From positions 10,522-58,122 of the forward strand of contig NZ_AOIN01000080.1 of assembly GCF_000337135.1 (NCBI RefSeq): a stretch of 47,601 bases of DNA, read 5' to 3'. Shown here piece after piece: positions 1 through 47,601 of this stretch. Source of the DNA: Natrialba chahannaoensis JCM 10990. GTDB lineage: Archaea > Halobacteriota > Halobacteria > Halobacteriales > Natrialbaceae. The translations under genes were made by a program, and so were the position numbers. The notes beneath the pieces were generated by a model. That model was not told where the DNA came from, searched no databases, and was given only the letters and a program-made list of their open reading frames with translations. Position 1 is the first letter of the stretch; every line of letters starts with the position of its first letter.

Positions 1-96
1 CCAGCCGGGCTGTTATCAGTGGTTCACGTCATCCCGTGACGGCGCGTATCCACGCCGTAAACGACGTGGTATTGCGCCTGCTCCGCATATAACTTC

Positions 97-2046
97 TTAC
101 TGCAGGAAATCCGGTTCAGAGCGCTGTTCGTCGACTTCGCGCTCGAGATGACTCCGGAATTCCGCAATTTCGACATCATACTCTTGGTCCTCGAAGCGGT
201 CACGGACCGAGATGTTCCCGTCTTCTTCCTCGTTGTCGCCGACGATGATCTGGTACGGTACCCGGTCGTCGTGGGCCGCGCGGATCTTCCGCTCGAGGGT
301 GCTGTCACGGTCGTCGACCTCGACGCGGAAGTCGTCGAACTCGTTTGCGACCTGATAGGCGTAGCCGAGGTTCGCGTCCGAAATCGGGAGGACACGGACC
401 TGTTCCGGCGCGAGCCAGAGTGGGAACTTGCCTTCGTAATGCTCGATGAGCATCATAAAGAATCGCTCGTAGCTGCCGTAGAGCGCACGGTGGATCATCA
501 CCGGCTCGTGCTCTTCGTTGTCCTCGCCGACATACGAGAGGTCAAAGCGATCTGGCATGTTGAAGTCGAGCTGAACCGTTGGGCCGTCCCACGCACGGCC
601 GATGGCGTCCTCGAACGCAAAGTCGATCTTCGGCCCGTAGAACGCGCCGTCTCCCTCCTCTACCTCGTAGTCGAGGTTGCGCTTTTCGAGGACGTTCTCG
701 AGTTGCTCCTCTGCGTGCTCCCAGATCTCATCACTGCCGACGGACTTCTCAGGGCGCGTGGCGAGTGCCATCTCGTACTCGAGATCGAACGTCTCGAGCA
801 CGTCGATGATCATGTCCATGATCTCCTCGACTTCCTGTTCGATCTGGTCGGGGCGGATGAACAGGTGGCCGTCGTCGATCGTAAAGGCCCAGACGCGCGA
901 GAGGCCCGAGAGTTCGCCGCGCTGCTCCTTGCGGTAGACCTTGCCGTTCTCGGCGTAGCGGATCGGAAGGTCGCGATAGCTCCAGGACTGGTCCTGGAAG
1001 ATGGCGGCGTGACCGGGGCAGTTCATCGGTTTCAGGCCGAACTCGTCGTCACCGACGTCGAAGATGAACATGTCGTCGGCGTAGTTCTCGTAGTGGCCAG
1101 AGCGGTGCCAGAGATCCGTCTTGAAGACGTGGGGCGTCTCGACGTAGTCGTAGCCCGCATCCGTGTTCAAGTCCTCGACGAAGTCCTCGAGTTCCTTCAA
1201 GACCGTCTTGCCCGGCGGGTGGTACAGCGGGAGGCCGGGACCGGTTACGTCCTGAATCGAGAACAGGTTCATCTCGTTGCCGATGCGGCGATGGTCGCGC
1301 TTTTCGGCCTCCTGCTTTCGCTCAAGGAAGTCCTCGAGGTCACTCTCGTCTTCGAACGCGGTGCCATAAATTCGGGTCTGCATCGGGTTCTCCTCATCGC
1401 CGCGCCAGTAGGCACCGGCGATCTCCAAGAGTTTGACAGGGCCGATTTCACCCGTGGAATCGACGTGTGGACCCGCACAGAGGTCCTCCCAGTCGCCCTG
1501 TTTGTAGAAGGTGACCTGCTCGTTCTCGTCGGCGAACTCGGAGAGGAGTTCGAGCTTGTAGGGCTCGTCAGCAAGGCGTTCCTCGGCCTCCTCGATTGAG
1601 ACTTCCTCGCGTTCGATCTCGTAGTCCTCGTCGACGATGTCTGCGATTTCGGACTCGAGTGCGGTGAGGTCTTCCTCGTCGATGTCGAGATTGTCGAAGT
1701 CGTAGTAGAAGCCCTCGTCCGTCGGCGGGCCGATGGCGAGGTCGACGTCGTCGTAGTGGCGCTCGACTGCCTGTGCGAGGCAGTGGGAGGCCGAGTGGCG
1801 CATGACAGCCAGATACTCTTCGGACTGATCCGTGATGATCTCGAGTTCAGCACCGTCGTAGGCGGGTTCCTCCTTGGCGACGAGGTCGCCGTCGAGTTTG
1901 CCGGCAACGGTGTCGCGGCCGAGACCGGGACCGATTTCGTAGGCGCAGTCTTCGACCGTTGCGCCCTCGTCGACGTGGAGTTCTGAGCCGTCCGGGAGGA
2001 CGACCGTTAGCTGTGCTACCTCTGATTGTGAATCGGATTCTGACAT
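97..2046 (-). CDS. thrS: Threonyl-tRNA synthetase
   Basis: Charges tRNA-Thr with threonine in the cytoplasm. The 649-aa protein has the full bacterial-type layout: an N-terminal TGS-like domain (about residues 10-75), an editing domain beginning with the HSASH motif near residue 83, the class II catalytic core with the MNCPGH zinc/active-site segment near residue 340 and a motif 2 region with [12 protein letters not shown], then a C-terminal anticodon-binding domain. The length is normal for the family. The ATG start is taken because the TGS domain begins right after it. A T-rich TATA-like stretch on the same strand near 2275-2283 would give a leader of about 200 nt, unusually long for a haloarchaeon, but this promoter is weakly supported. 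Identity is very secure. Confidence 0.97.
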
Positions 2047-2320
2047 GGCTCTGGCTGGTTGTGACTGGTGAACTTCTGTTGGTGGTGACCCTGCGAGAAG
2101 TTCGGATCGGCGTCCGCGTGGTCGTGGTCGTGGTCGCGATCGTGTGCGGCGTGCACGTATGCCGCTCTGCTGTGGGTCGCGGCCGACACAGCGAGCGGTA
2201 GGTGAGGGTTAGAAGCGGGCGAAAGCCCCTGTAAAGCGGACACCTACCATCGTAGCTACGGTTTGTCCGGTGCAGGATAAAAACATTGTGATGAGGGGGC
2301 TCCAGCAGGTATGGGTCCTG
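2047..2320. other. Region upstream of thrS with no convincing gene
   Basis: No reading frame here looks coding. A minus-strand frame at about 2016-2243 contains a short His/Asp run, but it overlaps the thrS start and lacks the acidic composition and codon use of neighbouring genes. The segment probably holds the thrS promoter and a leader. Confidence 0.4.
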
Positions 2321-2516
2321 AACGAAACAGGACAGACAGGACGGAACAGGGCAGAACAGAGTGAGGCAGAACGAGATGGAACGGGGTGGGACAAAATGGC
2401 AGGACGGATCGGGACAAGACGGCAAGGATGGGGCAGAACAAGACGGCAAGGACGGACCAGAACGAGAGAGGGCAAGACAGGCAGGACAGCAAGAGGAAAC
2501 ACGACGACCGAACGGT
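2321..2516. repeat. Purine-rich degenerate repeat tract
   Basis: About 195 bases in which the plus strand is almost entirely G and A with scattered C. It is built from imperfect copies of units such as GGACAGRACGG, GGCAGAACRAG and GACGGCAAGGA. The clearest pair is GACGGCAAGGATGGGGCAG (about 2420) followed by GACGGCAAGGACGGACCAG (about 2443). All frames through it give low-complexity peptides, so I do not call a gene. It lies between the divergent thrS and the small membrane protein gene at 2545. Confidence 0.7.
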
Positions 2517-2544
2517 TTTGAGTCCACCTCGCTAACCAGTCACC

Positions 2545-2874
2545 GTGTTGGACCCATCCGACGACGATCCGTTCGAGGACCCGTTTGGGGATGACCCACT
2601 CGACGATCCCTTCGGCGACGGCTCCGCCGGAGAGGGTGAAGCCGACGAGGACATCGCGAGTACGTTCGAGTCGATCGATCGGGCAACACTGCTCGCGTTC
2701 ATCACTGTCGGGATTCTCGTCCACGGTGGTCTCTTCGCAGCGAGTCTCGGTGCGATGCTGGTTGGATTCCGTGGGCAGTGGGTCGTCGGCGGAACACTCA
2801 CAGCCGCGGGAGTAGGTGCGTTGGTCCTCTCGGTGGGGATATATCGTCGATACAAGGCCAAACAGGACGCGTAG
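2545..2874 (+). CDS. Small haloarchaeal membrane protein, DUF7322-like
   Basis: A 109-aa protein of unknown function. The N-terminal 35 residues are acidic with a repeated DPF/DDP pattern. Two hydrophobic segments follow, at about residues 47-70 and 78-98, with a FRGQW sequence between them and a basic end (YRRYKAK), so it is an inner-membrane protein with two spans. From memory the arrangement matches the haloarchaea-specific DUF7322 family; that name needs a profile search. The start is GTG, chosen because the acidic N-terminus and codon use begin there and no ATG lies in frame before the first membrane span. Confidence 0.8.
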   Translation: MLDPSDDDPFEDPFGDDPLDDPFGDGSAGEGEADEDIASTFESIDRATLLAFITVGILVHGGLFAASLGAMLVGFRGQWVVGGTLTAAGVGALVLSVGIYRRYKAKQDA

Positions 2875-2976
2875 CCCGTTTGCAGCACGTCGTACGGTGG
2901 CACCACGTCAGTTCCACAGGCCCACAAACAGTTCGGCGAGTTCCGGTCTCGCCCCCTCGCTATCCCGCCCTCGCGA

Positions 2977-3516
2977 TCAGTCACGGTCGGCGAGCAACTC
3001 ACTCGCCGTCACCAGCGCTTCCATCTCGACATCTGCGTCTTCGACGTTCTCACGCCCACCCTCCTCGCGGTCGACGACCACCAGCGCGCGGTTGACCGTC
3101 GCACCCGCCTCCCGAAGCGACTCAATCGCGTCGACCAGACTCGTCCCCGTCGTCACGATGTCCTCGAGTACCACTACTTCCTCGCCCTCCTCGAGTTCGC
3201 CCTCGATTAGGTTGGCCGTGCCGTACTCCTTGCGCTGCTTGCGCGCGATCACGTAGGGTGCGCCGGCGACGACACTGGTCGCGGCGGCGAGCGGGACGGC
3301 ACCGAGGGCAACACCGGCGAGTTTGTCGTCGGGGTCGATGCGGTCCGCGAAGGCCTTGGCGACGGTTTCGAGACAGTCGGGGTCGGTTTCGAAGCGGTAC
3401 TTGTCAACGTAGTACTCGCTGGTGCCGCCGTGGGCGAGTTCGAACTCACCGAACTGGACGGCGTCGGCGTCTTGAAGTGCATCAATCAGTGACTGAGTCT
3501 GGGTGTCGGTCGTCAT
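2977..3516 (-). CDS. pyrE: Orotate phosphoribosyltransferase
   Basis: Joins orotate to PRPP to make OMP in pyrimidine synthesis. The 179-aa protein carries the PRPP-binding loop [13 protein letters not shown] at about residues 115-128 and the KYRFETDP and RKQRKEYG segments typical of archaeal PyrE. The open frame continues upstream to 3792, but the extra 92 residues are basic and Cys/Arg-rich, unlike the acidic enzyme. The ATG at 3516 gives the normal family length, so that start is used. Confidence 0.95.
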
Positions 3517-3844
3517 TGGTCGAAGTGGCGAGACGAACCGAAATAAGCGGTGTGGAACCGAGTCGCCACGTCCGGACTGTGGCGTCTCTTTTTCGTGGAT
3601 CACACTGTAGCTCCGCTGACACCGTGCGCACAGCCGAACCACAAATCTATCCTCGGCGGTTCCCATCGGTTCGACAATGACTGAGTCGTGTCCAGCCAAC
3701 TGCGCCAGAGAGGACCCAACTCCGACCAGTTCCGGCCGACTTAGGCTATCGTCGATACCATATCGTCCGTCCCGGTATCGACCACATACCAAGGCTATTT
3801 GTACGCAGCCTTATCCGACTAGTCCGGTTTTGTACTAGTAACCC
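3517..3844. other. Divergent intergenic region between pyrE and response regulator
   Basis: About 330 bases with no supported gene; the open frames here have composition unlike the neighbours. Two identical 6-bp palindromes, ACTAGT at 3818-3823 and 3834-3839, lie just before the GTG start of the response regulator and could be a regulatory site. CTAG-containing words are usually scarce in GC-rich genomes, but two copies this close prove little. Confidence 0.4.
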
Positions 3845-4369
3845 GTGAGTACTCCATCACCCTCTCCATCGACGAACGAGTCGGTACAGATCCTGTTGGT
3901 CGAGGACAACCCGGGCGACGTTCGACTCGCACAGGAAGCGTTCCGGACCGTCGATATCGACACAACGTTTCACACCGCCCGTGACGGCGACAAGGCACTG
4001 TCGTTCCTGCGGGAACAGGTGTCGGCTGGGGCTGAGTCAGCATCAGACACAGACTCACGTTCGAACTCGGACTCGGACTCGGACTCGAACTCGAACCCGG
4101 ATATCGACCTCGTCTTGCTCGATCTGAACCTCCCTCGGACGAGTGGCTTCGAGGTACTCGAGGAGGTCCGAAGCGATCCCGATCTCGCGTCATTGCCAGT
4201 TCTCGTGTTGACGAGTTCGGAAGCGACGGAAGATATCGCCAGAAGCTACGATCTGTGCGCGAACGCGTACCTCACGAAACCGGACGGACCGGGCGAGTTC
4301 GCCTCGCTCGGAAAGGCTGTCGAGTCGTTCTGGATGGACGAGGCGATGTTGCCGCCGGCACCGTCGTAG
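3845..4369 (+). CDS. Single-domain response regulator (CheY/Rcp1-like)
   Basis: A 174-aa stand-alone receiver domain that should be phosphorylated by a histidine kinase. Visible residues are the acidic pair E20-D21 in LLVEDN, the phospho-acceptor D93 in LVLLDLNLPR, T123 in LVLTSS and K145 in the LTKP loop. The order and the VEDNPGDVRL start match the Rcp1-type regulators common in haloarchaea. Between the second helix and the phospho-acceptor strand is an extra linker of Ser/Asp/Asn dipeptides (about residues 64-86), encoded by a hexanucleotide repeat. No output domain is present and no kinase gene is adjacent. The start is GTG. Confidence 0.92.
   Translation: MSTPSPSPSTNESVQILLVEDNPGDVRLAQEAFRTVDIDTTFHTARDGDKALSFLREQVSAGAESASDTDSRSNSDSDSDSNSNPDIDLVLLDLNLPRTSGFEVLEEVRSDPDLASLPVLVLTSSEATEDIARSYDLCANAYLTKPDGPGEFASLGKAVESFWMDEAMLPPAPS
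4049..4098 (+). repeat. GACTCG/AACTCG hexanucleotide tract inside the response regulator
   Basis: Roughly seven 6-base units of the form RACTCG in a row encode the Ser-Asp/Ser-Asn run in the regulator linker. The unit length is a multiple of three, so slippage would change linker length without a frameshift. Confidence 0.8.
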
Positions 4370-4441
4370 CGGGTGTGTGGCGCTCGATACGACGCTCAGT
4401 TGTTGACCGCTCGAGACGATGGTCAGTCCGGTGACCGACCG

Positions 4442-4987
4442 TTACCAGGGCTCGTTTTTCAGTCCAAGTTTGTACGCGATCATGTTCGTCGTCACGTGGA
4501 GAATCGGCGTCAGCACGACGACGACGAGGATGACGTCCCACGTAAACCACGTGAAGAACCACTGCGTCGCGAGGAGCGCCGTCAGCGGAAGCGAGACGAC
4601 GACAAAGTCGAGTTGATCGAGCCCAGGGAACATCGCGCCGCGCTGGCGGCCAGTGCGGCGCTTGAGGAACGAGGCGAGAATATCACCGAGCATCGCACCG
4701 GCAGCGAGTCCAAGCGCTGCAAGTGGCTCGAACGCTGGCACGGCAAAGCCGAGCACGCTGCTCACGTCGTCGGCAAAAAAGGTCAGCACGCCCGCGAGGA
4801 CGAGTCCTGCCGTGATTCCCGCCGCCGTTCCACGCCAGGTCTTGCCGTCGCCAAGCAACCGCGCGTCGCCCAGCGTCCGACCACCGTCGATCGGTCTACC
4901 GCCACCGCCGAGTACCGCCGCGTTGTTTGGAACGTAGGCCGGCAACATCGCCCAGAACGCGATCACGACTGTCTCGAGTACTGCCAT
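4442..4987 (-). CDS. carS: CDP-archaeol synthase (CDP-2,3-bis-O-geranylgeranyl-sn-glycerol synthase)
   Basis: Activates digeranylgeranylglyceryl phosphate with CTP to make CDP-archaeol, the precursor of archaeal phospholipids. The 181-aa protein has about five membrane spans and the family signatures: LGDGKTWRG near residue 47, AGAMLGD followed by SFLKRR, and PGLDQLDFV. The reading frame is open to 5062, but the ATG at 4987 (MAVLETVV) places the first hydrophobic helix at the N-terminus, as is usual. It lies 98 bp downstream of the dehydrogenase gene on the same strand and may share its transcript. Confidence 0.93.
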   Translation of the reverse strand: MAVLETVVIAFWAMLPAYVPNNAAVLGGGGRPIDGGRTLGDARLLGDGKTWRGTAAGITAGLVLAGVLTFFADDVSSVLGFAVPAFEPLAALGLAAGAMLGDILASFLKRRTGRQRGAMFPGLDQLDFVVVSLPLTALLATQWFFTWFTWDVILVVVVLTPILHVTTNMIAYKLGLKNEPW

Positions 4988-5085
4988 ATTCGCCGCGATG
5001 CGCCGAGATGCCTTAACCAGCAGTGATTCGGTCTCGTGTTCGGGGACGGTCGTGTTACACACAGCACACGACGGGCCGATGGACG

Positions 5086-6105
5086 TTACGACGGATCGGG
5101 ACGAACGACGACGTTCTCGAATTCGGGACCCTCACCGGACTGTTTTCCTGCTGTCGCTTCGCTCGCACTGTCCTCGCCAGCGGTTTCGAGCGTTCGGACG
5201 TTGCTCGCAACAATAGCAGCCAGCCGATCCCAGTGCTTCGGTGTGTGACCGCCCGTATGCGGAGTGATGAGACAGTTCTCGAGGTCCCACAGCGGGTGGT
5301 CGGCTGGCAGCGGTTCGGGTTCGGTCACGTCCAGCGCAGCGCCGCGAATCGCGTTCGACTGGAGCGCAGACACCAGCGCGTCGGTGTCTACGACTCCGCC
5401 GCGAGCGACGTTGATGACGACTGCGCTCGGTGGCAGCGTCGCGAGTTCCGCCTCACCGACGAGGTCGCGAGTCAGATCGTTCAGTGGGCAGGCGAGCACG
5501 ACGTAGTCGCTACGGGCGAACGCGTTGTGGATCTCTGCCTCATCGAAGCCGATGACCTCATCGGTCGGCCCGCCCTTCGACGGCGTGTACCTGACGCCGA
5601 TCGTGTCGACATCGAAGCCCTCGAGTCGGGTGATGATTTCCTGGCCGATCGAACCCAGTCCGACGACCGTGACGGTGCTGTCAGTGAACTCGTGGGACTG
5701 GAAGTGACGCCACTCGTTTCGCTGCTTGCGTCGCCATCCCTCGTGGAGATCCCGCGCGAACACTAGCATGTTGCCGATGGCTTGCTCGGCGATGCCGGGT
5801 GCATGAATCCCGCCCGCGTTCGTCACGGTGACGCCTTGCTCTCGGAACGTCGCCGACGGAAGGTGGTCAGTACCCGCGAAGACGCAGGCGAACAATTCGA
5901 GTTGGTCGGCACGCGCTAACAGGTCTTCACCGAGACTGATCCCAGTGACGACCCGAGCCTGCGGGACGAGGTCGCGTTCGTCAGCAGGCGTTCGGGCGAG
6001 TGCGACAGTGTGGTCCGGAAGCCGCTCGCGCAGTCGCTCGGCATACGAGGCCATCGAGAGTCCTTCGGTTCCCTCACGAAGGACGACGATATCGGGAGCG
6101 TCCAT
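5086..6105 (-). CDS. D-2-hydroxyacid dehydrogenase, NAD(P)-dependent
   Basis: A 339-aa enzyme of the formate/glycerate dehydrogenase family that interconverts 2-oxoacids and D-2-hydroxyacids. The Rossmann motif VGLGSIG is near residue 150. The catalytic set is visible as the Arg of NVARGG, the Glu of DVTEPEPLP and the His of TPHTGGH. Substrate cannot be read from sequence. The start at 6105 (MDAPDIVV) is preferred to the upstream in-frame codon at 6243, because the extra 46 residues are basic and not family-like. It ends in a low-complexity acidic tail. Confidence 0.9.
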   Translation of the reverse strand: MDAPDIVVLREGTEGLSMASYAERLRERLPDHTVALARTPADERDLVPQARVVTGISLGEDLLARADQLELFACVFAGTDHLPSATFREQGVTVTNAGGIHAPGIAEQAIGNMLVFARDLHEGWRRKQRNEWRHFQSHEFTDSTVTVVGLGSIGQEIITRLEGFDVDTIGVRYTPSKGGPTDEVIGFDEAEIHNAFARSDYVVLACPLNDLTRDLVGEAELATLPPSAVVINVARGGVVDTDALVSALQSNAIRGAALDVTEPEPLPADHPLWDLENCLITPHTGGHTPKHWDRLAAIVASNVRTLETAGEDSASEATAGKQSGEGPEFENVVVRPDPS

Positions 6106-6270
6106 TGCTGTGCAGGAGTAGTGAAAGCCTGCTCTTACCGGTTGTGACCGGCGCTGGTGCCGGCTGGAGTTTCGAAAGATGACCGGTTCGACACAAATAC
6201 GACGCACGAGCGCCCGTTCGTTCACTGATCGGTAAGTGTTCACCAGCAGAGAGAAGCAGCCAGTGCGAGA

Positions 6271-6277
6271 TATTAAA
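6271..6277 (+). promoter_or_regulatory. TATA-like element for proline dehydrogenase
   Basis: TATTAAA lies 32 bases before the ATG at 6309, which would start the transcript within about 10 bases of the start codon. This is the usual leaderless haloarchaeal arrangement. Confidence 0.5.
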
Positions 6278-6308
6278 CTCCTTATGACTGGCCGACGAGG
6301 TCAGCAGT

Positions 6309-7196
6309 ATGATCCCGCCGATCGCAAATCGGTTCGTCGCCGGGGAGTCTCCTGCCGAGGCTCTCGATCACGTTCGAACCGTTAATCAACGGAATGTCAA
6401 CGTTATTGTTAATCTCCTCGGCGAACACTATGACGACCGCGCGCCCGCGAGCGACGATGCCGCGGAGTATCGTTCACTCGTCGAAGACATTGCAAACGCC
6501 GATCTCGGGGCCTGTATCTCGGTCAAACCGTCCCAACTCGGCCTCGACCTCGGAGCGGACGTCTTCCGGGAGGAACTCGAGGACATCGTCGCCACGGCGG
6601 CCGACCGCGGCGTCTTCGTCTGGGTGGACATGGAAGACCACACGACAACTGATGCGACCCTCGACGCCTACGAAGAACTCGCCCGGGAGTACTACGGCGA
6701 TGAGAACTCTGACGAATCGCAATCTTCGTCAGATACGTGGGCCGACGGCGGCATCGGCGTCTGCGTCCAGGCAAACCTCAAACGTACGCGCGAGGATGTC
6801 GAACGACTCGCCGACGTGCCGGGCAAGGTTCGCTTCGTCAAAGGCGCTTACGACGAACCAGCCGACGTAGCCTACACGGACACCCAGCGGGTCAACGAAG
6901 AATACGAGGCGTTACTCGAGTACGCCTTCGAACACTTCGAGAACGGTGTCGCGGTCGGCAGTCACGATCCTGAGATGATCGAGCGGGCAATCGAGTTGCA
7001 CGAGGAGTACGGGACGGACTTCGAGATCCAGATGCTGATGGGTGTGCGGGAGGACGCACAGTACGACCTCGCTGAGGAGTATGAGGTCTGGCAGTACGTT
7101 CCCTACGGCGGGCGCTGGAAGTCGTACTTCTATCGGCGCGTCATGGAGCGAAAGGAGAACCTCTGGTTCGCGCTGCGTGCGATCATCGGCCGGTAA
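6309..7196 (+). CDS. Proline dehydrogenase
   Basis: Oxidises proline to pyrroline-5-carboxylate with FAD, the first step of proline catabolism. The 295-aa protein is a stand-alone PRODH barrel. SVKPSQLGLD lies near residue 73, the flavin/substrate region QMLMGVREDAQYDL near residue 240, and the C-terminal signature YVPYGGRWKSYFYRRVMER, with the paired arginines that bind the proline carboxylate, at about 263-281. A Ser/Asp-rich insert at about residues 128-145 is an acidic surface loop. The second catabolic enzyme (P5C dehydrogenase) is not in this window. Confidence 0.93.
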   Translation: MIPPIANRFVAGESPAEALDHVRTVNQRNVNVIVNLLGEHYDDRAPASDDAAEYRSLVEDIANADLGACISVKPSQLGLDLGADVFREELEDIVATAADRGVFVWVDMEDHTTTDATLDAYEELAREYYGDENSDESQSSSDTWADGGIGVCVQANLKRTREDVERLADVPGKVRFVKGAYDEPADVAYTDTQRVNEEYEALLEYAFEHFENGVAVGSHDPEMIERAIELHEEYGTDFEIQMLMGVREDAQYDLAEEYEVWQYVPYGGRWKSYFYRRVMERKENLWFALRAIIGR

Positions 7197-7255
7197 CGAG
7201 TGCAAGCGGGACCTAAAGGGAAGGGCTCATTAGCCCGTAGTGAGAGGGAGTCGAC

Positions 7256-7939
7256 ATGGCTTCGTGGAAGCGGGACTTTGCGAGTGGCCTGATCGTCCTT
7301 GGGCCCGTCCTCATTACGCTCTACGTCATCTACTGGCTCTACGGCCTTATCGCCGGCATTACGCCCGGCATCATTCTCGAGGCGGAGGCACTGGAACCAG
7401 TGATTGGCGGCGAGCAGACGCGCGAGCAGCTCGCACAGTTCCTTCGTGTCGTCGTCGCACTGACGGTCCTCATTATTTTGACGTTCTCCGTCGGCTATCT
7501 TATGCGGACGACGGTCGGCAGTCTGGTCGAGCGGCTCGTCGATAACGTCGCAAATCGGGTGCCGGTTATGCGTGTCGTCTACAACGCATCGAAGATGGCC
7601 GCTGAGACGGCCTTCGGCACGCAGGACTCACTTCAGACGCCAGTCAAACTCGAGGTATGGGACGGGCTTCGAATGACGGCGTTCAAGACAGGGAAAGTAA
7701 CCGAAGACGGCAGAGAGGTGCTCTTCCTGCCGACGTCCCCGAACATTACAACCGGGTTTGTCATCGAAGTTCGGTCAGAGCGCATCACTGAGTTAGATGA
7801 GGACGTAGAGGATGCGCTTACGCGGGTGTTGAGCGCAGGTTTCGGTGATGCAGACCGAACGCGTGGCATGGATGCGGGTGTTCCGATCGACGTGATCGAC
7901 GAGAGCAACGCGAAGAAGACACGATCCGACGACGACTGA
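7256..7939 (+). CDS. DUF502 family membrane protein
   Basis: A 227-aa integral membrane protein with two long hydrophobic segments (about residues 10-35 and 63-85), followed by a soluble beta-rich part with VPVMRVVYNASKMAAETAF and the FLPTSPNITTGFV pattern typical of DUF502. Function is unknown in the family. It follows proline dehydrogenase by 59 bp on the same strand. The C-terminus is a short charged tail. Confidence 0.85.
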   Translation: MASWKRDFASGLIVLGPVLITLYVIYWLYGLIAGITPGIILEAEALEPVIGGEQTREQLAQFLRVVVALTVLIILTFSVGYLMRTTVGSLVERLVDNVANRVPVMRVVYNASKMAAETAFGTQDSLQTPVKLEVWDGLRMTAFKTGKVTEDGREVLFLPTSPNITTGFVIEVRSERITELDEDVEDALTRVLSAGFGDADRTRGMDAGVPIDVIDESNAKKTRSDDD

Positions 7940-7940
7940 G

Positions 7941-7985
7941 CAGTTTTCCGTTCTCGTTCCGGTTTTCGTTTCCGTTCTCTCCTTC
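7941..7985 (+). terminator. T-rich terminator region
   Basis: Directly after the DUF502 stop the plus strand runs through several short T clusters separated by C and G (TTTTCC, GTTTTCGTTTCC). This fits archaeal intrinsic termination on U-rich RNA. Confidence 0.45.
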
Positions 7986-8166
7986 GATACCTGTTGCAGA
8001 CCATTGGCATTCAGTACACCAGTCGTTTCTAGCAAGAGTTACGAAGAATTGACCGAACGAAGCAAACCCACTCTTGCGTGTTTATGTGGGGCCGTCCGTG
8101 AGTCGATGAACCGTTCCAAAGTTGCAAAGTTGGGTTGCAGACATCAGCAAACGGAACGTGACCCCC

Positions 8167-9096
8167 TCAGACGTACTGGAACCACTCGTCGTACTCGTCG
8201 GTCGTCCGCTCGACGACATCGAAGAAGCGTGACTGAATATCTTCGGTCACAGGACCGCGCGAGCCGTCACCGATGGTAACGTTGTCGATCTTTCGAATCG
8301 GCGTCACCTCTGCCGCAGAGCCGGTGAAGAACAGTTCGTCTGCCGTGTTGAGTTCGCCTCGCGAGATGGAGACGTTGTCGTGGACCGTATACCCCAGATC
8401 CTTGGCGAGCGTAATCACCGTGTTGCGGGTGATGCCATCTAGGATAGACTCGGAGAGTCCCGGCGTGAAAATCTCACCGTCACGCACGAGGAAGATGTTC
8501 TCTCCCGGCCCCTCGGCAACGTTACCCTCTTTGTTGAGGACGAGCGCCTCGGCGTAGCCGTTCCGGCGTGCCTCTTCGCCCGCGAGCAGACTGTTCGCGT
8601 ACAGCCCCGTCGTCTTGGCGTTCGTCGGCACCTGACTCGAGGCGTGCTTGCGCCAGGAAGAAACCATCACATCGATACCCTTCTCGAGTGCCTCCTCGCC
8701 GAGGTAGGTGCCCCAGGGCCAGGCGGCGATGGCGGTGCGGGTCGGGCAGTCGTCGGGGCTGACACCAAGTGAGTTGTAGCCGTAGAAGGCCACTGGGCGA
8801 ATGTAACACGAGGAGAGATCCTGTCGGCGGATAAGCTCGAGTGTCGCCTCGGTGAGTTCCTCTCGCGAGTGGTCGATCTCCATCTCGTAGGGTTGTGCGG
8901 ACTGGAAGAGGCGGTCGAGGTGTTCCTCCCAGCGGAAAATTGCGGGGCCGTTTTCGGTCTCGTAACAGCGTGCGCCTTCGAAGATGCCGCTACCGTAGTG
9001 GAGACCGTGTGTGAGAACGTGGACCTGCGCATCGTTCCAGTCGACGAATTCGCCGTCCATCCAGATCGTGTCGACGTCCATGTCGTCGAATCCCAT
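8167..9096 (-). CDS. ilvE: Branched-chain amino acid aminotransferase
   Basis: Transfers amino groups between glutamate and the keto acids of leucine, isoleucine and valine using PLP. The 309-aa fold-type IV enzyme shows VLTHGLHYGSGIFEGAR near residue 27, the catalytic lysine in NAKTTGLYANS near residue 160, and the cofactor segment EGPGENIFLV near residue 196. The length is normal and the ATG start is clear. It lies 68 bp downstream of the copper protein gene on the same strand, but is probably unrelated in function. Confidence 0.95.
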   Translation of the reverse strand: MGFDDMDVDTIWMDGEFVDWNDAQVHVLTHGLHYGSGIFEGARCYETENGPAIFRWEEHLDRLFQSAQPYEMEIDHSREELTEATLELIRRQDLSSCYIRPVAFYGYNSLGVSPDDCPTRTAIAAWPWGTYLGEEALEKGIDVMVSSWRKHASSQVPTNAKTTGLYANSLLAGEEARRNGYAEALVLNKEGNVAEGPGENIFLVRDGEIFTPGLSESILDGITRNTVITLAKDLGYTVHDNVSISRGELNTADELFFTGSAAEVTPIRKIDNVTIGDGSRGPVTEDIQSRFFDVVERTTDEYDEWFQYV

Positions 9097-9164
9097 GATG
9101 GAGTCTGTTGCAAGCCACCGTACTAAGTGTTCGCGATTTCTGAGGCAAGCCCTGCCTGCGACGA

Positions 9165-11384
9165 TTACTCGCGGAGGCGGGTCGCCTCGATCGCGACAGC
9201 AACTGAGCCGACGATGGCGATAGCGACGGCACCGAACTGGAGTGCGATCGCGAAGGCGTCAGCGCCGGTGGTGTTGGTGTCGTCAACGGTGGTGCCGTCG
9301 TGCTCGTTCTCATCACCACCGTGCTCGCCGTGATCGTGACCAGCGTGACCACCACCGTCCTCGCCGACGGCCGGTTCGACGGTCACGTCGTACCACTCGC
9401 TGACGAACTCCCCGTTCGGCGCGCCGGTAATCCGCACCTCCCACGCACCCTCATCGGGCAGTGTCTGCACCGTGGCGTAGCTGCCATCCTCGGTGCGCTC
9501 GAGTGCGATGTCGATCGTCGTGTCGGCGTCGACGGCGTCTGCGAGCAGGCGAACCGGGCCGTCCGACTTGACGGTGGTGGCCTCGTCACTCTCAGCTGTG
9601 CTGCCATCTTCGTCGTGACTCACAAACGCAACGTCGAACACGAGGGGGTCGTCGGGCTGGACAGTGAGTGTCTGCGCCGACGCAGTAGCCTCGTCAGCTT
9701 CGCTATCTCCATCATCACCCTGCACCGCTGCAGGCGCGACCAGCAGTTCCATCTCGAGATCCGCCGGTCCCTCGCGTTCGATCGTCGCCGTCTCAAGTTC
9801 GTCGTCGTCCATGCCGACGACCGCAGCCGTCGGGACGGATGTCAGAAGTCCCGAAATGAGAAGGACGACGACCAGGACGGCCACCTCGAATCGGACGGCG
9901 CGGACGAACGCGGTCGATGCCGGCGAACCAGACACCTGACCGCCGTCTTCACGAACCGGCCGCTCGGAGCCGCCGAGGAATCTGTCGGTGAGTCCACCCG
10001 TCGATTCGACGGTGGACTCGAGTTGGCGCAGCAGAACGAAGCGGGTGAGACCGCCGAGGCCGAGCGCCAGCAGGACCAGCAGGGTCTTCGCGGAGAGCGA
10101 AAGGCCGTAGACGGACTCGGAAAGGGCCGAGAGCGAGGGAACGTGCCAGGCCGCGAGGATGAGACCGGTCGCGCCGGCGAGGGTGACGCCGGCGAGGGCA
10201 AGCAGGGAGTAGCGCCGGATCGTCGCGGCGGCGAGTGCGCTAGGCAGGTCCGTGTCAGCGTCGGCCTGGCGGTCAGCGCCAGCGCCAGTGCCAGCGCCAG
10301 CGTCACCGGCACTGTCAGCGTCAATCTGGCGGAGGGCGGGTGGGACGACGAGTGCCAGGACGAGTAGCCCGCCCACCCAGAGGCCTGCACCGCCGATGTG
10401 GGCGAAGTCAACGGCGGTACCCTGGAGCCGGTCGATGGCCGTTGCCGAGTGGCTTGTCCAGCTGACGGTTCCGCCGACGAGAACGGCCCCCGCGACGGTG
10501 CCAGCGAGCCAGCTTCGTCGTGAGAGCACACCGGCGAGTCCGGCAGCGAGAACCACACAGAGGATGATTGCGAGCGCGAGTTGGACGAGCCACGCCTGTC
10601 CGAGCGGCGTCTCGACGAACGCTACCACCGTCTCGACAGAGAGCGAACCGAGCGAGGAGGCACGAGTCAAACCGAGCACAACGACCGACGCGACCAGAAG
10701 GGCACCGGCAGCGCCAAGGAGACGAAGGAGGCGGTGGTCGACGACTGATCGCGCCCTAGGCGTGGCACGCGAGCGGGTGACCGCCGGATAGACTGCGACG
10801 GCCGCCGTGATCGGTGCGCCGACGAGTCCAATGAGTGCGACCAGCAGGAGCCCTTTCGCGCCCGCTTCGACTGCGGAGGCATCATCATCCGGACTGTCCT
10901 CGTCTTCGTACGCCTCGAGGACGGCGTCCCGATCGAGCGGTTCGTCGCCGACGCTGAAGAAGAACGAGCCCGAGGTGGTGTGGCCGTCGTCGGCCAGCAC
11001 CTCCCAGTCGACGGTGTACATGCCGTCTGCGGCGTCCGCTCCGTTCGCATCGCCCTCGAGTGGTACATGGACGAGTTGCGAATCGTCGGGATCGATTTCG
11101 GCCCCGCCGCTTACGTCCTCGCTGTCCGGTCCGGTGACTGTCACGTCGGCGACCTGCACGCCGTCACCGGCGAAGGTGAGCGTCACCTCGTCGGGTAACT
11201 CGTCGACCTGCTCACCGTTGCCTGGGTCCGTCTCACTCAGGGACGCGTGCGCAACGACCGGCGTCGCGACGCTCGCCAGGACGAGCGAGGTGACGGTGAG
11301 CACGGCGACGATGAGTGCGAGTCGCTCGGCTGTTGATCGCGTCCCCGAGCGAGCGTCGCTAGTGAAGTGTCCGGTCACGCGCAT
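9165..11384 (-). CDS. CopC-CopD fusion, copper uptake/resistance membrane protein
   Basis: A 739-aa exported and membrane-embedded copper protein. A signal peptide (about residues 20-45) ends just before HASLSETDP, leaving H46 as the mature N-terminus. The CopC fold follows with the D-x-H motif (ADDGH, H135), giving the His/Asp/His set of a Cu(II) brace. A CopD region with about eight membrane helices spans roughly residues 175-530. After it comes an extracellular beta-domain (about 540-680), a metal-type His cluster HAGHDHGEHGG near residue 690, and a final membrane anchor. The extra domain and His cluster go beyond the usual CopCD fusion. It starts 12 bp after the propeller lipoprotein gene, so the two are an operon. 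Confidence 0.88.
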   Translation of the reverse strand: MRVTGHFTSDARSGTRSTAERLALIVAVLTVTSLVLASVATPVVAHASLSETDPGNGEQVDELPDEVTLTFAGDGVQVADVTVTGPDSEDVSGGAEIDPDDSQLVHVPLEGDANGADAADGMYTVDWEVLADDGHTTSGSFFFSVGDEPLDRDAVLEAYEDEDSPDDDASAVEAGAKGLLLVALIGLVGAPITAAVAVYPAVTRSRATPRARSVVDHRLLRLLGAAGALLVASVVVLGLTRASSLGSLSVETVVAFVETPLGQAWLVQLALAIILCVVLAAGLAGVLSRRSWLAGTVAGAVLVGGTVSWTSHSATAIDRLQGTAVDFAHIGGAGLWVGGLLVLALVVPPALRQIDADSAGDAGAGTGAGADRQADADTDLPSALAAATIRRYSLLALAGVTLAGATGLILAAWHVPSLSALSESVYGLSLSAKTLLVLLALGLGGLTRFVLLRQLESTVESTGGLTDRFLGGSERPVREDGGQVSGSPASTAFVRAVRFEVAVLVVVLLISGLLTSVPTAAVVGMDDDELETATIEREGPADLEMELLVAPAAVQGDDGDSEADEATASAQTLTVQPDDPLVFDVAFVSHDEDGSTAESDEATTVKSDGPVRLLADAVDADTTIDIALERTEDGSYATVQTLPDEGAWEVRITGAPNGEFVSEWYDVTVEPAVGEDGGGHAGHDHGEHGGDENEHDGTTVDDTNTTGADAFAIALQFGAVAIAIVGSVAVAIEATRLRE

Positions 11385-11396
11385 GCGTTGGATCAG

Positions 11397-12629
11397 TTAC
11401 CGAATGCCGCCGGTGTAGCCAGTGCCGGTGTCGCCGATATACTGAACCGTGTCGACACCGTCCTCGACATCCACCTGTGTGATCAGTTCCTGTTCGGCCA
11501 TGTCGATCACCGCGACCGTACCATCAGCCTCCGCCGGCGTGAAGAAGAATTCGTCGCCCGCCACGCCCGAGCGGTGGAGGTGGTGTGCGTCCTCAGGGCG
11601 TTCGATCGCGCCAGCGTCGAGTCGTGTGACCTCTTCGAACTCGTCTACGTTAATCACGACGGCCTCGTCGGTCATCGTGTTGGCCGTGAAGCCGTAGAGC
11701 GTCCCGTCGGCCTCGTAGTAGCGCAGCGCGTCCGGCCCCCCATCGATTTCGACGGAGCCGACCTCCTCGCTGTCCTCGTTGGTTACGTCGAGGAAGCGGA
11801 TGAGGTCGCCGTCGAGCACGCCCATCAGTTCCTCGTCCGGGGTGAGGTACATGCCGCCCGAAACGTCGAGTTCGTCGACGACCTCGTCGGTCTCAGTGTC
11901 GACAACAGCAGTCACGTCGCCGTACTCGAAGTATGCGAGGCCGTTTTGCGGCCCGTAGGCCTTGTAGTGGGTCCCGCCCTCTTCACCGAGTTCGATCGAG
12001 TCGGGTCGGTCGTAGTCGTCGAGGTCGATAACGTGTGCGACGGGATCGTTAACGTTCGTCGCATAGCCCATCGAGCCGAAGTCCTCGTGATAGAGCAACT
12101 TGCCGTGGCCTTCGTTGTCGAGCCCAGCCGTGACGGTCTCGATAACCTCGTGTGACTCGGTATCGATGACGTAGAACCGGCCTTCGTCGTCGGCGTGTGC
12201 CCAGATTTCGTCGTCGCTGGGGTGGTAGATGTGCGTTGCACCAGGGCCAATATCGACCTCGGAGACCACCTCGCGGGACTCGGTGTCGATGACGAGCACC
12301 TGATTCCGACTCCCCTCGAGTGCGAAGATCTGCGAGTAGTCGTGGGTGAGCTGTGGATCGCCCCACTCGTTGTCCTCGATCCCGTCAGTGATCTCATCAA
12401 CGACCTCGCCCTCTGCGGGGTCGATGATCGCGATCTGGTTCGGTGCGAAGGCGTAGGCGAGGCCCTCACTGCCATCACCATTGGCATCGCCGTTTTCGTC
12501 GCCGTTCCCGGTCTCGTCACCGTTCTCCCCACCGTTTTCATCGTCGTCGCTCAGACAGCCAGCGAGCGCAACCACAAACCCACCGCCCATTGCCTGCACG
12601 AATCGTCGTCGATCTGTAGAGGGATCCAT
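11397..12629 (-). CDS. Tat-type lipoprotein with beta-propeller fold, possible metal chaperone
   Basis: A 410-aa secreted lipoprotein. The N-terminus has a twin-arginine signal (DRRRFVQ) followed by the lipobox LAGC, then a long Asp/Glu/Gly/Asn linker. The rest is a series of propeller blades with the VIDTESREVV and VVDTETDEVV pattern seen in YVTN/SMP-30-like propellers. Histidines cluster at loop positions (GATHIYHP, EGHGKLLYH, GGTHYK, EDAHHLHRSG), recalling AztD-type zinc chaperones, but that link is inference. Together with CopCD 12 bp downstream it suggests metal capture at the cell surface. The ATG at 12629 is preferred to an upstream TTG at 12644. Confidence 0.8.
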   Translation of the reverse strand: MDPSTDRRRFVQAMGGGFVVALAGCLSDDDENGGENGDETGNGDENGDANGDGSEGLAYAFAPNQIAIIDPAEGEVVDEITDGIEDNEWGDPQLTHDYSQIFALEGSRNQVLVIDTESREVVSEVDIGPGATHIYHPSDDEIWAHADDEGRFYVIDTESHEVIETVTAGLDNEGHGKLLYHEDFGSMGYATNVNDPVAHVIDLDDYDRPDSIELGEEGGTHYKAYGPQNGLAYFEYGDVTAVVDTETDEVVDELDVSGGMYLTPDEELMGVLDGDLIRFLDVTNEDSEEVGSVEIDGGPDALRYYEADGTLYGFTANTMTDEAVVINVDEFEEVTRLDAGAIERPEDAHHLHRSGVAGDEFFFTPAEADGTVAVIDMAEQELITQVDVEDGVDTVQYIGDTGTGYTGGIR

Positions 12630-12805
12630 ACTCGTCTCTCGCAACCCTATATTATTCGTAGTTATGGTACGGCTGTCGAAAACGTGGTTCAGTTCTCGAA
12701 TACCACATCTGCGCTGGACTCGAGTACCCCATTACTACGGCAGCGTCCTCCAACCGGTGACTCCACGAGCAAAAAGTAGGAGTCAACGGCGGGCTCCGGC
12801 GAGCG

Positions 12806-13330
12806 TTATCGGTTTGCGGGCTCCTCGAGCAACCCATCCACCAGCCGCGTAAACCGGTCGACCAGCCGATCCGGCACCGTCGGCTCGACTGTCGACAGCA
12901 ACCGTCCGGTCCCCTCCGCGTTCGCCAGTCGAAGCGTCACACGGTTGCGCTCGTCGTAGGTCTTCTCGACAACACCCTGTTCGACGAGTCGGTCGAGGTG
13001 GTACTCGAGTGTACTCCGTGCGATGTCGAGCGTGTCAGCGACGGCGGCGGGAGTGGTGGGTTCGTGCTCAATGAGATGGACGACGACGTTGCGGGCGGTT
13101 TCGCGCCGGAAGAGCGCGAGGGTAGCGCGTTCCCACTCGTCGTACTCGGGGGGGTAGTAGTGGGTTCGACCGTAGAACTCGCTGCGGACGAGTTCATCCG
13201 CGGCGAGGAGTTGTCGGATATGGTACTGAACCTGTCCTGGAGCAAACTCGGATTCGCGGACGAGTTCGTTGAAGTGGATGCCGGCGTTGCGCTGCACGTG
13301 CGTTCGGATCTGTCGTCGGGTTGTGGTCAT
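12806..13330 (-). CDS. Transcriptional regulator with two winged-helix domains
   Basis: A 174-aa DNA-binding protein. The first helix-turn-helix spans about residues 5-55 (NAGIHFNELVRE, QVQYHIRQLLAADEL) and the second about 75-130 (TPAAVADTLDIARSTLEYHLDRLVEQGVV). A C-terminal helix probably supports dimers. This tandem layout is common in haloarchaea, often beside the small membrane protein family found here at 13690. It sits immediately upstream of the copper operon on the same strand, so it could regulate that operon, the divergent gene, or itself. A perfect palindrome at 13539-13557 is a candidate site. Confidence 0.88.
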   Translation of the reverse strand: MTTTRRQIRTHVQRNAGIHFNELVRESEFAPGQVQYHIRQLLAADELVRSEFYGRTHYYPPEYDEWERATLALFRRETARNVVVHLIEHEPTTPAAVADTLDIARSTLEYHLDRLVEQGVVEKTYDERNRVTLRLANAEGTGRLLSTVEPTVPDRLVDRFTRLVDGLLEEPANR

Positions 13331-13538
13331 GGTGTAAGCGAGAGTGGTGCGTTCGGCGGTGACAATGTGTTGGATGGAGAACGGCGGTGGCAGAGTGAAC
13401 GGGGAGACGGTGTCATTGGTGGAGTACGGGCGTGTGTGGCCGTGGTGATTGGTGATAGGGCAACCGATCGGGGCGGGGTGAAGACCGGCAGTCGGGTACT
13501 ATCGCCTATGGTCGTGACCCTCATAACGAGTTTTGTTC

Positions 13539-13557
13539 GTTCCCGGTTACCGGGAAC
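13539..13557. promoter_or_regulatory. Perfect 19-bp palindrome between regulator and divergent membrane gene
   Basis: GTTCCCGGT, one central T, then ACCGGGAAC: 9-bp arms without mismatch. It lies in the 359-bp gap between the two-winged-helix regulator (start 13330, minus) and the membrane protein gene (start 13690, plus). The rest of that gap holds no supported gene. The symmetry is what a dimeric regulator would bind. Confidence 0.6.
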
Positions 13558-13689
13558 TGTGTCAATCGTGAGAGTCGTGCCCGCAGGTGTGTGGGTGTCT
13601 GGTGAGAACGACCTGACTCACACTGGCAAATCGATGACCGAAGCACATACGTCGGTTCGTTGCGCACCATCGCACGTAGTTTCGCGTCG

Positions 13690-14019
13690 ATGAACCATAC
13701 GAATCCGTTCGAAGCCGAGTGGCTTGCACCCGAATTTGCGCCCATACTACTCACCGTGATTTGTCTCGCGGTCGCTGGCACGACAATCCTCTTTGGCGCA
13801 GCGATCGTTGCCTACTCGCGGCGGCGAACGACCCGTTATCTGTTGATTACGGTCGTACTCGGGTTGCTCGTCGCGCGGTCGCTGGTCGGACTCGGGACCG
13901 TGTTCGGTCTCGTTCCGATGACGATTCACCACCTCGTCGAACACAGCAGCGACTTCGCGATCGCTGTCCTCGTCCTGTACGCCGTCTACCGCAGCGGAAC
14001 GGCAGCGGCGACCGAATAA
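13690..14019 (+). CDS. Small membrane protein, DUF7471-like
   Basis: A 109-aa protein with three hydrophobic helices (about residues 17-40, 47-68 and 82-101) and a conserved-looking VPMTIHHLVEH segment before the last one. The paired histidines in a membrane-facing loop could bind metal or haem, which is inference only. From memory it resembles the haloarchaeal DUF7471 family. The ATG at 13690 is used; a TTG 30 bases upstream would only add a short basic extension. It is divergent from the tandem winged-helix regulator. Confidence 0.8.
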   Translation: MNHTNPFEAEWLAPEFAPILLTVICLAVAGTTILFGAAIVAYSRRRTTRYLLITVVLGLLVARSLVGLGTVFGLVPMTIHHLVEHSSDFAIAVLVLYAVYRSGTAAATE

Positions 14020-14059
14020 GAGATCGTCGTCTTTTCAGAGTTTCTCGGGGATCTGATCC

Positions 14060-14785
14060 TCAGGCAAGCTGGTCGATGACCTCGCGTCCCTCGAGATACG
14101 CGAACTCGTGATCAGCAGCGTATGCGCGTGCATCTGCCGGCGAGAGTGCTTCACCTGTTTCGTCGTCCAGCATCTCACAGACAACGACGGCGGGCGAAAG
14201 GGTGGCTTCCGCGGCGAGCGCGAGGCCGAGTTCAGTGTGTCCCTCACGCTGTGCCAGCAGTTCTGGTGCACCCTTCAGCAGGTGGACGTGACCAGGCACC
14301 CGAAACTCCTCGGCGAACGCGGTCGCGTCGGGATCTGCTGCAGCCTCACCGAGCGCCTGAATCGTCGTCGAACGGTCGTTGTCCGTGATCCCGGTGTAGG
14401 TGTCGCGGTGGTTGACCGTCAGCGAAAACGACGACCGCTCGTCGTAGCCGAGCTGGTGGTCGGCGGTCGCCGGATGGTCGACCTCCTCGCCGTAAAACGG
14501 CAGATCAAACGCCTCAGCCGTTTCGTGACCGAGCGCAACACAGACCAGTCCGCCGGCGTCGTTCCGAAGTCGAGCGACGGCATCTGGCGTGACGGCATCG
14601 GCGTGATAGATCAGGTCGGTCTCGCCCTCCCGATCCGCCGCGTCGTGGACGAGAATCGGTTCGCCTGCCTGCAACGCCACCAGCGCGTCGTCCACCGAGG
14701 CGTCACCACCGGTGTCGAGACTCGTGTTCGCATCGCCCGAGCCACCCGCATCGCTCGATGTCGTTCCCGCGTGCTGACCCGTCAT
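14060..14785 (-). CDS. ribB: 3,4-dihydroxy-2-butanone 4-phosphate synthase
   Basis: Converts ribulose 5-phosphate to the four-carbon unit of riboflavin. The 241-aa protein has the metal-binding DREGETDL at about residue 51, the [19 protein letters not shown] stretch near residue 119, and [10 protein letters not shown] followed by [11 protein letters not shown]. The first 28 residues are a Gly/Asp/Thr-rich extension not usual in bacterial RibB. Its ATG overlaps the ribK stop by 4 bp, so it is translated as the second gene of a rib operon. Confidence 0.95.
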
Positions 14786-15489
14786 TCGCGATCACCCACC
14801 CAAACAGTGACGTGATCGTCGTCGGCCAACTCGAGTTCGTCCCGTAGCTTCTCGGGGGCGATGACCTCGAGTTGGTCCTCGTCATGGTGGGTTCGTTCGG
14901 GGGCGATGGTGTGGGCGGTTTCGTAGCTTTGTCCGTCAGCGGTCTCGATCGTTGCAGCATAACAAACCGCAGGGCCGTAGGTGCGATCGTCGTCTTCCCA
15001 GCCGTCGATCGGGACGGGGTCGAGTGAGGAAACGGCGCTCCGACGGCGAACACTCTCGTCTCGAAGTTCGACGTTGAGCGTGCCAGGGAACGGCTCGTAG
15101 CCGAGGCGGTCTTCGAACTGGCGCTGGTAGCCGGACAGCGAGATGTAGTGGCGACCCTCGCCCATGCCGCTGGTGACGGTGCCCTCGAGTTCGACCTCCG
15201 AGTCTGCCTCGAAGATGCGACGGTAGTCCTCGTACTCGGCGTGGAGAGCGCGCTCACCGTCGTCGGTGATGGCGACCCACTGGCCGTCGCTGACCGTATC
15301 GCGTTCGAGGAGGGCAGCGCTTTCGAGGCGCTGGAGGCGACGGGAGGCGGTCTGGTTGGAGGCGTCGAGGCGGTCTGCGAGGTGAGAACAGGAAATTTTG
15401 ACGTCGCCAGCGAGCCCGCCCTCGAGTGCAAGAAGCTTCAGGACGGCGAGTTCGTCGTGGCCGACGGCAGGTTCCGCTGTCGTTGACAT
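14782..15489 (-). CDS. ribK: CTP-dependent riboflavin kinase with N-terminal HTH (RbkR type)
   Basis: Phosphorylates riboflavin to FMN using CTP, and in this family the fused DNA-binding domain represses riboflavin genes when FMN is present. The 235-aa protein has a winged helix at about residues 10-90 ([19 protein letters not shown]) and a kinase barrel from about 95, with [14 protein letters not shown] and the PGTLNVEL motif near residue 140. The ATG at 15489 is preferred to an upstream TTG at 15516. It overlaps ribB by 4 bp. The combination suggests self-regulation of the ribK-ribB operon. Confidence 0.93.
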
Positions 15490-15520
15490 AGAGGAGGCTT
15501 TGTCAGCACCAGTCAAAAGC

Positions 15521-15538
15521 GTACCGAATGTGGTATGC
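15521..15538. promoter_or_regulatory. Possible RbkR operator upstream of ribK
   Basis: TACC and GGTA arms separated by six bases (centre of GTACCGAATGTGGTATGC) lie 32-50 bases upstream of the ribK start, where a promoter is expected. The arms are only 4 bp, so this is a weak candidate for the site bound by the HTH domain of RibK. Confidence 0.25.
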
Positions 15539-15587
15539 GTCTCAGAACTGTTATGGTGTTGTCGAGTGTTTATCGACCACTACCGCT

Positions 15588-16634
15588 TCAGTCGCCAGTT
15601 ATCGGATCGCGCGCCCAGAACTCGCTTCCCTTCTTCAGTTTGGGCACCCACGTATCGCTCGTCTTCGAAAGAAGCGCGACGCGCGAGGAGGGAACACCCT
15701 TGCACTCGGTGAATTCGGGCATGTACTCGGCGACGGATTCGGCGAACTCGACGACCTCCTCGTGGTCGGGCATCGACGACCGATCGAGTCGTCCCTGGGA
15801 GTGACCGACGTGCATGTACGCCTTGAGTTCGATGAAGTCGGGATCTGCCTGCTGGTAGAAGCCGGCGTACCAGTCGGGGTGGTGCATGTTTTCGCCCTTG
15901 ACCAGCGTTGTTCGCAAGACCGTCCGCGTCTCCTCTTTTGCTCGCAGGACGTCCATCGTCTCGAGCAGGCGGTCCCAGGCGTCGTCTTCGACAGCCTTGA
16001 CGACCTGATCGAAGGTGTGGCGCTCGGCGGCGTCGACGCTGACGTACAACTGGGTGGGGTCACACTCCCGAAGCACCTCGGGACGAGTGCCGTTCGAGAC
16101 GAGGAAGGTGGTGATGTCCCGGTCGTGGAACGCCTCGAGCAGTTCCGGCAGGTACGGGTACAGCGTCGGTTCGCCGTCGAGCGAAATGGCGACGTGCCGG
16201 GGTTCCATCGCCTCGTCGAAGACTTCCCGCGGGACCTCGTCGTTCCCGCCGAAACCCGACAGGAGCCTCTTTTGCAGGTCGATCGAGGCGTCGACGACGG
16301 CCTCGGGGTCGTCCCACTCGACGCCGTCCATCTCGTAGGCGTGGCCCTGGTGGTCGCGCCAGCAGAAGACACAGCGCTCGTTGCACTTCACGACCGGCGT
16401 CATCTGGATACAGCGGTGGGACTCGATACCGTAGTAGATGTTCTTGTAACAGCGGCCCTCACCGCGCAGGGCGTTCGCCGTCCAGCCGCAGGTCTGGGCG
16501 GCGGTGTGGTTCTCGCTATGGTAGTTCGGACTCGAGACCTGTGCCGGTCCACCGTCGCGGTCGCCGTCGTCTGTCTCTGTGTCGGCGTCGGCCCCCACCT
16601 CGACGTCGACGCCTGCGTCGGCGGAATCGCTCAT
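15588..16634 (-). CDS. taw1: tRNA 4-demethylwyosine synthase, radical SAM enzyme
   Basis: Builds the tricyclic base of wyosine at position 37 of tRNA-Phe from N1-methylguanosine and pyruvate. The 348-aa protein has the radical-SAM CxxxCxxC cluster at C84, C88 and C91, and a second iron-sulfur set at C49, C62 and C75 with the 13-residue spacings known for archaeal Taw1. SLDGEPTLYP near residue 150 and the VSVDA and ELKAYMHVGHSQ segments follow the TYW1 pattern. The first 40 residues are an acidic extension. The ATG at 16634 is used; the frame further upstream is basic and overlaps the preceding gene. Confidence 0.95.
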   Translation of the reverse strand: MSDSADAGVDVEVGADADTETDDGDRDGGPAQVSSPNYHSENHTAAQTCGWTANALRGEGRCYKNIYYGIESHRCIQMTPVVKCNERCVFCWRDHQGHAYEMDGVEWDDPEAVVDASIDLQKRLLSGFGGNDEVPREVFDEAMEPRHVAISLDGEPTLYPYLPELLEAFHDRDITTFLVSNGTRPEVLRECDPTQLYVSVDAAERHTFDQVVKAVEDDAWDRLLETMDVLRAKEETRTVLRTTLVKGENMHHPDWYAGFYQQADPDFIELKAYMHVGHSQGRLDRSSMPDHEEVVEFAESVAEYMPEFTECKGVPSSRVALLSKTSDTWVPKLKKGSEFWARDPITGD

Positions 16635-16713
16635 GTTGCTCTCGCTTGGAGAGGGGTCACCAAAAGCGGTGTGGTGTCGCGCGCTGGCTTCGAAGGACGC
16701 AGGAGTATGGAAG

Positions 16714-17040
16714 CTACTCTGTCCGTTCCTCGGAGCTACTGCCAACGTCCGGGCCGGGTGGCAACTCTCCCGGTTCTGCTGGTTCGTCCTCCTCGTTCGC
16801 AATTTCGCGTTCGAACGTGTACAGGACGAGTCCGGTGTTCGCCGTCATAATGACGCCCGTCGTCGGAACTGACGCAAACAGATAGAGGCCGACCCCGAGC
16901 AGGAAGGGGACCGCCGCGATTGCAGCCCAGAGTTGTGAGCGCGAAACCTCGTTTCGCGCCGCGTCACGACCGATATAGACGAATATCAGCACCGTCCCGA
17001 CGACCCCAAACAGCGCGACCGCCGCGTCGACTGCATCCAT
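16714..17040 (-). CDS. Small membrane protein of unknown function
   Basis: A 108-aa protein with three hydrophobic segments (about residues 4-24, 37-57 and 60-74) and an acidic Pro/Glu/Ser-rich C-terminal tail. The pattern, with VYIGRDAARNEVSRS between the first spans, looks like a haloarchaea-specific inner-membrane protein. I do not recognise the family. It lies between the phosphatase and taw1 on the same strand, 79 bp from taw1. The ATG at 17040 begins immediately before the first span. Confidence 0.75.
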   Translation of the reverse strand: MDAVDAAVALFGVVGTVLIFVYIGRDAARNEVSRSQLWAAIAAVPFLLGVGLYLFASVPTTGVIMTANTGLVLYTFEREIANEEDEPAEPGELPPGPDVGSSSEERTE

Positions 17041-17144
17041 ACGTGGCTCTTCGACGGGATACGCAAAAGCGTTCTGCGTGGCGTCGGCTGCTGCTGGCAC
17101 GCCCGTCTTACAGAGACACTCATCGAATCCGTTCGAACACGCGC

Positions 17145-17816
17145 TTATCGAACTCGATCGAGAACCGAGAGCGTCCCGTCGGCGTGTGCCTCTGCGAGCA
17201 CCTCGTCGGCTACCGCTCGTGCTGCGTCGTCGGCGTTCGCGACGGCAAAACTGCGGCCGACGGCCTCGAACGTCGAGACGTCGTTGATCGAGTCGCCGAT
17301 CGCGACACAGTCGGCGAGATCGAACCCGACGTTGTCCGCGATGATGCTGATACCGTCGCCCTTGTTCTGGTCGGTGTCTTTCACGTGATAGGCGTAGCCG
17401 GTGTCGATCACCTCGAGTCCGGCCGCGGCGGCGAGTTCGCGCAACGGCTCGAGCGGTTGGTCGCGACTGACAGCAACCTCCGCCTCGCGCCAGCGGTTGA
17501 CGGTATCGTCGTCACCCCAGCCGAGGCCGTAGCCGGCGGCGCGGTACTCTGCGGCGACCGTCCGTGCAGCGTCGGCGTCGGCCGTGACGTGGACCGCATC
17601 ACCGGTGTAGACGATACCGCCGTTTTCAGCGACAACGAGTTCCGGAACGCCGATAAAGTGACAAAGTGCGATCGGATAGGGGAACGCCTTCCCGGTGGCG
17701 AGCACGACCGGCGCATCCCACTCACGAAGCGGGTCGAACACGCGCGGATCGATGCCCCACCCATCGGACCGGGTCAGCGTCCCGTCGATATCGAGAACCA
17801 GCGGTGGCGTGGACAT
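17145..17816 (-). CDS. Phosphoglycolate phosphatase, archaeal HAD family
   Basis: Hydrolyses 2-phosphoglycolate or a related small phosphate ester. The 223-aa protein has the HAD nucleophile pair D9 and D11 in VLDIDGTLT, the VLATGKAF motif 2 region, a lysine in DTDQNKGDG (motif 3) and the metal-binding VAIGDSINDVSTF (motif 4). The cap is type C2, as in archaeal PGPase. The ATG at 17816 is used; an upstream in-frame codon at 17885 adds unrelated residues. It heads a run of minus-strand genes ending in ribB. Confidence 0.9.
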   Translation of the reverse strand: MSTPPLVLDIDGTLTRSDGWGIDPRVFDPLREWDAPVVLATGKAFPYPIALCHFIGVPELVVAENGGIVYTGDAVHVTADADAARTVAAEYRAAGYGLGWGDDDTVNRWREAEVAVSRDQPLEPLRELAAAAGLEVIDTGYAYHVKDTDQNKGDGISIIADNVGFDLADCVAIGDSINDVSTFEAVGRSFAVANADDAARAVADEVLAEAHADGTLSVLDRVR

Positions 17817-18002
17817 ACGAGCAGCTAGCGGACCAGCACCTAAAACCATCTGACTGTCGTCGCCAGTTGCAATCGGACTTTCCACACCACAAGTAATTCA
17901 CAACGGTTGTACCGATTGATACAGCTGTGGTACTAGTTATACTATCTCTAATATGTCCTGTGTGGCGATAAGAACTAAGAGCAGTGCTGGGCGTTAGCAC
18001 CT

Positions 18003-21000
18003 ATGGTGTGGAAGGGGCGGCGTCTCATACCGTCGTTCATCAGACGAAGTTACGCATTGAAGTTTGGTGTTGTCTTCCTCGTTCTCGGGCTCACGATCGG
18101 TGGCCTCGGGCTCGTTTCGACGACGCTGCTCTCCGAAAACGTCGAGGAAACCGCCCTCGACGAACGGCAGGACGCAGCCTATCAGGAAGGCATTGCCATA
18201 GAAAACTGGCTCGAACAGAATCACAATCTCGTCGCCGCGACGGCAGATGCACCTGTAACCGACAGCGGTGATTCGGAACAGGTCGACGACTACCTCCAGG
18301 AAATATACTACGACATGCCCGAAGAGCGCATAAACGCGCTCTACGTCGACACCGAATCCGGCGACATCATCACGGGCATCGGTGTCGATGTCGACAATCT
18401 GGATGCACTCGAGTTCCCCGACACTGCGGACCTCGATGATGACATCTCGACGAACCTGGTACAGCAGACCGAGCCGTACATGATGCCGGATCAGCTAGGA
18501 CTCTCGACGGATACACACCCTGTCATTTCGTACTACGTTGGTGTCAACGACGGTGAGGGGGCGCTCGTGTTCACGTTCGATCTCTCCGAGCGCTCGACTG
18601 AGATGGTCTCCACTGCGGATTCGGGAACCGTCGTGACGATCGTCAACGAAGATGGAGAGATTGTCGGTGACGACGCCTACCTGGGTAACGACGGCGAAGG
18701 GGACGAGGAAACGCTGTCGTTCCTCGACACGTATGAGGATCAAAACGGTGTCCTCGAAGCAGCCCAACTCGAGAACCGCGGCTCGGTTCGCGTCGATGGT
18801 GCGCCGAGTGAAACCCTCCAGAACGAGCCGTACAACTTCGATCCTGACGGCTACGTCGTTGGTTACTACACGACGAGCGAGGACTGGACCGTGCTCGTGC
18901 ACACGACAGAGGCGGATGCGCTCGGCTTTGCCAACACCGCGACCCAGTTTGGCCTGTTGATCACGTTCGTCGGCGTCGCTGTCATCGGCGTGTTCGGCAC
19001 CGTTCTGGGACGAAACACGGCCCGGTCGCTCAGCGATCTGTCCGGCAGTGCAGCGGCGATTGAAGACGGCGAGTACGACACCGCCGTCGAATCCGATCGT
19101 ATTGACGAAATCGGTGGCCTCTACAACTCGATCGACGACATGCGTATCTCGTTGGTCAACCAGATCGAAGAGTCCGAGCAGGCCCGAACACAGGCCGAAC
19201 AGGCCCGAGAGGAGTCAGAACAGGCCAGAGAGCAGGCCGATGAGGCTCGCGAAGAGGCAGAACTGGCGAAAGAACGCGCAGAACGCGCCCGCCAGGACGC
19301 CCAAGAAATGAACGAGCAGCTCGAACAGACCGCGACCGAGTACTGCGCCGTCATGCAGACCTGCGCCGACGGCGACCTGACCCAGCGTCTCGATCCGGAC
19401 ACCGAAAGCGAGCCGATGGCCGAGATCGCCGTCACGTTCAACGAAATGCTTGAGGACCTCGAGCGCACCGTCGGCACCGTCTCGACGTTCGCTGGCGACG
19501 TCTCCGAGGCGACTGACGACGTCCAGGCTCGCGCGACCGAACTCGAGTCCACGAGCGAGACGGTCAGTGAGTCCGTCCAGCAGATTACGGGCTACGCGGA
19601 CCAACAACACGAGCGCATGGAGACCATCTCTGGGGAGGTGCAGGGCATCTCCGCAAACATCGAGGAGATTGCAGCGACCGCCGACACCCTCGCAGAAACG
19701 TCACAGCACGCTGCAGAGCGCGCAAACGACGGCCGCGAATCGGCCGGCGACCTCGTCAGCGAGATGGAAGACATCGAGGAGCGAACTGAGGCGACACTCG
19801 AGGCGATCCGCGACCTCGACGAATCGATGACCGAGATCGACGAGATCATCGACGTCATCACGGACATCGCGGATCAGACGAACATTCTGGCGCTGAACGC
19901 CTCCATCGAGGCGGCACATGCCAGTAACGCCGGCAGTGGCAGAACCGACAGCACTCGTGCCGGCAACGGCTTCGCCGTCGTCGCCAACGAGGTCAAACAG
20001 CTCGCAGAGGAGACCAAAGACTCTGCCGCGGAAATCGACCAACTCATCGACACCGTCCAGTCTCAGACCGACGAGACGGTCGACGAGATGGTGGCGATGC
20101 GCGAACACGTCGTTGCGGGCACCGAAACGGTCGAGCAGTCCGCGACGGCGTTCCGCGAAATCGAGACCGAAGTGACCGAAGCCGACCACGGCGTCCAGGA
20201 GATCAGCGACGCGACCGACGGAATCGCCACGTCGACGCAGGACCTGGTCACGATGGTCGACGACGTGACCGAAATCAGTACCGAGACTGCGAGCGAGGCG
20301 AGCGATGTCGCCGCTGCCGTCGAGCAGCAGACGGCCGCAATTTCGACCGTGAGCGAGAACGCGGACGACCTTTCCGAGCAGTCGGTGACGCTGCAGGACT
20401 CGCTCGCCGCGTTCACGACGGATGTCGACGGGACTGCTGTCGACTTCGGAGACGGTGATGCGGTCGATAACGACACAGACTCCGAAACCAGTACCGACAT
20501 TGTCCTCGACGACTCCACAGCCAACGACCAGCCCGGCACCGAACTCGCGTACGTCGACCCAGACGAACCCGAGACACTGCCGGCCGACGAGGCAAACGAT
20601 GACCCCCACGCGCTCCCCGCCGGCGAGGATGCGCCGACACCGAGTGCACTCGAGTCCGGGCTCGAAGACGACGAAGAGAGTGCTGGGAGTGATGAGGATG
20701 GTGACGGCGAAAGCGACGACGAAAAGGGTGCAGACAGTGCCGAAAACGACGATGTGGACGAAACCGAGAGCGAGGGTGAAGAGCAGTCCGCAGACACCAC
20801 CGACGACGAACGACCGGCTGAGGACGGCAGTAAGAACGAGAGCAACGAGTCAGCGGATACTGCAACGGACCCTGACACCGAAGAGCCTACCGCTGACGGC
20901 GCTACCGCTGAGGAGGATGGTGAAAACAGTGACTCCCAGTCGAGCACCGAATTCGACGATACGAACGATACGGACGAAGTAGGCGACGCGGACGATGCGG

Positions 21001-21200
21001 ACGGCGCAAACCACACGGATGAAGCAGATGGCGCAGACGACGCGGATAACACACTCGACGTAACCAGCACAGACGACGAGGGTGATGCAACCGAAGCAGA
21101 AGGTGAAGTGAACGAAACCGAAGTGGACGGGGACGGAGACGCAGACGCAGAGGAAACCAAAGTCGACGACAGAGCAGACAACACCGACTCGAGTACGTAG
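18003..21200 (+). CDS. Halobacterial transducer (methyl-accepting chemotaxis protein) with long acidic tail
   Basis: A 1065-aa sensory transducer passing an external signal to CheA/CheW. The first membrane helix is at about residues 20-43, an extracellular Cache-like sensor of some 270 residues follows, and a second helix lies at about 316-338. Then come a HAMP domain (about 340-390), an Arg/Glu/Gln/Ala-rich coiled coil (about 395-445), a second HAMP (about 455-500) and the MCP signalling hairpin (about 505-815). The hairpin tip near residue 630 has the usual ALNASIEAA and GFAVVANEVKQLAEE, split by a 12-residue Ser/Gly insert. Beyond residue 820 is about 245 residues of Asp/Glu/Thr/Ser low complexity with no domain, which is very long for this family. 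No che genes are nearby. Confidence 0.93.
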   Translation: MVWKGRRLIPSFIRRSYALKFGVVFLVLGLTIGGLGLVSTTLLSENVEETALDERQDAAYQEGIAIENWLEQNHNLVAATADAPVTDSGDSEQVDDYLQEIYYDMPEERINALYVDTESGDIITGIGVDVDNLDALEFPDTADLDDDISTNLVQQTEPYMMPDQLGLSTDTHPVISYYVGVNDGEGALVFTFDLSERSTEMVSTADSGTVVTIVNEDGEIVGDDAYLGNDGEGDEETLSFLDTYEDQNGVLEAAQLENRGSVRVDGAPSETLQNEPYNFDPDGYVVGYYTTSEDWTVLVHTTEADALGFANTATQFGLLITFVGVAVIGVFGTVLGRNTARSLSDLSGSAAAIEDGEYDTAVESDRIDEIGGLYNSIDDMRISLVNQIEESEQARTQAEQAREESEQAREQADEAREEAELAKERAERARQDAQEMNEQLEQTATEYCAVMQTCADGDLTQRLDPDTESEPMAEIAVTFNEMLEDLERTVGTVSTFAGDVSEATDDVQARATELESTSETVSESVQQITGYADQQHERMETISGEVQGISANIEEIAATADTLAETSQHAAERANDGRESAGDLVSEMEDIEERTEATLEAIRDLDESMTEIDEIIDVITDIADQTNILALNASIEAAHASNAGSGRTDSTRAGNGFAVVANEVKQLAEETKDSAAEIDQLIDTVQSQTDETVDEMVAMREHVVAGTETVEQSATAFREIETEVTEADHGVQEISDATDGIATSTQDLVTMVDDVTEISTETASEASDVAAAVEQQTAAISTVSENADDLSEQSVTLQDSLAAFTTDVDGTAVDFGDGDAVDNDTDSETSTDIVLDDSTANDQPGTELAYVDPDEPETLPADEANDDPHALPAGEDAPTPSALESGLEDDEESAGSDEDGDGESDDEKGADSAENDDVDETESEGEEQSADTTDDERPAEDGSKNESNESADTATDPDTEEPTADGATAEEDGENSDSQSSTEFDDTNDTDEVGDADDADGANHTDEADGADDADNTLDVTSTDDEGDATEAEGEVNETEVDGDGDADAEETKVDDRADNTDSST

Positions 21201-21228
21201 CTGGACTTACCCTCCGGTTGTTACAGGA

Positions 21229-21233
21229 TTTTT
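21229..21233 (+). terminator. T5 run after the transducer
   Basis: TTTTT 28 bases after the transducer stop, without a strong hairpin; a plausible archaeal terminator. Confidence 0.35.
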
Positions 21234-21341
21234 GCCGATGGTTCTCGAGTGGTTGTTTCCGCGTGTGTTGCAGAAATGTGTGCTGCGAAAGTGCGTGTAG
21301 GCTGCGAGAAACGCTATGAACGCGGCTCTGGTAGCGATTGT

Positions 21342-21436
21342 ATGGCTGAAACGCAGATCGCAATCGTGACACTGGCGGGAAGCGGTATTGGAGAAGCCTG
21401 TGCCCGACAGCTCGGTGTGGAGGGCTATCAGTTGTT
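21342..21436 (+). pseudogene. N-terminal remnant of a short-chain dehydrogenase/reductase
   Basis: From the ATG at 21342 the frame reads MAETQIAIVTLAGSGIGEAC and then ARQLGVEGYQL, which is the start of an SDR enzyme: first beta strand and the NAD(P)-binding TGxxxGIG turn. The first Gly of that turn is Leu here. The similarity stops near 21436, where sequence belonging to the opposite-strand RAMP gene begins. No SDR continuation is seen elsewhere in the window. It marks the edge of the accessory insert. Confidence 0.7.
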
Positions 21437-21956
21437 GCAAATACGATTTCGTTCTCCTCACGGTTGCTGGAGACAACGTTCCGGTTCAGCCGTCGGTAGT
21501 GGCCTTCGGCCTGCTCACGCGTGTAGTCCACGCTTGAGTGGACGGGGTTGAACTTGATCGGATGGCGCATCACCTTGCTGGGAACGCCGCCGAACCCGCC
21601 AAACAGGTCGAAAACAATACAGCCGTCAGCTTCCCTCAGGTCGTCAGTACGCGCGCCCTTCTCATGGTATCCGGCCTCGAGATTGCGGTCGTAGACGCCG
21701 TCCTTGCGGAAGTTTGCGTTCCCTCTCCTAGGTGGCAGGCGGTGCCGCCGTACTCCTGCACAATCTCTTCCATCCCATGACGTAGCCACCCGAAGAGCGG
21801 GAACGCCGGGATGATCCCGCCGATCTGGTTCTGCGGATCGTCGTCTTCGTAGTTTCCGTTACTGGCGTGATTCCGATCGGTCATGATCGAGTCGCCGACC
21901 ACCAGCAGGTCGGTCTGGGTTCGCACGAACACGTCGCGGTCGATATCGTCAATCAT
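21437..21956 (-). pseudogene. RAMP-superfamily (Cas7-like) protein, frameshifted and truncated
   Basis: About 173 residues can be reconstructed. The first frame (21956 down to about 21722) has LLVVGDSIMTDRNHASNG and then IGGIIPAFPLFGWLRHGMEE, the hydrophobic-Pro-x-GWLRHG pattern typical of RAMP proteins of class 1 CRISPR effectors. Reading must change frame at the G run near 21721-21726; adding one G restores GEGNANFRKDG and continues through FDLFGGFGGVPSKVM and YRRLNRNVVSSN. Similarity ends near 21437 at the SDR remnant, and no natural stop is reached. Translation would start 8 bp inside the end of the RuvC gene. Assignment to Cas7/HRAMP-type proteins is from motifs and memory. The frameshift could be a sequencing error. 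Confidence 0.55.
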
Positions 21957-22611
21957 CTACATGGTGGGCCAGTTCGGTTGTCTTGCCGAGATCGACTCGC
22001 TGGGCAATACTCACAGCGGCACTTCGGTCGCGACACACGGTGCCGACGGAGCAGTTTTCGGTGGTACACTCCAGCGTGTCGTTCTTGAGGCGACCAAGCT
22101 CGCCACAGACGTGGCACTGCTGGGTCGTATACTTTGGATTGACGTACGTCACGGGAATGCCGGCCGCCTGCGCTTTCACCGCAACCGCATGCTGGAGGGC
22201 TGGGAGCAACCACGTTCCAATATCGTCGACTGTCCGGTGTTCCCACAGTGTCGCCTCACAGAACGACAAGTCCTCGAGCGTGATCGTCGGTGCGGGGAAC
22301 TCCTGGGCGTAGCGAACGACGCGGACAGCGGCATCGTAGACCTGTGGACGGATCTGGTGCCAGAGTGCCGCGAACAGCTGAGTCTGTCCGTTGGTGGTGT
22401 CAAACTTCGCGCCTTGAAGTGCCTGCATCGCCTCGACGAGGGTTTCGTGGCGCTTCCGAACGTGGTCGCCTTCGATCACGAGCGCTGACTCCGGAGCAGC
22501 ATCCGCTGGGGCCGCGGCGACGAGGTTTTTCACTCCGATGTCCACACCGACCGGCGTGGATTCCAGTGTTCGATCTCGACAAGTCGTTGCGGAGAGCGGT
22601 GTGCTGCTCAT
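21949..22611 (-). CDS. RuvC-only TnpB-family nuclease (N-terminally reduced)
   Basis: A 220-aa protein covering only the C-terminal half of TnpB (IS200/IS605 OrfB, ancestor of Cas12). All three RuvC acidic residues remain: D24 in VGVDIGVKNL, E113 in TLEDLSF and D195 in CRDRSAAVSI. The zinc ribbon C166-x2-C169 ... C182-x4-C187 is complete. Typical TnpB is 370-430 aa; the WED/REC part that binds the guide RNA is absent. The ATG overlaps the stop of the preceding gene by 4 bp, and that gene fills the upstream DNA, so this is an arranged start rather than a simple deletion. No TnpA is nearby. It could be a domesticated nuclease of the operon or a transposon remnant. Confidence 0.8.
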   Translation of the reverse strand: MSSTPLSATTCRDRTLESTPVGVDIGVKNLVAAAPADAAPESALVIEGDHVRKRHETLVEAMQALQGAKFDTTNGQTQLFAALWHQIRPQVYDAAVRVVRYAQEFPAPTITLEDLSFCEATLWEHRTVDDIGTWLLPALQHAVAVKAQAAGIPVTYVNPKYTTQQCHVCGELGRLKNDTLECTTENCSVGTVCRDRSAAVSIAQRVDLGKTTELAHHVDD

Positions 22612-22922
22612 CGGTTACTCACCCACTCCTCGCGGTCAGCTGGATCGGAGGTTACAATCTCGTCGAGTGTCTCCTCGAGTTCGGTGGCCGTCCGGAAGGC
22701 GTCGAGATTCAGTGACTCGATCACCGGCCCGTCCTCCGCGTGGACGTGCCAGACCTTCGTCGTTCGGGCGTCGTCGACCTGGCTGATCAGCACCAGATCG
22801 TGGTACTCGAGAGCGACACCATGTGGGTACGCGCCTTCCATCATTTGTGTGATGAAATCGAACGTCCAGTACGGGACATCCTCACCGGACGCGATCACAT
22901 CCGCCGACTCGGGGAGACTCAT
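22608..22922 (-). CDS. Uncharacterised 104-aa protein of the RAMP/RuvC operon
   Basis: I do not recognise this family. The sequence is soluble and acidic, with a compact core: PYWTFDFITQMMEGAYPHG, then VLISQVDD and KVWHVHAEDG, then a predicted C-terminal helix (ATELEETLDEIV). Three closely placed histidines (YHD, WHVHAE) could be functional. It overlaps the zinc-ribbon-like gene upstream and the RuvC gene downstream by 4 bp each (ATGA), so the product is made in step with both. Codon use is normal for this genome and the frame is intact. Confidence 0.75.
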   Translation of the reverse strand: MSLPESADVIASGEDVPYWTFDFITQMMEGAYPHGVALEYHDLVLISQVDDARTTKVWHVHAEDGPVIESLNLDAFRTATELEETLDEIVTSDPADREEWVSNR

Positions 22923-23134
22923 CGTGGTGCCTCCTTGCCACAGTGGCAGCCGCCGTCGCGAAGATTGAGACGGCGCATCGCTTCGGCACCGCAACCGATG
23001 CGGCGGAAATAGTCGTAGCCCGTCGCGTTTCCGTACTTGTTGAATTTGGGGATCGGCCCTTCGATTCGGCGTTCGTTGGTCGATTCGTCCGTGGTACCGG
23101 AAGTCTGAAGTCCGGCAGATATCTCCATTGACAT
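22919..23134 (-). CDS. 71-aa zinc-ribbon-like protein, first gene of the RAMP/RuvC operon
   Basis: A small protein with a flexible Ser/Thr/Glu-rich first 25 residues, then a compact segment GPIPKFNKYGNATGYDYF followed by RRIGCGAEAM and GGCHCGK. The spacing suggests a four-cysteine zinc ribbon, but the position expected for the first cysteine (three residues before IGCG's Cys) is Arg, encoded CGC where TGC would give Cys. It may therefore have lost zinc binding. It is translated 4 bp into the next gene. Directly upstream is the folded inverted-repeat element at 23150-23220. Confidence 0.7.
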   Translation of the reverse strand: MSMEISAGLQTSGTTDESTNERRIEGPIPKFNKYGNATGYDYFRRIGCGAEAMRRLNLRDGGCHCGKEAPR

Positions 23135-23149
23135 GGGTTTCTGGCCTCA

Positions 23150-23220
23150 GAAGCCCGGCCCAGGTGGCTCCAACACCTGGGCGTTTCCTGCGACGGTTAC
23201 GTCCCGAAGGGCCGGGCTTC
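23150..23220 (-). ncRNA. Candidate structured RNA or leader in front of the RAMP/RuvC operon
   Basis: On the minus strand this segment begins GAAGCCCGGCCC and ends GGGCCGGGCTTC, a perfect 12-bp inverted repeat (23209-23220 and 23150-23161). Inside are an 8-bp hairpin, CCCAGGTG (pairing 23174-23181 with 23159-23166) with a 7-nt loop, and a C(TTCG)G tetraloop sequence near 23204-23211 that is stable only when the minus strand is transcribed. The 8-bp hairpin shares three bases with the outer stem, so the two compete at their junction. It ends 15 bases before the first start codon. Alternatives are a plain leader hairpin or a mobile-element end. Confidence 0.45.
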
Positions 23221-23315
23221 CGTATACCATCTGCTATGCAGCATACCGCAATAAGTGTTGTCCCCTCTGCCCCTGAGCAGAAGGTTGAAGAGAGATACTT
23301 GCGTCTTACAGACCA

Positions 23316-23549
23316 ATGAGCGAAGATCGGGAAAGAAACGAGGGTGGGCGATTCGAGCCCGAACACACCGATGATGATGTGCTCGATGCGGTTCGAGAAC
23401 ATGACCCCGCGGGCACAAAAGAAGTGGCTGATGAGCTTGGAATCGCCCGACAAAGCGCAGATTATCGCCTTCGACGTCTACTGGATGAGGGTCATGTCTC
23501 GAAGAAGAAGGTCGGAAATTCTCTGGTCTGGTCGGTTGTACGAGAGTAA
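23316..23549 (+). CDS. Small winged-helix DNA-binding protein
   Basis: A 77-aa protein with one helix-turn-helix: DVLDAVREHDPAGTKEVADE, then LGIARQSADYRLRRLLDEG as turn and recognition helix, then a short wing (KKKVGNSLVWSV). The GRFEPEHTDDDVLDA opening is common to small haloarchaeal regulators often encoded next to a toxin-like partner. The intended partner is probably the interrupted frame 14 bp downstream. It is divergent from the RAMP/RuvC operon across a 181-bp gap and could regulate it. Confidence 0.8.
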   Translation: MSEDRERNEGGRFEPEHTDDDVLDAVREHDPAGTKEVADELGIARQSADYRLRRLLDEGHVSKKKVGNSLVWSVVRE

Positions 23550-23563
23550 GCGGGTGACAGATA

Positions 23564-23836
23564 ATGGCGAAAGAGAAGGACGACAATGCCGACCGAGATC
23601 CCGAGTCAAAGGGTGAAATCCACGAGCGGTGACAGGAGAAGGCAGAAATCTCAAGTCGTTACCGAGACATGGCGGAAAGGGTACCGGATGATCCCCGAAT
23701 AGATCCGTGGGGGTGCACAGGACTCCTGACCCGAGATCCGGCGAACAACATCACGCCGCCGCTGTTGGAAACTATCAAATCACACGCCTACCGGGTCTAC
23801 AATTGGACAGAAAACGGAATCGGTATGATGAACTAG
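23564..23836 (+). pseudogene. Interrupted small gene following the winged-helix gene
   Basis: The frame from the ATG at 23564 gives MAKEKDDNADRDPESKGEIH-E-R, meets TGA at 23630-23632 (codon 23), and then stays open for 67 more codons to TAG at 23834. The part after the stop is gene-like: EKAEISSRYRDMAERVPDDP, IDPWGCTGLLTRDPANNITP, then KSHAYRVYNWTENG. Reading the TGA as TGG would give a 90-aa protein. A single base change or a sequencing error explains it. Function is unknown; the position suggests a partner of the upstream regulator. Confidence 0.5.
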
Positions 23837-23922
23837 GAACACCTGTAGTGTCGAGCAGTTCCCTACTCGAGTACAATCCCCACAACAGGATAGAGAAAGC
23901 AGCTGCAGCGTCGGTCAGCAGA

Positions 23923-25050
23923 TCAGAACCACGGGACCCAGACCGTCGTCGGGAAGACGCCGGCGACGTAGAGCACCGCCACCAGGAAGGTCCCGAAGAC
24001 GATCGCCGCAGCAGGTGGATCGACGTGGGTGTCGCCGTGGGCGTAGAAGGTCCGCTGGAAGACTTCACCGAAGAGCGCGCAGATGATCCCGAAGACGAGG
24101 CCAACGATTAGCGCGACCTCGAGTCCCGTGTTCGCGAGGAGTGCGGCGCTGTCGTAGGCAACCGGCGCACTTTCTGCAATTCCGCCAGTAGCGGGGATGT
24201 AGACCGCCATCCCGGCAGTCGCCGCCGGCAACGTGATGTGGTGAGTCACCGGCACCTTCTCGACGCCACAGTTGAGGAAGACCAACGAAGCCGCGCTGAT
24301 CCCGAAGCCGAGGAAGGCACTGCCGGATGCGATCCCGACGTACGCGCCGAGGATACCCGCAACGAGGCCGATCATGGCGACGTGACTCCAGTGGTACTGG
24401 TGTGGAAGCCACGGCTCGACAGAGAAGCGAGCCTGCTGGGTCGCCGCCGCCGTCGTCGTGGCGTCAGTGCCTGCCTGTGCTTCACCGTCCGCGTGAGCCT
24501 GCTTCTGGCCGCCGTCGGTGGCCGTCCGGCGCTCCTCGCGCTCGAACGGCGTCATGTCGAGGATTCCCGACCCGCGAACCTTGCCAATGATGCTGTAGCC
24601 GAGAATCAGCCGGTGGAACAGCGCGGAGAGCACGACACCCATCGCGATGGGGTCGTAGGGCATCCCCAGCTCCGCCGATGCGACGACGAGCCAGTAGCCG
24701 AGGATACCGAACGCGCCACCAACGGCGAGCACATCGGGCTTTGTTCCGAGCGCGTAGGCGATGTTCTTCGCCTCGTGGTAGTCGAAGTCCGTATCGATGT
24801 AGCCCTTCCGGGCGGCGTAGGCCGTCGCGGCCACACCACCGGCAAAGGAGATAGCCGGCGAGAACGGCGGCCCGAACGCGATTTGATTGGTGATTGCGGC
24901 GGCATCAGGGTCGACGAGCACCGCCGCCTCCCCGGCGATCACCATGAAGCCAGTGAAGATGAACGCCGGCAGCGGACCGAGTGCAGCACCGAACGCACCG
25001 CCCGCGAAAGCGGCAATCATTTCGGCGACGTCGAGTAGTTGCTCGATCAT
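23923..25050 (-). CDS. Multi-pass membrane protein of the glycerol operon, candidate transporter
   Basis: A 375-aa protein with about nine hydrophobic helices in two groups, separated by a charged cytoplasmic linker (about residues 165-215). Gly/Ala-rich helices such as AAFAGGAFGAALGPLPAF and SFAGGVAATAYAARKGY recur in both halves. Its ATG overlaps the glpK stop by 4 bp, which ties it to glycerol use. Haloarchaea carry an uncharacterised membrane gene at this place in the glp locus, and it is the best local candidate for glycerol uptake. It is not a MIP-type facilitator: no NPA motifs are present. Function is inferred from context. Confidence 0.75.
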   Translation of the reverse strand: MIEQLLDVAEMIAAFAGGAFGAALGPLPAFIFTGFMVIAGEAAVLVDPDAAAITNQIAFGPPFSPAISFAGGVAATAYAARKGYIDTDFDYHEAKNIAYALGTKPDVLAVGGAFGILGYWLVVASAELGMPYDPIAMGVVLSALFHRLILGYSIIGKVRGSGILDMTPFEREERRTATDGGQKQAHADGEAQAGTDATTTAAATQQARFSVEPWLPHQYHWSHVAMIGLVAGILGAYVGIASGSAFLGFGISAASLVFLNCGVEKVPVTHHITLPAATAGMAVYIPATGGIAESAPVAYDSAALLANTGLEVALIVGLVFGIICALFGEVFQRTFYAHGDTHVDPPAAAIVFGTFLVAVLYVAGVFPTTVWVPWF

Positions 25051-26639
25051 GCGCTATCACCGCTGTCGCCCGTGTCACTGCCGGTTTCCGTGCCCGAACC
25101 GTCCCGCGCCCAGTCGAGTGACCGGTCGACCGCGTCGAGCCAGCGCTCGTAGCGCGCGTCCGCGACCTCGTCGTCCATCGTCGAATCAAAGGTGCGGTCG
25201 ACGTGCCAGTTGTCCCGCAGGCTGTCAACGTCGTCCCAGTAACCGACCGCCAGACCGGCCGCATAGGCCGAGCCGAGCGCCGTCGTCTCGTCGACGACCG
25301 GGCGGACGATTTCGGAGCCGATGATGTCCGACTGGAGCTGACAGAGGAAATTGTTCTTGACTGCGCCCCCGTCGACTCGCAAACTACTCATCTCAATCCC
25401 CGAATCGGCTTCCATCGCTTCCGCGACATCCCGAGTCTGGTACGCGATGGACTCGAGTGTCGCGCGGATGACGTGGGCCTTGCGAGTGCCACGAGTCATC
25501 CCAACGATGGTGCCGCGGGCGCGCTGATCCCAGTGGGGCGCGCCGAGGCCGGTGAACGCGGGGACGACGTAGACGCCGTCGGTCGTGTCGACACTGCGGG
25601 CGAGTTCGGCCGTCTCTGAGGGGTTGTCGATCAAGGACATGTCCTCTAGCCACTCGATGGCCGCGCCGGTGACGAAGATGGAGCCCTCGAGTGCGTACTG
25701 GACTGGCTCACCCGAACGCTGGAAGCCGATGGTCGTCAGCAGACCGTGATCGCTCTTGACGGCCTCGTTGCCGGTGTTCATCAGGAAGAACGAACCCGTG
25801 CCGTAGGTGTTCTTGGCGTCGCCGGCGTCGAAACAGGTCTGGCCGAACAGGGCCGCCTGCTGGTCGCCAAGTGCGCCCGCGACGGGAATCTCGGCGTCGA
25901 GGAAGCCCTCGGGATCGGTGGTGCCGTAGGTCTCGTCGTCGCTGGAGGGACGAACCTCGGGGAGCATCGCCTTGGGGATCGAGAACTCCTCGAGGAGGTC
26001 GTCGTCCCACTCGAGGTCATGGATGTTGTACAACATCGTCCGCGAGGCGTTCGTGACCTCGGTGATGTGCTCGCCTGTGAGGTTGTAGATCAGCCAGCTG
26101 TCGATCGTTCCGAAGAGCACGTCGCCGTCCGCCGCGCGGTCGCGGATGTCCGCCGGACGAGCGCGCTCCATCTTGATTGGGTCGGCCTCCTCGAGCAGCC
26201 ACTCGGCCTTGGTCGCCGAGAAGTAGGCATCTGGTTCGAGACCGGTCTTCTCGCGGATGGTCTCGACCGTGCCGTTTTCCTCGAGTTCCTCCACGCGCTC
26301 GGTGGTTCGACGGTCCTGCCAGACGATGGCATTGTGGACCGGCTTGCCCGAATCGGCGTTCCACAGCACGGTCGTCTCGCGCTGGTTGGTGACGCCGATC
26401 GTCTCGAGTTGCTCGGGACTGATGCCGGCCTGGCCGAGCGCCTGCGTGATGACGGACTTCGTGTTCTCCCAGATCTCCATCGGGTCGTGTTCGACCCAGC
26501 CGGGTTCGGGATAGAACTGTTCATGCGTTTCGTATGCGTTCGCAACGACCTGCCCACCGTGATCGAAGACGATGAAGCGGGTACCGGTCGTTCCCTGGTC
26601 AACTGCGCCGACGTATGTCGTGTCTGTCACTGTAGTCAC
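25047..26639 (-). CDS. glpK: Glycerol kinase
   Basis: Phosphorylates glycerol to sn-glycerol 3-phosphate with ATP. The 530-aa FGGY kinase opens with GAVDQGTTGTRFIVFDHGG and has WQDRRT near residue 106, GDQQAALFGQ near residue 261 and the ATP-site GGAVKNNFLCQLQSD near residue 415. A Gly/Ser/Asp-rich tail follows. The promoter is marked by ATTTATAA read on the minus strand at 26706-26713, with a perfect palindrome just downstream. It is the first gene of a two-gene leftward operon and is divergent from glpABC. Confidence 0.96.
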   Translation of the reverse strand: MTTVTDTTYVGAVDQGTTGTRFIVFDHGGQVVANAYETHEQFYPEPGWVEHDPMEIWENTKSVITQALGQAGISPEQLETIGVTNQRETTVLWNADSGKPVHNAIVWQDRRTTERVEELEENGTVETIREKTGLEPDAYFSATKAEWLLEEADPIKMERARPADIRDRAADGDVLFGTIDSWLIYNLTGEHITEVTNASRTMLYNIHDLEWDDDLLEEFSIPKAMLPEVRPSSDDETYGTTDPEGFLDAEIPVAGALGDQQAALFGQTCFDAGDAKNTYGTGSFFLMNTGNEAVKSDHGLLTTIGFQRSGEPVQYALEGSIFVTGAAIEWLEDMSLIDNPSETAELARSVDTTDGVYVVPAFTGLGAPHWDQRARGTIVGMTRGTRKAHVIRATLESIAYQTRDVAEAMEADSGIEMSSLRVDGGAVKNNFLCQLQSDIIGSEIVRPVVDETTALGSAYAAGLAVGYWDDVDSLRDNWHVDRTFDSTMDDEVADARYERWLDAVDRSLDWARDGSGTETGSDTGDSGDSA

Positions 26640-26678
26640 CCCGGATCGCTCACGTACCGAGTTTACCGTCGGTTACGT

Positions 26679-26697
26679 GCTATTGATAAACAATAGC
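26679..26697. promoter_or_regulatory. Perfect palindrome at the glpK promoter
   Basis: GCTATTG-ATAAA-CAATAGC: 7-bp arms without mismatch around a 5-base centre. It falls between the glpK TATA element and the expected transcription start (about 26680), where a bound protein would block transcription. A sugar/glycerol regulator of the TrmB or GlpR type is a reasonable guess. Confidence 0.55.
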
Positions 26698-26705
26698 GAG
26701 GATCA

Positions 26706-26713
26706 TTATAAAT
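26706..26713 (-). promoter_or_regulatory. TATA element of glpK
   Basis: The minus strand reads ATTTATAA about 67 bases before the glpK ATG, giving a leader of roughly 40 nt. Confidence 0.5.
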
Positions 26714-26889
26714 GTTCCCAAATTCGCGATGGGCCAGCAAAGCAGCACTGATGGAAAGGGCGAATAATCACGCGTATAGTGTTTTATGTGGCGTTTTGGT
26801 GCCGTGGTGGAGAAGTAAATCGTTCCTACATAGTTTCATGCAGTGTGTTCACAGGTTTTGTTTTTGTTATGGTCGCTTTTAGACCGGCG

Positions 26890-26899
26890 ATAAAATAAA
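26890..26899 (+). promoter_or_regulatory. TATA element of glpA
   Basis: ATAAAATAAA lies 33-42 bases before the glpA ATG at 26932, placing the transcription start about 10 bases ahead of the start codon. Confidence 0.55.
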
Positions 26900-26931
26900 G
26901 GTCGCGGCGACCGACTGCCTCGAATGAAGGG

Positions 26932-28602
26932 ATGGCACACAATACGGCGGTCCTCGTCCTCGGGGGTGGCTCAACTGGCTGTGGCATTGCCCGCGACTTG
27001 GCGATGCGCGGCGTCGACGTCACTCTCGTCGAGCGAGGTAATCTGACGGACGGAACCACTGGCCGAATGCACGGCCTCTTGCACAGCGGCGGCCGCTATG
27101 CCGTTTCGGACCAGGCCAGTGCGACAGAATGCATCGAAGAGAACGAGATCCTCCGGGACATCGCGAGCCACTGCGTCGAGGAAACCGGTGGCCTGTTCGT
27201 CCAGCGACCCGAGGACTCGGATGAGTACCTTCAAAAGAAACTCGAGGGCTGTCGTGACTGTGGCATTCCCGCGACAGTGCTCTCGGGACGCGAGGCTCGC
27301 GAAGTCGAGCCCTACCTCGCCAAGGATGTCTCGCGCGCGATTCAGGTTCCCGACGGCGCGGTCGACCCGTTCCGCCTCTGCGTCGCGAACGCGCTTGATG
27401 CCGAACGCCACGGCGCACGCGTCGAGACCCACGCGGAAGTGATCGACCTGCTGCGTGAGGGCGACGATATCTACGGCGTGGAGGTCCGTCACGACTCTGG
27501 ACCAGGCAAACGGACGCACAAGAGCCCAGGCACGACCGAAGAAATCACCGCCGAGTACGTCGTCAACGCAACGGGTGCATGGGCTGGCCAGATCGGGGCG
27601 ATGGCCGATCTCGACGTGGCCGTCCGCCCCTCGAAGGGCGTCATGACCATTATGAACGTCCGGCAGGTCGACACCGTGATCAACCGCTGTCGACCGAAGG
27701 GCGACGCCGATATCATCGTCCCCCACGAGACGACCGCCATTCTGGGCACCACGGACGAGGAGGTCGCAGACCCCGACGACTATCCCGAAGAACAGTGGGA
27801 GGTCGACATGATGATCGACACGCTCTCGGAACTCGTGCCGATTATCGAAGAGGCCCGCACCATCCGTTCGTTCTGGGGTGTCCGTCCGCTGTACGAGCCA
27901 CCCGGAACCGGCACGCAGGACCCGACCGACATCACGCGAGACTTCTTCCTGCTTGACCACGACGAGCGCGACGGCGTCAGCGGCATGTCGAGCATCGTCG
28001 GCGGGAAGTTCACCACCTACCGCGCGATGGCCGAGGAGATCACGGACCATGTCTGCGAGAAACTCGGCGTCAGCGCGACCTGCGCTACCGCCGAGGAACC
28101 GCTGCCCGGCAGCGAGGATATCTCGGTGCTCGAGGAAGGCATGGACAACTTCGGCCTTCGCTCGCCGGTCGCCCGCCGAAGCAATCAGCGCCTCGGCAGT
28201 CGCGCCGCGGACGTGCTGGAGACGGACGAGCCGAACCCAGTCGTCTGCCAGTGCGAGGGCGTCACCCGCGCCGAGGTACAGGATGCTATCGGCCAGTCCG
28301 GCTCGGATCTGAACGCCGTCCGCATCCGAACGCGCGCCTCCATGGGTAACTGCCAAGGCGGCTTCTGCTGTCAGAACATGGCGACCGAACTCCACCCGCG
28401 ATACGACGAGGAAACCGTCCGCGAGGCGCTCGACGAACTCTTTCAGGAGCGCTGGAAAGGCGAACGCCACGCCCTTTGGGGCGAACAACTCTCGCAAGCG
28501 ATGCTCAACTACGCGCTGCACGCGACGACGATGAACCGCGACAACGACCCCGCCAGCGGGGCGACACAGATCGACTACGCACAGTTCGACGGTGGTGCCT
28601 AG
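26932..28602 (+). CDS. glpA: Glycerol-3-phosphate dehydrogenase subunit A
   Basis: Flavoprotein subunit that oxidises glycerol 3-phosphate to dihydroxyacetone phosphate and sends electrons through GlpBC to the quinone pool. The 556-aa protein has the N-terminal FAD site [15 protein letters not shown] and [15 protein letters not shown] near residue 43. A DAO-type domain follows, and a C-terminal BFD-like iron-sulfur domain with VCQCEGV (near residue 438) and [11 protein letters not shown]. It is 556 aa against about 540 in E. coli. GlpB starts on the base after its stop. Confidence 0.96.
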
Positions 28603-29964
28603 ATGGCGATCACCGATGACGTGCTCGTGATCGGCGGCGGCCTCGCCGGCGCGACCGCCGCGCTCGCAGCCGCTGACGCAGCTGAAGACGCACGCATCCG
28701 CCTCGTGACGTACAAGCAGAGCACCCTTCGTCACGCGAGCGGCCTGATCGACGTTCTGGGATACGCGCCGGGGGGCGTTAGCGACGGGGAGAACGGACAG
28801 GAACAGGGGCAAAACCAAAACCAAACACCCGTCGCCGATCCGTTCACCGCACTCGAGTCCCTCCCAGAAAGCCACCCCTACCAGCGCGTCGGAGTCGACG
28901 CCGTTCGAGAGGCACTCGCCTTCTTCGACGAGATTGCCGGCGACGCCTACGCTGGTTCGCATACCGAGATGAACGCGCTCGTCCCGACCCACGGCGGCAC
29001 GGTCAAACCGACCGCGCGCTACCCGGTCTCGACAGCCGAGGGGCTAGCGAGCGACGACCGCGACACCCTGCTTGTCGGATTCGAGACACTGCCCGACTTC
29101 GATGCACCGCTCGCGGCGGCCCATCTCGAGGCCGCAGGCGCACCGTTCGACGCGCGCGGCGTGACGCTGTCGTTCCCCGGTATCGTCCGGGACGACGCGA
29201 AGGTAACGCGGTACGCACACCTACTGGATCACAACGAGCGCGTCGAGACGCTGACCGGCAAAACCGGCGCACGAGAGGCGCTCGCTGCGACTGTAGAGCC
29301 ACATCTCGACGGCGAGTCGCGCGTCGGCTTTCCCGCGGTTCTGGGCGACGACCACCCAGCCGCTGTCCGGGAGACGCTCTCGGACGCGCTCGGCGCAGAC
29401 ACCTTCGAAGTCCCGATGGGGCCGCCAAGTTTGCCTGGATTACGACTCGAGGATCTGCTGTACGACGCACTCGAGTCGGCCGGCGTTCGCGTGACCTCGG
29501 GTGTGCCGGTGGTCGACTACGAGACTGCGGTGGCCGATTCGACAGCGGACGAGCCCGCAACGGCAGCCATCGACCACGTCGTGGTCGACCGCAACGGTGC
29601 CGAAATTCCACACGAGGCCGACCAGTACGTCCTCGCGACGGGCGGCCTGGTCGGGAAGGGTGTCGAATCGAACCGGGAACGAGTGACCGAGGGGATCTTC
29701 GACTGCTACGTCCCGCATGCGACAGATCGCTACGACTGGTTCGTCGATGATGTCTTCGGCGAACAGCCGTACGCCCGGTTCGGTGTGGTTCCGGATGAGG
29801 ATCTCCGACCGCTCGATGCGGACGGCAATCTCGAATTTTCGAACCTGCGAGCGGCGGGTTCTGTGCTGGGCGGCTACGACTACGCAGCCGAGAAATCCGG
29901 CGCTGGCGTCTCGCTCGCGACGGGCTACGTTGCCGGTACGCGCGCCGGGGAGGGATGTCAGTGA
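28603..29964 (+). CDS. glpB: Glycerol-3-phosphate dehydrogenase subunit B
   Basis: Second flavin-type subunit of the anaerobic GlpABC complex. The 453-aa protein opens with DDVLVIGGGLAGATAALAAA, has YKQSTLRHASGLIDVLGY near residue 38, and ends with the family pattern NLRAAGSVLGGYDYAAEKSG followed by GVSLATGY. A Gly/Gln/Asn-rich surface loop at about residues 58-75 is an insertion relative to bacterial GlpB. No gap separates it from glpA, and the two are surely co-translated. Confidence 0.95.
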   Translation: MAITDDVLVIGGGLAGATAALAAADAAEDARIRLVTYKQSTLRHASGLIDVLGYAPGGVSDGENGQEQGQNQNQTPVADPFTALESLPESHPYQRVGVDAVREALAFFDEIAGDAYAGSHTEMNALVPTHGGTVKPTARYPVSTAEGLASDDRDTLLVGFETLPDFDAPLAAAHLEAAGAPFDARGVTLSFPGIVRDDAKVTRYAHLLDHNERVETLTGKTGAREALAATVEPHLDGESRVGFPAVLGDDHPAAVRETLSDALGADTFEVPMGPPSLPGLRLEDLLYDALESAGVRVTSGVPVVDYETAVADSTADEPATAAIDHVVVDRNGAEIPHEADQYVLATGGLVGKGVESNRERVTEGIFDCYVPHATDRYDWFVDDVFGEQPYARFGVVPDEDLRPLDADGNLEFSNLRAAGSVLGGYDYAAEKSGAGVSLATGYVAGTRAGEGCQ

Positions 29965-29989
29965 CTCTGTTGTTGTCCACGACCACGAG

Positions 29990-30083
29990 TGTAACTTCGA
30001 GTTCGGCGTCGAGGTCGACTCCGGCTTCGACTCCAACTCCAATTCCAATCCCAACACCAGCACCAACTCCAACTCCAACTTCG
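29990..30083 (+). repeat. Hexanucleotide repeat between glpB and glpC
   Basis: The 144-bp gap between glpB and glpC is largely made of CTCCAA/TTCCAA/CACCAG-type 6-base units in tandem. Frames through it encode only Asn/Ser or Leu/Glu runs and are not called as genes. Confidence 0.7.
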
Positions 30084-30108
30084 ACGCGACCACTACCTAT
30101 TCTGAGCC

Positions 30109-31557
30109 ATGAGTGATGCACAGCGACCGATCGACGACAGCGTACCGAGCGAGCAACCGAGCACTGGCGGTGCGGACGAAGACGACAGTGGCAATGACGA
30201 GTTCGAACCCGTACAGGTCTTCCCGGAGGCCGAGGAGATGGACCTCCGTCCGGGCGCGGACAACTGTTATAAGTGCTCAACCTGCGACACGAACTGCCCC
30301 GTCGCCGAAGTCGACGACGAGTTCCCCGGGCCGAAGTTCCAGGGGCCAGAACAGTGGCGACTGAAGCGCCAGGACGACCACGACATCGACGAATCGGTGA
30401 TGAAGTGTTCGAACTGCATGCGCTGTGATAGTGCCTGCCCCTCGAGTGTCCCGCTCTCACAGATGCACAACACGGCGCGGGCGGAGTACGTCGAGGAGAA
30501 CATGAGCAAATTCTCGCGCGAGTACCTTCGCAACCGGATGCTGGCGAACTACCGGCGACTCGCCCCGCTGGCGTCGATGTTCCCACGCACAGCGAACTTC
30601 GTGATGGGACTCTCGGTCACGAAGTGGCTCGGTGAGAAGACCCTGGGGATCACGAGCGAGCGTGACTTGCCCACGTTTGCGACAGAGACGTTCCGCGAGT
30701 GGTGGACGGACAGGGGCGGGGCGAAGGTTCAGAACGAGAACAAGCGCATCGCCTACTTCCACGGCTGCTACTCGAACTACAACACCCCCGAGGTCGCGAA
30801 GGCGCTCGTGCGCGTTTACGAACACTTCGGCTACGAGGTCATGGTCCCCGAACAGTCCTGCTCCGGCACGCCGATGTTCGCAAACGGCATGCTCGAGGAC
30901 GCCCGCCGCGCGGCCGAGACGAACGTCCGCGAACTCGCCGCAGCCATTGAGGACGGCGCAGACGTTATCGCGTCGTGTAGCTCCTGCTCGATGTCGATTC
31001 GCCAGGAGTACCCCGAACTGTTCGATTTCGAGGACACCGAGACCGTCGCCGCGAACACCTGGGACGCCGTCGAGTATCTCCGCGTCCACGAGGATTTGAC
31101 AGGTGCACTCGAGAACACGACCGTTGACGACGAGTTCGACGACATGGCGTATCACGCACCGTGTCATTCACGTAACCAGGGACTCGATGGACAGACGATC
31201 GAAGTGATGGACGCGATCGACGGCATCGACGCACACGACGTGGGCGACTCCTGTTCGGGTATCTCGGGCACCTACGGGTGGAAAGAAGAGAACTACGAGA
31301 CGTCGATGAAGATCGGCGAGGAGATGTTCGAGCACATGGACGAAGCTGAGGCCGAAACCGGCCTGACGGAGTGTCCGACCTGTTCGATGCAGATGGAACA
31401 CGGTACCGGCTACGAGATCAAGCACACGCTCGAGGTACTCGAGGCGGCCCTCGTCAGTGATGGTGGTGGCTCGCACGCGGAGACTGGTGCGAGTTCGAGC
31501 TTGGGTGAGGCTGAGGGAGAGGGTAAGAGTACCGAGACAGGAACGGAGTCAGACTGA
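30109..31557 (+). CDS. glpC: Glycerol-3-phosphate dehydrogenase subunit C
   Basis: Iron-sulfur membrane-anchor subunit that passes electrons from GlpAB to the respiratory chain. The 482-aa protein has two ferredoxin clusters, CYKCSTCDTNCPV near residue 53 and CSNCMRCDSACPS near residue 100, then two CCG domains (HGCYSNYN with SCSGTP; YHAPCHSRNQGL with SCSGISGTYGW). The first 45 and last 45 residues are acidic low-complexity extensions. The stop shares one base with the start of the next gene. Confidence 0.95.
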   Translation: MSDAQRPIDDSVPSEQPSTGGADEDDSGNDEFEPVQVFPEAEEMDLRPGADNCYKCSTCDTNCPVAEVDDEFPGPKFQGPEQWRLKRQDDHDIDESVMKCSNCMRCDSACPSSVPLSQMHNTARAEYVEENMSKFSREYLRNRMLANYRRLAPLASMFPRTANFVMGLSVTKWLGEKTLGITSERDLPTFATETFREWWTDRGGAKVQNENKRIAYFHGCYSNYNTPEVAKALVRVYEHFGYEVMVPEQSCSGTPMFANGMLEDARRAAETNVRELAAAIEDGADVIASCSSCSMSIRQEYPELFDFEDTETVAANTWDAVEYLRVHEDLTGALENTTVDDEFDDMAYHAPCHSRNQGLDGQTIEVMDAIDGIDAHDVGDSCSGISGTYGWKEENYETSMKIGEEMFEHMDEAEAETGLTECPTCSMQMEHGTGYEIKHTLEVLEAALVSDGGGSHAETGASSSLGEAEGEGKSTETGTESD

Positions 31558-32915
31558 TGAACCTTCAGGAGCGCATCGCTCGCCGACGATCGGCACACCA
31601 GGGACGGACAGTAATGGTCGACCGCGACCATCTGAGCCCTATCGTCCACCGTCCAGAGCCGATCGGCCGCGGTCCCGTCCTGGAACAGTTACTCGACGAA
31701 CTTGAGCCCGTCTTCGACGGTGATCTACCGGAGCCGGTCGCCGTCGTCGGTCCGCCGGGATCGGGCACGTCTGCGATCGTCACTGCGCTGTTCGATGCGC
31801 TCAACGACCGACTTGGCGAATCGAGCCGATCAATTGCAACGACGACGCGTGCGGGCAGCACCGGTCCGGTGACCTGGTTCGTCTACGTCGACGGCCGCCG
31901 CGTCGAGAGTGCCTTCGCGTTCTATCAGGCTGTTCTCTCGGTGATTTCGGCAGAACCAGTGCCTGAGAGTGGAATTGGGACGGACGATCTCCGCGACCGG
32001 CTGACTACACGCCTCGCGCGCCATGATCGCCGGGCTATCGTCGCCATCGATCACCACGACGAACCCGAAACGCTTCGATACGAGCGGGCCAGAGAGCTCC
32101 TCGAACCAGTCAGTGACAGTGTCGCGACGATGGCGGTCGGACAGTCGACGCCAGAGAACTGGCAGCCCGCCCACGTCGAGAACAACGGCGGTGCAGGCCA
32201 GATTGGGGCCGAAAACGAGGCCGACACCGACGAGGACTACCCGACAACCAGAGACAACAGAGCGCAGCTGAGGGGGTCGGTCGTCACCGTTCCGGCGTAC
32301 CGCCATCACGAACTCGTCGACGTTATCACCGACCGCGCCTCGACCGGCCTCGCCGCGGGCGTCCTTGACCACGAGTCCGTGCGCGAACTCGCCATCTGGG
32401 CCGACGGCAACGCCCACGACGCACTCGCCGCGCTCTTCGGCGCGGCCTGTCGCGCCACCGAAACCAGCACAACCCGTATCGAGGACACCCATCTCGAAGC
32501 GGCGCGCAACGCGGTCCCCGACGACGGTGTCCACGTCGATCGCGCGCTTGCACTCTCTGAGACGCGCCAGCAAGTGCTCGTCCACCTCGTCGACGTCGAC
32601 ACCGACAGCCGACCGATCCGGGAAGTCGCGGCCGCCATCGCCGAACGGTCGACACTCACCAACGGCACGGTCAAGCGCTTCCTCTACGAACTCGCAGACC
32701 GGGGCGTCATTGAACGCGTCCCGCTTCCCACGACCGGCAGTGGCCGCCGGCCGAGTACAGTCGAACCTCGCTTTCCGACGCTCGTTTTCGAAGCGCTCAC
32801 CTCAGCGGTGACCGATACGGCAAGCGATACAGAGACGGGCGAAATAACCGATAGAGACGCGGGGACGGACACAAACGAGGAGGCAGACACCAACACGAAT
32901 ACGAGCACAAACTAA
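31557..32915 (+). CDS. Orc1/Cdc6-like ATPase with altered Walker A
   Basis: A 452-aa protein laid out like archaeal Orc1/Cdc6: the opening PIVHRPEPIGRGPVLEQLL, an AAA+ core, then a C-terminal winged helix (about residues 325-405, REVAAAIAERSTLTNGTVKRF). Walker A reads GPPGSGTS (residues 65-72), with Thr71 where the catalytic Lys belongs. Walker B-like AIVAIDHHDE is near residue 160. ATP hydrolysis is therefore doubtful and it is unlikely to be the main replication initiator. No origin-like repeats are seen around it. One-base overlap with glpC makes it co-expressed with glycerol genes. The tail is Thr/Asn/Asp low complexity. Confidence 0.75.
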   Translation: MNLQERIARRRSAHQGRTVMVDRDHLSPIVHRPEPIGRGPVLEQLLDELEPVFDGDLPEPVAVVGPPGSGTSAIVTALFDALNDRLGESSRSIATTTRAGSTGPVTWFVYVDGRRVESAFAFYQAVLSVISAEPVPESGIGTDDLRDRLTTRLARHDRRAIVAIDHHDEPETLRYERARELLEPVSDSVATMAVGQSTPENWQPAHVENNGGAGQIGAENEADTDEDYPTTRDNRAQLRGSVVTVPAYRHHELVDVITDRASTGLAAGVLDHESVRELAIWADGNAHDALAALFGAACRATETSTTRIEDTHLEAARNAVPDDGVHVDRALALSETRQQVLVHLVDVDTDSRPIREVAAAIAERSTLTNGTVKRFLYELADRGVIERVPLPTTGSGRRPSTVEPRFPTLVFEALTSAVTDTASDTETGEITDRDAGTDTNEEADTNTNTSTN

Positions 32916-32997
32916 CGCGCGAAACGACCCTTCCCCATGAAACGATAGTACTCTTTTTAACAATCGGCGTGAATGAGATGAATATTCCGGAGAAGAC

Positions 32998-35313
32998 ATG
33001 ACGATTGAGTTTGCGGCAGTCACCGATCCGTCAGGGCTCGAGTTCCACGATTCGATCGAGCAGCGACATCTCCGCGTCGGCACACCGGAGACAGTGTCAC
33101 CGACCACAGTCGATCCGCAGGCGTTTCGCTTTCCGGTCAATAAAGCCTGCACAATACTGACCGACGAGATTCGGTTCGACCAACCCTATTCCGTGACGAT
33201 CCACGACGAAACGGGCCGAACCGAATCAAACGTCGGTGTCGGCGGACACACCACACTTGAGGACCGACCGCAGTTCGTCGGGCTTAGCGGCCCGATCAAA
33301 CTCTACTGCCGCATCGATACCGCGGCGACGGTTGACATCGGTCTCACCGCTGTCCGAATCGATCTCGAGCACGAGACGACGGTCACGATCGGCGCACGCT
33401 CGTTGCACGACCGACCCGCAGGGACGATCACGACGCCACCGGACATCGAGTCGATGGCAGCAGCACTCTCTGCGTTCCCCTCCGCGCTGAAGAGTACCAC
33501 ACCTGAACGGACGTGGCCGACGCTTCGCGGCCACCCACCACTGATCGAATTGGGTGACACGCTCGAGATCCCGGACGCGGTCAGGAAATCCGATATCGGA
33601 CCTGCAACGGGTGCTAGGATCAGAGCAGTCTCAGATACCGGCACCCTGCCGGCCGACGAGACAACGCTCACGGGCAACAAAGCGGTTACAGAGACAGATC
33701 AGCTAAATGGATTAGCGACGACATCAACCGCTGGCGAACGTGAGGCCGAGGGTGAAGCAGAAATCAAATCCAAAGCCAAAACCAAACCAGCAAACGAGAG
33801 CATCACGATCACCGTACCGGAGCGGTACCTCACGCTCTTTCAGGCTGCACCGCTCGCGTTCTTCCTCGGCGCTCGGATCCAACCCGGCACCGAGCCTGCA
33901 CTCGAGACGCCACTGTTCGAGTACCCGCTCCCGAGTGATGAGACGTTCGGCGACGAGATTGCCGACCTGCTCAAGCGGTTCTTCTTCCTCGACTGTCTCA
34001 CCCGAACGGAGGGTATCTTCCAGTACAACCTTCTCGAGCGCGCGGAACTCGAAGACGAGTTGCCGTTCGAGTTCGAGGAGACCTACGACGAGCCGTTACC
34101 CGAGCGACTGGCGCGGTATCTTGAGGTCCCGTTCGATCTGATCGAGACCCACGCACCCCGATGGCCGCTGACGGCCCACATTCCACCGGAGCCGGAGAGC
34201 ATTGAGCTGTTGCCGTTCATCGTCAACGAACTCGGAATTGTCCGCCCCTCGCGCGGCGAAGCACCGCCAGAGCCGCCGGGGACGCCGGCAGCCGATGCAC
34301 AGCTCGTTCGGTCGACGAGCGAAGTGCCACCCGCTGCGATCGACCGCTCACCCGCTCCATCGCCGTCGCCCTCACCAGGCGCTCCACCGGACGAATCCGC
34401 GTTCGTCGTCCCCGACGTGACCGACGAGTCCGTCGAACACGCCTGGTTCGGTAACAACGTCCCCCAGAACGCCTCGAAGGCGACCATCGAGGCCTACCGA
34501 AACCAGCTGGACCGTGACACGCGAAACGAGTCAATCGAAATTCTCCTCGTTTGTAACGACGCCCGGATGCTCGACGAGCACGACCTGCTCGACGATACCT
34601 ACGGAAACCGGGAGGAACTCCCCTTCACGATCGACTCCGAATTCGGCGTCGACAGCGACCACCTCGAAACTCTCCTCACCGAAGGCGGGTACGATTTCGT
34701 CCACTACATCGGCCACGCGACCGAAGATGGCCTGCGCTGTCCCGACGACAACCTAGACATCCGGACACTCGAGTCGGTCGACGTGGGCGTCTTCTTCCTG
34801 AACGCCTGTCGCTCCTACCAGCAGGGACTCGCGATGATCCGCCGCGGTGCGTTCGGCGGTGTCAGCACGTACGGCGATGTCGCCAATGAAGATGCCGTCG
34901 AAGCAGGTGAAACGATGGCCCGATTGCTCAATCGAGGCTTCCCGCTTCGAGGGGCACTCGAGATCGCTCGCCAGAATACAGCACTCGGTGAGCAGTATCT
35001 CATCGTCGGCGATGGGTCGGCCGATATTGCGCAGTCCGACGGTGGTGCCCCTGCTATCGTCAAACTCGACGCAGGCGATAGACAAATGTACGACTTTGCT
35101 GTCCAATCGTACTCAACGAAAGAGTTTAAATTAGGTACAGCGACGGAGTCGAATTGTCCTTCAGTTGAAGACTGGCACCTTAGTCCCGGTTATACGCCAT
35201 TTTCGACCATTGACCAAGTCACTGTTCGGGAGTATTTGTCGTGGAATGAGTTGCCTGTCCTCATAGGTGGAGACCTCTACTGGAATGACGGGGTCGGCAC
35301 TTTCGACATATAA
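32998..35313 (+). CDS. CHAT-domain caspase-like protease
   Basis: A 771-aa protein. The N-terminal part (to about residue 165) is beta-rich and unassigned. A disordered middle with Lys/Ala and Pro/Ser repeats follows, and the C-terminal CHAT peptidase domain spans about residues 510-690. The catalytic pair is visible as H573 in VHYIGHATEDG and C604 in FFLNACRSYQQG, with GGVSTYGDV after it. CHAT proteases in bacteria often act in defence or programmed death by cleaving a small partner. The divergent 44-aa membrane peptide next door is the obvious candidate partner, but this is inference. A TTTTTAA element and a GGAG site precede the ATG. Confidence 0.85.
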   Translation: MTIEFAAVTDPSGLEFHDSIEQRHLRVGTPETVSPTTVDPQAFRFPVNKACTILTDEIRFDQPYSVTIHDETGRTESNVGVGGHTTLEDRPQFVGLSGPIKLYCRIDTAATVDIGLTAVRIDLEHETTVTIGARSLHDRPAGTITTPPDIESMAAALSAFPSALKSTTPERTWPTLRGHPPLIELGDTLEIPDAVRKSDIGPATGARIRAVSDTGTLPADETTLTGNKAVTETDQLNGLATTSTAGEREAEGEAEIKSKAKTKPANESITITVPERYLTLFQAAPLAFFLGARIQPGTEPALETPLFEYPLPSDETFGDEIADLLKRFFFLDCLTRTEGIFQYNLLERAELEDELPFEFEETYDEPLPERLARYLEVPFDLIETHAPRWPLTAHIPPEPESIELLPFIVNELGIVRPSRGEAPPEPPGTPAADAQLVRSTSEVPPAAIDRSPAPSPSPSPGAPPDESAFVVPDVTDESVEHAWFGNNVPQNASKATIEAYRNQLDRDTRNESIEILLVCNDARMLDEHDLLDDTYGNREELPFTIDSEFGVDSDHLETLLTEGGYDFVHYIGHATEDGLRCPDDNLDIRTLESVDVGVFFLNACRSYQQGLAMIRRGAFGGVSTYGDVANEDAVEAGETMARLLNRGFPLRGALEIARQNTALGEQYLIVGDGSADIAQSDGGAPAIVKLDAGDRQMYDFAVQSYSTKEFKLGTATESNCPSVEDWHLSPGYTPFSTIDQVTVREYLSWNELPVLIGGDLYWNDGVGTFDI

Positions 35314-35330
35314 AAGAAAGTCTGTACGCC

Positions 35331-35335
35331 TTTTT
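35331..35335 (+). terminator. T5 terminator after CHAT gene
   Basis: TTTTT follows 18 bases after the stop codon at 35313, between two convergent genes. Confidence 0.4.
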
Positions 35336-35390
35336 CATAACGATTGAACAAAGCGTATTGCAAGAAACGGAGTGGTGATGACGCGCAGCT

Positions 35391-35525
35391 TTATGGGCCA
35401 ACCTGCGAACTAGTTCCTGCGACGACCGTTCCTGCCTGGCTAAGGAGAATGCACAGGGTGAACAGTGCGCCGATCATTCGTGGGTGCTGGGCGAGGTAAT
35501 CCGTCATGCTGTCAGGTACGGACAT
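35391..35525 (-). CDS. 44-aa single-span membrane peptide, DUF7503-like
   Basis: The minus-strand frame from ATG at 35525 reads MSVPDSMTDYLAQHPRMIG, then ALFTLCILLSQAGTVVAG, then TSSQVGP and TAA. A short polar N-terminus with an AQHPRMIG turn leads into one membrane helix (about residues 17-37). From memory this matches a haloarchaeal family of about 45 residues (DUF7503) whose genes recur beside CHAT-domain genes. It has its own upstream region with a perfect palindrome, and it converges on the CHAT gene. Possible roles are protease substrate, membrane-acting toxin or anchor; none is shown. Confidence 0.75.
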   Translation of the reverse strand: MSVPDSMTDYLAQHPRMIGALFTLCILLSQAGTVVAGTSSQVGP

Positions 35526-35530
35526 TACAC

Positions 35531-35552
35531 TCCAATGGTTACCACCATTGGA
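35531..35552. promoter_or_regulatory. Perfect inverted repeat before the 44-aa peptide gene
   Basis: TCCAATGGT-TACC-ACCATTGGA: 9-bp arms with a 4-base spacer, ending 5 bases upstream of the start codon at 35525. On the minus strand a TATA-like GTATAAGATA lies about 15 bases further upstream, so the repeat overlaps the expected transcription start. It may be an operator or a hairpin hiding the start. Confidence 0.6.
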
Positions 35553-35806
35553 AATAAATGTATCTTATACTTCCATACACAATGTTACAGAAAGAAGTGA
35601 CACAAGATTGAATAGAGTATGTTATTAGTTACCGTGAACAGAATGCCGTTTCGTGATGGGAAATTCGGAAAAAGAGGCCTTAGCCAGTTCTACAGGGATA
35701 CAACTGCAGTATGGGCGTCGGCAAACAAACTCGCACTTTCAAACAGCATCCAAAAAGTTCGCCAGGTCAGCGAACACAACACAGCAGCTATGTCAAGTGT
35801 GGCCGC

Positions 35807-38692
35807 TTAGACGTCGTCCGTCTCGCCATCTGCTGCTTCCTCGTCGGCAACGGTGTCATCTCCAGCTTCCTCACCGTCATCGGCTGCCCCGTCTTCATCT
35901 TCGTCCGCTGGATCCTCATCTTCAGTCTCGATCTCCTCGAGTTCGACGTCGAGCGTTTCACCGTTGATGACCGCCGACTCCGAAACTTCCTGTGCTCCCT
36001 GGTACACGGTGAATTCCTCTCCATCGGACATCGCGAACGAGATTTCGTACTCGTCTTCGAGTGCCTCGACGGCACTGTTCGTATAGCCGTCTTCGACGCC
36101 GAGTTCGTCGTCCGTCGCGTATGGAACCGTCAACTCGAACGCACCGTTCTCGTCGACTTCACCCTGCTGGGTGTAGTTGAACGTAGTTCCAGTGTTAGTC
36201 TCGAGTTCGAGCGTTGCAGTGACGACATCGCCTGCAGAGACGTTCTCGTCATCGACGGTTCCGCTAAGGGTTGCACCTTCGACGCGCTCGTAGGTTTTGA
36301 CCGAGGCAGTCTCGCGCTGTCCGATCTCCTCGTACTCGAGGTTTGGATGCTGCTGGATCTGTTGCAACTCCAAGAACGTATTCGGACTCGACAAGTCCTG
36401 GTTGAGACGGACTTGCGGCGTTCCGTCCTCCGCCGTCAGCACCTGATCGGTGTCAGAATTGATGATCGCGTAACTCATGAACTGCGTCGCGTGCTCCTCG
36501 TTTTCGTGGACGAGGCGGTAGTTCTCCATTCCGACTGCGTTGTTGAAGTACAGCGACGAGAGGACCGTATCGTCGTACGGTACGTTGTTGAACACCTCTG
36601 CGACCTCGTCACGGTCGATCTGTTCGGTTCCGTCGTAGTCTTCCGGCGTAATGTAGTGGTTGTGATCAGGGCCGGTCCACGCAGTGATCGCTGGGAACTT
36701 GCCTGCAGCCATCGCGTCGTCAATCATCACGTATCGGATCTCGTTGTCAGCGTTCGCTGCCTGGTCGACGATGTCCTGTAGTTCCTCGTTGGTCTCGTTA
36801 GTTGGCTCCTCGCCGGCAGCGATCGCGTCGAGGATCAGTTCTGCACGCTCTTCGGATTGTGCAGTCAGGAACGCCGACGACGAGTCAGCATGCGACTGGA
36901 ACGGGTTGGAGTGTGCCATGCGCTCATCCTGGACGTTGATCAGATGGCCGTAGTCCCACCAGGAGAGCACACCGTAGGAGCCTTCAGGATAGTCGAAGGT
37001 CCCATCCTCGCTGTACTCGTAGTAGCCGTTGTAGTCGAGTTGATCGGAACTGGTTGCATCGCCCCAGTCACCCGGCTCAGGCGTATTTTCGGCCATCCAT
37101 TCGTTCGAGTCCTCCCACGTTACGGACTCTGGGTGTGGTCCCGTGTTGCCGCCTGCTGCAGCCGCGTGTGAGTCTGCCATCGGTGGGAGCAACGGAACGA
37201 ACAACATCATCAGGACCAGCCCGAGAGCGATGACCTGATACGTCTCGATGTCACGGAGACTATCGAGGTTGTCCGGTAGGGTTAGCCAGTTCATCGCAAC
37301 AGCGACGAAGTACGCGTTGAGCACGGCAACCGCCACGACGAGGTAGTAGTTGAATCGAACCTGCGTCAAGGCCATGCTGATCAAGAACAGCGACCAAACC
37401 GTAACAAGCAGATGTTCTGCGCGGAACTTGCGTCCGAACAGCGGTCGGAGAACGAGCAACGCAAGCCCAATGAGGGCACTGTAGAACGCGAGCCCGAACT
37501 CAGAGAACATGTGGTCTGCAGGATCGCTCGGCGGTTGGACCTCCTGAACCGTCAGTGCCGAGGCACCGTGTCCAAACGGAACGAGTCGTCCCGAGATGTT
37601 CGAGATGAGCGTGCTGTAAACATCGGGAAGAACAACCGCGAGCGCCACGATCGTAAGTACGATCGAGCCAGCGATCGCAGCAGGGTAGCCACGCCGATCG
37701 AGGCCTTGTTCTTCCCACTGCCGCGCCAGAAACGCCATGAACACACATCCCCCAGCGACGAGCAGCGGGAACGTCGGCTGGAAGTAGTCAAAGCCGGTTG
37801 CACTGAATCCAGATTCTTGAATCCGAAGCGCTGTTCCTGCGGAAACGACGAGCATACTGACGACGCCGACGAATGCAACGTGATCCGGAGAACGACCGCT
37901 AAGGAAATCCAGTGATAGCTGAATTACGAAGAAGACGCCGAAGATACCGACGAGGACGACACCTGGCGGCCACGAGAGGATATAGAGTAGCGTCGCAAAG
38001 CCGGCTAACGCGCTGTAGATGGCAGGACGTTTGAGCTGATCCCACTCTTTCGTCTTGACGAGTTCGTAGATCGGACGATCCTGTTCTGCCGTGCGCAGCG
38101 CGACCATCATCGCGAGAATCGCGAGCGACATGAACAGCACCTCGGCGACGTGATGCTGGAGTTGTCCCGCAGTGGTGCGTGCGAGGAAGGTCCCCGGTGC
38201 GAGTGCGAGGATTGCGATGCCAGCGAGGCCACCAACCGTTCCACCGAGACGACGACCGATGTAGAACGTCGGGACGGCGACGAGTGCAGCCATCGCGGGG
38301 ACCGTGATGAGGGCTGCAAGAAGGATTTGGTTCTGTGACGGATCACCAAGTCCGATAATCATCGCGACCGTTGCGATAATAAAGTCGAACAGCGTTCCGA
38401 ACTGGCCGGAGAGGTGTCCTTCTGGGAACGATGTCCACGGATCGACGAGAATCATGTTCGGATAGTTCTCGACCGCCCATTCTGTCGTTCGCCAGTGGTA
38501 CCAGGAGTCGACAGCCTGGAGGGAGAGGCTGTCTTCACCGTAGAATGCGTCGTAGTTCTGGAAGCGAACGTAGAACATAAACGCAACCACGGCAATGATC
38601 CCGGGGATATGGTACTGCCGGCGAAGGAAAGCGTAGACGCCCGAGGTGTCGGAAACCTCGGTAGAACGCTCCGCTTGCGTTTGGTTACTCAT
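35807..38692 (-). CDS. aglB: Dolichyl-phosphooligosaccharide-protein glycotransferase (oligosaccharyltransferase)
   Basis: Transfers the lipid-linked glycan to Asn in N-x-S/T sites of S-layer and other surface proteins. The 961-aa STT3-family protein has about 13 membrane helices in the first 500 residues, with the catalytic loop containing VDSWYHWRTTEW. A large extracellular domain carries the signature SWWDYGHLINV near residue 578. The C-terminal 45 residues are Asp/Glu/Ala low complexity. A TATA element (CTATAAGC on the plus strand, 38719-38726) puts transcription start almost at the ATG. It anchors the glycosylation cluster that follows. Confidence 0.96.
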   Translation of the reverse strand: MSNQTQAERSTEVSDTSGVYAFLRRQYHIPGIIAVVAFMFYVRFQNYDAFYGEDSLSLQAVDSWYHWRTTEWAVENYPNMILVDPWTSFPEGHLSGQFGTLFDFIIATVAMIIGLGDPSQNQILLAALITVPAMAALVAVPTFYIGRRLGGTVGGLAGIAILALAPGTFLARTTAGQLQHHVAEVLFMSLAILAMMVALRTAEQDRPIYELVKTKEWDQLKRPAIYSALAGFATLLYILSWPPGVVLVGIFGVFFVIQLSLDFLSGRSPDHVAFVGVVSMLVVSAGTALRIQESGFSATGFDYFQPTFPLLVAGGCVFMAFLARQWEEQGLDRRGYPAAIAGSIVLTIVALAVVLPDVYSTLISNISGRLVPFGHGASALTVQEVQPPSDPADHMFSEFGLAFYSALIGLALLVLRPLFGRKFRAEHLLVTVWSLFLISMALTQVRFNYYLVVAVAVLNAYFVAVAMNWLTLPDNLDSLRDIETYQVIALGLVLMMLFVPLLPPMADSHAAAAGGNTGPHPESVTWEDSNEWMAENTPEPGDWGDATSSDQLDYNGYYEYSEDGTFDYPEGSYGVLSWWDYGHLINVQDERMAHSNPFQSHADSSSAFLTAQSEERAELILDAIAAGEEPTNETNEELQDIVDQAANADNEIRYVMIDDAMAAGKFPAITAWTGPDHNHYITPEDYDGTEQIDRDEVAEVFNNVPYDDTVLSSLYFNNAVGMENYRLVHENEEHATQFMSYAIINSDTDQVLTAEDGTPQVRLNQDLSSPNTFLELQQIQQHPNLEYEEIGQRETASVKTYERVEGATLSGTVDDENVSAGDVVTATLELETNTGTTFNYTQQGEVDENGAFELTVPYATDDELGVEDGYTNSAVEALEDEYEISFAMSDGEEFTVYQGAQEVSESAVINGETLDVELEEIETEDEDPADEDEDGAADDGEEAGDDTVADEEAADGETDDV

Positions 38693-38718
38693 CTTGCCCT
38701 ACTGAAGATGTAACGCGT

Positions 38719-38726
38719 CTATAAGC
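38719..38726 (-). promoter_or_regulatory. TATA element of aglB
   Basis: GCTTATAG on the minus strand, 27-34 bases before the aglB ATG; a leaderless-type promoter. Confidence 0.5.
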
Positions 38727-38801
38727 CTTCTGGAACGCTGACTGTTTGATAGCAGAGATCGACAGAAACCCTTTTCTCTCAATCACCGAAAGACGGCTTC
38801 A

Positions 38802-39728
38802 ATGGAGGTCTCCGTCGTCGTTTGTACGTATTCGATGGACCGGTTCGATGCATTTTGCGAGGCCGTCGAAAGCGTCCAAGAGCAGACGTACGATGCTGTC
38901 GAAATCGTCCTCGTCGTCGATGGGAATAAAGATGTCTTTACTCGAGTTCGTACAGAATTCGGTAACGACAAAGCAACCGTCTGTATCTGCAATGATGACA
39001 ATCGCGGTGTCTCGTACAGTCGAACTAGGGGTGCTGAAATCGCCTCTGGTGATATTGTTGCGTTTCTCGACGACGATGCAGTTGCTGATTCCAGGTGGGT
39101 CGAACAGTTGGTAGATACCTACGAACGGACGGATGCGATCGCGGCAGGAGGGCGACTCGTTGGTGACTGGCAGGCAGGGAACCCGTGGTATCTCCCGCCA
39201 GAGTTCTACTGGCTCGTCGGCGTTACCCATCCCAACTTCGCAACACATCACGAAGAGGTCCGAAATACATTCGAGTCAAACATTTCATTCCGTCGTGATG
39301 TGTTCCTCGCGCTCGGTGGTTTCGATCCCGAGTTGGGTCCTACCAGCAACCGATACCTCCACTCCGAAGGTGCAGAACTGTGTGCTCGCATGCAGGAACA
39401 ATACGGTAGCGGTGTTGTCTACAATTCCACTGCAGTGGTCGAGCACAAAGTGTTCGAACATCGGATCCAACCCAGATGGCTCCTCCGACGAGCGTTTCAG
39501 CAGGGATACTCGAAGCGACTACTCGAGTCGACCGTCGATGATTCTGGTGGAGAAGAGGGTGCGTTTCTCAAAGAGTTGTTCACCCGTAGCGTTCCAACAT
39601 ACGGAGGGAAGGCGATCCGTTCTCGGTCGTTGAAACCGATAGGACAACTCCTGATGGTGTTTGCTTTTACGGCTGCCGTCGGCGTTGGGTATCTTCGTCA
39701 GCTCGTCGAAACAGGTATTCGGTCGTAA
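38802..39728 (+). CDS. aglG: Family 2 glycosyltransferase, AglG/AglE-like
   Basis: A 308-aa GT-A fold transferase that adds a sugar, probably a hexuronic acid, to the dolichol-linked N-glycan. It opens with EVSVVVCTYSMDRFDAF and has the metal site AFLDDDAV near residue 88, GRLVGDWQAGNPWYLPPEFY near residue 120 and ISFRRDVFLALGGFD near residue 165. A C-terminal hydrophobic segment (about residues 283-300) could anchor it. The order and motifs match the AglG/AglE group of Haloferax. The exact step cannot be read from sequence. Confidence 0.85.
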   Translation: MEVSVVVCTYSMDRFDAFCEAVESVQEQTYDAVEIVLVVDGNKDVFTRVRTEFGNDKATVCICNDDNRGVSYSRTRGAEIASGDIVAFLDDDAVADSRWVEQLVDTYERTDAIAAGGRLVGDWQAGNPWYLPPEFYWLVGVTHPNFATHHEEVRNTFESNISFRRDVFLALGGFDPELGPTSNRYLHSEGAELCARMQEQYGSGVVYNSTAVVEHKVFEHRIQPRWLLRRAFQQGYSKRLLESTVDDSGGEEGAFLKELFTRSVPTYGGKAIRSRSLKPIGQLLMVFAFTAAVGVGYLRQLVETGIRS

Positions 39729-39734
39729 TATTGT

Positions 39735-40547
39735 TCATCGCTGTTTTGCGAGCACTGCAACGCGGCGGCCCCAACTTGTTCGATGCTCAAAAATCCAGTC
39801 CAGCAACCGCGTAAGTCTTGACCGTTGATAGGGGGACAGGGGGACACTGTTTACTGTGTCAAACTCATACTGGTCAAATAGTTCGAGCAGTGCCTTGTAC
39901 GTCGGTGCGTGAACATGATTGATGAACTCATTGTCATCGTAGACAGGTAACGTGCCGACTGCTCGTTCGCTTGATACCTCAACGTTACGTGGTTGGTGAC
40001 CGGTTAGTAGGGAGAAGCGATTAATCCAACTACCAAGGTTTGGTGTGGCAATCCAAAACCAGCCGTCTCGAAGTACTCGACTAACTTCTGAAAAGAGATT
40101 ATCGTAGTAGCGAAGGTGTTCAAGCAAACCGAAGGATAAGACGAGGTCGATTGAAGAGTCGGCAAATGGGAAAGTATCGTTCTCGGCATTTATGTCATAA
40201 ACAGTTATACCACTGTTAGATGCTTCATCTCGAAGGGTAGGGTCAGTGTCGATTCCATATACTTCATTAGCGCTAAGGTATTCAGCGAGTCCTGCTACGA
40301 GTCCCCCGCGGTTACAACCGACATCAAGTATTGTATTAATCGACGATTTATTCTTTTTAAGCAATGTGAGTTGCTGACGGACGGCATCAAACGAGTGAAG
40401 AATAGAAGTTTTCTGTATTTCAGTATTAGATAGATGCTTCTGGAATGGTTTTGGTAAACTCTGTCTATGGCTCCTCTCCATGCTCGTCCGGAGTACCGTG
40501 TACCAGACACTTATTATTTCGCTATATACCCGCACAATAGGCCACAT
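39735..40547 (-). CDS. Class I SAM-dependent methyltransferase
   Basis: A 270-aa methyltransferase. SAM motif I is ILDVGCNRGGLVAGL near residue 78, the acidic loop is VYGIDTDP, and the FSFGLLEHL-type motif (LSFGLLEHLRYYDNLF) lies near residue 135, followed by GWFWIATPN. Surface-glycan gene clusters often carry such enzymes to methylate a sugar. The first 20 residues are hydrophobic and basic, so an internal ATG (MERSHRQ) is a possible alternative start. It is divergent from the GT4 gene with only 47 bp between them. Its composition is AT-richer than aglB. Confidence 0.8.
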   Translation of the reverse strand: MWPIVRVYSEIISVWYTVLRTSMERSHRQSLPKPFQKHLSNTEIQKTSILHSFDAVRQQLTLLKKNKSSINTILDVGCNRGGLVAGLAEYLSANEVYGIDTDPTLRDEASNSGITVYDINAENDTFPFADSSIDLVLSFGLLEHLRYYDNLFSEVSRVLRDGWFWIATPNLGSWINRFSLLTGHQPRNVEVSSERAVGTLPVYDDNEFINHVHAPTYKALLELFDQYEFDTVNSVPLSPYQRSRLTRLLDWIFEHRTSWGRRVAVLAKQR

Positions 40548-40564
40548 GGCGTGATCATCACGTG

Positions 40565-40590
40565 TTTTAAATATTTGTATCAGAAGGTGA
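40565..40590 (+). promoter_or_regulatory. TATA element and Shine-Dalgarno of the GT4 gene
   Basis: TTTAAATA lies 22-30 bases before the ATG at 40595, and GGTGA at 40586-40590 sits 4 bases before it. Confidence 0.45.
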
Positions 40591-40594
40591 TGAC

Positions 40595-41734
40595 ATGGAT
40601 GATGAGGACTTTGATGAAGTTTGTGTCGTCACGCATCCACTTGCTCCTGCGAGCGAGAACGCAACAAGGACACTCCTTGAGATTCTATCAACAATTACGA
40701 CAGTATCGCTAGTGACATCTGGACTCTCTGATGATTCGAGATTACGTGATGAGTACGAAGTTGCTGAACTAACCAACGAAGGTGTTGGCAACTCGATTTT
40801 AGTTGCTGCTATTCGATTTATCCTCAACCAACTGCGAATGTGTTGGGTGATAGCTAGGCGTGATGAATCAGTTATCCTCTTTTTTGGTGCGACATCGTAT
40901 GTACTCCCAATTGCTTTCTCACGGTTATTCGGAAAAACAGTCGTACTTGAACCTCGAGGGAATGTCCCCCTTACGTTAGAACTTCAGTGGAAAGAGCGAG
41001 TTCCGTCGGTAATGGCCATTGGACTTGCACGGATCGTCTGGCTGCTGGAGAGGGTAGGGTATCAGCTCGCTCATGGAATCGTCACATACACACCAGCGAT
41101 GGCGGAACAACTTGATCTCGGACCCTATACTCACAAACTCTATCCAAATGGTGCACGATATATCGATGTTACTCACTTTCAGCCACGGACTGCCTTTGAC
41201 AACCGCGAAGTAGTTGTTGGGTTTTTGGGACGAATTGACGAAGAGAAAGGAATTCGAAAACTAGCAACAGTTGCTAAGCATCTCCCGGAAGATATTACAT
41301 TTCGATTCATTGGTGATGGAAATCTCACAACGTGGCTTGAGTCTGAACTTGAATCAGAGATCCGTGATGGTTCAGTTGAGGTCGTAGGGTGGGTTGATCA
41401 CGAAGGTGTACCAGAGCAACTAAGCGAACTTCAGTTACTAGTTATGCCTTCTCATCCGACGGAGGGTCTACCGACCGTCATTCTTGAATCGTTCGCATGC
41501 GGAACACCAGTCTATGCAACTCCCGTTTCTGGGGTACCAGACGTCGTAAGAGGCGACGAAACGGGTTTTTTGATGAGAGAATCACATCCACAAGAAGTAG
41601 CAAAAAATATCGAGCGAATCATACGGTCGGAACCGCTGTCTGAGATGAGTAAAACGTGTCGTGAGGTGGCTGTTAAGACATATAGTAAGGATGGCGCAGT
41701 TGACCGCTACCGTACTATTCTTTGCAATTTATAA
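40595..41734 (+). CDS. Family 4 (GT-B fold) glycosyltransferase
   Basis: A 379-aa transferase of the surface-glycan cluster. The acceptor half contains GATSYVLPIAFSRLFGKTVV. The donor half opens with VVGFLGRIDEEKGIRKL near residue 208, continues with FRFIGDGN, and reaches the sugar-nucleotide site MPSHPTEGLPTVILESFACG (about residues 285-304), with the E-x7-E glutamates of GT4. Donor and acceptor sugars are unknown. Codon choice is noticeably more AT-rich than aglB and aglR. It overlaps the tail of the convergent gene at 41729 by 6 bp. Confidence 0.88.
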   Translation: MDDEDFDEVCVVTHPLAPASENATRTLLEILSTITTVSLVTSGLSDDSRLRDEYEVAELTNEGVGNSILVAAIRFILNQLRMCWVIARRDESVILFFGATSYVLPIAFSRLFGKTVVLEPRGNVPLTLELQWKERVPSVMAIGLARIVWLLERVGYQLAHGIVTYTPAMAEQLDLGPYTHKLYPNGARYIDVTHFQPRTAFDNREVVVGFLGRIDEEKGIRKLATVAKHLPEDITFRFIGDGNLTTWLESELESEIRDGSVEVVGWVDHEGVPEQLSELQLLVMPSHPTEGLPTVILESFACGTPVYATPVSGVPDVVRGDETGFLMRESHPQEVAKNIERIIRSEPLSEMSKTCREVAVKTYSKDGAVDRYRTILCNL

Positions 41735-42634
41735 ACCAGTCTCACCCGGGAGACTGATGTTCCGTCTGTGAAATAAGATTGCTATATCTGGATGTGAAAA
41801 ACCATCAGGAACGTTGGAAATCTTCTCTTTTAGTGGATCGCCAATGACACCTCCTGCTTTAGCTGGACTTTTGGTTCGTAGCTCGTCCTCGAGAGAAGCA
41901 GCAATTTGATTGCGTAGATCTTGCCACTCAGCGTGACGGACAGCGATTCGAACTGGAATTAAATCTAGGTCGAGTATTTTTGCAATGGATAACCGATGAC
42001 GTCCCTCGTTGAGATAGAAGGACCCTGTCCGGCCGATATCAACTGTGATTTCGTGCCGTAAGATCGAGTCAGTGGGAAAGGTGGTTAGACTTCTTGTCGA
42101 AGTAATACCCATCGGGTCATTCTGATTACTCAGAAGTTGCTCCTGAGTTTGATATCCATACTGTTCGATAGTCGAATACAATTCATCCAAGCGTTGAAAA
42201 CGCCGTTTTAATCCTGTTGGTGTTCGACTTCTAGCGTACTGACCTTCTTGCACAGCACGTAATTTCTTCTTGTAGTAATCTGTTTCCTCCCAATCTAATC
42301 CATCTTCGTAATGTGATTTAAAAGAATTATGAATTAACATCGACGAGAATAAGATAGACTCCTTATCCCAGTCACCGTCAACAACACGCGAGGTGTCAGA
42401 TATAAAATCGAACTCCTTCCCGGAATGATATGTTATTTTTTCTGGCGGAATGTAGAACGTTCTATATGGATCGATTGTTGCCGATCCTGTGTTACTCGAG
42501 TTGTTCTTCCATGATGAGACGCTATAATTCACATGATCATATGTATTCCAAAGTCGTCGAAAAAGCGGTTCTGAACGCGGGAATCGGTCCATTAAGTAGC
42601 GCATTGAGTTGCGCAGATGATCGGTTAAAAACAT
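41729..42634 (-). CDS. ParB/Srx-like domain protein, paralogue 1
   Basis: A 301-aa protein of unknown function. The C-terminal half has VDIGRTGSFYLNEGRHRLSI, then AKILDLDLIPVRIAVRHAEW (about residues 200-240), which resembles the ParB/sulfiredoxin fold where the residues before HR bind nucleotide. The middle holds RRFQRLDELYSTIEQYGY. The next gene on the same strand encodes a clear paralogue with the same order of motifs. ParB-like domains include kinases and nucleases, so the activity is open. Sequence is AT-rich for the genome. Location in the agl cluster suggests a surface-glycan role. Confidence 0.7.
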   Translation of the reverse strand: MFLTDHLRNSMRYLMDRFPRSEPLFRRLWNTYDHVNYSVSSWKNNSSNTGSATIDPYRTFYIPPEKITYHSGKEFDFISDTSRVVDGDWDKESILFSSMLIHNSFKSHYEDGLDWEETDYYKKKLRAVQEGQYARSRTPTGLKRRFQRLDELYSTIEQYGYQTQEQLLSNQNDPMGITSTRSLTTFPTDSILRHEITVDIGRTGSFYLNEGRHRLSIAKILDLDLIPVRIAVRHAEWQDLRNQIAASLEDELRTKSPAKAGGVIGDPLKEKISNVPDGFSHPDIAILFHRRNISLPGETGL

Positions 42635-42728
42635 AAATAATCGTATCTAACTCGAAACAAAGGGGTTTGCTGTCGTACCATATTTGAACCATTTATGATT
42701 AGTAGACATCAATTTTCCACTCTATCAA

Positions 42729-43499
42729 CTACTTTGGAAGAGTGCACTCAATATCTGGGTGGGTTGCATATTGGGTGGGAACAATATCTTTCTTCGCAAT
42801 ACTTTCCCTTTTCTCCTGCCACTCTCTGTGTCGGACATAGATTCGAACAGGTATTTTGCTTAGACCAAGTATTTTTGAGATACACAATCGATGCCAACCA
42901 TTTCCATTGAACAATAATTCACCATCTCGACCAATATTGAGCAAGATGTTTTCAAATTTATATTCATCTCCTCGAATTTCGGACTGGGTCAAGATTCCAT
43001 GAGACTTAATACTGTCATATAAGTCATCAATCTCCCGATAGCGCTCCAGTAAGTCTTCACGAGTGTAGCACTGATCTTTTTGGCCTCCATTTTGAATTAT
43101 TTCTAGAAAGTCCTCGAATATCTTGGTCTCCTCCCACGTTTTACCGTCAAGAAATCTTTCTTTCAAACCGATGTATTTGGTAGATTCTGTGATTTTTTTA
43201 CGTTGACGGTCCCAGAGACCATCGTAGATGGCACCTTCGTGCCCATACTTATCAAATACGTCAGCAAAGTACTGAATTTGGTCTGGTTCAATCCAAATAA
43301 TCGCAAGGGGGTCGGTAAGTGCTTCGTAGCCTGAGATACGATTTTTTACCTGGTTTGATTTCGACTGAAGGACAATATACTCGTTCCGTTCTTTGATTCT
43401 CCACTTTGTAAACCTGATTCCACCACTAAGGAGACCTATCATACCTCTATTTTCATACACTCTTCTTGAGACAGTAAGTGGCTTCAAGAGGGATGACAT
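42729..43499 (-). CDS. ParB/Srx-like domain protein, paralogue 2
   Basis: A 256-aa protein matching the gene at 41729 across its C-terminal two thirds: YREIDDLYDSIKSHGILTQS, NIGRDGELLFNGNGWHRLCI, SKILGLSKIPVRIYVRHREW and HPDIEC. In the motif before HR, paralogue 1 has NEGRHR and this one has NGNGWHR, so the putative binding residues differ. Its N-terminal third has no counterpart I recognise. A TATA element reads TATTTAT on the minus strand at 43551-43557. It is among the most AT-rich genes here. Function is unknown. Confidence 0.7.
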   Translation of the reverse strand: MSSLLKPLTVSRRVYENRGMIGLLSGGIRFTKWRIKERNEYIVLQSKSNQVKNRISGYEALTDPLAIIWIEPDQIQYFADVFDKYGHEGAIYDGLWDRQRKKITESTKYIGLKERFLDGKTWEETKIFEDFLEIIQNGGQKDQCYTREDLLERYREIDDLYDSIKSHGILTQSEIRGDEYKFENILLNIGRDGELLFNGNGWHRLCISKILGLSKIPVRIYVRHREWQEKRESIAKKDIVPTQYATHPDIECTLPK

Positions 43500-43550
43500 G
43501 GGTTACAGGGAGACGATGTCGGTTCTTAGGAGAAGAATATTCTGAACAAT

Positions 43551-43557
43551 ATAAATA
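43551..43557 (-). promoter_or_regulatory. TATA element of ParB-like paralogue 2
   Basis: TATTTAT on the minus strand, about 52-58 bases before the ATG at 43499, giving a leader of roughly 25 nt. Confidence 0.45.
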
Positions 43558-43697
43558 GTTGTATGACTCAATTGCGACAATTCGAGCACGACCGATACAG
43601 ACTGGAGCGAACAAGAGAACAGGTGTCCGTTTTTCGGTGATCACAAGATTCGATGGAGAGTTCAGGACGAAGAAGTAGAGACACCTATTGTTATGCA

Positions 43698-43705
43698 ACT
43701 ATAAG
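43698..43705 (+). promoter_or_regulatory. TATA element of aglR
   Basis: ACTATAAG ends 32 bases before the chosen ATG at 43737, which supports that start over the in-frame ATG at 43653. Confidence 0.5.
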
Positions 43706-43736
43706 CGGGCAAATAGCAATACGAATTACCCCGATC

Positions 43737-45176
43737 ATGCGAATTGGCCAAACCTCTTTCATCGTCTTTGTCTCTAAATTCGCAAAGGCCGCCCTCGGAT
43801 TCGTCGCAACAATCTACTTCGCTCGAGTACTCGGCGCTGAGATCCTCGGCTATTATGCGTTGATCCTCGCACTCGTCGCGTGGCTCGAACTCGGCGGAAA
43901 GATCGGCATCTCAACAGCAATAACAAAGCGCCTGAGCGAGGGCGAAGACCAGTCTGCGTACTTTACCGCAGGTGTGATCGCTATCGGAATCCTTGCGGCT
44001 GTGCTTTCCGTCGGTGTCGTCGTGTTTCGAGATGCGGTCAACGAATACGTCGGCGTGGAAGCCGCAGTGTTCGTCGTCTTTTTGCTCGTGCTCAAACTCA
44101 TCCACTCGCTCCTGACTGCCGTTCTGCAGGGAGAGCATCTAGTCCATATATACGGACTCCTCGATCCGTTGAAGACAGGATCGCGAGCCATCATCCAGAT
44201 TGGCCTCGTGTTCGCCGGATTCGGACTCACGGGGATGATCGTTGGCAAGGGAATCGGTGTCTTGATCGCGTCACTGGTTGCGCTGGTATTTGTCTCGGTT
44301 ACGCTCACACGACCATCGACCGAGCATTTCCGTAGCCTCTTCGACTACGCGAAGTACTCGTGGCTCGGAAATCTCGAGTCGAGATCGTTCAATGACGTGG
44401 ACATCGTTATTCTTGGCGCGTTAGTCTCCCCTGCACTCGTCGGAATCTATTCGGTCGCCTGGAGCATCGCGAAGTTTCTCACCGTGTTCGGCACGGCGGT
44501 GAAGGCGACGCTGTTTCCGGAGCTCAGCGTTGCCGACGCCGAAGGAGACAGTGAAACGGTTTCTGCACTCGTCAGTGATGCACTCACGTACGGCGGGTTA
44601 GTCATCATTCCTGGATTGTTCGGTGCGATACTGCTCGGCGATCGATTGCTTCTGCTGTACGGGTCAGAGTTCGTCCAGGGAACTGCCGTCCTCGGCGTAC
44701 TAATTGTCGCGACACTAGCTCGCGGCTACCAGAAACAGCTCGTCAACGTACTCAACGGAATCGACCGACCAGACGTCGCATTTAGAGTCAACGCAGTCGC
44801 CATCGTTGCGAACGTCGTGCTCAACGTCGTGCTGATCCTCTGGCTCGGCTGGCTCGGCGCGGCAATCGCAACTGCCCTGTCCGCGACGATCGGCTTATCG
44901 CTCTCGCTTCGTGAACTCCACCGGCTCGTTGCGTTCGACATTCCGTACGGTGAGCTTGCCCGACAGCTCAGTGCTGCCGTTGTAATGGCAGTAATCGTGT
45001 TCGGAGGCCAGAACACCATCGAAGCGACCGGTATCCTCGAGCAGAACGTGGTGATACTCGTCCTCCTCGTTGCGGTCGGAGCAGGCACGTACTTTGTGAC
45101 ACTGTTCACGATTTCGCGACGGTTCCGATCCACGGTCGTTGCAAATTCGCCGGTTCGGCTTCCGCTCGTGTCCTGA
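43737..45176 (+). CDS. aglR: Polysaccharide flippase-like membrane protein, AglR-like
   Basis: A 479-aa MOP-superfamily (Wzx/RfbX type) protein with about 14 membrane helices, likely to flip or help flip the dolichol-phosphate-linked sugar across the membrane. It opens with RIGQTSFIVFVSKFAKAALG and has YFARVLGAEILGYYALILAL near residue 32, as in AglR. A conserved-type loop with NDVDIVILGALVSPALVGIY is near residue 220. The ATG at 43737 is used because the extra 28 residues from 43653 are polar and overlap the promoter element. GC content returns to the genome norm here. Confidence 0.85.
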   Translation: MRIGQTSFIVFVSKFAKAALGFVATIYFARVLGAEILGYYALILALVAWLELGGKIGISTAITKRLSEGEDQSAYFTAGVIAIGILAAVLSVGVVVFRDAVNEYVGVEAAVFVVFLLVLKLIHSLLTAVLQGEHLVHIYGLLDPLKTGSRAIIQIGLVFAGFGLTGMIVGKGIGVLIASLVALVFVSVTLTRPSTEHFRSLFDYAKYSWLGNLESRSFNDVDIVILGALVSPALVGIYSVAWSIAKFLTVFGTAVKATLFPELSVADAEGDSETVSALVSDALTYGGLVIIPGLFGAILLGDRLLLLYGSEFVQGTAVLGVLIVATLARGYQKQLVNVLNGIDRPDVAFRVNAVAIVANVVLNVVLILWLGWLGAAIATALSATIGLSLSLRELHRLVAFDIPYGELARQLSAAVVMAVIVFGGQNTIEATGILEQNVVILVLLVAVGAGTYFVTLFTISRRFRSTVVANSPVRLPLVS

Positions 45177-45252
45177 GAGTTCACTTACTTCTTGGCCCCG
45201 ATTCTCACGAACGACTGTCGGTGAGTCAGACGGCAAAACGAATGTGAGAGCG

Positions 45253-47067
45253 CTACTCGACTGTGACGCTCTTCGCCAGGTTTCGCGGCTTGTCAATCGA
45301 TCGTCCCTGCAGATCCGCGATGTAGTACGCGAACAGTTGCAGGTAGACGTTCGCCACGAGTGGTGTCGCGGTCCCAAGCGATGGAACTTCGAACGAGACA
45401 TCCAGCGCGTTCGTCTCGACAGTGCCGTCGACGATACCGATTGCGGGTGAGCCGCGGGTTTGCGCTTCGGCGACGTTGTTGAGCGTCTCCGCCGGCCGCG
45501 TTCCCTCCGTCAGGACGGCGAGAACCGGCGTCTCATCGGTCACGAGCGCAAGTGGACCGTGTTTCAACTCGCCTGCAGCGAATCCCTCCGCATGGTCGTA
45601 AGCGATCTCCTTCAATTTGAGCGCGCCTTCGAGTGCAACTGGATAGCCGTAGGTCCGGCCGACGAAGAAATATGCCGAGGCGTCGACGTAGGTTTTGGCC
45701 GCCTCGCGGACGGTGTCGGCTTCGTCGAGGACCTGCTGGACCGCGCCGGGGAGACCGCGAAGGTCCTCGAGTGCACTCCGAGCGTCGGCCGCCGAGAGCG
45801 TACCCCGTTCTCGGCCGATGAACAGCGAGAGCAGCGCTAGCGTCGTCACCTGCGAGGCGAACGTCTTGGTCGCGGCGACACCGATTTCGGGGCCAGCACG
45901 GATGAAGAGACTGTCGTCGGCCTCCCGCGTCACCGTACTCCCGAGCGTGTTCGTCACCGCGAGCGTCCGCACGCCAGCACCGTTGGCGCGGCGCAGCGCG
46001 CTGAGTGTATCGGCGGTCTCGCCGCTCTGTGTGACGGCAACGGTGAGCGTCCGCCAGGGGTCGCGACCGCCCTCGAACGTGTACTCGCTCGCGAGTTGGG
46101 CCGACGCGCGCACGTCGGCGACGTGCTCGAGGAGCCCCGCGGCATACTGGGCTGCGTAGTACGAGGTTCCGCAGGCGATCAACTGGATCTCCTCCAGTGA
46201 CTCCAGAAATCCAGACGGGAACCCGAGGTCGAGGTCGGCGGTCCCGTCGTTGAGATTCACCCGTCCAGAAAGCGCCTGCCGGAGCGCAGTGGGCTGTTCG
46301 TGGATCTCCTTGAGCATGTAGTGGTCGTAGCCGCCCTTTTCGGCGGCATCGGCATTCCAGTCAACGGTTTCAATGGAGCGGTCGACCGGCGTTTCATCCT
46401 GTGTGATCGTTACCGTGCCGTCCTCCAGAACGACGACATCACCGTCCTGCAAGTACGTGACATCGCGCGTGTGCTCAAGGAACGCGGTGACGTCGCTGGC
46501 GAGGAAGGCAGTTCCGTCGCCGTGGCCGACAACTAACGGACTCTCGTGGCGCGTCGCGACGATTCGGTTCGAGCCAGCCTCGACGGCAGCGATCGCGTAG
46601 CTGCCCTCAAGTTCGTCGACGACGGACTCGAGTGCCGACTGGAGATCGTCGCCTGCCTCGAGTCGTTGCTCGAGCAGGTGGGGGACGACCTCGGTGTCGG
46701 TGTCGCTCGTGAACTCGTGGCCGTCTGCAATGAGCTCTTCCTTGAGAGCCGCGTAGTTATCGATGATGCCGTTGTGGACGACGGCGACCTCGCCTGTCAT
46801 ACCCGTGTGCGGGTGGGCGTTCGTATCGGTTGGCGGGCCGTGGGTCGACCAGCGTGTGTGACCGATGCCACAGGTTGCACTCGAGACGGACGGCACGTCA
46901 AGGCCACTGACTTCACCCTCGCGTTTGGTGATGGCCAGGCCGTCGGAGCCATGATCAACGAGCGCGATGCCTGCAGAGTCGTAGCCGCGGTAGTCGAGGT
47001 TCTCGAGGCCGCTGTGGACGATCGATCCGACGGGGCCGTCACCGACGTAGCCGACGATTCCACACAT
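45253..47067 (-). CDS. glmS: Glutamine-fructose-6-phosphate aminotransferase (isomerizing)
   Basis: Makes glucosamine 6-phosphate from fructose 6-phosphate and glutamine, the entry to UDP-N-acetylglucosamine for surface glycans. The 604-aa enzyme starts MCGIVGYVGDGPVG, so C2 becomes the N-terminal glutaminase nucleophile. GHTRWSTHG follows near residue 72 and HNGIIDNY near 97. Two SIS isomerase domains span about residues 280-590, with CGTSYYAAQYA and TQSGETADTL. It ends KPRNLAKSVTVE. It starts 2 bp after the glmU-like gene, forming an operon. Confidence 0.97.
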   Translation of the reverse strand: MCGIVGYVGDGPVGSIVHSGLENLDYRGYDSAGIALVDHGSDGLAITKREGEVSGLDVPSVSSATCGIGHTRWSTHGPPTDTNAHPHTGMTGEVAVVHNGIIDNYAALKEELIADGHEFTSDTDTEVVPHLLEQRLEAGDDLQSALESVVDELEGSYAIAAVEAGSNRIVATRHESPLVVGHGDGTAFLASDVTAFLEHTRDVTYLQDGDVVVLEDGTVTITQDETPVDRSIETVDWNADAAEKGGYDHYMLKEIHEQPTALRQALSGRVNLNDGTADLDLGFPSGFLESLEEIQLIACGTSYYAAQYAAGLLEHVADVRASAQLASEYTFEGGRDPWRTLTVAVTQSGETADTLSALRRANGAGVRTLAVTNTLGSTVTREADDSLFIRAGPEIGVAATKTFASQVTTLALLSLFIGRERGTLSAADARSALEDLRGLPGAVQQVLDEADTVREAAKTYVDASAYFFVGRTYGYPVALEGALKLKEIAYDHAEGFAAGELKHGPLALVTDETPVLAVLTEGTRPAETLNNVAEAQTRGSPAIGIVDGTVETNALDVSFEVPSLGTATPLVANVYLQLFAYYIADLQGRSIDKPRNLAKSVTVE

Positions 47068-47069
47068 GA

Positions 47070-47567
47070 TTACCCCCTCCTGACGATTGCACCGGATTCG
47101 ATTCGACCGGCAACGTGCGCGCCGGTGTCAACGACAGCGTCGTCGCCGAGAACGGTTCCGGGGTCGACGGTGACACCGCCACCGAGAGTGGCGTTGTCCC
47201 CGATCGCGCCGCCGAAGTCGACATCTTCGTGACCCTCACCGTCGACGACGACGGTACTGGAGCCGCCTGCGATCGTCGTATTCGCGCCGATTCTGGCGTT
47301 GCTCGCGACGATGGCGTCGCGAACGACAGCACCTGATTCGATCACTGCATCGGGGAAGACGACCGCGTTCGAGACGACTGCGTTCGGCTGAATCGTGACG
47401 TTGTCACCGAGCGCGGTGCTGCCGCCGATAGTCGCGTTGGCACCCAGCGAAACGTCGGTCCCGATCGCCGTGTCCGTCGCGACCGCGCCCTCGAGTGCCG
47501 ACTCCTGTGTTGTCTCAAACTCGTCGTCGCCGAGAATCGCTGCGTTAACGCTGAGTAGGTCCCAGAG
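47070..47567 (-). CDS. glmU: Sugar-phosphate nucleotidyltransferase/acetyltransferase, C-terminal part (partial)
   Basis: The genomic part encodes about 165 residues, from LWDLLSVNAAIL to the stop. It is a left-handed beta-helix of hexapeptide repeats (TAIGTDVSLGANATIGGSTA and onwards), as in the acetyltransferase half of GlmU-type bifunctional enzymes. The WDLLSVN segment is the usual link after the nucleotidyltransferase domain, which lies beyond the contig end. Its partner glmS 2 bp downstream supports a role in UDP-GlcNAc synthesis. A dTDP-glucose or UDP-glucose pyrophosphorylase paralogue with a similar helix is the alternative. The first five residues of the open frame (MYKRQ) come from adapter sequence. 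Confidence 0.8.
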   Translation of the reverse strand, partial: LWDLLSVNAAILGDDEFETTQESALEGAVATDTAIGTDVSLGANATIGGSTALGDNVTIQPNAVVSNAVVFPDAVIESGAVVRDAIVASNARIGANTTIAGGSSTVVVDGEGHEDVDFGGAIGDNATLGGGVTVDPGTVLGDDAVVDTGAHVAGRIESGAIVRRG

Positions 47568-47601
47568 CTGTCTCTTATACACATCTCTGAGCGGGCTGGC
47601 A
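47568..47601. other. Nextera adapter at contig end (artefact)
   Basis: CTGTCTCTTATACACATCT at 47568-47586 is the 19-bp Tn5 mosaic end. The 15 bases after it, CTGAGCGGGCTGGCA, match the reverse complement of the tail used in early Epicentre Nextera adaptors. Translation of this junction gives the known artefact peptides MYKRQ and MCIRDS. It is not genomic. Confidence 0.97.

Follow-up and report, generated by a model that had tools for sequence, protein, structure and literature searches.

A strongly folded element lies immediately upstream of a minus-strand operon with RAMP- and RuvC-type genes in Natrialba chahannaoensis JCM 10990, which raises the question of what such an element does there. 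A preliminary description of the 47,601-nucleotide stretch of DNA analysed here (the window) proposed a guide or scaffold RNA, and named a leader controlling expression and a transposon end as alternatives.

The geometry described earlier is correct in its main points. The 12-bp inverted repeat is perfect (GAAGCCCGGCCC at 23150-23161, with its reverse complement at 23209-23220), its arms have no other exact copy in the window, and it encloses the inner hairpin that we call P3 (AGGUG/CACCU, extendable to 9 bp). On the minus strand the 3' arm stops 15 bases ahead of the ATG at 23134-23132, which opens the first gene of the operon. Positions 23150-23220 fold to -51.9 kcal/mol as the plus strand (z -3.5) and to -51.6 kcal/mol as the minus strand (z -3.8), and none of 200 dinucleotide shuffles was as good in either case. 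Since both strands fold beyond chance, folding energy alone cannot pick the strand; the minus strand was chosen on the basis of the promoter, the ATG and the covariance model. A UUCG tetraloop previously thought to make sense only on the operon strand was abandoned as a strand marker: the predicted fold does not place these bases in a tetraloop, and relatives do not conserve them (UUCG, CUCG, CUUG, UUGG). The limits of the element also had to be redrawn: the 71-nt fold stands, but only as a core. The full leader of about 95 nt (23227-23132, minus strand) comprises a three-way junction of P1, P2 and P3 and a second hairpin, P4, which had been overlooked, and the element continues into the first ORF. 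The features of the locus are as follows.

23316-23549, plus strand: divergent small winged-HTH gene, candidate repressor (Pfam HTH_20, 2e-5, just under the cutoff)
23250-23255, minus strand: TATA-like box CTTATT of the operon promoter (sequence reading)
23132-23227, minus strand: whole leader RNA, from predicted transcript start to ATG (covariance models: R1, 23.5 bits; R2, 32.7 bits, E 5e-6, the window element being among the R2 training sequences)
23209-23220, minus strand: P1 5' arm GAAGCCCGGCCC (inverted repeat, MFE fold)
23199-23205, minus strand: P2 5' arm GGGaCGU (MFE fold; covariation)
23179-23184, minus strand: P2 3' arm ACGCCC, preceded by a conserved GGAA loop motif (MFE fold; relatives)
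23174-23178, minus strand: P3 5' arm AGGUG (MFE fold; covariation)
23162-23166, minus strand: P3 3' arm CACCU, loop UUGGAGC (MFE fold; covariation)
23150-23161, minus strand: P1 3' arm GGGCCGGGCTTC (inverted repeat, MFE fold)
23148-23156, minus strand: P4 5' arm GGGCUUCUG, in competition with the P1 3' arm, which it overlaps (9 bp, 1 mismatch; P4 covariation)
23135-23143, minus strand: P4 3' arm CAGAAACCC, last base adjoining the ATG (ATG-abutting in 75 of 81 elements)
22919-23134, minus strand: first ORF, a 71-aa Cys-containing small protein (MSMEISAGLQTSGT...) (ORF call; relatives)
23098-23109, minus strand: conserved in-ORF block, +26 to +37 from the A of the ATG, part of the element (81 loci)
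22608-22922, minus strand: second ORF, 104 aa, overlapping the first by 4 nt (ORF call; relatives)
21949-22611, minus strand: RuvC/TnpB-like ORF with zinc ribbon, 220 aa (Pfam PF07282, 5.9e-11; NCBIfam guided_TnpB, 2.3e-17)
21447-21956, minus strand: broken HRAMP cas7-like gene in two frames (G000:C80:31969-32253 and 32238-32477)

When the RuvC protein was used as a query, 16 loci were found in other genomes and on other contigs of the same genome. The same fold precedes the first ORF in each of the well-matched operons, while the sequences of the arms differ (for example GAAGCGCGG...CCGUGCUUC, GAGAACACGAGGC...GCCUCGGGUUCUC and GGUAAGGAAAG...CUUUCUUACC). A covariance model, R1, was constructed from seven RuvC-linked relatives and searched against 391 genomes of the haloarchaeal class. 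MAFFT alignments (A1 and A2) put P1 out of register by one base from subtype to subtype; a single subtype was therefore used to build the model, and the covariance model served to align the others. Matches at E<=1 were found in 175 of the 391 genomes and 57 of the 86 genera; the number of genomes fell to 127 at E<=1e-3 and to 101 at E<=1e-6, these counts being inflated by related sequences and the E-values of covariance models built here being rough. A further 60 loci were retrieved for analysis. In a sample of the phylum, 12 of 197 genomes matched at E<=1e-3, all within the order of the known matches. The leader RNA is conserved across the order Halobacteriales, and it also occurs in viruses. 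DNA patterns, mostly one loose pattern, selected 83 IMG/VR contigs; four of them match strongly (76-88 bits), and the other 79, which do not match, double as a specificity control; a type-I DNA pattern had no match in IMG/VR. In the virus ChaoS9 a copy adjoins an HTH gene where an operon begins (54.9 bits), and another lies on plasmid pNRC200 of Halobacterium salinarum NRC-1 at 219,855-219,771, ahead of VNG_RS11530 (89.9 bits). Between about a quarter and nearly half of the haloarchaeal genomes sampled contain the RNA, as do a named virus and a plasmid of a model organism.

The Rfam search gave no match over the element, either for the window at the gathering threshold or for 20 relatives at E<=1, and no earlier description of the leader RNA was found in the literature searched, subscription journals lying outside its reach. 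The window hairpin is one copy of an uncatalogued haloarchaeal structured-RNA family. Within its own genome, DNA BLAST detected no second copy of the element's sequence, and a scattered generic repeat was rejected on this ground, while structural relatives were found on contigs C51, C55 and C82 by the model and on C8 and C100 by eye. The preliminary description had foreseen that the same hairpin, scattered far from RuvC and RAMP genes as a generic repeat, would tell against a guide. Copies far from such genes do exist and count against the guide idea, but they are not a generic repeat. On a Halocatena marina plasmid (L169, NZ_CP109786, 13170-14518), three copies of the RNA lie within 1.4 kb, each ahead of its own ORF and one of them on the opposite strand.

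Compensating base changes in relatives had been suggested as the check on the element, and covariation proved strong in two alignments, both fitted to the model and hence biased toward the modelled structure, with counts that related sequences inflate. In the A5 alignment (76 elements) standard pairs fill 95.1% of the pair cells, both sides have changed at 18 of 20 pairs (128 versus 27 cells), and the covariation score is 0.310, compared with 0.120 when shuffled (0 of 500 shuffles) and at most 0.074 for slid controls. In A6 (52 elements, most of them absent from the training set) both sides have changed at 19 of 20 pairs (213 versus 66 cells) and the score is 0.543, compared with 0.151 when shuffled. 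When every column pair of A5 was scanned, the P1-P4 helices came out among the top ranks. Unpaired bases are also conserved: AGAA in L2, a U in L3 and CCGA in J3/1. Comparison of relatives thus demonstrates the fold, a conserved and covarying secondary structure of the kind that defines a cis-regulatory mRNA leader. The same data bear on whether the element acts as DNA, as a recombination site, a transposon end or an operator dyad. Unrelated first genes do share the leader and their first codons, as if cargo had been swapped downstream. However, the compensatory changes, which include G-U pairs, preserve hairpins and not sequence, and the promoter is fixed upstream and the ATG downstream. With the element sitting between a conserved promoter and an ORF, and no mobile-element boundary seen in the loci examined, the transposon end proposed earlier falls away, and a DNA-level role in general is hardly credible.

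P4 re-uses the 3' strand of P1, and its last base directly adjoins the ATG in all but six of the 81 elements. Its pairing is kept in 83.5% of cells, below P1-P3, and its covariation is 0.277 versus 0.103; the pair at columns 123-138, which belongs to P4 and lies outside P1, shows 32 double changes. Four elements (L127, L143, L155 and L160) have lost the outer part of P1 and retain P4 through compensating changes. Among further elements the ATG is at the 3' end in 46 of 46 (chance 0.22 each) and P4 is present in 34 of 46, so that both P4 and the position of the ATG are seen by comparison. The energy of the fold with P4 minus that of the fold without it has a median of -0.8 kcal/mol and lies within 3 kcal/mol in 55 of 74 elements, as calculated, like the exclusivity of P1 and P4, with a general energy model at 37 C and not for halophile conditions. 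The overlap of P1 and P4, the covariation of P4 and the near-equal energies suggest that the leader may adopt an alternative structure at the initiation site, and since the long P1 and P4 are predicted to be mutually exclusive and nearly equal in energy, a two-state switch would follow. Two IMG/VR elements (L251 and L252) match the leader strongly (84-88 bits) and have no clear P4 ahead of the ATG, a point against the switch; they are natural variants that bear on the role of P4.

To place the transcript start, we aligned 81 elements at P1. A BRE (AA, -36/-35) and a TATA box (TTTATW, -32 to -27) appear at a fixed distance, about 30 nt upstream, which predicts a transcript start about 1-5 nt before P1; the TATA-like box of the window is about 2-3 nt further upstream than the consensus. 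With a start just before P1, the leader RNA would be the 5' end of the mRNA, and the distance of the promoter together with the ATG at the 3' end indicates that it probably is the 5' end of the downstream gene's message. At many loci a small divergent gene starts about 100 nt upstream of the leader, often encoding a winged-HTH or other short regulator-like protein. Dyads such as TTTGCNNNNNNGCAAA recur around the TATA box and start region upstream of many leaders (L130, L113 and L127, for example) and look like operators for the divergent regulator.

Of the readings offered earlier, it is the leader controlling expression that these observations favour: an RNA at the predicted 5' end of the mRNA that stops at the start codon and covaries strongly. 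We propose, with a probability of roughly 0.6, that it is a bistable 5' leader, a two-state switch that sets translation of the first ORF and gates the operon. From sequence, we infer the following course. Transcription would start at P1, so that the mRNA would begin with the leader RNA. A stem would be packed directly against the AUG in the P4 state, and a single-stranded stretch would precede the AUG in the P1 state. The choice of state would fall to a ligand, a protein or a ribosome-linked event, sensed through the conserved junction and loops, and the state would set initiation on the first small ORF. Overlapping start and stop codons would then gate the whole operon, so that mobile and defence genes under a repressor would also be controlled after transcription. 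Mechanical gene calls place an overlap of 1, 4 or 8 nt between the first two ORFs in 45 of 68 operons, which is consistent with translational coupling.

Haloarchaeal mRNAs are mostly leaderless. A conserved leader that abuts the start codon is for that reason a testable case of archaeal RNA-based translation control.

Conservation does not end at the ATG. The block WWNANNNYNYCG, at +26 to +37, lies at a fixed distance from the ATG in unrelated first ORFs (81 loci). Among 44 non-redundant first ORFs these positions stand out, with z up to 10 at +36/+37, where the conservation ends. Column-pair and mutual-information scans for a pairing partner of the block gave no convincing helix, and it is not accounted for by the P1/P4 switch. 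A hairpin in the start of the ORF (GCCGG...CCGGC vs GGCGG...CCGCC) was considered and rejected as a feature of the family, as it is clear only in ORFs of the MSMKTSAGLQ type. The main rival to a translational switch is a leader that acts on elongation, termination or mRNA stability, as a put-like antiterminator or a 5' stabiliser. Such an action would suit a cargo-independent leader at the predicted 5' end of long, unrelated phage- or plasmid-like operons beside small regulator genes, but it accounts neither for a P4 stem ending at the ATG nor for conservation into codons 9-13, and we regard it as unlikely. The HK022 put RNA is a structured RNA at the 5' end of mobile-element early transcripts. 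The haloarchaeal leader resembles it in that position and differs in its fold and in having a helix that abuts the ATG.

A metabolite riboswitch, whose junction and loops would bind one small molecule, could also account for a three-way junction that has conserved unpaired bases and for an expression platform placed at the ATG. This is improbable, because the downstream genes are a changing mobile and defence cargo with no pathway or metabolic theme; having no known ligand, the leader is not filed as a riboswitch. Translational riboswitch and thermosensor-type leaders share with it a structured 5' UTR whose helices exclude each other, one of these lying at the start codon; the haloarchaeal leader probably works like a translational riboregulator of this kind. 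It differs from them in being archaeal, in lacking a known ligand, a metabolic gene set or an Rfam match, in conservation that runs about 37 nt into unrelated ORFs, and in a P4 strand that carries no Shine-Dalgarno-type motif.

We then return to the proposal that the RNA is a guide. It would act in trans as a guide or scaffold for the RuvC nuclease or for HRAMP Cas7/Cas5, freed from the 5' end of the operon transcript. HRAMPs are described as haloarchaeal RAMP systems without arrays (PMC12669027), and the available text of the HRAMP accounts (PMC8730458, PMC12669027) does not mention an RNA component. The window operon is itself probably a decayed HRAMP locus: its cas7 is split in two frames and the subsequent HRAMP genes are absent. 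Of the divergent Cas7 and Cas5-like genes that mark an array-less HRAMP, the window has Cas7 fragments; p246 and p302 were not found there, and the set is complete in relatives. An HRAMP core gene lies downstream of 30 of 76 leaders. In a diverged HRAMP clade the leader was found upstream in the correct orientation at 20 of 20 loci tested, some of them weak (13-26 bits); in the near clade it was found at 12 of 20 loci where it had not been located before, and most other HRAMP loci have it. It also precedes mini-RuvC genes without HRAMP (L048-L051, L073, L074 and L076).

Against a guide, the operons behind most leaders are unrelated, and 62 of the 101 RNA-positive genomes (E<=1e-6) have no HRAMP Cas7, as detected with a single Cas7 query. 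Non-HRAMP operons contain methylases, a PD-(D/E)XK/helicase pair, Mrr, LAGLIDADG/homing endonuclease and HNH-type genes, pentapeptide-repeat proteins and many unknowns. Close relatives of the RuvC protein (>=50% identity) occur in about a dozen genomes, and the RNA in 101-175. The anatomy is equally unfavourable: a guide for HRAMP would show a variable segment joined to a scaffold and would be restricted to genomes with the effector, whereas the leader is a paired element of conserved layout from promoter to ATG, in which no unpaired stretch is both variable and long enough for a guide (P4 loops are mostly 3-13 nt, and the predicted 5' end is about 1-5 nt from P1), and it is widespread beyond such genomes. 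A guide also leaves the strict coupling to the ATG unexplained. We therefore rejected this role on distribution and anatomy and consider it very improbable. Because the operons are unrelated and Cas7 is so often absent, the RNA belongs to a whole class of mobile and defence operons and does not serve a single nuclease as its guide. HRAMP operons bear the leader, and the leader is not confined to HRAMP, for which it is a candidate regulatory element open to testing.

The omega-RNA of TnpB lies at the 3' end of tnpB, overlapping the end of the gene and the right end of the element. The leader resembles it in that a structured RNA shares an operon with a TnpB-like RuvC/zinc-ribbon protein. Unlike an omega-RNA, it does not lie at a tnpB 3' end, nor is it tied to a TnpB-type nuclease: it stands at the operon's 5' end, three ORFs ahead of where the RuvC gene stops in the window and in a like position in the relatives examined, and it occurs without the nuclease and with no adjoining guide.

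The bistable leader could have a wider role. One RNA switch would then serve mobile-element and defence operons as a shared control module, sensing infection, cell state or a dedicated RNA-binding protein and licensing translation of interchangeable nuclease cargo, with an RNA signal that runs past the start codon as far as codon 13 of unrelated proteins. We offer this idea tentatively and give it a modest chance. The leader does mark operons with many new defence and mobile genes, and the covariance model can therefore serve to find them.

The early-lytic leaders of the Halobacterium virus phiH1 (T4, and T1 with its antisense Tant) are comparable in setting, an early operon beside a repressor gene. 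The T4 transcript (L170, MK002701) has an annotated start at 34556 and its ATG at 34730, a longer leader of 174 nt, and the model scored it at just 7.1 bits (E 1.3). This is insufficient for a proven homologue, and we keep it as a suggestive look-alike. By eye, a three-way junction (CUGACGAAGG/CCUUCGUCAG) can be drawn at 34550-34640, beginning 2 nt upstream of the T4 start, with the P3 loop CUGGUAU.

Two features of the cargo can be added. At L041, L045, L046, L047 and L056, and in the window (21949-22611), a 220-aa protein of TnpB-like RuvC/zinc-ribbon type lies just before HRAMP cas7 or overlaps it. The commonest HRAMP partners named in a review are HNH and PD-(D/E)xK nucleases (PMC12669027), so the TnpB-like protein may be a less known partner. 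A small zinc-finger-like first protein of the CPVCGAVGLPERI type occurs at two HRAMP loci (L145 and L151), at a nuclease/helicase locus (L123) and at an Mrr locus (L139), and its presence ahead of differing effectors suggests modular exchange of cargo behind a constant leader.

Follow-up and report, generated by a model that had tools for sequence, protein, structure and literature searches.

The winA-winB pair and its locus

The window analyzed is a 47,601-nucleotide stretch of contig NZ_AOIN01000080.1 from Natrialba chahannaoensis JCM 10990, and all coordinates are positions within it. Two open frames, winA (41729..42634, minus strand, 301 amino acids) and winB (42729..43499, minus strand, 256 amino acids), lie next to each other with a spacing of 94 bases and belong to subfamilies 2 and 5, respectively, of the same family. 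A sequence-only reading of this DNA had placed the pair inside an N-glycosylation cluster, and this setting was confirmed by the presence of the oligosaccharyltransferase gene aglB (35807..38692, minus strand; TIGR04154, 892.6 bits) and of aglG (38802..39728, plus strand; NF041394, 476.8 bits, above the cut-off of 440). aglG forms the left flank of a variable cassette, in which winA and winB are accompanied by a SAM methyltransferase gene (39735..40547, minus strand; PF08241, 8e-15). A GT4 glycosyltransferase gene (40595..41734, plus strand; PF00534, 1.2e-27) is convergent with winA and overlaps its end by 6 bases, and a Wzx/MurJ-like flippase gene (43653..45176, plus strand; PF13440, 7.6e-17) adjoins the pair. 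The right flank is a gene that, from its sequence, we take to be glmS-like (45253..47067, minus strand). The window also has variable, AT-rich genes.

The two genes had been described as tandem paralogs with a common core. BLASTP aligned winA and winB over 223 columns with 69 identical residues (31%; 95.5 bits, E 8e-28), whereas the top score with 500 shuffled winB sequences was 24.6 bits, which bears out the paralogy and the common core (LNIGRDGELLFNGNGWHRLCISKILGLSKIPVRIYVRHREWQ in winB; VDIGRTGSFYLN-EGRHRLSIAKILDLDLIPVRIAVRHAEWQ in winA). The NIGR motif said to start the core is present, but its first residue is variable ([ND]IGR). As claimed, the loops differ, the stretch before HRL being unequal by one residue in length, and the N-terminal parts are divergent. 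The term tandem holds for the adjacency of the genes but has to be qualified, because winA and winB come from different old subfamilies in the tree, at a tree distance of 2.99. A recent tandem duplication was rejected, since 19 adjacent family pairs, from 16 of the 79 loci, had a median tree distance of 2.62 versus 2.74 for random pairs.

Predicted fold and sequence relatives

AlphaFold models were obtained for winB (m50ef8ce54018; mean pLDDT, 88.2) and winA (m201e7bbf8f24; mean pLDDT, 84.5). In Foldseek searches, the first 42 rows for the winB model and the first 35 for the winA model were all ParB, Noc, KorB, PadC, Srx, SbnI or SerK chains, if one includes 1vk1, a hypothetical protein that we take to be a SerK homolog. 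The best E values were 0.044 for winB and 0.079 for winA, so that no single structural match was significant. VIA gave Z scores of at most 5.0 for all structural matches of the two models, and the top alignment for winB was to sulfiredoxin (86 of 89 residues, Z 5.0, rmsd 4.9). In the predicted models, winA and winB share a ParB/sulfiredoxin/SerK-fold core, nearly all of the best matches having that fold and each of them being weak. The sequence-only reading had named ParB-fold relatives, set structure prediction as the check and a predicted structure lacking the ParB/sulfiredoxin core as the refuting outcome; both models have this core, so that the check did not refute the reading, and a sequence link to SerK-like proteins agrees with it.

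That link came from profile comparisons. Using hhalign, we aligned the family profile with A7, an alignment of four archaeal CBS-SerK-like proteins, at a probability of 94.3% and E 1e-7, reaching the C-terminal HP. A search of the whole genome with the family profile found the genome's own CBS-SerK-like gene at E 5.1e-4. Archaeal SerK-like CBS-ParB proteins and the Thermococcus SerK TK0378 have the phosphate motif DG.HR, which the family carries with variable D and H, and share with the family the next helix and strand and the C-terminal HP. Unlike them, the family has no CBS domains (none by Pfam in 26 members, versus both SerK-like proteins scanned), carries a GDWD insert and a basic N-terminal helix, and is often present in several copies and close to glycan genes. 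PF08857 (ParBc_2) was found in one of the two archaeal SerK-like proteins scanned. For SbnI, the family profile aligned the core DGVHRFMSLKALGCEVIPV only, at a nonsignificant E of about 1, and there was a structural match too; SbnI differs in being a siderophore serine kinase and regulator. The NCBIfam SbnI model matched winA below threshold (E 0.065, 12.6 bits, cut-off 350), and winA and winB had no NCBIfam match above cut-off.

The ParB/Noc/KorB CTPase clamps (PF02195) have the core fold in common with the family models. In contrast to them, the family gave no PF02195 match among 26 members at E ≤ 1, a scan in which the HMMER filters discard most matches above about 0.1, and the whole genome gave 0 matches at E ≤ 0.01. 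Neither a helix-turn-helix (HTH) or C-terminal dimerization domain nor any other accepted Pfam domain was found in winA, winB or the 26 members. A canonical ParB identity was therefore rejected on the missing PF02195 match, HTH and dimerization domain. The family would also escape a 2025 survey of the ParB fold, because PF02195 was its search model, as described there (PMC12704722).

Several minor matches were seen. DUF3845 matched 1 of the 26 members (1.1e-3), and the helical part weakly matched 8fjg (molecule "H12"; E 0.0035), which we set aside as probably compositional. Searches of PDB sequences with winA and winB as single proteins returned nothing useful. Eleven loci with long open frames were checked by eye for domain fusions, none of which was convincing; the extra sequence looked like non-coding high-GC frame.

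Conserved motifs and the N-terminal helix

An insert after the first core strand carries the motif G-x-W-D in winB (residues 94-97; 43209..43220, minus strand; G in 104/105 members, W in 104/105, D in 101/105) and GDWD in winA (residues 87-90; 42365..42376, minus strand), where G87, W89 and D90 are invariant in alignment A8. None of the four SerK-like proteins in A7 contains GDWD. Before the core helix, the family has the phosphate motif G-x-x-R, seen as GWHR in winB (residues 201-204; 42888..42899, minus strand) and, from the sequence and A8, as GRHR in winA (residues 211-214; 41993..42004, minus strand). Its G is found in 103/105 members, its H in 86/105 (N in the other 19/105) and its R in 105/105, while the D of the longer D-G-x-H-R form occurs in 42/106 rows. 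In the profile alignment GWHR falls on DGHHR of SerK-like proteins, and it is the predicted phosphate-binding (P) motif of the ParB/sulfiredoxin/SerK fold. The C-terminal HPD of winB (residues 247-249; 42753..42761, minus strand; H 92/98, P 97/98, D 93/96) aligns with HPL of SerK-like proteins. Motifs common to winA and winB are G-D/L-W-D, W122 and T125 (winB numbering), and the C-terminal HPD.

Sulfiredoxins are the smallest proteins of the fold and gave the best VIA alignment with winB. At the presumed position of the catalytic Cys within sulfiredoxin GGCHR, R is the commonest residue among the 105 members (39), ahead of K (15), N and Q (13 each) and others, and C occurs in 1. Sulfiredoxin identity was rejected because the catalytic Cys is missing from all but this one member; GGCHR is present in L185, a distant member outside the 105-member set.

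DSSP assigned a long basic N-terminal helix to residues 6-54 of the winB model (43338..43484, minus strand), a part of lower model confidence (pLDDT blocks of 64-81). Residues 1-59 have a net charge of +8. Among 97 members, the N-terminal part is net positive in 92% and the core net negative in 92%, and a helical-moment test for amphipathic character placed 69/97 above their own shuffles, a weak signal. Some neighboring proteins have similar N-termini; the four scanned comprised a methyltransferase, a GT61 and two proteins that had no match. The modeled helix is a possible membrane-binding part of winB.

Distribution, genomic context and cassette exchange

Of the 292 genomes sampled from this class of salt-loving archaea, 109 (about a third) carry the family, with up to eight matches per genome. 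The 16 plasmid records with a match name the protein hypothetical (14 records) or leave it unannotated (2). One 4-kb viral contig matched the family, and an exact-peptide search for a viral origin gave no viral match.

The sequence-only reading had called for a survey of genomic context. Gene selection in family loci was homology-guided and missed the family gene in 1 of 91. At least one glycosyltransferase, flippase or AglB marker was present in 47/60 family regions versus 4/40 controls, and at least two in 40/60 versus 0/40, which associates the family with agl and other surface-glycan genes; 7/60 family regions had one marker only and 13/60 had none. GT61 was a direct neighbor in 8/9 cases (1.7 expected, 0/3000 permutations), the nine cases not being independent, since four loci (L070-L073) have GT61 genes that are 52-82% identical. 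Direct neighbors also included flippases (15/36, 5.9 expected, p 0.001) and sulfatase-like genes (6/14, 2.3 expected, p 0.015). ABC-type genes were slightly enriched (7/21, p 0.046), but by region they were at least as frequent in controls (14/40) as in family regions (13/60). GT2 (9/70) and GT4 (11/57) were not enriched as direct neighbors, and no recognizable glycan genes lay beside the distant archaeal member (L188, from genome G506) or the bacterial Roseivivax member.

The cassette is exchanged among seven congeners. Compared with our window, the glmS-like flank was 95-96% identical in three of the six others and 80-81% in the remaining three, and the equivalent locus carried 2, 1 or 0 family copies, namely two in the window genome, one in each of three congeners and none in the other three. 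Family members were only 33% alike between congener loci, even with a flanking flippase 97% identical. Three congeners have the locus without any family gene and two GT2 genes in the cassette, versus one GT2 or GT4 in the others.

Proposed function

winA and winB belong to an unnamed family in which a core modeled with the ParB/sulfiredoxin/SerK fold is combined with a conserved insert (GDWD...W..T) and, N-terminally, a basic helix. Our best explanation, held tentatively, is that they are accessory enzymes in the exchangeable part of the surface-glycan locus. They could be membrane-associated, nucleotide-binding enzymes that modify glycans, most likely kinases, although we put this at somewhat under an even chance; the family may phosphorylate surface sugars. 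The sequence-only reading, which had raised a sugar or amino-acid kinase role as a possibility, was partly supported, in the modeled fold and the association with surface-glycan genes. SerK, a ParB-fold relative other than a DNA clamp, is annotated as ParB yet is described as an ADP-dependent serine kinase (PMC5120207), and a phosphoryl-transfer enzyme of this fold supports the kinase reading. The modeled fold, the profile link, the glycan-gene context, the cassette exchange, the charge pattern and the near-invariant polar residues also speak for our explanation. Counting against it are the absence of a family gene from three congener loci, the family regions with one marker or none, the distant archaeal and Roseivivax members away from glycan genes, the lack of GT2 and GT4 enrichment, the related GT61 loci, the weakness of each structural match and the weak helical-moment signal. 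A literature search by title or abstract, with poor coverage of subscription journals, gave no paper tying a ParB-fold protein to glycan assembly.

In the proposed mechanism, the basic helix would keep the protein at the inner face of the membrane. Judging from the fold, the phosphates of a nucleotide would be held by the G-x-[HN]-R motif, with which the core helix begins, and the conserved acidic and basic residues D97, R191, R204, H224, R231, H247 and D249 of winB would make up an active site. Phosphate would be moved onto a hydroxyl of a lipid-linked glycan or its precursor, ahead of export by the neighboring flippase. The two adjacent old paralogs could each modify their own position or sugar, or act as a pair.

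A nucleotide-dependent switch, in which a CTP- or ATP-binding ParB fold opens and closes a membrane-bound glycan-assembly complex without chemistry, is unlikely. NTP switches are described as common among ParB-fold proteins, and CTP binding by an archaeal SerK-like protein (PMC12704722) is a result that also counts against a kinase. The basic N-terminal part and adjacent paralogs that could heterodimerize would fit a switch as well. However, the 33% likeness of members beside a 97% identical flippase is as expected of specificity genes, not of a regulator of conserved machinery, and many polar residues are near-invariant.

The P motif might instead hold a nucleotide-sugar or a lipid diphosphate in a transferase or hydrolase that moves a sugar or another group. 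The genomic context equals that of transferases, GT61 neighbors included, and the congeners without a family gene have two GT2 genes in the cassette, but phosphate is what known enzymes with this fold transfer. No member of the ParB/sulfiredoxin/SerK fold is known to move sugars, and we regard this alternative as quite unlikely.

Very unlikely, in our estimate, is a kinase of a free, serine-like amino acid, whose activated product would go into sugars decorated with amino acids. It would agree with the profile link to SerK-like proteins and with the acyltransferase-like (GNAT) genes in 8/60 family regions versus 0/40 controls and the ATP-grasp genes in 10/60 versus 1/40, but these are not constant neighbors. 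A CBS-SerK-like gene that exists separately in this genome weakens the idea, and GDWD is absent from A7. The name ParB would suggest that the island encodes here a regulator that binds DNA, or a mobile-element protein, with the basic helix on DNA. Such a role would suit the basic N-terminus and the variable, AT-rich genes of the window, but it is highly improbable given the lack of an HTH or other accepted Pfam domain, the lack of a ParB_N match in the genome, and four scanned proteins of similar N-terminus of which none is DNA-binding.

If glycan phosphorylation holds, the ParB/sulfiredoxin/SerK fold would gain a new substrate class, and the variation of archaeal surface sugars would gain testable genes. 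The family could, with the same reserve as our best explanation, be the first of the ParB/sulfiredoxin fold with carbohydrates as substrates. Its members would then be glycan kinases associated with the membrane, or other transferases, that make the surface glycans of archaea more diverse, are swapped between species like serotype genes and in some loci lie beside GT61. In the members scanned, neither the Pfam ParB model nor, above cut-off, NCBIfam recognizes this family, which 109 of the 292 genomes carry. In Haloferax, surface sugars are described as possibly affecting virus sensitivity and mating (PMC5867893).

Locus and relationship of the paired genes

In the haloarchaeal genome to which the window belongs (4.3 Mb in 106 contigs; class assigned from its agl genes and named relatives), the interval from aglG (38802-39728, + strand) on the left to a glmS-like gene (45253-47067, - strand) on the right holds a methyltransferase gene, a GT4 glycosyltransferase gene, winA (41729-42634), winB (42729-43499) and a flippase gene. 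The winA and winB genes both lie on the - strand, 94 bases apart, and 6 bases of winA are shared with the convergent GT4 gene. The G+C content is 0.64 in the glmS-like gene, 0.56 in the flippase gene, 0.43 in winA and 0.41 in winB. Protein alignment confirmed the sequence-only reading that the two neighbors are paralogs: they are 31% identical over 223 columns (E = 8e-28), with a score of 95.5 bits versus 24.6 bits for the top of 500 shuffles. Elsewhere in the window, a divergent Orc1/Cdc6-like protein is encoded at 31557-32915, directly after glpC and with a glycerol kinase gene nearby; it scored 67.7 bits against TIGR02928, missing the cut-off of 181.3.

Fold and link to SerK-like proteins

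The AlphaFold2 models of winB (34 aligned sequences) and winA (31 aligned sequences) had mean pLDDT values of 88.2 and 84.5 and pTM values of 0.79 and 0.82, respectively. Foldseek comparison with the PDB gave nothing below E 0.001 for either model. The top 42 rows for winB and the top 35 for winA were ParB, Noc, KorB, PadC, sulfiredoxin, SbnI or SerK chains, including the hypothetical protein 1vk1, which we group with SerK by assumption; the suggested kinship with ParB, SerK and sulfiredoxin was thus supported by top rows nearly all of such folds, each above that E value. VIA-align superposed winB on Arabidopsis sulfiredoxin with a Z of 5.0 (rmsd 4.9, 86 of 89 sulfiredoxin residues) and gave a best Z of 4.6 for winA, and since a Z near 5 can mean a common arrangement only, a sequence link to SerK-like proteins matters.

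Such a link was found with archaeal CBS-SerK-like proteins, which combine CBS domains with a ParB/SerK part and are separate from the family. In pairwise profile comparison, the family profile matched four of them with a probability of 94.3% (E = 1e-7, 88 columns), the alignment running from GRDGELLF through G.HRL to a C-terminal HP. The family profile also found the window genome's own CBS-SerK-like gene, at E 5.1e-4 in the whole genome and 2.6e-8 in a small set. PF08857 matched one of two CBS-SerK-like proteins scanned, and the ParB half of one matched a ParB of solved structure at 5.8e-5, with SerK chains following at 0.08-0.23. The match of winA to the NCBIfam SbnI model was sub-threshold (E 0.065).

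Association with surface-glycan genes

We set 60 family regions (57 spanning 20 kb and 3 shorter, mostly round stronger single-sequence matches, several of them sharing a genome) against 40 control regions, each 20 kb long, from other parts of 32 of the same genomes, using eleven marker profiles (eight glycosyltransferase, two flippase and one AglB). At least one glycan marker was present in 47 of the 60 family regions versus 4 of the 40 controls, and at least two in 40 versus 0, in a comparison that favors the family regions somewhat, the profiles being derived from genes near family members. The association with surface-glycan genes, first noticed in the window, extends to most of these family regions.

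The direct neighbors were analyzed in 80 non-redundant loci by within-region permutations, with p values per class, uncorrected for ten classes. Direct adjacency to a family gene was seen for 8 of 9 GT61 genes (1.7 expected; 0 of 3000 permutations), 15 of 36 flippase genes (5.9 expected, p 0.001), 6 of 14 sulfatase-like genes (2.3 expected, p 0.015) and 7 of 21 ABC-type genes (3.6 expected, p 0.046). The nine GT61 loci represent fewer than nine independent events, since in L070-L073 the GT61 genes are 52-82% identical and the family genes 62-83% identical. No enrichment was found in these loci for epimerases (9/32, p 0.054), GT2 (9/70), GT4 (11/57), UGD (1/14) or nucleotidyltransferases (1/22).

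The 13 family regions without any glycan marker count against the glycan reading. Some contain sugar genes, such as the cluster 8 epimerase gene near the L087 member, and others, with ABC-transporter-like genes in L105 and L114, have no sugar genes evident on reading. A short subfamily in two genomes, also in marker-free regions, has the conserved order 173-aa gene, member, sulfatase-like gene (called by Pfam in L083), 263-aa gene (L083:8650-12366 and L090:9035-12734). Two distant members have other neighbors: glutamate-synthase-like, PLP-enzyme and RNase III genes surround that of G506 (L188), and HI0933-like, Mur ligase and FrhB genes adjoin that of Roseivivax (L061).

In two archaea related to the window only at phylum level, the context is again surface glycan. 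One G481 member (L186) adjoins GT2, sulfotransferase and CDP-glycerol phosphotransferase genes, and a second, with an in-frame stop (L187), lies beside AglB. The G335 member (L185) has a CDP-glycerol phosphotransferase-like gene on one side and Polysacc_synt_2, DegT aminotransferase and cytidylyltransferase genes on the other. Another family, with N-terminal SPGHNGLY.D.ETPVRN..HW, occurs in glycan cassettes of two congeners and one distant archaeon (L217:4555-5682, L218:5381-6508, L186:5903-7078); one of two scanned had a sub-threshold GlcNAc 2-epimerase match and the other none.

Cassette exchange and pairing

Seven genomes of the genus were searched, one of them the window's own, and each has aglG and the glmS-like gene together at a single locus. 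The cassette of G032 comprises a GT4, a methyltransferase, a single family gene and the flippase; those of G163 and G292 comprise a GT2, a protein of no assigned kind, a sulfatase-like gene, a single family gene and the flippase. The locus lacks a family gene in G231, G293 and G186, where the cassette holds two GT2 genes, sulfatase-like frames (one or two) and the flippase. Identity between G032 and the window is 97% for the flippase, 88% for AglG, 62% for GT4, 59% for the methyltransferase and 32-33% for the family gene, which is, on this sequence comparison, a pattern of exchanged specificity genes between conserved flanks.

Family pairs at most 1.5 kb apart numbered 19, in 16 of 79 loci and several orientations. 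Their tree distances (median 2.62) resembled those between randomly drawn members (median 2.74, quartiles 2.49-2.98), so most neighbors are old paralogs brought together; nearer pairs occur in L057 and L062 (1.43 and 1.61).

Conserved core and basic N-terminus

Among 106 members from 80 non-redundant of 91 loci, near-invariant residues (winB numbering) are P72, G94, W96, D97, W122, T125, G168, R191, G193, G201, R204, P217, R223, H224, W227, R231 (the least conserved, 91 of 105), H247, P248 and D249. Position 203 is H in 86 members and N in 19. With its many charged residues, the conserved set looks like an active site.

The N-terminal part preceding the core carries a net positive charge in 92% of 97 members (median +10.9 per 100 residues), and the core is net negative in 92% of members. 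Run over the 60 family regions, a profile of the N-terminal part matched four other proteins near their N-termini at E<=0.022, namely a methyltransferase in L095 and three members of a ~335-aa group; in the 40 control regions none reached this value (best 0.043, internal). The group (L070:3825-4829, L071:8733-9740, L072:10381-11412 and a fourth member, L045:7638-8705) is homologous (37-77% identity), lies in family regions, has the basic N-terminal helix motif too, and had no Pfam match in two scanned. Since its members are related, the N-terminal sharing amounts to two independent cases. Two GT61 N-termini reached only E 0.25 and 0.43. The charge and the shared motif suggest that family proteins may bind the membrane.

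Proposed function

Flippase adjacency, specificity-gene-like divergence and enzyme-like conservation point to an enzyme that would modify a lipid-linked glycan at a late stage. To our knowledge, enzymes of the ParB/sulfiredoxin/SerK fold all transfer phosphate. Animals offer an analogy in POMK, a glycan kinase whose action follows that of POMGNT2, an enzyme of the GT61 family. A kinase is our tentative first choice, at somewhat below an even chance, followed by a switch and, third, another transferase. For the kinase reading, the fold offers precedents: SerK uses ADP and serine (PMC5120207), and in SerK, SbnI and sulfiredoxin the fold serves as an ATP-binding module (PMC12704722). The SerK-like archaeal protein tested in the latter work bound CTP.

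Distribution of the family

Neither PF02195 nor another ParB model matched any of 26 members at E<=1, and PF02195 found nothing across the whole window genome. The 2025 fold survey (PMC12704722) searched with PF02195, and the family would fall outside it, as far as its available text describes the search; that main text has a single word beginning "glycos". Among the papers listed in literature searches, none linked the ParB fold to glycan assembly by title or abstract.

By single-sequence search, 109 of 292 genomes sampled evenly across the class had members, representing 43 of 77 genera; a single genome had as many as 8 matches, some genes counting as more than one match. Profile search at E<=1e-10 gave an identical tally. 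In a phylum-wide draw, 23 of 294 genomes had matches. Five of these share only the phylum with the window's genome: G335, G481 and G506 have clear members, and the weak matches in G439 and G470 are CBS-SerK-like proteins, as is the match in G005, from the window's own taxonomic family. A scan of the species collection with two short peptide patterns, which may under-count bacterial members, gave 30 loci; their titles are haloarchaeal apart from those of a Roseivivax contig and a short Bacteroidales contig. The latter contig (L058, 3676 bases, a MAG by title) encodes one haloarchaea-like member together with 86 aa of a second match, and may be a misbinned haloarchaeal contig.

A 4-kb IMG/VR contig (L033) encodes a partial member (41% over 46 residues), and in G003 a family gene is split in two pieces with ~2.4 kb between (L191:5923-6318 and 8723-8974). 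The same partial match, to query positions 111-251, is found on plasmids of Halobacterium sp. DL1 (CP007061.1) and of Halorubrum lacusprofundi and archaeon DL31 (NZ_KX906370.1, CP002989.1).
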